Shown: positions 1 to 34,054 of the stretch, piece by piece
Numbering within the stretch: the first letter of the stretch is position 1
How the letters are laid out: the number at the start of each line of letters is the position of its first letter
Source: a virus
DNA length: 34,054 nt
IMG/VR virus record: IMGVR_UViG_3300005451_000001
Coordinates: 1-34,054 of that record
Direction: 5' to 3' (one strand)
Made by a program: the position numbers and the translations under genes
The notes under the pieces: generated by a model
What the model saw: only the letters and a program-made list of their open reading frames with translations
What the model was told of the DNA's origin: nothing
Databases searched by the model: none

Positions 1-1977
1 GCCCTGTAAATTCCCCTGAGCGGTCAAACGGTCTATCAGCATGGGATCTGCACGGTTGGCAGGGAAAAAGGCTGAGAAAGGCACTACGACCCAACGGGAA
101 AAGAAACCTTCAGTGGTATCCGCTGTCCGAGGTAGGGCATTGAATGCAGCAACCATAAGCGCGCGACAGCGAAACACAAATGGATCCTTATGTTTGTGCT
201 GTGCCATCATGTAATCGCCACCTGTTAATTGCTTAAATTGTTCCGTACTCTTAAATATTCTTGGGTCAACATCCCCAACGAGGTTGGCAAGCTTCCCGTA
301 AAGTTGAGCACTAGAGAATTGCGAGGAGTCAAGAGCTTGGGGGGTGACAGCAGAGATATTGTTATGCCCCACAAGCATTCTAGCCAAGCGTATAAAAGTG
401 CCTTTTCCATTGCGCCCAGATCCATAGAGTAAGATTGCTTTATGCAACGGATTATCGTTGTATAACATATATCCAAGAATTTCATAAGCAAGTTCGATAG
501 CGTCACCTGGAAATACCTCCGAAAAGAATTGGTCAATCTCGGGACACTCTGCATTCTCATCCCAAGGAATTGGAATACGTATCGTGCTCACGATATTAGA
601 ATTATGCGGGTAGAGCTTCCCTTCTTTCCAGTCAAGCAATCCGTTAGGTAGATTCAGATATTGGGTGTCCTGCCTGTCATCTGTAATAAGAGGCTCTCTA
701 TTGGAGACAACATTAAGGACATTTGCTGCATGGCTTGGCCTATATCTTTGTCCGAGTAATCGAACGGACCGACGGAATATCTCAGATTCACCATCAGGAG
801 TCCAGATACCTTCTGTATGCCGATAAATGATACGGCCCGTTCCGACAGCAAGCTTTCCAGTGCGCTCGACTGCTCTCCGGATAGTAATAGCTTTAAGTCC
901 ATGTTTAGAGTCAAAGAATCGATTTGGATCATTTCCTCGCTCCGCTTCCTCAATCGTACATGGGTCGCCTACCCGTACGGGTTCAATTGCATTCTTTTCA
1001 ATCGCACCTATGCACGCGCGTTCCCATTCCGTTTCGCTAGCGCCTTCCTCCCTACGGCCAGAATTATCAGCCTGCAAGAGAAATGTTTTCTTGAAACGCT
1101 TCAATGCCGCGTACCCTCCACTGTGTCCAGTCGAGATTTCAGCCAGCATTGCCCAAACTCCATTGACCATAGCGTCATGCATACCGCCTAGGTCAGCGTG
1201 TTTGCGTAGCGCTTTTTGGTGCCACATAAGGACTCTACGCATTTCAGGACATGGCTCACCCTTACCGTGCTCGACTATCCACAATCGACTGTCCACAATG
1301 GCACGATCACGGCGTACGTAACCGTTGCCACTGGCGAGGGTCAGCCATTCCTTAGGCAAGTCGGCAAACTCATCAGGGCTTGGAAAATACCCGTGCGATA
1401 CACGTAGAGAATTCCCTCGCATATTGGCCCAACGATATTGCGTACCGTTTGGGTGCACGCTTGGAGGCATGACCATATAGCGATAGTGGCGGTAGATAAC
1501 ATCTAAGCCTGCTCCTAGCTTGCCTGGCCAAGTGAGTCCACTAGGGACGGTAAACCACATATGGTAGCGCTCAGGGTCACCACGAAATGAAAACCACGTT
1601 GCGGGAAGTGGCCCTAATTTGTTTTCTAATTCAGCTAGCGTTTCACGTCCGCTAGGTCCGTCGATATCAAAAACAACTACACCCTCAGGAACTACACAAC
1701 CGATATTCTTATAACGGTCGTCATGTCGCTCATTGCCTTGCTTATCTTTGTAAACGCCTTCCAACCATTCGTTTACTTGATTGCTATCTATCGCGATATC
1801 GTTAGGAATGCCGTAGGGTGGTGGATACTTCTTACCCTCAGGTAAGGGTATGGGAAGAAAGCCAGCTTGCAAGTAATCGCTTGCAGCCGTATGGAACGGT
1901 GACCAACCAAGCGAAATCCGTTGTGGCATAAGGACTTTCGATGTGTTAGTGTGGCGTCCGGCCGTTTGCTCGGTCAA
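1..1977 (-). CDS. Prim-Pol / SF3 helicase (P4-type DNA primase-helicase), C-terminus cut by window edge
   Basis: Bifunctional replication enzyme: an N-terminal archaeo-eukaryotic primase/polymerase domain followed by a D5/SF3 helicase. 659 codons lie in the window and no stop is reached. The primase domain shows the acidic pair in VFDIDGPSG and a following RYHMWFT strand; the helicase domain carries a Walker A LYGSGRNGKGTF and a Walker B-like NLVGDVDP. It should prime and unwind phage DNA for the split polymerase upstream. I place the start at a TTG because GGAGAGG lies six bases before it; an in-frame ATG at 1929 has no ribosome site and would lose 16 residues. A pair of the 13-bp palindromic sites lies inside the gene at 1277-1303. 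Family assignment is firm; activity is inferred. Confidence 0.9.
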   Translation of the reverse strand, partial: MTEQTAGRHTNTSKVLMPQRISLGWSPFHTAASDYLQAGFLPIPLPEGKKYPPPYGIPNDIAIDSNQVNEWLEGVYKDKQGNERHDDRYKNIGCVVPEGVVVFDIDGPSGRETLAELENKLGPLPATWFSFRGDPERYHMWFTVPSGLTWPGKLGAGLDVIYRHYRYMVMPPSVHPNGTQYRWANMRGNSLRVSHGYFPSPDEFADLPKEWLTLASGNGYVRRDRAIVDSRLWIVEHGKGEPCPEMRRVLMWHQKALRKHADLGGMHDAMVNGVWAMLAEISTGHSGGYAALKRFKKTFLLQADNSGRREEGASETEWERACIGAIEKNAIEPVRVGDPCTIEEAERGNDPNRFFDSKHGLKAITIRRAVERTGKLAVGTGRIIYRHTEGIWTPDGESEIFRRSVRLLGQRYRPSHAANVLNVVSNREPLITDDRQDTQYLNLPNGLLDWKEGKLYPHNSNIVSTIRIPIPWDENAECPEIDQFFSEVFPGDAIELAYEILGYMLYNDNPLHKAILLYGSGRNGKGTFIRLARMLVGHNNISAVTPQALDSSQFSSAQLYGKLANLVGDVDPRIFKSTEQFKQLTGGDYMMAQHKHKDPFVFRCRALMVAAFNALPRTADTTEGFFSRWVVVPFSAFFPANRADPMLIDRLTAQGNLQG
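1277..1303. promoter_or_regulatory. tandem pair of 13-bp palindromic sites (intragenic)
   Basis: ATCCACAATCGAC and GTCCACAATGGCA separated by one T, so 14 bp from start to start. A weaker third copy in the same phase ends TCGAC at 1275. It belongs to the dispersed GTCCA-N3-TGGAC family and lies inside the primase-helicase gene. Function unknown; operator-like by form. Confidence 0.5.
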
Positions 1978-1983
1978 CTGTTT

Positions 1984-1990
1984 CCTCTCC
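1984..1990 (-). promoter_or_regulatory. ribosome binding site fixing a TTG start
   Basis: GGAGAGG with a 6-base spacer (AAACAG) before TTG at 1977. The same GGAGAGGA form precedes the genes starting at 2459 and 14352, which supports the TTG start over the later ATG. Confidence 0.75.
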
Positions 1991-2001
1991 GGTAAAGCGG
2001 T

Positions 2002-2046
2002 AATGCCCCTTAGACCATAATTGCTCGTACTGGCCTGAGGGGCATT
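2002..2046 (-). other. leader hairpin 1 before primase-helicase gene
   Basis: Arms 2002-2013 and 2035-2046 pair over 12 positions with one mismatch around AATGCCCC/GGGGCATT. The loop contains TGCTCGT (2022-2028), which is fully complementary to ACGAGCA at 2061-2067, so a pseudoknot is possible. No U-tract follows on the minus strand, so it is not a textbook terminator; it could be an attenuator, a processing site or a structured leader. Confidence 0.65.
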
Positions 2047-2071
2047 ATCTATTTAATTAGACGAGCATAGA

Positions 2072-2118
2072 GGTACCCCCGGTCAATGGCCATCATCTAA
2101 CCACTAACCGGGGGTACC
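2072..2118. terminator. perfect 12-bp inverted repeat, terminator-like hairpin 2
   Basis: GGTACCCCCGGT at 2072-2083 and its exact complement at 2107-2118, with a 23-base loop. It sits between the gene ending at 2178 and the primase gene. It is very GC-rich, with no U-run on either side, so termination is inferred from stem strength only. Confidence 0.5.
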
Positions 2119-2146
2119 GTGTCCTTTGCAGATTCCCTACCCAAAA

Positions 2147-2159
2147 ATCCACATTGGAC
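2147..2159. promoter_or_regulatory. 13-bp palindromic site, intergenic
   Basis: ATCCACATTGGAC, 9 of 10 matches to GTCCA-N3-TGGAC. It lies 18 bases after the stop of the upstream gene, in the untranslated region before the structured leader. Confidence 0.5.
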
Positions 2160-2177
2160 AGAGGAAAGCTTATTTAA

Positions 2178-2459
2178 TTACTCGTCAGCCGGACCGTAGA
2201 ACAGAACCTTAGCGCCAGTAGTACCAAGCGGGAAATAGAGCGTGCCGACAACGCCGCTATCAGCAGGCGGACTAAACTTGTGGTACGACTTGGTTTCGCC
2301 AGCGTCAGTCATTTCAAAGGTAACCCGCGTGGTGTCCCCATCGGTCACAGCGCCAGTCTTACTCTCCTCGGCAGGAGCAGCCTTAACGGGAGCGCTCTTG
2401 GCAGGAGTCGCCTTACGGGTACGGGGTCGGGTAGTGGTCTTAGCGGCTGCCTCAGCCAT
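2178..2459 (-). CDS. small Ala/Lys/Pro-rich DNA-binding-like protein
   Basis: 93 residues. The first ~45 are a basic, disordered tail rich in A, K, P, T and R (MAEAAAKTTTRPRTRKATPA and similar), like histone H1 tails; the second half, from about residue 55, is a compact hydrophobic/charged domain ending LFYGPADE. Function is not recognised; binding of nucleic acid by the tail is inference. The start is the ATG preceded by CCTAGGAGAGGA, not an ATG 51 bases further up. It has its own promoter (2509-2537) and shares promoter, leader element and tail style with the gene starting at 14352, which suggests the two are co-regulated. Confidence 0.8.
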   Translation of the reverse strand: MAEAAAKTTTRPRTRKATPAKSAPVKAAPAEESKTGAVTDGDTTRVTFEMTDAGETKSYHKFSPPADSGVVGTLYFPLGTTGAKVLFYGPADE

Positions 2460-2508
2460 GTTGTTTCCTCTCCTAGGAAGTTGTCCTGTTGGGGCGTATC
2501 GAGAGAGC

Positions 2509-2537
2509 AACCTAGCTCACTCGCTTTTTGCTGTCAA
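2509..2537 (-). promoter_or_regulatory. sigma-70-type promoter TTGACA-N17-TAGGTT
   Basis: On the minus strand TTGACA (2537-2532), a 17-base spacer, then TAGGTT (2514-2509). Transcription would begin near 2502, giving a leader of about 43 bases before the ATG at 2459. The same two hexamers with the same spacing precede the gene at 14352. Confidence 0.75.
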
Positions 2538-2538
2538 C

Positions 2539-2754
2539 TTACAATTGGCGTCTTACCTTAGGTGTGTAGTCCCAACACCTGTCACAATAGCCCCAATAAA
2601 GTGCATGGCGTTCACGACAACTGAGACAGAGTGAATATAAATGCCTTGATACTACGGGTGGTATAACGTGTGGTGTAACTTCTGGCCCCGTTTTTGGTTT
2701 GCGCACGAACAATCCCAAAATGCGTTTGCCACTATTCCGTCTGATAGCTTCCAT
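2539..2754 (-). CDS. small zinc-ribbon protein
   Basis: 71 residues. The C-terminal half has two CxxC pairs, CLSC and CDRC, 16 residues apart, the usual four-cysteine zinc ribbon; the N-terminal ~30 residues are basic. It overlaps the 3' end of the RuvC-like gene by 103 bases in another frame, which is long for this genome, but AAGGGG stands five bases before the ATG. A later start at an in-frame GTG would shorten the overlap but lose the ribosome site. It is the last gene before the promoter at 2509-2537. Specific role unknown. Confidence 0.65.
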   Translation of the reverse strand: MEAIRRNSGKRILGLFVRKPKTGPEVTPHVIPPVVSRHLYSLCLSCRERHALYWGYCDRCWDYTPKVRRQL

Positions 2755-3290
2755 GGGTACCCCTTGGACTGAGCTTTGATGCGCTTAAGCGCGATGATGG
2801 AATGCTGCATTGCTGCGAATTCGTCTTTACGGAATGACCCTTGGAAACCAAATAGCTTTAGTTTTTCTTTCGTCGTCTGAGTACGCATTGTGCGATCTTG
2901 ATAAGTTAATTCAATTCCATTGTTGAAACAAATCCAATCAAGTACCGCATTAAGGCGTACTGGCGATAACAAATCTTTACCGCCGTAGGTCTGTGTTAAT
3001 TGAAAACTCTCAGTGCCGATTGTCCATTTGTTGCGGAACGGACCGAGATGGCGACTCGCGATCAGTCGCTCAGCCTGCCTGAGTTGCCCATTCTCAGGGC
3101 CTGTAAATTCGCCACAATTCCAAGAAATGACGTAGGGTAGAATCTTGTGCTCCGGTCGGCTAAAAGCCCTACAGTCGATTACAAAGTGCGTCCACCCTGT
3201 AGCGGCTGAGCCAGGATCAAACCAGACTAGATGAAACTCATTCGGAGTTGCTTGACTGGGCTTCCATATCCCCCGAGGAATTGTCAGCAT
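2652..3290 (-). CDS. RuvC-like Holliday junction resolvase
   Basis: 212 residues with an RNase H-like fold signature: first catalytic aspartate in WFDPGSAATGW (about D25), the glutamate in IGTESFQL (about E94), and a C-terminal acidic motif in RKDEFAAMQH (about D156). Phage proteins of this type cut branched recombination or replication intermediates before packaging. It overlaps the next gene upstream by 53 bases and the zinc-ribbon gene downstream. The ATG at 3290 is the only ATG before the catalytic aspartate, though its ribosome site is weak. It belongs to the replication/recombination block. Confidence 0.82.
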   Translation of the reverse strand: MLTIPRGIWKPSQATPNEFHLVWFDPGSAATGWTHFVIDCRAFSRPEHKILPYVISWNCGEFTGPENGQLRQAERLIASRHLGPFRNKWTIGTESFQLTQTYGGKDLLSPVRLNAVLDWICFNNGIELTYQDRTMRTQTTKEKLKLFGFQGSFRKDEFAAMQHSIIALKRIKAQSKGYPWKLSDGIVANAFWDCSCANQKRGQKLHHTLYHP

Positions 3291-3486
3291 TCTTAGTCCG
3301 CTCTGCCACTAGCAATACTTGACAGCGAGCAATAACTCTCGCTTTGTATACCTCATCACTTACGGCATCATAATAGAGCCCGGTCGAACGTAGCCAATAA
3401 ATTGATGCACGCTTAAGTCGCAAAGCATGCACATAAGCGATATCTAATTTTGTGCTAATTTCTACAGCAAGCTTATCTCGGCTCAA
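3238..3486 (-). CDS. hypothetical protein
   Basis: 82 residues, TTG start chosen because it overlaps the stop of the upstream gene by 14 bases, which suggests coupled translation; no good ribosome site is seen, so the start may be later. The N-terminal half is predicted helical (DKLAVEISTKLDIAYVHALR) and the C-terminus is polar and probably disordered, ending in an S/E-rich tail. No motif recognised. It sits between a cysteine-rich protein gene and the RuvC-like gene, all in one run of overlapping genes. Confidence 0.55.
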   Translation of the reverse strand: MSRDKLAVEISTKLDIAYVHALRLKRASIYWLRSTGLYYDAVSDEVYKARVIARCQVLLVAERTKNADNSSGDMEAQSSNSE

Positions 3487-3730
3487 TGGCGTACACGCAA
3501 CCTTTCAAATGAATTCCGTTATCACAACCTATTGGTTGACAAGGTGGAGGCATTCCATTTTCACCGAATTCAATACCGCACCAGCAACAATGATCATGCG
3601 TCCACGAGTGGTTGCAATGGTGTCCGCATTTACGTTCAGATTTAGGACATTCATTAAGCGGCATATCAGGATTGTCACATGAGCCGCAATCGTCATCATT
3701 TTCTGAAGTAGTCGTAATTTGATAGACCAT
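3473..3730 (-). CDS. cysteine/histidine-rich protein, probable zinc binder
   Basis: 85 residues with 11 cysteines and 5 histidines in pairs such as CGSC, CGHHC, HDHCCWC and a terminal GCDNG...GC. The spacing suggests two or more zinc sites, but no named family is recognised. The ATG overlaps the upstream stop by one base (TAATG). The first ~15 residues are acidic (SENDDD). It lies in the run of small genes between DNA polymerase and RuvC; a regulatory or host-takeover role would be a guess. Confidence 0.7.
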   Translation of the reverse strand: MVYQITTTSENDDDCGSCDNPDMPLNECPKSERKCGHHCNHSWTHDHCCWCGIEFGENGMPPPCQPIGCDNGIHLKGCVYAIEPR

Positions 3731-4074
3731 TAGTTACCATTCATGCATTTGTATGTTTCTAATTGGTAGTTAACATTGGGGTCCGGCTGAATACGCATCA
3801 TGCATTGCTGCATTTGATTCAACTGTGCTGTTTCGTTAGCTCCCCAAAATTCCACTACAGCAATTCCTGTTAATGCCGCGAGGCAGCACACTAAAAGAAT
3901 TACCATTGCTAATTGATAGTTAGGACCTGAATCTAATTCTTGTGGCGCTGGAATAGTCCTCAGTGAATCGCCTTCATACGCTGTCCGCAAACGTGGGATG
4001 TCGGCTGTCTCAGCATTATTGAAAAATCGATCCGTGTCCTCATTCTGCTTTCTTAGTTTATTCATGTCGCGCAT
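3730..4074 (-). CDS. single-pass membrane protein, hypothetical
   Basis: 114 residues from an ATG with AAGGAGG five bases upstream; a longer reading from further 5' lacks a ribosome site and starts inside the preceding gene. Residues ~1-50 are charged and hydrophilic, ~53-77 form one transmembrane helix (MVILLVCCLAALTGIAVVEF), and the last ~35 residues hold two cysteines (QQCMM and YKCMNGN) that could pair outside the membrane. The stop overlaps the next start (TAATG). Function unknown. Confidence 0.75.
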   Translation of the reverse strand: MRDMNKLRKQNEDTDRFFNNAETADIPRLRTAYEGDSLRTIPAPQELDSGPNYQLAMVILLVCCLAALTGIAVVEFWGANETAQLNQMQQCMMRIQPDPNVNYQLETYKCMNGN

Positions 4075-4084
4075 TCTTTCCTCC

Positions 4085-4657
4085 TTATTTGAGTGGCACC
4101 GTTCCCGCACATTCAGCCGCGCCATGGCCATGATTATTACATGCGTCGATAACTTGCTTATCACGCGCTGTGATTTTACCGGAAATCAATCCGAAAGCAT
4201 CTGTACGCTCAGGAGCGACATACATATCGACATAAGCGCCAGGCATCACAAGCTCATTCTTGTCAATTACACCTGAGGTACTAGAAAGCTTTTGCTGTGT
4301 AGGACCGTAAGTGTAATGACCTACAGCCTTAGGAATAGTGCGATTTTCGAATAGTGCATGGAAATTTACTTTGACACATTTAGAAGCATCGATATAAGCT
4401 TTTACTGTTTTACACGGATCACTTGTATCCGCAGCACAACCGCTAGGCTGAGCTGACAAAAGTGATAAGGCTAATACTCCCGCAATTGTATGGTGTTTAA
4501 TTTTCATGTTCTGTTTAAATCTCCAAATCTTTTCCTTAGGAATTCGAATATAGATAAAAAGCAATCCGATGATAAAGCAATCGCTTACGAAGTCGTACTG
4601 AATTCCAAGCCAGAAGTGCATCATTCCATAGAAGCGCATAAACTTAATTGACCTCAT
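4085..4657 (-). CDS. two-segment membrane/exported protein, possible lipoprotein
   Basis: 190 residues if it begins at the ATG that overlaps the polymerase stop (ATGA). Residues ~10-40 contain a hydrophobic helix (FIIGLLFIYIRIP) after a FWLGIQYDF stretch; a second hydrophobic segment near residue 58 (TIAGVLALSLLS) looks like a signal peptide followed by PSGC, a marginal lipobox. The remainder has paired cysteines and looks secreted. A second possible start is the ATG at 4507, just before the signal-like segment, so the frame may give two products: a full-length membrane-anchored form and a shorter exported one. No family recognised. Confidence 0.65.
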   Translation of the reverse strand: MRSIKFMRFYGMMHFWLGIQYDFVSDCFIIGLLFIYIRIPKEKIWRFKQNMKIKHHTIAGVLALSLLSAQPSGCAADTSDPCKTVKAYIDASKCVKVNFHALFENRTIPKAVGHYTYGPTQQKLSSTSGVIDKNELVMPGAYVDMYVAPERTDAFGLISGKITARDKQVIDACNNHGHGAAECAGTVPLK

Positions 4658-5493
4658 TTGTAGCCATGCCCCCAACTCCTGCCGTACACCTTCCCCTTGG
4701 CGGTAATCGGCACGCCCATAAATTCAGTTGTCATTACCTTTGCATAACGCTCAGCGATGTACTTAGCCTCACGAATGCGAGCCATGCCCAGTAGCTCATC
4801 ATGTACGGGTAGCAGGACTGTAGGCTCTAGCTCGGGATCATCCATAACGCGGAGCATGGAAGTTTTGAGAATGTCAGCCGCGCTTGACTGCACTTGGTAA
4901 TTAACAACGGTATAGGGCTTCTCAGCGTCAACAATCAACCGCCGACCGAAAGGCGTTGTGACGTAACCATACCGCCCACGACAGAGCCGCTTGATTTCTA
5001 ATCTAACCGCCGCTTGCGCAAGTTTGCCTTCCCGCGTGTCCGAACGATAGTTGAACATTTTCGAGCGTAGAGATTTGTACGCCCGATATTCGAAATCATT
5101 AAGCGCGGTCCGTAAAATCTTATCTTGCTCGCGTCGCTTAAAAGCAACCAATGCTGGAAATTGTGACTCATAGTTTGAAATCAATTCCCTAGCTTGCGCC
5201 ATGCTGATTTCGTACATGCGCGCCATCTTTTCGGCACCGCCACCAAATGCCCACGTGAAATTGATATTCTTGGATAGCTTGTATTGGTCCGGGGTATGTT
5301 GCTCGCCAAATAGTTTGTTAGCGGCATTTAAGTGCAGTGATATCCCTTGCTTGGCTGCCTCAATCATCGACTGCTCGCCAGCCAAACCAGCGATCACGCG
5401 CAATTCAATTTGGTCAAAGTCTGATGAGATGATCGCATAGCCTGGCTCAGCTACGATGCATCGCCTTACAGCAGCCGCGCTAAGGAGTTTCAC
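4654..5493 (-). CDS. family A DNA polymerase, palm/fingers fragment (C-terminal gene)
   Basis: 279 residues holding the catalytic core: motif A ISSDFDQIELRV (about D25), motif B YKLSKNINFTWAFGGG, motif C PVHDELL. It resembles the C-terminal half of DNA polymerase I. The GTG start is chosen because AAGGA lies upstream and the first residues (KLLSAAAVRRCIVAEPG) lead straight into the strand before motif A. The matching N-terminal half (exonuclease and thumb) is a separate gene at 5895-7079, with a small gene between. Active polymerase would need both chains. It shares an ATGA overlap with the next gene. Confidence 0.88.
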   Translation of the reverse strand: MKLLSAAAVRRCIVAEPGYAIISSDFDQIELRVIAGLAGEQSMIEAAKQGISLHLNAANKLFGEQHTPDQYKLSKNINFTWAFGGGAEKMARMYEISMAQARELISNYESQFPALVAFKRREQDKILRTALNDFEYRAYKSLRSKMFNYRSDTREGKLAQAAVRLEIKRLCRGRYGYVTTPFGRRLIVDAEKPYTVVNYQVQSSAADILKTSMLRVMDDPELEPTVLLPVHDELLGMARIREAKYIAERYAKVMTTEFMGVPITAKGKVYGRSWGHGYK

Positions 5494-5557
5494 GAGGGTA
5501 AATTTCCTTACTGGCTCTACAGCCTGGCCCTTGGCAGAAGCCCCGTTTAATTTTGAT

Positions 5558-5584
5558 ATCCATATTGGACAGTGGCATGTGGAC
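5558..5584. promoter_or_regulatory. tandem pair of 13-bp palindromic sites before polymerase C-terminal gene
   Basis: ATCCATATTGGAC, one base, then GTGGCATGTGGAC, 14 bp from start to start. It lies about 65 bases upstream of the GTG at 5493, in the untranslated gap between the inserted small gene and the polymerase core gene. The second copy has a poor left half. Confidence 0.5.
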
Positions 5585-5643
5585 GGTCGGGTAAACCCAA
5601 TAATATTTATGGAAACCAAACAAACAAACAACGTAGCCAAACT

Positions 5644-5898
5644 TTATTCGTCGTCATCCAAAATCATAATTCCCATCGGTCCCTCAGTTAGGCCAGCGTC
5701 TTTAAGTAAGCGCTCCTTATAATCTGTCAAGCGTAGCTGAGCCACATTAGCGCGTAATTCTGGCAGACCCATAAGAGCTAATTTCTCTCTATTAACCTCT
5801 ATGATTTCCTCAATCAATTCCTCAATCAATTCCTTTCTATCCATTTCCTTGATTGGTTTGATACCGAATATCTTTACGTTTTCATTCTCGTTTGTCAC
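5644..5898 (-). CDS. small acidic helical protein inserted between polymerase halves
   Basis: 84 residues, GTG start overlapping the stop of the polymerase N-terminal gene (GTGA). Very rich in E, K, L and I, with a run ELIEELIEEIIEV that should form an amphipathic or coiled-coil helix, and an acidic end ILDDDE. There is no nuclease motif, so it does not look like a homing endonuclease. Position and coupling suggest it may help the two polymerase chains assemble, or may be a relic of an insertion; both are inference. Function unknown. Confidence 0.65.
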   Translation of the reverse strand: MTNENENVKIFGIKPIKEMDRKELIEELIEEIIEVNREKLALMGLPELRANVAQLRLTDYKERLLKDAGLTEGPMGIMILDDDE

Positions 5899-7079
5899 TC
5901 GCTTTCCTCATCCTCACGATTCTTAGTTGGTAATTGCTGGAATGGCGGATTACTCACACTCATTCGAGCCGTACGCGCTCCTAGGGGATTGATACTCGGG
6001 TGCACCCTGCCGTTAACATCTAGGTCAGCTAGCATGTGATCGGCGTAGCTAGACTTACGTTTCTCTAATTGCTTGGCCAGCAATACACAGCGACTGAAGT
6101 CACGTACTTCCTCACTGTCCACTGTGGACCGAATTTTTCTTAGTATGCCCGCATCCGTCTTTAACTGCCCCGTTTTTGTGCGCTCTGTTAACTCAACTCC
6201 AAGCGCCATAAGGGTTTGTGCTAGCTTCTGTCCACTTTGGATATTGGCACAACCGTATTCGGCTGCCCGCGCTCTGTAGTGCTCTGCCCGATTAAGAAAT
6301 GCGCTAGAAAGTCGCGTTGTGTAATCAACATCGATTGGTAAACCTCGCCGCTGTAGCCTGTCACAAGCATTCGCGACTCGCTTATCGAATTGGTACAACT
6401 CATAAAAGTGTCGGACAATCGGTTGAAATTCTTTCCAGACCCTATAGGTAATGAGGGGATCGACTCCTGCATAAGCGATGTAAGCAGGGTGTCTAGAGTC
6501 AACCAATCGCCATCCTTCAGAGAGCTTTGCCTTACGCATTTTTTGCTGGCCCTTGCGAGGGCCACTCTTGTAAACTTCGCCTGCAATAGGTATTTCGATA
6601 GTTTTAAATATCTTCTTAAGCTCAATCTCCCACTTACTAGCGCTTTTGTCGATGTAATGATTGGCCAATTCTTTAAGTCCGTGACCAATTCCGCCTTCTT
6701 TTCTATTCCGCGAATCGAAATGGTGCGAGGGAATATGTGTCTCTGCACAAATGATTCCTGTTTCATAGCCGAGATAAGCATCTATGCATCGGATATCGTG
6801 GGGTCCGTTGTGTCCAATCCATTGAATGCGTTGCTTACATAGCCAACCGACAAACCGTCTAGCGCTAGCGGGGACAACGTAAGCGACATTGGCATTTCCA
6901 ATTTGGGTTGTCCGCAACATCCATTGTGGATGATATGGATTGAGTCCCGTTGATTCTGTGTCAATCCCAAGCGCTCGACTAGATCGCACGAAATCAGCAA
7001 TTTCCGATAAGTCACGTCGGGATTCGGGGTAGTTGATTTGTATTCGTTCATCGGCCAGCCAATCGTTAATCCTTAACAC
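5895..7079 (-). CDS. family A DNA polymerase, 3'-5' exonuclease/thumb fragment (N-terminal gene)
   Basis: 394 residues. Exonuclease motifs are intact: IDTESTGL (D40, E42), HNGPHD (about residues 90-95) and YAGVDPLITY. The thumb follows, then the conserved NPLGARTARMS and FQQLPT segments that normally lead into motif A. Here the chain ends nine residues after LPTK with NREDEESE and a stop. Together with the 279-residue C-terminal gene the total, 673, is close to a whole phage polymerase I-type enzyme. GTG start; ribosome site weak. One perfect and one near-perfect 13-bp palindromic site lie inside the gene. Confidence 0.88.
   Translation of the reverse strand: MLRINDWLADERIQINYPESRRDLSEIADFVRSSRALGIDTESTGLNPYHPQWMLRTTQIGNANVAYVVPASARRFVGWLCKQRIQWIGHNGPHDIRCIDAYLGYETGIICAETHIPSHHFDSRNRKEGGIGHGLKELANHYIDKSASKWEIELKKIFKTIEIPIAGEVYKSGPRKGQQKMRKAKLSEGWRLVDSRHPAYIAYAGVDPLITYRVWKEFQPIVRHFYELYQFDKRVANACDRLQRRGLPIDVDYTTRLSSAFLNRAEHYRARAAEYGCANIQSGQKLAQTLMALGVELTERTKTGQLKTDAGILRKIRSTVDSEEVRDFSRCVLLAKQLEKRKSSYADHMLADLDVNGRVHPSINPLGARTARMSVSNPPFQQLPTKNREDEESE
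6117..6129. promoter_or_regulatory. perfect 13-bp palindromic site (intragenic)
   Basis: GTCCACTGTGGAC, a perfect match to GTCCA-N3-TGGAC, inside the polymerase N-terminal gene, where it encodes S-T-V-D. Confidence 0.5.
6919..6931. promoter_or_regulatory. 13-bp palindromic site (intragenic)
   Basis: ATCCATTGTGGAT, perfectly self-complementary in the two arms, 8 of 10 matches to the family consensus. Inside the polymerase N-terminal gene. Confidence 0.35.
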
Positions 7080-7165
7080 GTGGATAACCCATGCATAGAT
7101 TTGAATTGCAATAGTAATTGTGGGTTGTCGCGCTGTAACGTTGCCAAATGTGGCAATGGGGCCAG

Positions 7166-7372
7166 TCAGTAAAGAGCACTATTGTCGGGAACTTGCCAAC
7201 TATTCTCGGGGCGTAGACTAATCCTTTGATTCTCGTCATTGTACTTACGTAGTCTCCTAGGACTTAGGCAAATAGGCTCAGAGTCAGCCATTCCAGCATA
7301 ACGCCGTATTTGATTCTCTGACCAAATCAAATATAAATGGCGAGCATCAATCAAGCCTCTAATACGTGGCAT
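7166..7372 (-). CDS. hypothetical basic protein
   Basis: 68 residues, rich in arginine (RHLYLIWSENQIRRYAGM, SPRRLRKYNDENQR). GGAAG stands four bases before the ATG, which overlaps the end of the uracil-DNA glycosylase gene by 14 bases. The middle might form a small helix-turn-helix-like fold, but no family is recognised. An 86-base gap containing a short stem-loop (7141-7156) separates it from the polymerase gene. Confidence 0.6.
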   Translation of the reverse strand: MPRIRGLIDARHLYLIWSENQIRRYAGMADSEPICLSPRRLRKYNDENQRISLRPENSWQVPDNSALY

Positions 7373-7985
7373 TTACTTCCATCGACTCTGCTAACTTAAG
7401 CCAATGCGATTCCATAATGGGTTGGACATCAGGATTACGTAAGCCAAATGATGTATGAATCATCGGGCATACATGCATGAGCTGTCCGGTTATCTGACTT
7501 GTTTTAAGAATTTGCTGCCCTGCTACTTTGAGAATCGAAATGTTTTTACCAAGAATCGCTCTGAGTGCGACAGAGCCAACCGGAATAATGATAAGTGGAG
7601 AGCCTACGGCTGCCCATTCTCTCATTAGATAGAGCTTTGCCGCATCGATTTCTTGTGGTGTAGGTGTGCGGTTACGAGGTGGACGGAATTTAACGGTATT
7701 AGTTAACCAGCAATTAGCACCTGCTGTAGGCGGACTGTCTCTACCATCATCGTACTGATCTTCAGTATCTAAACTAGCAAGCGCCATTAACCGCCTTAGC
7801 ATGACACCCGCTGGCCCTACGAATGGCCTGCCTTGCATTTCCTCCTGAGCGCCTGGCGCTTCGCCTACGATGAAAGCCTTAGGATTGTCTCCCTCACCCG
7901 GAACAAAGCGCCTAGATAAATGCTTGAATGCGCTATCGTTCTGTTGCTCTAGAGCTTGTGTTTCGAGCGAATCGAAATCAATCAT
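7359..7985 (-). CDS. uracil-DNA glycosylase-like protein (UDG superfamily, family 4/5-like)
   Basis: 208 residues. Motif A is VGEAPGAQEEMQGRPF followed by VGPAG (about residues 40-57); NTVKFRPPRNRTP follows; the C-terminal motif is HTSFGLRNP. These are the active-site and uracil-binding elements of the family. The four cysteines that hold the iron-sulfur cluster in classic family 4 enzymes are not seen; only two Cys are present in the chain. Its likely job is removal of uracil from phage DNA. The ATG is chosen inside the ATGATTGA overlap with the upstream gene; a TTG nine bases earlier is possible. Confidence 0.82.
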   Translation of the reverse strand: MIDFDSLETQALEQQNDSAFKHLSRRFVPGEGDNPKAFIVGEAPGAQEEMQGRPFVGPAGVMLRRLMALASLDTEDQYDDGRDSPPTAGANCWLTNTVKFRPPRNRTPTPQEIDAAKLYLMREWAAVGSPLIIIPVGSVALRAILGKNISILKVAGQQILKTSQITGQLMHVCPMIHTSFGLRNPDVQPIMESHWLKLAESMEVNATY

Positions 7986-8367
7986 CTCTGCCAACTAAGA
8001 ATTCATGATTAGGCGGTTGATCATATCCGCTTACGTCAATAGCAGGAACAAATCGCTCGCCAGCAATTACCCATCGGAAAAAGCCGATTAGGAATCCTTC
8101 CTTGGTATGCACTGGACAGTCTAAAGCAGCCTCACCCTTGCGCACGCGACGCTGACCCTCAGGCTTATTTTCGTCATCCGGGTGCACAATCCATTCGCAT
8201 TTACAAATACGATTGGTGCGCTCTGCCTCAATGAGCCGAACGTACTCAGCAACCAAATCAGGCAGCCGACTGGAATTGATATAGATATGAGCGCCTTCCT
8301 TGGGTAAGCCCCAATCATCGGCATCTTTTAAACTCATATCGATGGGCTTAAATAGCGGCTCAGTCAT
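7978..8367 (-). CDS. hypothetical protein with CKC...CPVH motif
   Basis: 129 residues. A central block has CKCEWIVHPDDE and, about 25 residues on, LDCPVH, which could bind zinc; the rest is mixed alpha/beta with an acidic start (DADDWGLPKEG). AAGGA stands nine bases before the ATG, and the ATG overlaps the stop of the upstream 37-residue zinc peptide (ATGA). The stop overlaps the UDG gene. No named family; such Cys/His motifs are common in small actinophage proteins. Confidence 0.7.
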   Translation of the reverse strand: MTEPLFKPIDMSLKDADDWGLPKEGAHIYINSSRLPDLVAEYVRLIEAERTNRICKCEWIVHPDDENKPEGQRRVRKGEAALDCPVHTKEGFLIGFFRWVIAGERFVPAIDVSGYDQPPNHEFLVGRDD

Positions 8368-8477
8368 TTTTCATTTTCCTTTGTCCGATGTTGACAGTCA
8401 CACCACGTCTTACCCTTGATTTTTGCTTCGCATGTCTCGTGAAATTCTTCCGTGCAATCCTTACAAATGAACGGCAT
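8364..8477 (-). CDS. 37-residue zinc-finger peptide
   Basis: MPFICKDCTEEFHETC opens the peptide and WCDCQH follows about 12 residues later, giving CxxC and CxC-x-H pairs able to hold one zinc. GGAGG lies five bases before the ATG, and the stop overlaps the next gene's start (ATGA), so it is very likely translated. It is the first gene after a hairpin and a pair of palindromic sites, and so may open a new transcription unit. Function unknown. Confidence 0.75.
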   Translation of the reverse strand: MPFICKDCTEEFHETCEAKIKGKTWCDCQHRTKENEK

Positions 8478-8501
8478 TCTTCCTCCGAACACGAAACATG
8501 A

Positions 8502-8522
8502 CGGGTAGCCCCACACTACCCG
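8502..8522. terminator. terminator-like hairpin after the peptidase gene
   Basis: CGGGTAG at 8502-8508 and CTACCCG at 8516-8522, loop of seven. It follows the stop of the gene at 8554 and precedes the ribosome site at ~8481. Only a weak T-rich stretch (TCATGTTT) follows on the minus strand. Confidence 0.5.
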
Positions 8523-8527
8523 CCATG

Positions 8528-8554
8528 CTCTACAGTGGACTGTCTATTGTGGCT
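8528..8554. promoter_or_regulatory. tandem pair of 13-bp palindromic sites, intergenic
   Basis: CTCTACAGTGGAC, one T, GTCTATTGTGGCT: exactly 14 bp from start to start. It lies between the stop of the peptidase gene and the hairpin, about 50 bases upstream of the zinc-peptide start, a fitting place for an operator. Confidence 0.55.
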
Positions 8555-9417
8555 TAAGCATTTTCCTCATCATGCGCCGCACGCCGAGATTCCGTGTAGA
8601 CCTCATTACCAAATGCAGGGTCGGCAACGATGTCAGCCGCTACCTCAGCCACGTCAACATCGATATGCGCTGTAACATCCTGATTCCATGCGTTGCACAG
8701 CGCGACAATGCGAGCGTACGTCATCTTGATTCGTACGTTCTGCGCATCGGCTGGTAAGGAAAAGAATTCCGTTCCCGTCAATCCGAAAGGACCATTAGGA
8801 GTAAGCAGGACTTGCCCCGTCTCAGGAATTACATTACCCACAATGTCAACGGTTCCCGCTGGCACAGACAACGCGGTAAAGATCATATCAGGGTCTCCTA
8901 AAGTTTTGTATTGTGGTACGAGTGGAGGGGCAACGCTATCCGTTAATAGCAGAGTGAAATTCCTGCGACCCTCAGTATTCCGCCACCATTCGATATGTGT
9001 ATGAATATCGACGGTGTCCGAGGTACTGGTTTCAACGCCTGAGAGAGCATCGTACCGCCGTTTGTTGCCAGCGGTATTCATCCAATTGATTCCACGAATC
9101 TCCGGAATGTGACCAGCCTTGACGTGATTAGCCAGCGTGTTAGACCACGCAATAGCCTTAGCTCGGCCACCAATCCGCCACGCTAGCGTTACGTCCATTG
9201 CCGACGCGGTATCGCCTCCTACCCTGTCTCGAATCTGACGAGTCGAATAGTCGGTAGTTGGGTAATTCCCGCGATTCTTAATTGTCTGAACACCTAAATG
9301 ATAACCGTTGTCGTGAGCATCATCGCCTACGATACCAATTTCGGCAGGGTCGGTAACGCCAGTCATGGCCATAAGCTTATGACGCAAATCTAGAAGATCA
9401 GACGGTGCATTCGTCAA
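8554..9417 (-). CDS. putative M15-like peptidase / lysin
   Basis: 287 residues, TTG start with AGGAGGT six bases upstream. The N-terminal ~165 residues have a pattern seen in many actinophage proteins near lysis genes: GYHLG, DYSTRQIRDRVG, TASAMDV, RRYDALSG and a late DIHTHIEWWRN. The aspartate in SAMDV and the HxH in IHTHIE resemble the zinc ligands of D-Ala-D-Ala (M15) peptidases, so cell-wall cleavage is likely but not proven. The C-terminal ~110 residues are of unknown type. It lies directly downstream of an NlpC/P60 gene, so two hydrolases are adjacent. Confidence 0.62.
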   Translation of the reverse strand: MTNAPSDLLDLRHKLMAMTGVTDPAEIGIVGDDAHDNGYHLGVQTIKNRGNYPTTDYSTRQIRDRVGGDTASAMDVTLAWRIGGRAKAIAWSNTLANHVKAGHIPEIRGINWMNTAGNKRRYDALSGVETSTSDTVDIHTHIEWWRNTEGRRNFTLLLTDSVAPPLVPQYKTLGDPDMIFTALSVPAGTVDIVGNVIPETGQVLLTPNGPFGLTGTEFFSLPADAQNVRIKMTYARIVALCNAWNQDVTAHIDVDVAEVAADIVADPAFGNEVYTESRRAAHDEENA

Positions 9418-9428
9418 TTCATTACCTC

Positions 9429-10142
9429 CTATAGCAAACGCCTTGCTGTGTAAAATGAATAGACAGTCTGAACCATAATCCTCCCATGACCACTAGACGC
9501 CACAATCATTTTGTTACCGCCGAGATAGATACCGACGTGGGATGACGTGGGGAAAATCAAATCCCCTCGTCGTAATCCATTTCGACTGACTTTAATGCCT
9601 CGCCTTAAGAGCGTTCCTGTGTAATGCGGAACGGTAATACCAATAGACCTAAACGACGCTACTACCAAACCCGAGCAATCAAACGAGCGCGGTCCGGCTG
9701 CTCCCCAAACATAGGGCTTACCTCGCTGGCTCATGGCAAAGGAAATCACACGCTCCACTTTGGACGGTACGACTGTCGCATGTGGAGTAACAACGGCTTT
9801 CCGCTGTAGGGAGCGAGATGAACGCTCTACCGTCGACGGAACGTCCACTTTGGACGGATCAACCTTTGCAGTGTCAAGCGGCAGGTCAAATGTGTCAGTC
9901 AATGCAGGAATCAAAGGAGCGCTTAAAACCTCAACCCTAGGGGAAGTGTGAAAGATTCCCAACTCAACTACAAAACTGCCTAACAGTCCAATTAGGAGGA
10001 TGACGAGACAATCAACTAAAATGCTCGGCTTATTCCATGAATGCGTTTTTGTATATCGATGGCTCGGAATGTCATGAGGCTGACCAACGTAAGTCGAGTA
10101 AAGCGAATCGTTAAATTCGATTACTTCAGTTTCGGTACTCAC
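9429..10142 (-). CDS. membrane-anchored NlpC/P60 peptidoglycan hydrolase
   Basis: 238 codons from a GTG start. Residues ~1-40 are cytoplasmic, ~43-64 a transmembrane helix (CLVILLIGLLGSFVVELGIF), ~65-125 a flexible linker with a repeated PS(K/T)V(D/E) unit, and the last ~105 an NlpC/P60 domain with GKPYVWGAAGPRSFDCSGLV (catalytic Cys) and SSHVGIYLG (catalytic His). The family cuts peptide bonds in cell-wall stem peptides. The membrane anchor is unusual for a simple endolysin and could tether it at the outer face. Two 13-bp palindromic sites lie in the linker-coding part. Confidence 0.85.
   Translation of the reverse strand: MSTETEVIEFNDSLYSTYVGQPHDIPSHRYTKTHSWNKPSILVDCLVILLIGLLGSFVVELGIFHTSPRVEVLSAPLIPALTDTFDLPLDTAKVDPSKVDVPSTVERSSRSLQRKAVVTPHATVVPSKVERVISFAMSQRGKPYVWGAAGPRSFDCSGLVVASFRSIGITVPHYTGTLLRRGIKVSRNGLRRGDLIFPTSSHVGIYLGGNKMIVASSGHGRIMVQTVYSFYTARRLL
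9753..9765. promoter_or_regulatory. 13-bp palindromic site (intragenic)
   Basis: CTCCACTTTGGAC, 9 of 10 matches, in the linker-coding part of the NlpC/P60 gene, where it encodes S-K-V-E. A degenerate partner GTCGCATGTGGAG follows at 9775-9787. Confidence 0.4.
9843..9855. promoter_or_regulatory. perfect 13-bp palindromic site (intragenic)
   Basis: GTCCACTTTGGAC, a perfect match, encoding S-K-V-D in the NlpC/P60 linker. A weaker copy CTCTACCGTCGAC (9825-9837) lies beside it. Confidence 0.45.
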
Positions 10143-10221
10143 CAATTATCCAATGTTTGTAGGGAAGCGGGGCACCATTCAAAAGGAAGGGGGGAGACCA
10201 ATTGAATTCGTGGTTATTTGA

Positions 10222-10252
10222 TATTAGCGATACTGCACCGTACGCGCTAATA
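10222..10252. repeat. intergenic stem-loop
   Basis: TATTAGCG at 10222-10229 and CGCTAATA at 10245-10252, an 8-bp perfect stem with a 15-base loop, in the 124-base gap between the NlpC/P60 gene and the upstream gene. It could be a terminator or operator; no U-tract follows. Confidence 0.45.
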
Positions 10253-10266
10253 CCCCGCGCTATTCC

Positions 10267-10587
10267 TTACTTGCCTGAGCGCCTGATAGCCTCGCGAATT
10301 TGTTCGAAGGTATGACCTTTACTATCCTCATCGGGTAGTAGCTCGGCCATTTCTACCAGCCAGCCAGCGAATCGGTATGCGCTTTGCCTAGTACGGAAGA
10401 GAGGTACATCACGGATGACAGGAGAGATGTATTTACCTCTGCCGATTTGTGTCATCGAATGATTGGGTAGGTTCTCACCAAAACCAATTGCATATTCATT
10501 CGTAGCGTCTACCTCATCGAAAGGCTTATTACCTTCCTTTTCGGCTAACGCATGAATGTCATCAAATTCGCCTGAGCGCTCAGCCAT
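10267..10587 (-). CDS. hypothetical protein of the replication block
   Basis: 106 residues, acidic first half, then VPLFRTRQSAYRFAGWLVEMAELLPDE, likely a helical pair, and a basic end. Proteins with this C-terminal pattern occur widely in actinophages without known function. The start overlaps the SSB stop by one base (TAATG), so it is translated with SSB and probably serves DNA metabolism. No catalytic motif seen. Confidence 0.7.
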   Translation of the reverse strand: MAERSGEFDDIHALAEKEGNKPFDEVDATNEYAIGFGENLPNHSMTQIGRGKYISPVIRDVPLFRTRQSAYRFAGWLVEMAELLPDEDSKGHTFEQIREAIRRSGK

Positions 10588-11165
10588 TAGAAAGGCTCAT
10601 CCTCCGAATCCTCGTCGTCTAATTCATCCTCGTCAATTTCCTCGTCTAATTCGTCGTCTTCCAAATCCTCGTCGTCAAAGTCTTCCTCTGCCTCAGCTTC
10701 CAAAGGACCAACCCAACCAACATCGCGACGACTACCGCCTTTACCGTCGTCAGAGTCCTTTAGCTGACCAAGGATTACTTGCTTGCCATCGTTACGCCAA
10801 TTGCCAATACGCTTAATATTCCCTTCCTCATCCGTGATTGTCTTATTCACGAAATCAGATTCAGAAACGCCGAGTGAGTCAAGCACGGGAACATAAGCGA
10901 ATTGGCTTTTGTCAGTGACAGAGCGGAACGTCATGACGAAATAGCCAGCGTATTTCTTCTCTTCTTTGCTCTGAGGCTGTAGCTCTAAGCCGACTCGCAA
11001 CTGAGGATTCTTTTCCTGTGTGCCAGGAACGTATTTAAGTTGCTTGATTAGCCACTGGTAGACCGCTCCGGTCGGCGGTAGGGGGCCACGGTAGGGAGTG
11101 AATTGCTTGGAGCGGTCGAATTTCCTTACATCACTAACGCTAACTTCCCAATTGGCTCTAGGCAC
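10587..11165 (-). CDS. single-stranded DNA-binding protein with long acidic tail
   Basis: 192 residues, GTG start overlapping the upstream gene by eight bases. Residues ~1-145 are a globular domain rich in strands (YRGPLPPTGAVYQWLIKQLK, KKYAGYFVMTFRSV). The last ~35 residues are almost all D and E and end DSEDEPF, matching the acidic tip ending in Pro-Phe by which bacterial SSB recruits partners. The OB fold itself is inferred. Neighbours are a Sak4-like ATPase and a RecB-like nuclease, which fits an SSB used in recombination-linked replication. Confidence 0.72.
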   Translation of the reverse strand: MPRANWEVSVSDVRKFDRSKQFTPYRGPLPPTGAVYQWLIKQLKYVPGTQEKNPQLRVGLELQPQSKEEKKYAGYFVMTFRSVTDKSQFAYVPVLDSLGVSESDFVNKTITDEEGNIKRIGNWRNDGKQVILGQLKDSDDGKGGSRRDVGWVGPLEAEAEEDFDDEDLEDDELDEEIDEDELDDEDSEDEPF

Positions 11166-12009
11166 TTACTTTTTCCTCTCCGTCAACCATTGCAATTAGT
11201 TTCGGCATTGTAGGAAAGTCCACATAGGAGCCAAAACTATTAAACTTGTCACCACAAATATATCTAACTTCCTCCTCTTTTGAATTGTGCCGTTCCGGGC
11301 TCTCAAACCACAACCGGCGGTTAATGTATGATTTACCGGTTCGCTTATTTCGAAGTCGTTTCTTTTCGTAATAACCGGTAGCGTCCATTAGCCCGCTAAT
11401 TGCATTTGCCGTTTCGGTCACCTTCCCTTGAATACCAGGGAAAACTAATAGCTCGCCATTCTCGGTTAAGTCGGTACGGTAGGCATGAGCCGTAACTAGC
11501 AGATTAACAGGCATGTCTACCAAGCGAGGAAACCACGCTTTAAGGAAGTTTTGCGTATTGAAATAATCTGGCCTATCGGGCAGATTGCGATGCTGCCTCT
11601 TTTCGGGATTGATGTCAAATGCCTCAGCAGCGTAACCCAACCGGAATCTATCTTGCATTGTGGTTACGCCATCTAGGATTAACCAATCAAGCTTGCGGTA
11701 GCGCTCTCTATATTCGAGCCATTCAACCGCAGCCCACGCGGTAGCTGTATCGGCAATAACCCTTGCATGGCCTGTAGCGCCTTGCCTAGCGGCTGATTTG
11801 TAGCCTGGCTCCCCAACTAGCCAGAAGCACTTACCCGGACACGTGCCAGCTAGGACCGTCTTACCCGCGTTGCTGTCGCCATAGACAAGAATGTTTTTTG
11901 ATTCCGCTTCTGATTCGAGCGCAATAATTGCCGCTGCAAAATCAGACATCGACATTTCAGAGCGCTCTGTCCGCACTCGGCTAGAACGCCTGCCCGCTGT
12001 GCTAGCCAC
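11158..12009 (-). CDS. Sak4-like / RecA-fold ATPase (phage recombinase)
   Basis: 283 residues. Walker A is YGDSNAGKT (about residues 43-51), Walker B LDWLILDGVTTM (~105-116), and LLVTAHAYR is the usual sensor segment. This is the AAA_24 group, which includes phage single-strand annealing/recombination proteins (Sak4) that work with SSB. The GTG start overlaps the upstream stop; an ATG about 20 codons on (MSMSDF) is possible because the first residues are basic and low in order. Start uncertain, family firm. Confidence 0.82.
   Translation of the reverse strand: MASTAGRRSSRVRTERSEMSMSDFAAAIIALESEAESKNILVYGDSNAGKTVLAGTCPGKCFWLVGEPGYKSAARQGATGHARVIADTATAWAAVEWLEYRERYRKLDWLILDGVTTMQDRFRLGYAAEAFDINPEKRQHRNLPDRPDYFNTQNFLKAWFPRLVDMPVNLLVTAHAYRTDLTENGELLVFPGIQGKVTETANAISGLMDATGYYEKKRLRNKRTGKSYINRRLWFESPERHNSKEEEVRYICGDKFNSFGSYVDFPTMPKLIAMVDGEEKVSA
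11218..11230. promoter_or_regulatory. weak 13-bp palindromic-family site
   Basis: GTCCACATAGGAG, identical as a 13-mer to the copy overlapping the ribosome site at 25794-25806 (read on the other strand). Inside the Sak4-like gene near its 3' end. Confidence 0.3.
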
Positions 12010-12211
12010 GTCGGATAGCTAATTCGTTCGCGCGCTCTGCATGCCACTTAGCAAATTCAGGCTTTAGCCTACGCTCGCCATGTCGCCGGTATTTACCTTT
12101 GACGGGTGACTGTTGCTGAATGAACGCCATAGCTTTACAGAGCCGAACCATTTTGTTGTGTTTGCCATAGCCTGGCCTAAATAGGTTGTCCATTGTGGAA
12201 ATTCGTGTCAC
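12002..12211 (-). CDS. small basic hypothetical protein
   Basis: 69 residues, strongly basic (KHNKMVRLCKAMAF, KGKYRRHGERRLKPEF, ending AIRRG), so probably binds nucleic acid; no family recognised. GTG start three bases after the stop of the nuclease gene; its own stop overlaps the GTG of the Sak4-like gene. A second start (ATG, MDNLFRPG) lies inside a 13-bp palindromic site. It is part of one continuous recombination operon. Confidence 0.6.
   Translation of the reverse strand: MTRISTMDNLFRPGYGKHNKMVRLCKAMAFIQQQSPVKGKYRRHGERRLKPEFAKWHAERANELAIRRG
12188..12200. promoter_or_regulatory. 13-bp palindromic site covering an alternative start
   Basis: GTCCATTGTGGAA, 9 of 10 matches, near the 5' end of the small basic-protein gene, encoding S-T-M-D. 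Confidence 0.4.
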
Positions 12212-12214
12212 GGG

Positions 12215-13240
12215 TTACCCCATCTCAAAACTAGTAATGTCCTCAGTGGACTCTCCATATTGGAGGTACGGGTTTTCACGTCGGTACATCACACGTTCCA
12301 TTTGCCGAATGTCAATTCCCTTTTCCTCTGCCTCGCACATTCCAAAGAATTGACAGAACTTAGGGCAGGCTTTGGAAGGCGTTTTAGGGAGCATGGCAGG
12401 GTCTAGCATTTTTTCACGCAACATTGTGGTTAGCGTAGTAATGAGAATTGTTTCAGATTGAATTCTCATCAGTGCTATCCGCTTGGCTGGCTTAGTGAGA
12501 GTTATCAATTTCCTTACGAATAGCGGGGCAGGCTGCTTTTTCGAAACAGTACCATTCTTGTTAAGCGCTTGACCTTTCTCATTCGTCATTCGCTCATCAG
12601 GAATTGCCTTACGTAAGAAATTGTAAAGAATTCCCTTGACTGTCTCAGTGCGACCGATAGCGCCTATCTTGCGTAACGCTTGCTCAGCCATCACACCATA
12701 CGGGCGCGCCTGGTCATCCATCGATAAATGGTCTGTCTGAATTGAGCCAGCCGTTTTATTTTCGAGTAGTAACACATTCCCATCAGGGTCACGGAAAACC
12801 ATATCTGGTTTCAATAAATGGTGTGCGACTATCTCACCCTCAGGATTCCCAATACTGAAATCGAGCGGTATCTCTGCCCCGATTACATTGACGAATTTAT
12901 CGTTACCGTAGTGCTCCTGATAAGCGCGACACATGATCTCACCAAGCGCAATTAATTCTTCCGCCTGCTCTAGCACGTAGTCAGGTGCGTTGTTTGTCTG
13001 CGCCCACAATAGCCAATTGTCAGCGTAGATTATGAACCATTCCGCCAGCGAGGTAGGGCTACGTTTCAAGCCTGGCTCATACCAATTAGCTAGGGCCTCA
13101 TGTACCCATGTGCCTAGCTCCATTGGCCCTACCGTGATCGCCTTAGGCACCAAGCCTCTACGCCACTTCCAATACCATTTCTTAGGGCAGCGTTTATAGT
13201 CCATTCGTTCGTGCGATCGAATTAATGGTAATTCGCTCAT
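12215..13240 (-). CDS. RecB/Cas4-like PD-(D/E)XK exonuclease with predicted Fe-S cluster
   Basis: 341 residues. GTWVHEALANWY carries the family histidine (~residues 43-54), LKPDMVF the aspartate (~143) and LLLENKTAG the E-x-K (~155-163). C18 in DYKRCPKKWYW and a late CPKFCQFFGMC (~293-303) give the four cysteines typical of iron-sulfur AddB/Cas4 nucleases. It probably makes single-stranded ends for the Sak4-like/SSB system encoded next. A strong hairpin (13257-13301) ends 16 bases before its ATG. A tandem palindromic site lies in its last codons. Confidence 0.85.
   Translation of the reverse strand: MSELPLIRSHERMDYKRCPKKWYWKWRRGLVPKAITVGPMELGTWVHEALANWYEPGLKRSPTSLAEWFIIYADNWLLWAQTNNAPDYVLEQAEELIALGEIMCRAYQEHYGNDKFVNVIGAEIPLDFSIGNPEGEIVAHHLLKPDMVFRDPDGNVLLLENKTAGSIQTDHLSMDDQARPYGVMAEQALRKIGAIGRTETVKGILYNFLRKAIPDERMTNEKGQALNKNGTVSKKQPAPLFVRKLITLTKPAKRIALMRIQSETILITTLTTMLREKMLDPAMLPKTPSKACPKFCQFFGMCEAEEKGIDIRQMERVMYRRENPYLQYGESTEDITSFEMG
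12239..12265. promoter_or_regulatory. tandem pair of 13-bp palindromic sites (3' end of nuclease gene)
   Basis: GTCCTCAGTGGAC, one T, CTCCATATTGGAG; 14 bp from start to start. The pair lies in the last codons of the nuclease gene, just upstream of the next gene's start, with a further single site at 12188-12200. Confidence 0.55.
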
Positions 13241-13256
13241 ACTCTAACCCTTAATA

Positions 13257-13301
13257 CCAATGGCCCCCATTCCCGGGAGGTATAGGAATGAGGGCCATTG
13301 G
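13257..13301. terminator. strong intergenic hairpin before nuclease gene
   Basis: Arms 13257-13273 and 13285-13301 match at 16 of 17 positions (CCAATGGCCC core), loop of 11. It fills the gap between two genes and lies against the ribosome site of the nuclease gene. Terminator or mRNA processing/stabilising element; no U-run follows on the minus strand. Confidence 0.55.
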
Positions 13302-13315
13302 CGCTATTGAATTAC

Positions 13316-13657
13316 CTACTCGCGTGCTTGCGGTAACGTAAGTGTGCTAGACGTTCCGATGCTCCGCTGCTTTTCTTGTTCGTCTACGTGCTCCGCTAAT
13401 ACGTCAACAGGAACAAAGTAGGCAATGTATTCTTTGCCTTCCTCCAATTGCACTGTCGGGTGTAGCACAGCAATTAAATTGAATGTGGGATTATCGCTTG
13501 GCACTGCCCATGGATGAGAATGCACATTATCACTCACGAGGAATTGCGCGTGTAGTGTGCTGTCCTCGTCAACGCCTTCTGTCAAACTAGTAAGACGTAA
13601 ACGTGGTCCCCACACTGCAATTCCCGGAATCGTGTATTCCGATTTCGACTCATCCAT
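13316..13657 (-). CDS. hypothetical beta-rich protein
   Basis: 113 residues, mostly strand-forming sequence (AVWGPRLRLTSL, FNLIAVLHPTVQL, EYIAYFVPVDVL) with a polar C-terminus. No family recognised. Its ATG is two bases from the stop of the acidic AT-hook protein gene upstream, so the two are co-transcribed, and the hairpin after it marks the end of that pair. Function unknown. Confidence 0.65.
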   Translation of the reverse strand: MDESKSEYTIPGIAVWGPRLRLTSLTEGVDEDSTLHAQFLVSDNVHSHPWAVPSDNPTFNLIAVLHPTVQLEEGKEYIAYFVPVDVLAEHVDEQEKQRSIGTSSTLTLPQARE

Positions 13658-13659
13658 GA

Positions 13660-14352
13660 TTAGAAAATGAAATCGTCGTCATCCGTTGTGGCAGCCTTAG
13701 CGCTACGGGTAGCGCGCTTTGCCGGGGCAGCCTTGGCAGGAGCAGTCTTTTTAGCCGGACGTCCACGACGGGCAGGAGGGGCAGGAATTTCTTCCTCTTC
13801 CTCATCTTCCTCGTCGTCTTCCTCTTCCTCGTCGTCATCCTCAGAATCGAATTCGTCGTCTTCCTCATCGAATTCGTCATCTTCGATTTCGTCGTCTTCC
13901 TCGTCGAAATCGTCATCGTCTTCTACCTCTGGCTCTGGCTCAGCCTTACGAGTGCGCTTGGCAGGAGCAGCCTTAGCAGGCGCAGCGTTGCCCTTAGGGC
14001 CACGCTTGGCAATACCATTCTTCTCTCGCCATTCCTCCAAGTAATCACTTTCCATGAAAGCTGGCCGAGAGGCAGTCGCGATAGAAACGCCAGCAAGGAA
14101 CGCTGCCCGCTTACTAGTTGCCTCATTAGGCTCGTAACCAACCTCGGTCACAATCCACTTGGCAAACGCCTTGTGGTAATCGGTAGGCTCCTTTTCGGCG
14201 TACACCGTGACATCAGCACCCTTCTTAGCAGGGGCAGCTTTAGCAGCGGTACGAGTAGCAGCCGTAGCCTTAGTGCGGTTGGTAGAGCCCGGGGGACGTC
14301 CACGACGGGCAGGAGCGCTTGCAGCCTTGCTTACGCGGCGAGTAGTCGCCAT
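13660..14352 (-). CDS. AT-hook / acidic chromatin-like protein
   Basis: 230 residues in clear blocks: a basic N-terminus with an AT-hook ARRGRPPGS; a helical domain at ~50-120 (YHKAFAKWIVTEVGYEPNEA, then TSKRAAFLAGVS, likely helix-turn-helix); a basic K/A/P segment; ~55 residues almost all D and E; a second AT-hook ARRGRPAKK; and a DDDDFIF end, like the acidic tip of SSB proteins. The ATG is chosen by CCTAGGAGAGGA upstream. It should bind AT-rich DNA and may act as a nucleoid-like or recruiting protein; this is inference. It has its own promoter and an operator-like site in the leader. Confidence 0.78.
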   Translation of the reverse strand: MATTRRVSKAASAPARRGRPPGSTNRTKATAATRTAAKAAPAKKGADVTVYAEKEPTDYHKAFAKWIVTEVGYEPNEATSKRAAFLAGVSIATASRPAFMESDYLEEWREKNGIAKRGPKGNAAPAKAAPAKRTRKAEPEPEVEDDDDFDEEDDEIEDDEFDEEDDEFDSEDDDEEEEDDEEDEEEEEIPAPPARRGRPAKKTAPAKAAPAKRATRSAKAATTDDDDFIF

Positions 14353-14381
14353 TGTTTCCGTATCCTCTCCTAGGTTTCCGT

Positions 14382-14394
14382 GTCCACTGTAGAC
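14382..14394. promoter_or_regulatory. 13-bp operator-like site just downstream of a promoter
   Basis: GTCCACTGTAGAC, 9 of 10 matches. It lies about 10-22 bases after the predicted transcription start of the promoter at 14411-14439 and upstream of the ribosome site, a position suited to repression. Confidence 0.6.
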
Positions 14395-14410
14395 GACGGA
14401 CGGAATAGCC

Positions 14411-14439
14411 AACCTATCCGGTTGACCAATTGTTGTCAA
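14411..14439 (-). promoter_or_regulatory. sigma-70-type promoter TTGACA-N17-TAGGTT
   Basis: TTGACA at 14439-14434, 17-base spacer, TAGGTT at 14416-14411 on the minus strand. It drives the AT-hook protein gene. Both hexamers and the spacing are identical to the promoter at 2509-2537. Confidence 0.78.
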
Positions 14440-14454
14440 ATCGATAGGCCATTT

Positions 14455-16395
14455 TCAGTTGTGGCTTAACTCCATTACGTGTTGCATGTAATCTACTCCG
14501 CGTCTGGCGTCTAGCAGCCGGTGGGTATCCGCAATCATTTCTTGATTGACGAGAGAAGTACCCACGTCCACGGTATCGAGTGATCTGAGGTAGTAATACA
14601 TGCAAGTACGCGGATTGCTGATTCTGTGAATTCTATCCTCAGCCTGCTTTTGCTGATCTGGAATACGTGTCTCGCTTGGGAATATCATTCGGTCGGCAGA
14701 GTCAATTGTGATTGCCGTTCCGCCTGCCTTGACATTCAGCATCATGATTAATTGGTCATCGGAATTGTTAAATCTATCGATGATGCCTCGCCGCTTGTGC
14801 GACGGTGTCTTACCTGAAATGCCAGTGCAGAGCCGATTGCCTGGCTTAGTTTTAAAGTGAGCCTCAAACCCATGAGCAAACGCTCTGAGAATTCCTGTGT
14901 AGAAACTTACAATTACGACTTTGGTGATCGGATTATTAGGGTAGCCCCACTCTTCTAAGCTCTCCGTAATCCAATCGAATTTGTTCGATGGCAGTTTCGG
15001 AAAATAAACATCCTTGGGAATTCGCCTGCCTGCCTCAGCGTCCCATCTCATTTCCGTACGAATGTCACCGTAGCATGTCGCCAATTGTTTTAAGCGGGTC
15101 AATTCCGCCAGTGCACCTAACGGCTCTAATCTTCCGCTTTCCAATTCCGCCATGCTGAGCTTTTCGATTTGCTCGTAAGCGCGGCGTTGCTCATCACCCA
15201 TTTCGAGCCATACGCCCACCGGCGAATCCCTGTCGTCAGGATTGAGCGGCGAGCCTACATGAATCTTAGGCGGTAAGTCGGGAGCTACCTCAGCTTTGGT
15301 GCGTCGCAGAGCAATTGATGTCAACGAATCCCATAACATTTGCTCTCTATCCTTACGGAATTCGCCAATTTCAAATCCCGTATAGCCACCCTTTTGCCAA
15401 TATAATTCCGCCCAACGATGGAACGCGGAATACGTGACTGGCGCTAACCAATTGAGCGTGCCCCATAATTGGTGTGGCTTGCTGTCGAATGGCGTTCCGC
15501 TCATGGCAATTCGTTTACCGTCGCCACGAACCTTTAGCATATCCAAACCGCGTCGGCGTTGTGTGACTACACCTTTCCGCCGAATGAGGTTCTCATGTGA
15601 TTCGTCAACGATGATTGCCCCCCATTCGATTTCAAACAGTTTCGAATAGCTCGGCTTGGTAATGCGCTTGGTGTCGTCATCTTTCATATGTCCGCAATCA
15701 AGGCGCTTTTGATTTCTATTGCCTTCAGTTGTGAGCTTTCGGCACTTAGCGCATTTCCACCATGAGGCAACCAAAACAATTTCAGGGTGCACGATTAGCC
15801 ACGTCTTAGGGCCATAGCGGGTAAGTGCTATCTTGTGCTCACGCTGGTAGCGCAACTGAGGCAAGATAATGGCTCTATGGTCCGGTGGGAGCCAGCGGAT
15901 TATTTCTCGTCGCCAGACGCTGTCTGAGGCTGTCTTAGGGGCAACTACCAAGTAGGGTCCGGGTACCTCAGCCTCTAGAATTCCACCCATAGCAATAAGG
16001 GTCTTACCTAAGCCAGGGTCATCGGCTACCAGCGTTGCTTCATTCTCAGCTACGAAGCGTACGCCTACACGCTGGTATTTGCGCTTACGCATTGCCTCAT
16101 ACAATTTCGGAGCGGCGGTAGGCAACACTCCTAGTTTTGTATTCTTGGCAGCGGAGAGCTTTGCCATATAAGCGCGGCTCTCCACAACCGTTTTTGCCCA
16201 CCGTTTTAATTCGATACCTAATCGCAAGCTACGGCCGAATTTCTCGCGTAGCAATTTGCACGTTTCTAGATTGAGTGGCACTGTCCAATATCCGGCGACA
16301 GTCTGATAGGCACCTGGAATTGTGGTCTTCATTCCGGTTAATGGCCGATCGGAACGAACCTCAATCCGCCTGCCTTTCTTCTCAATGTAGATCAT
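14455..16395 (-). CDS. SNF2-family DNA helicase/translocase
   Basis: 646 residues. Motif I ADDPGLGKT (~125-132), II VDESH (~263-267), III MSGTP (~298-302), VI QAEDRIHRI near residue 600, all typical of SNF2/Rad54-like superfamily 2 ATPases. A four-ligand zinc insert (C215, C218, C234, H236) lies between motifs I and II. Phage members take part in replication or recombination. The ATG is chosen because GGAG lies five bases before it and it overlaps the upstream stop (ATGA). The promoter at 14411 lies just beyond its stop. Confidence 0.88.
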   Translation of the reverse strand: MIYIEKKGRRIEVRSDRPLTGMKTTIPGAYQTVAGYWTVPLNLETCKLLREKFGRSLRLGIELKRWAKTVVESRAYMAKLSAAKNTKLGVLPTAAPKLYEAMRKRKYQRVGVRFVAENEATLVADDPGLGKTLIAMGGILEAEVPGPYLVVAPKTASDSVWRREIIRWLPPDHRAIILPQLRYQREHKIALTRYGPKTWLIVHPEIVLVASWWKCAKCRKLTTEGNRNQKRLDCGHMKDDDTKRITKPSYSKLFEIEWGAIIVDESHENLIRRKGVVTQRRRGLDMLKVRGDGKRIAMSGTPFDSKPHQLWGTLNWLAPVTYSAFHRWAELYWQKGGYTGFEIGEFRKDREQMLWDSLTSIALRRTKAEVAPDLPPKIHVGSPLNPDDRDSPVGVWLEMGDEQRRAYEQIEKLSMAELESGRLEPLGALAELTRLKQLATCYGDIRTEMRWDAEAGRRIPKDVYFPKLPSNKFDWITESLEEWGYPNNPITKVVIVSFYTGILRAFAHGFEAHFKTKPGNRLCTGISGKTPSHKRRGIIDRFNNSDDQLIMMLNVKAGGTAITIDSADRMIFPSETRIPDQQKQAEDRIHRISNPRTCMYYYLRSLDTVDVGTSLVNQEMIADTHRLLDARRGVDYMQHVMELSHN

Positions 16396-16646
16396 GCACA
16401 CTCCGAGAAAATGTCACCGTAACGGGTTAACCAATTCTGCAATTCGATTGTATTGATGCCCATCATATAAGCGCTGTAACAATGGTCGAATTCGTTTTGC
16501 AAGTACTGCCGTTCGTTGTGGTAATAGGGGTAACCGCGTCGGAACATCGGTAACCCTACTCGATTCAATTTCCGATTCTTGGTTATGTCAGCGTATGTGC
16601 ATGGCATAAATGGCTCAGCCTGGCACGTGGGGCATTGAACATCCAT
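16392..16646 (-). CDS. zinc-finger protein, phage CPTC type
   Basis: 84 residues. QCPTCQAEPFMPCT opens the chain, the CxxC...C pattern common in small actinophage zinc proteins, followed by a tyrosine-rich basic helix (RRGYPYYHNERQYLQNEF) and two late cysteines. GGAGG is 11 bases before the ATG. It is coupled to the SNF2 helicase by an ATGA overlap, so it may be an accessory of that enzyme; inference only. Confidence 0.72.
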   Translation of the reverse strand: MDVQCPTCQAEPFMPCTYADITKNRKLNRVGLPMFRRGYPYYHNERQYLQNEFDHCYSAYMMGINTIELQNWLTRYGDIFSECA

Positions 16647-16661
16647 TGCATATCGAGCCTC

Positions 16662-16745
16662 CTAGGCACCATAGCGGACGATAGAAACTAGTAGGTCAAT
16701 TGCTGGCACTAGCACAATCGAATAGACCGCACTGGCGACTACCAT
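16662..16745 (-). CDS. 27-residue membrane peptide (low confidence)
   Basis: MVVASAVYSIVLVPAIDLL and a short basic end: a single hydrophobic helix. The ribosome site is weak (GG-rich, no clear GGAGG). It lies 20 bases after the stop of another membrane peptide and 15 bases before a zinc-protein gene, in a row of similar tiny genes, which is the main support. Function unknown. Confidence 0.45.
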   Translation of the reverse strand: MVVASAVYSIVLVPAIDLLVSIVRYGA

Positions 16746-16765
16746 TTTCCAGCCTGGCCAGTACC

Positions 16766-16861
16766 TCAGAAGGCTATGAGCGCGAGGATAAGCCCTGCTA
16801 CGAATGCGAGCGTGCCTAGGATGTACACCCCGCAACCCTTCCCACGATGCCGACCCCCCAT
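16766..16861 (-). CDS. 31-residue membrane peptide
   Basis: Basic N-terminus MGGRHRGKG followed by one transmembrane helix (YILGTLAFVAGLILALIAF). A strong AGGAGG stands six bases before the ATG, and the upstream stop is directly adjacent (TAA then ATG). Size and form suit a small membrane effector such as an antiholin, spanin-like or exclusion peptide, but nothing identifies which. Confidence 0.68.
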   Translation of the reverse strand: MGGRHRGKGCGVYILGTLAFVAGLILALIAF

Positions 16862-17011
16862 TTAAAACCTCCTGTAGGCCATTAGGATTGCAATCGCTCC
16901 CCACGCGAGGATGAGGAGTGTCAATAAGAGAAACCACTTTCCGCCACCAATGAAATAGCGCGACTTTCGGAATTTGTGTAATCCGTGATTGCCGCTATGA
17001 ATTTTACTCAT
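16862..17011 (-). CDS. 49-residue single-pass membrane protein
   Basis: MSKIHSGNHGLHKFRKSR is a basic, cytoplasmic-type N-terminus; then GGGKWFLLLTLLILAWGAIA is the transmembrane helix; a short basic tail ends YRRF. The start overlaps the upstream stop by eight bases; its stop abuts the next ATG. Coupling in both directions supports translation although the ribosome site is weak. Function unknown. Confidence 0.65.
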   Translation of the reverse strand: MSKIHSGNHGLHKFRKSRYFIGGGKWFLLLTLLILAWGAIAILMAYRRF

Positions 17012-17087
17012 TGTCATCTCTATGCATTTGGTCGTCAGCCACGAGCGCGACGAGTAGCAGAATGCAAATGAGCAGTACCCAATTCAT
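17004..17087 (-). CDS. 27-residue membrane peptide
   Basis: MNWVLLICILLLVALVADDQ then an acidic tail (MHRDDNE): one short transmembrane helix and a charged end. The start overlaps the upstream stop (ATGA), and its end overlaps the next start. It is the first of four consecutive tiny membrane-protein genes. Function unknown. Confidence 0.6.
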   Translation of the reverse strand: MNWVLLICILLLVALVADDQMHRDDNE

Positions 17088-17344
17088 CGCCCATACCAAG
17101 CGATGCGTAAGCCCAGTAGCTCAGCCTGAGCAATGGCTATCTGCCGACAATGAGCCGCTTTCTGATGGCGGAACGTTTGTAACATTTCCATTGCTGCGCC
17201 AGAATCAGTAACCAGCTCAAAGTCATGCGTCCATTTGTTTTCGTACTCTTGCCAAGTCTCCCTTGACATCGCTATTGCGTTGACGATATCGGCGAGAGCT
17301 AGTGAGAATTCCTCAGGGGATTGAATTTCAAAGTCCGTCGTCAT
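17084..17344 (-). CDS. hypothetical helical protein
   Basis: 86 residues from the ATG (MTTDFEIQ) with GGGAGG ten bases upstream; a longer reading from 5' lacks support. Likely all-helical (EEFSLALADIVNAIAMSRET, then QTFRHQKAAHCRQIAIAQAE). No family recognised. It is coupled by ATGA overlaps to genes on both sides. Confidence 0.65.
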   Translation of the reverse strand: MTTDFEIQSPEEFSLALADIVNAIAMSRETWQEYENKWTHDFELVTDSGAAMEMLQTFRHQKAAHCRQIAIAQAELLGLRIAWYGR

Positions 17345-17514
17345 TGTTCTCGGACCTCCCAATGCAATTTCCAATTAGGGTGCGTCGTGTTTGCCATTTC
17401 AACCGCGCGCTTGCCCTCAGGAGTGTTTTGAACATTGGCAGTGCTTGCCTTGCTATAAATTAAAACCCATTCCTGACTCGCCGGATTTTGCGCCCAAAGC
17501 ATGTGCAGCTTCAT
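17341..17514 (-). CDS. 57-residue hypothetical protein
   Basis: MKLHMLWAQNPASQEWVLIY and a later ANTTHPNWKLHWEVREQ; tryptophan-rich and probably a small alpha/beta fold. Start and stop overlap neighbouring genes as ATGA, strong evidence that it is translated. Function unknown. Confidence 0.68.
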   Translation of the reverse strand: MKLHMLWAQNPASQEWVLIYSKASTANVQNTPEGKRAVEMANTTHPNWKLHWEVREQ

Positions 17515-17669
17515 TCCGCAGTCTCCAAATACTTATGATCTTCGCAAGCGTAAACGCTCTCGCTATGGCCTGTGCCCCTACCCTCACGCCATTTAGTTAC
17601 CGATGGTTTGGGGCACCAATCGCATTTGACGGGAATTGGCCATTTAGGAATTGGTCCCTCGTTATTCAT
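17511..17669 (-). CDS. 52-residue zinc-binding protein
   Basis: CDWC near residue 16 and ACEDH near residue 42 give a CxxC...CxxH set able to bind one zinc. The ATG directly follows the TAA of the upstream gene; the stop overlaps the next ATG (ATGA). It belongs to the string of small coupled genes. Function unknown. Confidence 0.7.
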   Translation of the reverse strand: MNNEGPIPKWPIPVKCDWCPKPSVTKWREGRGTGHSESVYACEDHKYLETAE

Positions 17670-18488
17670 TTAGCCTACCTTAATCAATGCACCAAGGCGG
17701 AAGGCGCGCATACGGCCGGAAATACCGTCACCCTGTCTCGTGTAGTCCACGAATTTAACGATACGGTCGGCAGGAGCCTCATCCCCATTCCCCGCGTAGC
17801 TGTGCTCAATGACGATTTTGCTAGTGCCGATCACGCCCGATTCCGTGTTGCTGGCAAGCTTATTCCACCAAGTGACTTTCATGCCAGAGAGCGCCTTAAT
17901 CAATTCGCTGTCCGTCATTTCGTCAGTGTCGAATGTGAGCTTGCTCTGAGGCATGCCATTATTCGATGGTTTGTTAACATCCCACAATTGGTAAGTCTGG
18001 CTAGTCAATTCGCCATCATTGAAAATGAGGAATAGGGTTTCCTCGCCACGCGAGCAAGTCAGGGTCGCACCGTTGCCCTTAGCTTTGCCGGTAGCTATCC
18101 ACCCCTGAGCTTCTAACTGAGCCTTAGCCGATTGCGCTCTAGGCAGACTAGCGTTACCAGACGAACGGCCGTTAGGAGAGCTCTCAGGTGCCTTGTTTGG
18201 TGCTTCTGAGGCTGACTCCTTTAGCGTCGCCATGTACTCCTGACGCATACGCTCGCCAGTGTCCGTCAAACCATTACTAGGTGCCTTGCTGCGAGGCTTG
18301 CGTCCATAGACCTCAGGATGCCGCTTGGCAACTGAGGCAGCAATTTCTTTACCAGCCTTAACGGATTTGCCATTCCCGCTAAATCGAGTGCACACATTAT
18401 CGGGAGAGCATTTAACGGGTGGCCTGCCACGCTTAGGGATAACTTCGAACGTGCCGCCATGCTCGCGACACTGTAGGGTCTTTTTCAT
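17670..18488 (-). CDS. AT-hook/zinc N-terminus protein, hypothetical
   Basis: 272 residues. The first ~35 hold LQCREHGGTFEV, an AT-hook-like PKRGRPPVK and SPDNVC, so a small Cys/His site plus a DNA-binding hook. Residues ~45-120 are low complexity (S, A, P, N, K); ~120-272 form a compact domain with strands (ATLTCSRGEETLFLIFNDGE) and a central helix. GGGAGG stands eight bases before the ATG. It is the first gene after the tRNA. Role unknown; DNA binding is inferred from the hook. Confidence 0.75.
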   Translation of the reverse strand: MKKTLQCREHGGTFEVIPKRGRPPVKCSPDNVCTRFSGNGKSVKAGKEIAASVAKRHPEVYGRKPRSKAPSNGLTDTGERMRQEYMATLKESASEAPNKAPESSPNGRSSGNASLPRAQSAKAQLEAQGWIATGKAKGNGATLTCSRGEETLFLIFNDGELTSQTYQLWDVNKPSNNGMPQSKLTFDTDEMTDSELIKALSGMKVTWWNKLASNTESGVIGTSKIVIEHSYAGNGDEAPADRIVKFVDYTRQGDGISGRMRAFRLGALIKVG

Positions 18489-18571
18489 TTCTGTTTCCTC
18501 CCATTGTTGTCATGCCTAACGGTAATAGGCACGCTTGGCAGTACGGATACCAACCCACAAGCTACCGACAG

Positions 18572-18644
18572 TGCCCCCTATGGGATTCGAACCCATACTT
18601 GACCGATTTTAAGTCGGTTACCTCTGCCATTGGGTTAAGGGGAC
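18572..18644 (-). tRNA. tRNA with UAA anticodon (reads UUA Leu), short variable loop
   Basis: 73 bases fold as a full cloverleaf: acceptor GTCCCCT/AGGGGGC (one G-U pair), D arm with GG in the loop, anticodon stem ACCGA/TCGGT with loop CTTAAAA (anticodon UAA), variable loop of five bases CAAGT, T arm ATGGG/CCCAT with TTCGAAT, discriminator A. CCA is not encoded. UUA is rare in high-GC actinobacteria but common in this phage, so the tRNA would help phage translation. Leucine tRNAs normally have a long variable arm; this one does not, so its charging identity is open. Confidence 0.88.
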
Positions 18645-18690
18645 TCACGAGAGTATCGGCGAGTAAAAGCACGATACCCCCGCGCTTGTG

Positions 18691-18777
18691 CTAATGAAAT
18701 AATGAGGTCCAAATGCAATCACCCAAGAGAAGGGTGACAGCAAGGAGTACGTAAATTGTGCGCTTACGCTTTTCCAT
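18691..18777 (-). CDS. 28-residue membrane peptide
   Basis: MEKRKRTIYVLLAVTLLLGD then CIWTSLFH: basic start and one hydrophobic helix. GGGAGGTGA stands four to five bases before the ATG, one of the best ribosome sites in the window, and a long hairpin ends right at that site. Translation is therefore likely, and could be controlled by the hairpin. Function unknown; a small holin-like role is possible because the holin gene is nearby. Confidence 0.6.
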   Translation of the reverse strand: MEKRKRTIYVLLAVTLLLGDCIWTSLFH

Positions 18778-18788
18778 GAATCACCTCC

Positions 18789-18905
18789 CTAGGCACTCAA
18801 TACGGAAGACAGAATTAGAAACAGTTTGGTCTAGTCGCATTTCCGCAGTAATCGCTAGCCAGAGTCCTGTTATTCGTAATGCTGTCTTCCTTATTCAGTA
18901 CCTAG
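18789..18905 (-). ncRNA. long imperfect hairpin, putative structured RNA or leader
   Basis: Arms 18789-18812 and 18882-18905 pair at 21 of 24 positions around GGAAGACAG/CTGTCTTCC. The interior holds further pairing (AACAG/CTGTT and a CTAG-containing stem), so the 117 bases form one extended hairpin. Its 3' end on the minus strand directly abuts the ribosome site of the 28-residue peptide. It could be a leader regulating that gene, an RNA-processing site or a free RNA. Confidence 0.5.
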
Positions 18906-18926
18906 AGCAGTGCTCCTAACCTCATA

Positions 18927-18940
18927 TACGGCATGCCGTA
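18927..18940. repeat. perfect 14-bp palindrome
   Basis: TACGGCATGCCGTA reads the same on both strands with no spacer, more like a protein-binding site than a hairpin. It lies 22 bases from the long hairpin in a gene-poor stretch. Confidence 0.45.
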
Positions 18941-18965
18941 AGGGTGTCTACCGGGCGAATCAAAT

Positions 18966-19097
18966 TCATTCAGCACTGACACTAAGTCTACTCACCGTGT
19001 AATTTCTGGGTGGGAGTAGCTCACCCGCTATTGGCTCATGTCCGGGGGTCAATGCCGCCCGCACAACATGAGGTAAAAAAGTAATGGGTCGGAACAT
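18966..19097 (-). CDS. 43-residue ORF, doubtful
   Basis: Begins MFRPITFLPHVVRAALTPG and ends YTVSRLSVSAE. No clear ribosome site and no motif; it lies in a stretch with hairpins (GGGTG...CACCC near 19010; CTCATGT/ACATGAG around 19034-19070), so it may be chance reading through structured RNA. Listed because nothing else fills this stretch. Confidence 0.22.
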   Translation of the reverse strand: MFRPITFLPHVVRAALTPGHEPIAGELLPPRNYTVSRLSVSAE

Positions 19098-19105
19098 CTT
19101 TGGCT

Positions 19106-19216
19106 TTAGGCAATTTCCGCTCTTGCCTGCTCCGCGTACGCCTCAGCCTCTAGGCATCCCTGGCAGCGTGTAGGTAGGTAATTGCATCGTTCGCACGCTT
19201 CATACGGGAGAGCTAT
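19106..19216 (-). pseudogene. zinc-knuckle ORF with ATA in place of start codon
   Basis: Reading from ATA gives (M)ALPYEACERCNYLPTRCQG then CLEAEA and a stop, 36 residues with two clean CxxC pairs. AGGCGAG stands five bases before the ATA, where a ribosome site should be, and ATA followed by GCT looks like a mutated ATG GCT. No ATG, GTG or TTG is available in frame. It is either a recently silenced small zinc-finger gene or one using a rare ATA start. Confidence 0.4.
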
Positions 19217-19276
19217 TTAATCTCGCCTGGCCCTGTTTCACTTCCCGCACTGAACCGTAATTCAAGAGTGGCCTAA

Positions 19277-19465
19277 ATGCTGCGCACTGCGGGTATGTGT
19301 GGCTGGCTTGTATTAGTAAGTGGCCCGACCGGCGAACCGATCGAGCCACAAACGTACCATAGATTTAATTGCTGTCCAGCCTGTCAAGGTGTGATCTATG
19401 CCACAGGTCAAGTTGATCTTTATTTTGGCTGCACAGGCTTGTTACGCACCCTCCACACTCCATAG
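19277..19465 (+). CDS. possible plus-strand zinc-binding ORF
   Basis: 62 residues on the opposite strand: RFNCCPACQGVIYATG followed by YFGC could bind zinc, and the N-terminus is hydrophobic (MCGWLVLVS). Only a weak GAGTGG lies before the ATG. It is convergent with, and overlaps by 46 bases, the end of the holin gene. If real it is the only plus-strand gene here. Weak call. Confidence 0.3.
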   Translation: MLRTAGMCGWLVLVSGPTGEPIEPQTYHRFNCCPACQGVIYATGQVDLYFGCTGLLRTLHTP

Positions 19466-19641
19466 ACAGTCCCAACTAGTGAGATGAGCGCAACTACTAA
19501 TCCGGCTACCTCTCCCCCATCTAATTTACCATCTTCCAAGGCTCCCCCGAGTGGAGTAAGGAAAACTAATAAAGCTGTGAGGGTAGAGCCGATAGCGGCA
19601 ACCCACATCTTTGCCTTACTGACTGGCGTTGTCTGTGTCAT
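19420..19641 (-). CDS. putative holin
   Basis: 73 residues from the ATG preceded by an A/G-rich ribosome site; a longer reading runs into the upstream gene. Two transmembrane helices (MWVAAIGSTLTALLVFLTP and VAGLVVALISLVGTVYGVW) joined by a short acidic loop (EDGKLDGGE) and a basic tail (RVRNKPVQPK): the class II holin plan common in actinophages. It would time access of the cell-wall hydrolases to the murein. It follows the tail genes, a usual place for lysis genes. Confidence 0.72.
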   Translation of the reverse strand: MTQTTPVSKAKMWVAAIGSTLTALLVFLTPLGGALEDGKLDGGEVAGLVVALISLVGTVYGVWRVRNKPVQPK

Positions 19642-19688
19642 TACCTTTGCCTCTCGTATCGATTGTTTTACATGATTGAATAGCCGAT

Positions 19689-20189
19689 TTAAAGCGCTAC
19701 CGCCTGGCCCCAATCGGTATCAAGCCCTACGGCGGTAACTACAAAGCTCCAAGGCGCTGTCGCAGCAGCATTGAAAAGACCCGTACCCGCGCTTGTGCTA
19801 ATTGTGACAGCCAATACCCGGTTGATATCTGAGCTAGTCGTATTCGCGATGTAGTGATCGAAGTTACCCCAATAGTTTGTATTGGCAGCCGGAACATTGA
19901 AGCCACCCGGACCCCCCCGCGCTGTCCCCGCGATATTGGTATCACGGAAGTTTACTTGCATAATTCCAATTGCAGACATACGGCAAAGCCCTTGGAATGT
20001 AATTCGATAAGCCGTATGAGCTGAAAAGGTTGCTGATGGCATTGTGGTAGTTACAGCCTCAGCCGTACCTACAGCCGTGCTACCTGTAGTGCCGAAATGG
20101 TCAAGTAATGGAATTCGATTGTTATTGATTTTGCTAAGCAAGTCGTTTAGGTCCGACGCTGCCAACCGATTACCGGCGAAAAACGTCAT
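19689..20189 (-). CDS. minor tail / tail-tip associated protein
   Basis: 166 residues. The start MTFFAGNRLAASDLNDLLSK is the typical opening of small beta-rich proteins that follow minor tail genes in actinophages; the rest is strand-rich with many A, T, S, G and N. GAAGGGA stands before the ATG. Structural role in the tail tip or fibres is inferred from place and composition; no enzymatic motif seen. Confidence 0.6.
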   Translation of the reverse strand: MTFFAGNRLAASDLNDLLSKINNNRIPLLDHFGTTGSTAVGTAEAVTTTMPSATFSAHTAYRITFQGLCRMSAIGIMQVNFRDTNIAGTARGGPGGFNVPAANTNYWGNFDHYIANTTSSDINRVLAVTISTSAGTGLFNAAATAPWSFVVTAVGLDTDWGQAVAL

Positions 20190-20201
20190 TACGGTTCCCT
20201 T

Positions 20202-23033
20202 CTACACGCCGAGAATAATCGGATTGGTTACGTGAACCTCTTGATTGATCGGATGAGCAATTCCGACGTTACCGTTATTGACTCCCCGAGTAACTGTGAG
20301 CGCCTGCACATTACAATCGAGAGCAATTGAAATTGCTTGACTAGTTGCTGCTACACCACCCGTCACGGTAAAGGTGCCAGCACTGAATACGGTTCCGGTA
20401 GTGCCAAAGAAGTAATCCCATACCAAACTTGCATCATTACCAATGGTGGAAATCACCTCTGCGATTTCTGTAAATCCGCCTGCTACGGTCGCTACAGAGG
20501 TCCAAGCATTAACCTTTGCACCAATAACAAGGTATAGCGCTAGCTGGCGGTTAGCTGCGAAGGATGGCCAGGCTATATCCTGTGCACTACCATTTGATTG
20601 CGGAACCGTGGTAAGCGCACGCGGGGCAATTCCTCGGAATGTAGCAATCTGAGCTATTAAATCGTCGCCAGATGCTCCACCCGATACGGTAGCTGTCGGT
20701 CCGCTCTCGCTACCTGAGTGCACCTTTGAGAATACCTTGAAATTGGTAAATCCAGCTGTATCAATTTGTGCCCACCCGGTACCCGTTAAACCAACGGTAG
20801 CAGCCGTATTGCGACAATAGACAACCGCCACCATTGTGTCATCTTTGGCTGAGCTACCATTGATATTCAATCCAACAATATTTGCATTGTTGGATGTTCC
20901 GCCCGTGCCTACGCCTACCAATGACGTTGCCACGTCAGCAACGGCGGTAACCGTCATTTCTTCGCCATCGATACGCACGCGGTAATCGCCGGTATCATGC
21001 GCCCATTTAGAAGCAATGAATTCACTGCCATTGTTTCGGGTACGAACGGTCACTTGCGAAGCATCTAGAATATTTAATGTGTCGGTATCATTTGAATCTA
21101 ATCTCTGATCAGAGGTAGCTCCGCCACTAGAGTCTAGGATTCCTACATCGTATGGCGCGGCTGCTCTGCCATTGATATCGACATGAATCCATTTCTGCGT
21201 GAATACCTCATCGTAGCCAGCGATATAGAAATCAAGTGGGTCGGGACCAATATCGGTAGGTGGGTTGGTTATCTTCATACGTTTCCATGTATCGAGCGTT
21301 TCCCACGTAGCTAACAGATTGTTAGTTACCGCCGCTGCACGCTCAAACCAGATTTGCACACTAGCGACTCGCGGTGAGTCGGCAGTGCCTTTATTAATTG
21401 TCCAACCGACATGCGCCGCTAATTGTCCGTCATCACTGAGGCTATAGGTGTTAGCGGTATCATATCGACCAACACCCAAACGGTCTATCGATCGGTCACT
21501 AATGTTTCTCGGTCCGCTTGTTTTAATTAACTGAAGAGAAGCGCCATCAGTCCGACTACCCGTGAAATCATTTACAATTCCGAAATCATCATCAGGCGTC
21601 TTTAGCGACTTAAGGACTCTGGCGGAATAGTCAAGTGTCCAAGCTATGGCCTGATTCTCAATGAAACCGCGCTCTGTAAAGCGTAGCCTGCCCCCCTCGC
21701 TACCGACTAGACCTGTAGTCGTATCCATGAATCCCTCATTGGCTAAAAGGCATTCACGCAATAGAGTTTGCAAATCATTTGATGTCTGCTTACCCATTGC
21801 CACGGTATCCGCCCACCCGGGTACACGCCTTACATTTGGTACACCTACCTCATTCAATAGGCGAGACCAACGGGTACCCGGAGGTTCGGCGTTGTAACCA
21901 TTTCCTGAGCTATCTACAGTGGAGAAATTATATGCATCGAATACCGCCATGTGAGCAACGGCATCTTGGTCTTTTTCTGCATTAGGCAATAGGAAAATTG
22001 AGCCGATGTTACCGCACTGGCCAGTGACCCCCGAACCGCTAAGAAAGAATCCACCCCCGGATAGTGGGAATGTAACATATTGCCAATCGAAAGTTGTGGC
22101 TGACGCATTCTGTACCATCAATCGATGATGCATCCACGTATTCAATACCCAGCCACTATTAATTACATCGCCGGAATCGACTTTGGCCACACCATTACGA
22201 TCGTACGCAATTACACGATAGGCACCTGTTTTCATAATGATGTCCCAAAAGCTAATACCAGATGCACCGGTATTGCCTACCCAACATCGGAATAAAATCG
22301 TGTCGGCAGTGGGGTAATTAGCGAGGTAGTAGAAGAAATCGAATTGCCAATGTCCCGCAAAGCTGTGTGAGGCGACATTCATAATTAAATATGAATTGCC
22401 TGTTAGTTGTACCGCTGGCTTGGAACCAGGCAAGGCGCTATTTTGCGCCCAATTGAAAGTACCGCTAAGAGCTACTGCCTTCCCTGAGGTATTGCCGATA
22501 ATCAATGGAGTGTCCGTGCTCTCCAAATCCTCTAGAGGCATGTAAGTTACTAATTGCGTTGCTCCGGTATCCGATGTATAGATTGGCGAGTTATTGATTT
22601 TACGACCTGTGCCTGTTGTTAATTGGTGCCTACGATCGAAAGCTTGAATTCGTACATGGCGGATTTCGGCAACATCGTAATTAGCTGTCCAGTCAGGTAC
22701 TAATCCTTCGAAGCGCGTCTTTAAGCCATTACCCGCATTCCAAGAAATGCGAATAGGCGTATTGACTCCGAGCAATCCGTAATATGGTCCGGCTAAATTC
22801 CTTGGAGAGAAGCGCTTACCGGCTGCACTAGAGGGATTCGTTTTATCGAAGTTAATGAATGTGACAAAGCAATAATCCGGAGAGGCATCATTGCCTTGAT
22901 CTTCTGGCGTAAATCCATGATGAATAAAAATTGTGTCATCGAATAAAACATAGGTAGAGACATCTGTCCATACTCCTCCAAGAAATAATTCGACTAAAAT
23001 GGTTAGCTGAGTACCCGGAAAGGTAGTAGCCAT
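20202..23033 (-). CDS. large minor tail protein with LamG-like and inserted adhesin-like domains
   Basis: 943 residues. ~1-150: tail-tip domain (FEGLVPDWTANYDV, VRIQAFDRRHQL). ~190-370: a jelly-roll stretch that looks like a laminin-G/concanavalin fold (HWQFDFFYYLANYP, WMHHRLMVQNASATTF). ~380-720: hub-like domain with a DDDFGIVND segment. The conserved C-terminal element (IDGEEMTVTA...LTVTRGVNN...AHPINQEVHV) is split by about 150 residues of a beta-sandwich (MVAVVYCRNTA, KVHSGSESGP). It probably contributes to host recognition. Four bases separate it from the tape measure gene. Confidence 0.78.
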   Translation of the reverse strand: MATTFPGTQLTILVELFLGGVWTDVSTYVLFDDTIFIHHGFTPEDQGNDASPDYCFVTFINFDKTNPSSAAGKRFSPRNLAGPYYGLLGVNTPIRISWNAGNGLKTRFEGLVPDWTANYDVAEIRHVRIQAFDRRHQLTTGTGRKINNSPIYTSDTGATQLVTYMPLEDLESTDTPLIIGNTSGKAVALSGTFNWAQNSALPGSKPAVQLTGNSYLIMNVASHSFAGHWQFDFFYYLANYPTADTILFRCWVGNTGASGISFWDIIMKTGAYRVIAYDRNGVAKVDSGDVINSGWVLNTWMHHRLMVQNASATTFDWQYVTFPLSGGGFFLSGSGVTGQCGNIGSIFLLPNAEKDQDAVAHMAVFDAYNFSTVDSSGNGYNAEPPGTRWSRLLNEVGVPNVRRVPGWADTVAMGKQTSNDLQTLLRECLLANEGFMDTTTGLVGSEGGRLRFTERGFIENQAIAWTLDYSARVLKSLKTPDDDFGIVNDFTGSRTDGASLQLIKTSGPRNISDRSIDRLGVGRYDTANTYSLSDDGQLAAHVGWTINKGTADSPRVASVQIWFERAAAVTNNLLATWETLDTWKRMKITNPPTDIGPDPLDFYIAGYDEVFTQKWIHVDINGRAAAPYDVGILDSSGGATSDQRLDSNDTDTLNILDASQVTVRTRNNGSEFIASKWAHDTGDYRVRIDGEEMTVTAVADVATSLVGVGTGGTSNNANIVGLNINGSSAKDDTMVAVVYCRNTAATVGLTGTGWAQIDTAGFTNFKVFSKVHSGSESGPTATVSGGASGDDLIAQIATFRGIAPRALTTVPQSNGSAQDIAWPSFAANRQLALYLVIGAKVNAWTSVATVAGGFTEIAEVISTIGNDASLVWDYFFGTTGTVFSAGTFTVTGGVAATSQAISIALDCNVQALTVTRGVNNGNVGIAHPINQEVHVTNPIILGV
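21912..21924. promoter_or_regulatory. 13-bp palindromic-family site (intragenic)
   Basis: ATCTACAGTGGAG, 7 of 10 matches, inside the minor tail gene, encoding S-T-V-D-S as in the polymerase gene copy. Confidence 0.3.
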
Positions 23034-23036
23034 GGA

Positions 23037-25172
23037 TTACCCCGGAACAATCGACGATTGGTAAATACGCACTTTGCCCAGTCGGAACGCTTCCTTAAGA
23101 GCCTCATAGAGCCAGTCCCCGCTAGGGCCTTCTACACGAATTGTTACCCCAACTGAGCCGCTTCCTTGTGCTCTCATTTGGTTTGCATTGGCAGCCGGAT
23201 AAACCATGCTGCCCTGAGGAGTACGAATTAATTCAGCACCCTGCTCACCCGTACGGATTAGACCGCTTGCTACGCCTCCTACAGCGTGTCCACGCGCGCT
23301 AAGTCCTACTGAGACAACCTGAGAGCCTAGTACCGCTGCAATCGCGTCACGAGCCGCATAGAGACTGCCTCTATCAAGCTTTACGCGAGCATCGGTAATG
23401 TGTTGCTCAGGAATTCCCTCAACATCAGCGATAACGCCAGCGGCAAACTTATGGAAATCAGCCTGAGCTTTCTTTAGCTTAGGACCAATTCCCGGAATCC
23501 AACCGAATGCCTCTACTGCTCCGTCAATAATTCGACCGAACCAAGTAAGCATTGCAACGGCAAATACGTCCATTCCCTTTTTGGCACCTGACAATGTGTC
23601 GCCTACGCCAGCAAGGTATTTGATGAATAGACCGATCAATCCGCCGACAACTACCAGCGCGGCAACCAACGTCACCCCGAGGAATGTCCCCAGGTATTCA
23701 AGGAATGGCTTTAGTTTTTCAATCGAATCCTTGTTTTTATTCCATTCGTCTTCCAAATTGTGGAGCATGTTAATTAACGGAGGTCCGGATTTAGTCCAGA
23801 ATTCTTGGAATTTGTCAGCAACTAATGCAATGCCCTCACGCATTTTCGGCCAGATATTGTCAATGAAATACTGCACAACAGGGAAGAGCTTTTCTCCTAA
23901 TTGCGCTTTGAGCGTTTCTATTTTACGCCTAGCGGTTTCAATTGCCGCGCCGAATCCACCACTCATAGTGTCACTTGCGCGCTTTGTTGCGCCTTCCATA
24001 TCGTGCATTTGATTCTTAGCAGTGTCTAAATTCATTGCATAAAGCGATGCACCTAGGTCTTCTGCCTGAGTACCGAAAAGAGCTACCGCCGCTTGTGCTT
24101 GCTTTACAGGATCCTTGATAGCGCGCAATTTATTAAGGGTTAATTCAAGTGCACCACTCGCACTAGTGCCACCCTTGCCAATGGCGGTAGCCATGTCCTT
24201 AGCATTCAAGCCGAGCAACTTAAAGCCATTGGCGGTAGTGGTGCTACCGTCGACAGCTCTAATAGCGAATTCCTTTAGTGCGTCAGCCGCTACGTCGGAA
24301 TCTCTTGCGCCAGCTTTAATAGCCTGGTCAATCAAGCCAAGCGCTTGCGTTCCGTCAAGCCCTAACTTACGGAATTGGGTACCGTATTCATTAAAGGTAT
24401 CAAGTAAGTCTTGTGCTTTATCGTCGCCTAATTGGAAACCCTTTTGAATCAAATCGAATGCTTGCTTTGGATCATCGACCAATCCGGTACGAATTAACTG
24501 ACTTGCTGCTCTGGAAATCGACGCAGCATCTTCGCCTGTTGTCGCCATGAGCGTTGATATTTCTTCTGTCATAGCTTTAACAGACCCTGCCGACGTGTCG
24601 GCAACGCCTTTCATGTTCTGCATGACAGCTTTAATTGTGTTGTTAATGTCGTCTATGCTCTCGCCGAAATTATCTGCATAGACTTGACCAGCAATCTTGC
24701 CTGCGATTTTCATTTCAGCAGGCGATAAGCCTAACTGTGCTCCAAGCTTTCTATTTGACGTATCGCGAGATACCGCGATGTCGAATGCTTCCTTAAGTTT
24801 ATTCGCTGCTAGTGTGGCTACGGCTAAGCCTGCTCCGATAGCAGCGCCAGCGGCAATGCCGACCCCACCCAATTTGCCTAGCACAGCGCCAGTCTGGCCT
24901 AGCTTGCCAAGTAAACCGTCTACGCCTTGCTGTGCCTGGTCATGAATTGCACCCTTGAATTTCTTACCGAATGACTCTGTCTTGTTGCCAGCGTTATCCG
25001 CTTCCTTGCCTGTGTCCTTGAAACCATTACTGAGCGCCTTAGCGGCTTTCTGGCCTACGTCATTGAGTGCCTGAGTTGCGCGCTCTAATTTCTTTTCGCT
25101 AGCCGTAGCGGAATCAAAAGCGCTACCCGAACGATCAACTCCGCCGACAGTGATGGTTACATCATTCGCCAC
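23037..25172 (-). CDS. tape measure protein
   Basis: 711 residues, GTG start with GGAGG six bases upstream, overlapping the chaperone stop by 11 bases. Long helical repeats, two hydrophobic segments (GVGIAAGAAIGAGLAVATLA near 105; GVTLVAALVVVGGLIGLFIK near 500) and a glycine-rich C-terminus. Sets tail length; at about 1.5 angstrom per residue the tail would be near 105 nm, an estimate from the usual rule. Position after the frameshifting chaperone genes is the standard tail order. Confidence 0.9.
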   Translation of the reverse strand: MANDVTITVGGVDRSGSAFDSATASEKKLERATQALNDVGQKAAKALSNGFKDTGKEADNAGNKTESFGKKFKGAIHDQAQQGVDGLLGKLGQTGAVLGKLGGVGIAAGAAIGAGLAVATLAANKLKEAFDIAVSRDTSNRKLGAQLGLSPAEMKIAGKIAGQVYADNFGESIDDINNTIKAVMQNMKGVADTSAGSVKAMTEEISTLMATTGEDAASISRAASQLIRTGLVDDPKQAFDLIQKGFQLGDDKAQDLLDTFNEYGTQFRKLGLDGTQALGLIDQAIKAGARDSDVAADALKEFAIRAVDGSTTTANGFKLLGLNAKDMATAIGKGGTSASGALELTLNKLRAIKDPVKQAQAAVALFGTQAEDLGASLYAMNLDTAKNQMHDMEGATKRASDTMSGGFGAAIETARRKIETLKAQLGEKLFPVVQYFIDNIWPKMREGIALVADKFQEFWTKSGPPLINMLHNLEDEWNKNKDSIEKLKPFLEYLGTFLGVTLVAALVVVGGLIGLFIKYLAGVGDTLSGAKKGMDVFAVAMLTWFGRIIDGAVEAFGWIPGIGPKLKKAQADFHKFAAGVIADVEGIPEQHITDARVKLDRGSLYAARDAIAAVLGSQVVSVGLSARGHAVGGVASGLIRTGEQGAELIRTPQGSMVYPAANANQMRAQGSGSVGVTIRVEGPSGDWLYEALKEAFRLGKVRIYQSSIVPG

Positions 25173-25787
25173 TTAATTCCTCCTCTCCTCTGCTAGCGTA
25201 TTCAACAATTCGATACATTTGAATTAGTTCCGCATCTTCCGCTAGCAGTGTGGAGAGCGTGTAACCGCCGTAACGCCTTAATAACTCGTCGACTAGTTTT
25301 GCCCTGCTAAGGATTCCTGGCTCAATTTGACGGCTTCCATCAATGCGAATTCCTCTTGTGGCGTAGTATTTGGCTTCTTTCCATTCGTCGATGCTTTTCC
25401 CGCTTCTACGGTTACACCCGCTGCCTGAGTAACCCACACATCGACAATCTTCATTACTAATTCAATATCGAGAGAATAGAGACCGGTCGATGGGACGTAA
25501 ATCTCTTCCCCTTCCATCATCTGAACATGACTAGGGGAACCTTTCGCAATTTCAACTACTGAGCCGCTTACCTCATCCTCTAAATTCCATTCAAGGATGT
25601 TCGATGCGATTGTGCCAAGCAATTTGTCTAGCGGCTCACGGAAACTATCGCTGGTTAGTTCCTTGCCAATATCAGCAAGTGTGCTTACCGCCATGAGATC
25701 GCCAATAGGCAGACGACGCATTTTAATTTCTAAACCTTCGAATTCATCCGTGAATTTCAGAATGAGCGAACCGCGCTTGTAACCCAT
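25162..25787 (-). CDS. tail assembly chaperone, frameshift fusion (GT-type)
   Basis: Made when ribosomes slip back one base at GGGAAAA (25395-25401) during translation of the shorter chaperone. 131 residues are shared, then 77 follow in the -1 frame (SIDEWKEAKYYATRGI to EEELSGE), giving 208. The -1 frame downstream is well formed and ends overlapping the tape measure start. This is the lambda G/GT scheme: both products help wrap the tape measure during tail assembly. Confidence 0.85.
25293..25787 (-). CDS. tail assembly chaperone (G-type, unshifted)
   Basis: 164 residues, read when no slip occurs. Mixed alpha/beta with an acidic middle (ILEWNLEDEVSG, MMEGEEIYVPS). AGGAG stands six bases before the ATG, and that ribosome site is part of a 13-bp palindromic element (25794-25806), so a protein bound there could affect its expression. 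Located between the tail tube and tape measure genes, as in other siphoviruses. Confidence 0.87.
   Translation of the reverse strand: MGYKRGSLILKFTDEFEGLEIKMRRLPIGDLMAVSTLADIGKELTSDSFREPLDKLLGTIASNILEWNLEDEVSGSVVEIAKGSPSHVQMMEGEEIYVPSTGLYSLDIELVMKIVDVWVTQAAGVTVEAGKASTNGKKPNTTPQEEFALMEAVKLSQESLAGQN
25395..25401 (-). other. -1 programmed frameshift slippery site
   Basis: G GGA AAA in the zero frame, an X XXY YYZ heptamer. Slipping one base back joins the short chaperone to the downstream frame. Confidence 0.85.
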
Positions 25788-25793
25788 TGCATG

Positions 25794-25848
25794 CTCCTAT
25801 GTGGACTATCTAATATGGATTGTATAATGTGAACTGTCCCAAAGTAGA
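25794..25848. promoter_or_regulatory. array of four 14-bp-phased 13-mers over the chaperone leader
   Basis: 13-mers at 25794 (CTCCTATGTGGAC), 25808 (ATCTAATATGGAT), 25822 (GTATAATGTGAAC) and 25836 (GTCCCAAAGTAGA), each followed by one T. The first two match the GTCCA-N3-TGGAC family well; the last two are degenerate but keep phase. The first includes the ribosome site of the chaperone gene. Looks like a cooperative operator; function unproven. Confidence 0.55.
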
Positions 25849-25883
25849 GGGGATTAACCGAGGAAGGTGACAACCCCCTCTAC
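25844..25883. terminator. hairpin between tail-tube-like gene and chaperone gene
   Basis: GTAGAGGGG at 25844-25852 and CCCCTCTAC at 25875-25883, nine pairs, 22-base loop. It ends where the palindromic array begins. TTTGGG follows on the minus strand, so termination is possible but not classic. Confidence 0.55.
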
Positions 25884-25900
25884 CCTAGTTATTCGTTAGC

Positions 25901-26314
25901 TTATGCCCACGTGGGAACGGTACCGTCAGCCAGCACACCCGGAGCGGTAGCACCAAGGGAACCATCCTGGCCACGGTTCATAGAGAAGTCTGTATAAAGG
26001 ACCTCACACGCTAGCGTCTTAGAAGCAATTACAAGCGTAGTAGTGCGAGCTACCGACGTAGAGGGAACCGTCTTGAATACATCGAAGAATGAGGGCGTGG
26101 CGGCAAAGTTAACCGCCGTTGTGTTCAGAGTGATATTGAAATCTGCCAGCAAGAGAATGCGCTCAATGGCTGACTTGTCAACACCCGTAACGTCAAGCAC
26201 AGCGCGCGGAGTTGCAAACTGGAAACTCTGAACATCAGTCTTAATTGCTTCTACCGCTCCGGCCGAATCATCGACAGAGAGAGTAGTCCACCCCATACCA
26301 GACTGCTTAGCCAT
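25901..26314 (-). CDS. tail tube-like structural protein
   Basis: 137 residues beginning MAKQSGMGWTTLSVDDSAGA; strand-rich with a central helix (DKSAIERILLLADFNITL). Very strong AGGAGG upstream suggests high expression, as for major tail proteins, and it sits directly before the chaperone genes where the tail tube gene is usual. A second candidate, the 249-residue product of 26957-27706, lies four genes earlier; which is the main tube subunit cannot be decided here. Confidence 0.65.
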   Translation of the reverse strand: MAKQSGMGWTTLSVDDSAGAVEAIKTDVQSFQFATPRAVLDVTGVDKSAIERILLLADFNITLNTTAVNFAATPSFFDVFKTVPSTSVARTTTLVIASKTLACEVLYTDFSMNRGQDGSLGATAPGVLADGTVPTWA

Positions 26315-26475
26315 TACTGAATACCTCCTGCAATTGTTGGGAGCGCGAAAGCGAATAACGCGCTAGCGGCTGCAAAGCAGCAAAGCGAATAACGGAAAAG
26401 TTTCATCGGAGGAATACCAGCAAGAATTAGCAGAATTAACGCGAGAATGTAAAAGACTACTTGCAAGGTATGCAT
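26314..26475 (-). CDS. 53-residue two-helix membrane protein
   Basis: Begins MHTLQVVFYILALILLILAG, then a second hydrophobic stretch (CCFAAASALFAFALP). The start overlaps the upstream stop (TAATG) and its stop overlaps the tail protein start (TAATG); the downstream gene's ribosome site lies inside its last codons (GCAGGAGGT, encoding AGG). A membrane protein among tail genes is unusual. It could be an extra holin or have no role in the virion. Confidence 0.68.
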   Translation of the reverse strand: MHTLQVVFYILALILLILAGIPPMKLFRYSLCCFAAASALFAFALPTIAGGIQ

Positions 26476-26945
26476 TAGCCCTGCTCCAATCGCGTAGCCA
26501 ACTTATCTTGATTGGTTTGAAAATCGTCTACCCAATCCTCTAAATCAGTATGTGTATAGCTCTCCTTTCTAGGGTTACCTCGCCAGTCGCCATTTCGCCG
26601 GATTGCAATTGGATCACGCTCTAATGGTTCACGGTGAGTTTCAAAACAATTTTGACCAGGCTGGAAAGTGAATGTTACGACAGTGCCTAACGTCTGATAG
26701 CTAAATACCATTCCACGCTTACGAGCAATTTCAGCTAATAGATTGGCAGCCTCTACTTTCCTTGGGTCGGTTAAGTCATATCCCATTTGCCAGCCGGAAT
26801 GGTACTTAGGGCATTCAATTGCTTGACAACTGACAACGCGGTAATGTGTCGCTAACGGCTGATGTAATTCATAGCTAGACATGGCATGTGCGGGTAAGGC
26901 TGGCGTAATACGAATCTCACCCATCGGGCCGAATTGAGTACTCAT
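26475..26945 (-). CDS. hypothetical protein of the tail region
   Basis: 156 residues with two cysteines close together (VVSCQAIECPKY), a helical middle (ANLLAEIARKRGMVFSYQ) and a basic stretch with DW near the end (THTDLEDWVDDFQ). AAGGAAAG stands before the ATG. Similar proteins lie between tail tube genes of actinophages but have no known role. Coupled by TAATG to the small membrane protein gene. Confidence 0.65.
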   Translation of the reverse strand: MSTQFGPMGEIRITPALPAHAMSSYELHQPLATHYRVVSCQAIECPKYHSGWQMGYDLTDPRKVEAANLLAEIARKRGMVFSYQTLGTVVTFTFQPGQNCFETHREPLERDPIAIRRNGDWRGNPRKESYTHTDLEDWVDDFQTNQDKLATRLEQG

Positions 26946-26956
26946 TTCGACTTTCC

Positions 26957-27706
26957 TTAGAAGTCAGTCTGAACGGGATTGCGTACCGCGCTCACGAGGA
27001 ATTGCGCATTTGTGAACGTGCCTACGCTGACTACTCGCAACCATTGCTTGATTGCAAGCCCTGTAACGGCTATACGCCCACTTGCAGGAGCAGCAACAAG
27101 CGCGGTAGTAGTCCAGCCTGCTACGTCAGCGTATGGGTCTCCTGAGCCGTTATCGTTGCTGTGCTGAATTTTCAGCGTAACCGAGGTTCCCGCGAATGCG
27201 AATAGATGGTAATACAATTGCCCACCAAAGGAACCGGGTGAGGCTGAGCCTAGGTCTAAGCCAGCAACGTTACCGGCTGCCCCCTGAGTGAGCTTGCCAG
27301 CGGTTAATTGCTGGCACCATTCGAGACCAAACGAATTAGACTGAGCGTTGACACCTAATAGGAATGAACCATCATCAGCGCGGTTACCATCATAATTGAT
27401 TTGCTTTGCGATAAGGTTAGCAATTGCATTACCGGCAACTACCCCATGCCCATAGCTAGCAAGCCGATCAGTTGTCGGCAGAGCACTAAAACTTGCATGC
27501 GAACGGAGAGCAGCAGGATCGAAATAGCTAGTAAAAGTGAATTCGCCATCACGCTTACCGCCTAGGCGAGCGTTTGCTAACTGTGTGATATCAGTCATCA
27601 TTAAAGGACTGTTACCGCCACGAATGGCGTTAAGGCTATTGATGTCACCTCCTAAATCATTTCCGTCTACGTACAGTTGATCCCCTAGGCCACTCGCTTT
27701 TGCCAT
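26957..27706 (-). CDS. major tail protein-like
   Basis: 249 residues. MAKASGLGDQLYVDGNDLGG starts the chain, with DITQLANARLGGKRDGEFTF, a pattern of actinophage tail proteins, then a strand-rich C-terminal domain with GSFGGQLYYHLFAFAGTSVT that may be an immunoglobulin-like or carbohydrate-binding decoration. Place between tail terminator and chaperone genes fits a tube or tube-decorating role. Family is inferred from context. Confidence 0.65.
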   Translation of the reverse strand: MAKASGLGDQLYVDGNDLGGDINSLNAIRGGNSPLMMTDITQLANARLGGKRDGEFTFTSYFDPAALRSHASFSALPTTDRLASYGHGVVAGNAIANLIAKQINYDGNRADDGSFLLGVNAQSNSFGLEWCQQLTAGKLTQGAAGNVAGLDLGSASPGSFGGQLYYHLFAFAGTSVTLKIQHSNDNGSGDPYADVAGWTTTALVAAPASGRIAVTGLAIKQWLRVVSVGTFTNAQFLVSAVRNPVQTDF

Positions 27707-27716
27707 CTCTCAACTC

Positions 27717-28907
27717 CTACTGAATTTGTGGCCAAACGTCATTGACGATACATGGAATTACAATGTCATAAATACGGAATAGAGCGCCATCCATCTCTAC
27801 ATAACCAGCCTGAGCGAATAGCGGTTGTCCCGATGCACCAAGCAAATCGACGTTCCTGATAATGCCCCCGAAATCAAAATCATCATGCAAATTACGTATC
27901 ATGTTACTAACCGCTCGCATCATCGAAGGATCAATTTCATCACGCGGTTCGGAAAGCATGTTGGTAAAGATTCGCATGATGAAAACAATTCGAGCACTCG
28001 TAACCGATAACCCGCTAGCTGTCCCAACACTCTCGATACGATCGCACCAAATGGCAGCCTCTAATCCCGTGCCAGGCTTACGCTTTGGCTCATGTGTGCT
28101 TACCTTATCGAAATATCCTGTACGCTGAGCCTCGCTCACAACCGCGTCTAGAATCGGCTGTAGCCAACTCTCGCTAGCATCTGTGCCTACCGGAGCACTG
28201 AGGTTTACCGCCGTTGCAAAAGCGTCCACGTTAAGATCAGCATCGGTAGCGGTAACCATTGGTGCATATAAACCAGGGGCACCGTACGTATGTAAATGGG
28301 GACCTAGGCTAGTCCCCACATTACTAACCCCACCGTCGCCCCAATCAATTTTGTAAGTGACGGTTTCCGGGTGGTCATCAGAGATTGCAATTACTGCCGA
28401 CACGCTGAGATCAGTAGGTGTTACAGTCATTGTCACAGTCGGCGGAAAATGGTTGATTACGTCATAGACGAAATCAATTCCATAGAATGTTGTCGTTAGG
28501 TTATTTGGGAGGTTACCCGGATTGTTATGGAAACCACCGGAGTTAGCGGTAACAGCATTGTCACTTGAATTCTGCGGGAATGCATTTGCGATGAATACAT
28601 AATCCGTAATGGTGTCGTACGTCAGCCAGACAGTTGTACCCGGGCCTATGTTGAGTGGCACTGCTAGGTTAACTGTGTTCCAACCGATTGCCAGCGAATC
28701 AGGCATGTCAACTGTAGCTAGAATCACATCACTCGGGGTACGAATATAAGCATTTCGATTGTTGAATGTCGCTGATACAACCGCGCTGTAAACGCGAATA
28801 GCGGTAACATTCAAATCATTGTTAACTAGATACCGTACGCCTAACTCATAATCAACTCCCGGTTCACTGGTAGCAGCCGGATTAGCTCCACCCCATGCAT
28901 TAGTCAT
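27717..28907 (-). CDS. tail terminator fused to DUF4082 and PKD domains
   Basis: 396 residues. ~1-155: DUF4082-like beta-sandwich (ELGVRYLVNNDLNVTAIRVY, GWNTVNLAVPLNIGPGTTVW). ~155-240: a PKD domain with the hallmark WGDGG and HTYG. ~245-396: a domain typical of tail completion/terminator proteins (SWLQPILDAVVSEAQRTGYF, MRIFTNMLSEPRDEIDPSMM, FRIYDIVIPCIVNDVW). Gene order (after the gp10-like neck protein) supports the terminator call. Surface Ig-like domains at the head-tail joint would face the outside and could bind glycans. The fusion is the notable point. Confidence 0.72.
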   Translation of the reverse strand: MTNAWGGANPAATSEPGVDYELGVRYLVNNDLNVTAIRVYSAVVSATFNNRNAYIRTPSDVILATVDMPDSLAIGWNTVNLAVPLNIGPGTTVWLTYDTITDYVFIANAFPQNSSDNAVTANSGGFHNNPGNLPNNLTTTFYGIDFVYDVINHFPPTVTMTVTPTDLSVSAVIAISDDHPETVTYKIDWGDGGVSNVGTSLGPHLHTYGAPGLYAPMVTATDADLNVDAFATAVNLSAPVGTDASESWLQPILDAVVSEAQRTGYFDKVSTHEPKRKPGTGLEAAIWCDRIESVGTASGLSVTSARIVFIMRIFTNMLSEPRDEIDPSMMRAVSNMIRNLHDDFDFGGIIRNVDLLGASGQPLFAQAGYVEMDGALFRIYDIVIPCIVNDVWPQIQ

Positions 28908-28918
28908 AGTCTCACCTC

Positions 28919-29317
28919 CTACCTATTCATAATTTTAACAAATTTAGCAATCGCGGGTTTTGCAATTTTTGCTTTATCAACATTCAATTGTTGCTTGATT
29001 AACCGGAATGTACGATAACCCTTGAATCGACTTGTGCGGTTACGTCTGTCAACACCTTCTAGCCAGCCACCGTAAACCACCCGAGAGTCTGAAATGGTTC
29101 GTGACTGAACGCCTCTATCAACTGTGATTCGTGTCCAGTAATATGGAGTTGGGTCTCTAATTACAGTTTTCAATCTGGCGACTGTGCGCTTAACTCCCTC
29201 CTGTGCAACCAAATCATTTACTTCAGTTATCATTCTTTGTCCGGCTGCCCGCGATGCTGCTCTGTCCCAAATTGGCGAGCCTTGTGCTCGTGTGATATTC
29301 ACTCGGAAGAATGGCAT
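28919..29317 (-). CDS. neck / head-tail connector protein (HK97 gp10-like)
   Basis: 132 basic residues: helix at ~20-45 (GQRMITEVNDLVAQEGVKRT), then strands with YYWTRITVDRGVQSRTISD and VVYGGWLEGVDRRNRTSRF, a pattern of minor tail/neck proteins of the gp10 type. It sits between the connector gene and tail terminator gene as expected and abuts the connector stop. Likely forms a ring at the head-tail joint. Confidence 0.7.
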   Translation of the reverse strand: MPFFRVNITRAQGSPIWDRAASRAAGQRMITEVNDLVAQEGVKRTVARLKTVIRDPTPYYWTRITVDRGVQSRTISDSRVVYGGWLEGVDRRNRTSRFKGYRTFRLIKQQLNVDKAKIAKPAIAKFVKIMNR

Positions 29318-30391
29318 TTAAACCGCACGCGCTCTTAGCTTGCGTCCATAGGTCCGATAAACTTGCTCACGTAAGTTCTGTAGACCTGTATCGGCTGACT
29401 CATGCTGGTTATCACCACTGCCGACTGTACGCGCGTAACCGCCTGAGGCTTGCTCTAACATGACGATTGCCTCAGCGATATTCAATTCATTGATGAGCGG
29501 AGTTAACATTTCAAATCGATGCGCGTAAACAGAATCGCCGATAGTGTGCGCGGCTGCTGTAGAGCCTAGAGCGGCTCTCCTAGCGGTAAATGTACGTAGG
29601 GCAAAGATGTCAGCCGTAGAGGCATTGTGAACGGCTAGCGCGGTACCGTCTACAGCGCGGGTAACCGTAAGGTTGTTACCGGCAATGTCATCAATTCGCA
29701 TGCGCTCTGAATCAATCAGAATTGTTTCCTCAATTGCGAATGCCGTACCATCGGTAACTGTCACTGTCTTAGCGTTATTGGTTGCGGTTAATGCATTCTG
29801 TAGATTTTGCGCAGTGTCCGACATTAGTCGAGTGGTCAATACCATTCGCTCGGTACCAATAAGCACAATAGAACCAACCCCTACAGGGTAATTGCCACCT
29901 GAGGGGTTGATAATAATTGTGGTTACGGATGAATTTATGCTTGCACCAAGTGAGCCGCTTGGGATAGATACATCGGTATCTTTGTCACCCCATAAACCAT
30001 CAATTGAAATAGCACGCTGGAAAGTAGTTCCGCTCCGGAATGAGGATGAGCTACTTAGATTGATTTCAATTAAGGTATATGGAGGTTCGTCGATGTTATC
30101 CCATCGGCGTAAGAAATAGTCGGTACCCGTGATGACTGTTCCGCCAGCGGTGAGCGTGTTTACAGAAATAAGACTATTGTTTTCTAATTGCAATTGCCAC
30201 GGGAAAGCCATTTGATAGTTAGGCCAGTCGAACGTTACCGTTTTACGCTCGGGGTAGAAACGTCGATGGCATAAGCTCTCGATAGACCGCGCGCCAGCCT
30301 CTAGCTTGTTATCAATAAGTGTCCGTGCTCTGGCCATATTGCGTATTTCCAGAGAGCTCATTACTTGCTCTCTGGTAGCGTAGGCGACCAT
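29318..30391 (-). CDS. head-tail connector (adaptor) protein with inserted beta module
   Basis: 357 residues. The N-terminal ~100 (TREQVMSSLEIRNMARARTL, IESLCHRRFYPERKTVTFDW) and C-terminal ~80 (LINELNIAEAIVMLEQASGG) match helical adaptor proteins. Between them are two copies of a beta module (GTERMVLTT and DSERMRIDDIAGNNLTVTRA) that also appears at the C-terminus of the large minor tail protein. The ATG is chosen by GGGAG six bases upstream. Forms the ring below the portal. Confidence 0.75.
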   Translation of the reverse strand: MVAYATREQVMSSLEIRNMARARTLIDNKLEAGARSIESLCHRRFYPERKTVTFDWPNYQMAFPWQLQLENNSLISVNTLTAGGTVITGTDYFLRRWDNIDEPPYTLIEINLSSSSSFRSGTTFQRAISIDGLWGDKDTDVSIPSGSLGASINSSVTTIIINPSGGNYPVGVGSIVLIGTERMVLTTRLMSDTAQNLQNALTATNNAKTVTVTDGTAFAIEETILIDSERMRIDDIAGNNLTVTRAVDGTALAVHNASTADIFALRTFTARRAALGSTAAAHTIGDSVYAHRFEMLTPLINELNIAEAIVMLEQASGGYARTVGSGDNQHESADTGLQNLREQVYRTYGRKLRARAV

Positions 30392-30461
30392 TCCCAACTC
30401 CCGATTGCTTTCTACGGCACTACATTAGGGGCCAATATTTAGTTGTATTCATATCTATTTA

Positions 30462-30749
30462 CTATTTGCAATCTAAATTAACTCTCCGCTTGTGCATCAA
30501 TTCAGCGTTTTTCTTTTGAATTTCGTAGGTAGGCGATTTGGGACTAGGAGGATTCTTACTATAAAAATCATCGTAGAAGACGATTAGCTCGCACCATTGC
30601 TGATTGTTTTTATGGACGTAATATGAAACGTAAGCAATCGACGTAAAGGTTAGAAGTAAACAAGAAAGGGCGCAACCTATAAAAGTCCAAATTAACGGAA
30701 CTTGTTTTCTCAGCCTTGACTTTTCTTTTTCCTTTTCCAATTCCGTCAT
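30462..30749 (-). CDS. single-pass membrane protein, hypothetical
   Basis: 95 residues: a charged coil (ELEKEKEKSRLRKQ), a transmembrane helix at ~18-45 (WTFIGCALSCLLLTFTSIAY), then an outer domain QQWCELIVFYDDFYSKNPPS ending NLDCK; the two cysteines may pair. Such W-C...C proteins recur in actinophages among head genes without known role. Start overlaps the upstream frame's stop (ATGA). An 68-base gap without a gene separates it from the connector. Confidence 0.7.
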   Translation of the reverse strand: MTELEKEKEKSRLRKQVPLIWTFIGCALSCLLLTFTSIAYVSYYVHKNNQQWCELIVFYDDFYSKNPPSPKSPTYEIQKKNAELMHKRRVNLDCK

Positions 30750-30888
30750 TGCGTCATCATTTCATAATAGACGATAATCCATAACAGAAGCAATGTTATT
30801 CCAGTGAGGAAGGCTGAGATGGGGACAATGGTTCGGGCGTATCTTGTTCGCCATTCCCGCTCGGTAATATGGCTTTGGCTAAGTATTT
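30746..30888 (-). CDS. possible -1 frameshift extension of the membrane protein
   Basis: A frame with a well-formed transmembrane segment (ISAFLTGITLLLLWIIVYYE) that ends in an ATGA overlap with the next gene, but has no ATG, GTG or plausible TTG to start it after the slippery site. T TTA AAA at 30886-30892 in the upstream gene's frame would shift ribosomes into it, adding 46 residues and another membrane helix. Candidate only; it could also be chance. Confidence 0.42.
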
Positions 30889-31041
30889 TAAATTCACCAG
30901 GGGAACGCCTAGGAGGAGTGCGCAAATGAATAGAGCTATCGGGTTCCAAGATGAGTTTATAGCTTGGATCAATACGCCTGCTGACCCTGTACCCATTGCG
31001 AGGATATCCCTTGCTATTCTTACGATTCTTTCCGGTTTCAT
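30796..31041 (-). CDS. membrane protein of head region
   Basis: 81 residues from ATG (MKPERIVRIARDILAMGTG); a GTG six bases earlier is possible, and the ribosome site is poor in either case. Amphipathic basic N-terminus, one clear transmembrane helix (NPIALFICALLLGVPLVNLK), then a polar P/S/E-rich tail. Close in style to membrane proteins near capsid genes in actinophages. It carries a T TTA AAA heptamer at 30886-30892. Function unknown. Confidence 0.62.
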   Translation of the reverse strand: MKPERIVRIARDILAMGTGSAGVLIQAINSSWNPIALFICALLLGVPLVNLKYLAKAILPSGNGEQDTPEPLSPSQPSSLE

Positions 31042-31076
31042 TGCCACGCACGTAACCCATTCCCCTCTAGCAGGGG

Positions 31077-31113
31077 TGAGGGTGGAATACAACGGTAATG
31101 AATTCCACCCTCA
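31077..31113. terminator. strong hairpin between head genes
   Basis: Arms 31077-31088 and 31102-31113, 12 perfect pairs (TGAGGGTGGAAT), 13-base loop, followed on the minus strand by a second small stem (CCCCT/AGGGG). It lies right after the stop of the gene at 31131. Terminator or processing signal; no U-run. Confidence 0.6.
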
Positions 31114-31130
31114 ACACCCTTAAAATAACG

Positions 31131-31571
31131 TTACTCGAATTCGCTAAAATCGGGGTCAGAGCCTACTGAACGGCTGCTAGCCTTTTTGGCTGGCGCTTTC
31201 TTAGTCACCCTTTTACTAGCGGATTGGTTCTGCTCCGCTTCCTGGCCAGCGCCATCCGTCGAATGGACAGTAGAGCTGTCCTCCTTTACCTCTGAGGAGC
31301 GGCTCGCCGTCATTTGGGCATGCTCTTGGTGGGATGCTGTCTCGTCGTTGTCTGAGCGCGCTTCGCTCTCTGAGGATGCTAAGGAGTCCGTACCACCCTC
31401 CACTTTGGACACTGATGGCGATTCCTCCTCATCTAATTCCGCTGGCCTGTCAACGTCACCAAGCATTGCGCGACGAATAACTACGGGTGGCCTAGGGTCG
31501 CTTGCTTCCTCTGCCGTGTAGCTATCAGACGTTCCCGTTGCCGCTTCCTGAGGGTGCGTATTCTTAGCCAT
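31131..31571 (-). CDS. disordered acidic/serine-rich protein
   Basis: 146 residues, almost all S, E, D, A, T and K, with a basic patch near the end (KRVTKKAPAKKASSRS) and an acidic tip (DPDFSEFE). No folded domain visible. It lies among head genes, so it may be a virion or scaffold accessory, but low-complexity proteins give no family signal. TAATG overlap with the upstream gene. A 13-bp palindromic site within encodes S-K-V-E. Confidence 0.6.
   Translation of the reverse strand: MAKNTHPQEAATGTSDSYTAEEASDPRPPVVIRRAMLGDVDRPAELDEEESPSVSKVEGGTDSLASSESEARSDNDETASHQEHAQMTASRSSEVKEDSSTVHSTDGAGQEAEQNQSASKRVTKKAPAKKASSRSVGSDPDFSEFE
31398..31410. promoter_or_regulatory. 13-bp palindromic site (intragenic)
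   Basis: CTCCACTTTGGAC, 9 of 10 matches and identical to the copy at 9753-9765 in an unrelated gene. Confidence 0.4.
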
Positions 31572-31882
31572 TACTTAGCCTCATCCTCGGAATCAGCCTT
31601 ATTGATTGCGGTTTCCGTAACACTGTCTCCCGTCTTCTCAGTGACCGAATCATCTTCAGTGTTCTCAGAAAACGTAAGCGTGTAGTACTTATCTAAATCG
31701 AATTGCTTTGCGACGGAATCTTTTACCGTCATCGTAAGGCTGAGTGCAGGCGTAGCGCTTGCCCAACTCTTATTACGACCGTCCGAGTAATCCGGAACGA
31801 AATCCAAAACCACATCGGAAACACCCGGAGTTTCTACCTTGCGAGCAAGGCGAACCTTTGCGGTAACATCCCTCTTAGCCAT
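31571..31882 (-). CDS. hypothetical head-region protein
   Basis: 103 residues from ATG (MAKRDVTAKVRLARKVETPG) with AAGGG and GAGG upstream; an ATG 48 bases earlier lies in a duplicated 15-bp repeat and has no ribosome site. Strands in the first ~70 residues (SDVVLDFVPDYSD, TPALSLTMTV), then an acidic T/E/D tail. Possibly a capsid or head-completion accessory from position only. Confidence 0.6.
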   Translation of the reverse strand: MAKRDVTAKVRLARKVETPGVSDVVLDFVPDYSDGRNKSWASATPALSLTMTVKDSVAKQFDLDKYYTLTFSENTEDDSVTEKTGDSVTETAINKADSEDEAK

Positions 31883-31917
31883 GACCTCATCCCTTAAAAT
31901 TAAACTTATTTCAGGAT

Positions 31918-31956
31918 TTGAATTAAGCATTTAATTCGATGTTGAATTAAGCATTT
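31918..31956. repeat. 15-bp direct repeat at a gene end
   Basis: TTGAATTAAGCATTT at 31918-31932 and again at 31942-31956. The second copy includes the stop codon of the gene ending at 31947; the first lies in the gap. Looks like a small duplication of the gene end. Confidence 0.6.
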
Positions 31957-32474
31957 GGCTGAGCTAAGAGGTCCGGCCGACGCATAATCTTAAGCCCAGT
32001 CGGAATATAGGTGACGCCACCAAGAATTGTGCCACCCGAACCGGGGTCAGCGATATTCACGCTGAGCCATTCAAAGCCAGCACTGAGGCTTGCAGCCTCA
32101 ATCTCGAATACCACTAAAGCCTGATTAGCTGCCTTGATAGGGCCAGAGTCAGGCAATGCAAGCGTTGCTGAGGCTGCCTGATTTACTTCCGTCCATACCT
32201 CAGTGCCAGTAAGCGCGGCTGCCGTTGACTTGTAATACCAATCGGTAATCGCTGCCAAGTTCTGCGAGGTACCGCCAGTGTTCGCGTTGTGCTCCTGTAA
32301 GACAATGTTGATTGTGTCCGTACCTGCTGAAGCAGGATTCTTACGGAACACTACAGCAAGCGTATCGTAATTACGCATGTGAATACGCTTACCAGTATTG
32401 GCACCGGCCGCAAGATCAGCCACATCGTTAATGCCGACACTAATATCATAGTAATTGCCTAAACCGCGAGGCAT
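31947..32474 (-). CDS. structural protein, putative head accessory
   Basis: 175 residues, strand-rich (YDTLAVVFRKNPASAGTDTI, LVVFEIEAASLSAGFEWLSV) with a GGTILGGVTYIPTGLKIM end; resembles small beta-rich proteins next to the capsid gene in actinophages, likely decoration or structural. GGAAGGG lies about 11 bases before the ATG. No enzymatic motif. Function from position only. Confidence 0.6.
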   Translation of the reverse strand: MPRGLGNYYDISVGINDVADLAAGANTGKRIHMRNYDTLAVVFRKNPASAGTDTINIVLQEHNANTGGTSQNLAAITDWYYKSTAAALTGTEVWTEVNQAASATLALPDSGPIKAANQALVVFEIEAASLSAGFEWLSVNIADPGSGGTILGGVTYIPTGLKIMRRPDLLAQPNA

Positions 32475-32478
32475 CTAA

Positions 32479-32769
32479 TTACTTCCCTTCCGAATTGTCG
32501 TTAGATTTTTCTTCCTCAGTTACCGGAGGAGCAACCTGAATGAATTCCACACTAGACATGAATTCGTCAAGCGCCCCGTAGGCTTCCTCCTTTGTGGAGT
32601 ATCCACTTTGGAGAGTCATGGGAATTCCACGATTGGCGTTTGGCTGGCGCACTCGGACGGCATACGTGTCAACGTTCGCGTAGTCATCCTTAACGGTGTA
32701 AACGTCTACAGTGGACCCGTTGTCAAGGTGCACGTAAGTCTTATCTTCTAACTTAACCCAAGTACCCAT
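32479..32769 (-). CDS. hypothetical protein following capsid gene
   Basis: 96 residues from ATG (MGTWVKLEDKTYVHLDNGST); a TTG six bases earlier has AAGGA at five bases and is equally likely. A compact alpha/beta fold (YAVRVRQPNANRG, TKEEAYGALDEFMSSV) with an acidic tail. It directly follows the capsid gene. It contains a tandem pair and one single copy of the 13-bp palindromic element. Function unknown. Confidence 0.65.
   Translation of the reverse strand: MGTWVKLEDKTYVHLDNGSTVDVYTVKDDYANVDTYAVRVRQPNANRGIPMTLQSGYSTKEEAYGALDEFMSSVEFIQVAPPVTEEEKSNDNSEGK
32587..32613. promoter_or_regulatory. tandem pair of 13-bp palindromic sites
   Basis: CTCCTTTGTGGAG, one T, ATCCACTTTGGAG; 14 bp from start to start, inside the small gene after the capsid gene. 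Confidence 0.5.
32704..32716. promoter_or_regulatory. 13-bp palindromic site (intragenic)
   Basis: GTCTACAGTGGAC, 9 of 10 matches, encoding S-T-V-D, about 100 bases from the tandem pair at 32587-32613. Confidence 0.4.
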
Positions 32770-32783
32770 AATCAATTAATTCC

Positions 32784-34054
32784 TTACGCCAGCTTGACGA
32801 ACGGAGAAAGGGTAGCCCCACCATTCTGCGGGGTAATGGGACTCATGAGCCACGGACGACCGTCAACACGCTCGATAACACGGAACGCGGTAACATCCTG
32901 GTTAAAGCGGAAATCTTCAGACTGACGCGCGCTCATAGCCTGGCGATCGCCTACCAAATAGAAACCGAAATCAACAAAGTTGATATCGCCAGTGACACCC
33001 GTAGCGGCTGCCTTCTCAGAAACAATTACCGGACAACCGAGAATGGTAAGCGGCTGAGAATCATTACCACTAGAGAAGCCTGCCCCACCGAGCAACATCG
33101 GCGTAGTGGTACCGCCGACAGCGAACGGCATCGTAAGGAGGTTCGGAATTGAATCAGGCGAAACAATCCACACAGCGCGGTCTAGCGACTGAGGCAGCAT
33201 GCGCGAATACATGTTAGCGATATCAGGCCAGTCGATATTCTGTCCGGAACCCGTTCGCGTGATGTTAATCGCAGCAGGAGCATTCAAGAAACCAAGAGGC
33301 TCGCCTACGCCCTTACCAATGAAGAATGCAACATCTTCGAACCATGCAAGAGCCTCAGGGAAAATCTCCCCTATAAATGCTTCCATCGACGGCTGAGAAT
33401 CACGAATCAATTCATTCGGAACCTCGGTGTAAAGCACAAGCTTCTGTGCACGTAATTCCACCCGACCGAATCGCGGGCGACTCTCGGTAAGGGTTGCACC
33501 TTCCTCAGTCCAGTAACCCACAACGCCACCAAACACGCTGGAAACGTTGGAAGTGCTGTCAACAGTCGGGAAGGGAACCGTAAGCGAATCCATCGGAATA
33601 ACACGCGCACGTGACCGAACAATTGCGCGCTCTAATGCAACACGCAAAAGCTCAGCGCGGAGGATTTCCGGAATTAAGAAACCGCCGTCACTGGGCTTAA
33701 TGCTGGACATTGCATTCTGTAATTCGAGCATCTTCCGAGAATTCTCAGGCGTCTTATAGCCATGCTCGGAAATGGTATGCAAAAGCTCAGCGGCACTATT
33801 GAATGAGCCATCATGCTTAGCGCCTACCGCGCTCTTGTTATAAATAGTTGACGGACGGATATGGCGCGCGTTAGGCGAATCGAGATTGAGCCGATTCCGC
33901 GTGGCGGTATCCATGCCCTTTTCCCGTAACCAATCAACCATGAACTTCTCAGTCTGCTCATTAACTTGATTGAGAAGTTCAGGGTCCTTAGCAATCCGAG
34001 CGTTAACCGAATCTTCTACGAAATCCGCAAAATTCTCGGGGTCAGCGAGTAGAT
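32784..34054 (-). CDS. HK97-fold major capsid protein, N-terminus cut by window edge
   Basis: Open to the right edge: 423 codons in the window. The N-terminal ~120 residues in view are helical and charged (DPENFADFVEDSVNARIAKD), the usual delta/scaffold domain fused to HK97-type capsid proteins. The fold begins near SDGGFLIPEIL and has VVGYWTEEGATLTESRPRFG, ELIRDSQPSMEAFIGEIF, FFIGKGVGEPLGFLNAP and FYLVGDRQAMSARQSEDFRF, all typical. An in-frame ATG at 33941 is probably internal because the frame stays open and coding-like beyond it. Confidence 0.93.
   Translation of the reverse strand, partial: LLADPENFADFVEDSVNARIAKDPELLNQVNEQTEKFMVDWLREKGMDTATRNRLNLDSPNARHIRPSTIYNKSAVGAKHDGSFNSAAELLHTISEHGYKTPENSRKMLELQNAMSSIKPSDGGFLIPEILRAELLRVALERAIVRSRARVIPMDSLTVPFPTVDSTSNVSSVFGGVVGYWTEEGATLTESRPRFGRVELRAQKLVLYTEVPNELIRDSQPSMEAFIGEIFPEALAWFEDVAFFIGKGVGEPLGFLNAPAAINITRTGSGQNIDWPDIANMYSRMLPQSLDRAVWIVSPDSIPNLLTMPFAVGGTTTPMLLGGAGFSSGNDSQPLTILGCPVIVSEKAAATGVTGDINFVDFGFYLVGDRQAMSARQSEDFRFNQDVTAFRVIERVDGRPWLMSPITPQNGGATLSPFVKLA

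Follow-up and report, generated by a model that had tools for sequence, protein, structure and literature searches.

The window, by which we mean the whole stretch of viral DNA that was analyzed (34,054 nucleotides), encodes PolA, a family A DNA polymerase, on its minus strand in two genes, polN and polC, that are separated by an 84-codon ORF (ORF84). The polN gene (5895..7079) runs from a GTG at 7079 to a TGA at 5895; its 394 amino acids end in QQLPTKNREDEESE and make up the 3'-5' exonuclease, the thumb and the first palm segment, with the motif RTARMSVSNPPFQQLPTKN. ORF84 (5644..5898, GTG at 5898 to TAA at 5644) encodes an acidic, helical protein of 84 amino acids, and its start overlaps the polN stop as GTGA. 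From the ORF84 stop it is 150 nt to the GTG at 5493 that opens polC (4654..5493, 279 amino acids), which holds the palm with motifs A and C and the fingers with motif B. A possible 32-amino acid ORF (MPLSNMDIKIKRGFCQGPGCRASKEIYPRETP; 5480..5578, minus strand) overlaps the polC start; its coding score is weak, and we regard it as doubtful.

The initial annotation had read the locus in just this way—a polymerase divided into an exonuclease/thumb gene and a palm/fingers gene with another gene between them, a GTGA overlap and a second half with its own start about 150 bases further on—and the ORFs and the complementary Pfam matches bear it out. The exonuclease domain (PF01612) lies on polN, and the polymerase profile DNA_pol_A (PF00476) is divided between the two chains, with positions 3-139 on polN and 139-380 on polC. 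A single polypeptide, which here is replaced by two ORFs, is usual for family A but is not required for homology. The locus looks as a split phage polymerase should look: adjacent ORFs carrying complementary parts of the enzyme, in an arrangement common to a lineage.

Where does the polymerase come apart? In a profile alignment with Klenow, polN ends at chain residue 360 and polC resumes at 364, or at about residues 683 and 687 if the Klenow fragment starts at residue 324, as we take it to do. The alignment thus places the break in a three-residue loop, Klenow residues about 684-686, with the motif A aspartate (D25 of polC, Klenow D705) 18 residues further on. In the unsplit homologues, with which the initial annotation had proposed a comparison, the sequence reads QQLPSGD-W-x-VRR with no break in it. 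Little is left over at the junctions: polN stops 7 residues past the last conserved position, and polC begins 6 residues ahead of homology. We considered a split intein and rejected it on length, since these 7 and 6 residues leave no room for intein domains.

One might suppose that a sequence of metagenomic origin has simply been misassembled or that it records a frameshift or a decaying pseudogene, and we give this idea almost no credence. A second IMG/VR contig, IMGVR_UViG_3300006046_000068, shares 6274 identical bases with the window, a stretch that takes in the polN stop and 93 bases at the start of ORF84. In addition, 12 of 12 other close-relative contigs in IMG/VR that have both halves are split at the same place, which refutes an error in one assembly and upholds the earlier claim that this is no simple frameshift. 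(The second contig ends at a 12-base repeat in ORF84, encoding ELIEELIEE at about 5806-5832 of the window, where its assembly probably stopped.) The split set consists of the window, L143, L144, L145, L146, L147, L148, L149, L150, L151, L154, L095 and the more distant L132; L152 and L153 carry only polN, and L152 ends before the break. Identity of the split relatives is 52-66%, with one outlier near 40%, and they were recovered by an alignment-based scan, single-sequence searches having been insufficient: those found no polC relatives, and for polN and ORF84, they matched only the identical contig.

Outside this set, the polymerase is whole. In 199 more distant loci, viral and bacterial, both parts lie in one open frame, and a later, partly overlapping set held 72 unsplit polymerases and no new split contig. 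Two viral scans with deeper alignments likewise added no split contig, and none of the unsplit sequences that they recovered was an intermediate carrying the fingers insert or the tyrosine described below. When 57 concatenated sequences were placed on a tree, the 13 split ones made up one side of a branch with an SH-aLRT of 99; the split needs one change on that tree, and none of 500 shuffles did as well. The split is, in other words, a trait of this phage lineage and goes back to a single event in its ancestor. Nor are the halves decaying: for the pairs L144/L145 and L143/L146, dN is 0.14-0.17 against a dS of 1.55-2.3 in both halves, so that polN and polC are under strong purifying selection, with a dN/dS of about 0.1, which also speaks against a pseudogene.

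What lies between the halves is far less constant. Among the relatives, the distance from the polN stop to the polC start ranges from 266 to 1599 nt and is filled by one to several small genes, some of them VapB-like (PF23719; L144:6412-6801 and L145:6184-6525) and one of the SLOG family (PF10686; L150:6572-6946). With contents as varied as these, the gap seems to be a place where genes come and go. Family profiles run on some of the gap ORFs revealed no homing endonuclease among them. Readthrough from ORF84 into polC, which in the window share a frame with one stop between them, was rejected, because the relatives have other genes and other frames there. A perfect 13-nt inverted repeat is also present between ORF84 and polC (5443-5455 and 5732-5744), where a rough count gives about 0.04 pairs expected by chance.

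Could the gap be an intron, whether or not it holds an ORF, that splices itself out and leaves a mature mRNA encoding one chain? Group I introns do interrupt several phage DNA polymerase genes, and the authors who described the phage MEP401 raised the same question for its split PolA (PMC10580990). In 801 bases of the window, no Rfam group I or group II intron matched even at E=10; at gathering thresholds, none matched in the window or in four relatives; and the folding energy equals that of shuffled sequences (z-score 0.03). ORF84 fills 255 of the roughly 430 nt, leaving little space for a ribozyme core, and polC begins at a conserved start of its own, with an N-terminal extension, MKLLS. That the gap DNA differs in length and genes among relatives argues, moreover, against a common intron or intein. 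We therefore consider splicing very improbable, and the suggestion of a lost intron or insertion finds no support as a present mechanism; an ancient insertion may still be the origin of the split.

The initial annotation had also pictured two polymerase chains held by the small protein, and the gene for that protein is typical of the phage in its coding statistics. The coding score of ORF84 is 0.125; the median for coding sequence is 0.118, and the 99th percentile for non-coding sequence is -0.02. Homologues with the consensus GFKxIxEMTREELIxE occur in L143, L144, L146, L147, L148, L149, L150 and L095 and, more weakly, in L151. Leave-one-out HMMs of the family recover its members with E values (one target) of 1.5e-19 for the window, 2.8e-17 for L150, 6.4e-21 for L095 and 2.8e-7 for L151. 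Beyond the lineage, ORF84 matched nothing in Pfam and, by tblastn, nothing among phage records, and its PHROG match was only weak (E=0.076). Its presence between the halves in most relatives and its overlap with the polN stop would suit an obligatory third subunit that joins the halves. Yet L145, L154 and L132 show no homologue between the halves or elsewhere in their records (that of L145 being an 18-kb fragment), and ORF84 evolves fast, at 41-55% identity where polN and polC show 69-79%. Its absence from three split records argues that ORF84 is not an obligatory clamp, a role we think unlikely; the two chains of the earlier proposal are well supported, and the "held by" is not.

The exonuclease residues and polymerase motifs A and C are conserved in the two chains; one expected residue is replaced, and we come to it below. 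In polN, whose relatives start with MLRINDTLAG at the same place as in the window, the DEDDy residues of the exonuclease (DTE, NxxxD and YxxxD) are present, and D40, E42, N91, D95, Y203 and D207 are invariant (alignment A6), as are the polymerase-motif residues R372, S374, Q381, L383 and P384. The polC start matches the conserved MKLLS..A.(I/V)RR of its relatives; its catalytic acidic residues of motifs A and C are in place, D25 being invariant and D232/E233 kept in at least 90% of sequences, and K75 is invariant (alignment A7), with F79 kept in the window. AF2 predicts polC with a pLDDT of 92.7 and best PDB matches to Taq, Bst and Klenow and predicts polN with a pLDDT of 90.3. The main poorly predicted part of polN folded alone is its last 30 or so residues, at 46-64, which carry the primer-contacting motif RTARMSVSNPPFQQLPTK, as one would expect of a tail that folds only on polC.

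The confident prediction of polC on its own might be read to mean that each chain acts independently, with polN a free exonuclease and polC a minimal polymerase, and free-standing exonuclease subunits are indeed annotated in other phages (by the name of phrog_192). We think this improbable. In polN, the thumb is retained, and so is the invariant RTARMSVS..QQLP polymerase motif, for whose residues a free exonuclease would have no need. That the polN tail is invariant in split and unsplit polymerases alike is an argument that polN still contributes to the polymerase site. The cut passes through the palm fold itself, such that neither half has a whole polymerase site, and the polN and polC genes remain neighbors in 13 of 13 split phages.

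We prefer to think, with a probability of about 0.86, that polN and polC are translated separately and form the two chains of one replicase of the DNA polymerase I type, with no covalent bond between them. The break common to 13 phages, the purifying selection on both chains and the conserved separate start of polC all lead to this reading, and the changes near the active site that accompany the split, described below, point the same way; from the sequences, we infer that the chains associate, are active and are made by coupled translation. In such an enzyme, proofreading would fall to polN, which would also bring the thumb and the first palm strand with its primer-contacting motif; the catalytic aspartates would come from polC, together with the fingers and what remains of the palm. 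Both would be translated from one transcript on which the genes are closely packed and their translation is probably coupled. In the relatives, polC begins within or at the very end of the upstream ORF (for L146, assuming an MPPKLHLL start), an overlap that suggests such coupling; in the window, it is the doubtful 32-amino acid ORF that has its end just within polC, whose start is preceded by an AAGGA. After the split, which arose once, the gap would have gained and lost small genes. No second DNA polymerase came to notice in the window.

The split does not come alone. The distance from the motif B lysine to the GRR motif is 103-108 residues in the 13 split polymerases versus 55-75 in 197 unsplit ones, a difference that reflects a fingers insert of 40-45 residues found only in split polymerases (13/13). 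In the window, alignment and predicted helices put this insert at 4978..5106 (minus strand), upstream of GYVTTPFGRR, and AF2 draws it as two helices, polC 133-148 and 154-171. At the O-helix arginine position, four residues before K758 (Klenow R754), all 13 split polymerases have tyrosine—Tyr71 of polC in the window, codon 5281..5283, minus strand—where 198 of 200 unsplit ones have arginine, as do 71 of 72 in a second, partly overlapping set; tyrosine was found in none of the unsplit sequences surveyed. A basic residue neighbors the tyrosine in 12 of the 13. Klenow R754 contacts the dNTP phosphate, and this arginine is held to be central to dNTP binding. The split polymerases thus depart from the motif B pattern RxxxKxxxF, but by homology and fold, they are still family A. 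The earlier statement that the halves keep all expected motifs holds for the exonuclease and for motifs A and C and is wrong here, and with the O-helix arginine replaced, activity may differ from that of a standard PolA.

Are the palm split, the fingers hairpin and the change from arginine to tyrosine functionally linked? They might together constitute a rebuilt PolA site, with nucleotide binding or an open-closed cycle unlike those of all characterized family A enzymes and with the hairpin possibly holding polN. We offer this as speculation that is rather more apt to be wrong than right. With one origin of the split lineage, the insert and the tyrosine are single shared events, and their association is no proof of a functional link.

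Split polymerases have been met before. In phage 25, one of the T4-like Aeromonas phages (with 44RR) in which the replicative polymerase is made as two chains, gp43A and gp43B, the chains co-purify and are active (PMC2988022), a precedent for two-chain activity. The likeness, as read here from genes, is of a replicative phage polymerase in two chains; gp43 has the family B fold, however, and its gap is a seg homing endonuclease gene or untranslated sequence, whereas no such endonuclease was recognized in the gap genes searched here. Closer in kind is the split PolA of MEP401, MEP402 (Zobellviridae; OP830906) and most of their group I, phages of the Methylophilales (OM43) (PMC10580990), which has the exonuclease and the N part of PF00476 first, then the C part, with one small gene of unassigned role between. 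Their break, however, is displaced by some 14 residues toward the C terminus and falls immediately ahead of motif A (gp13 ends ...LFLSRYGE, and gp15 starts MILNADAKALEW), and gp15 keeps the O-helix arginine (RLIAK), has no apparent fingers insert and matches the polC profile weakly (27 bits). Given the different break and the retained arginine, we take the two splits, which are in different lineages, to be probably independent. The closest annotated relatives in the phage collection are single-chain actinophage PolA proteins, for example those of Arthrobacter phages MaGuCo and Liebe and Microbacterium phage Caron, which share the domain order at about 31-36% identity but have an uninterrupted frame (QQLPSGDWxVRRA), the O-helix arginine and no fingers insert. 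A literature search, which covered few subscription papers, found none describing this split-PolA lineage.

As to the host, a search of genome contigs found no close relative and hence no host by that route. The major capsid protein of the window (32784-33941) is closest to that of Streptomyces phage Dagobah, at 48% over its full length, which hints at an actinobacterial host; the Dagobah annotation lists no DNA polymerase I. The window also has a tRNA gene at 18572-18644 (minus strand, Rfam 57.7 bits), and L151 has one at 1204-1276.

The variable gap contents answer, for the separate lineage of the window, the intron question that was left open for MEP401. More broadly, replicases that nature has made in two chains reveal at which points a conserved enzyme can be cut and by what means a phage makes up for the missing covalent bond. 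In this lineage, divergent as it is, a cut through the palm appears to be fixed, and it goes together with the loss of an active-site arginine; the role of that O-helix arginine becomes directly testable in a natural enzyme.
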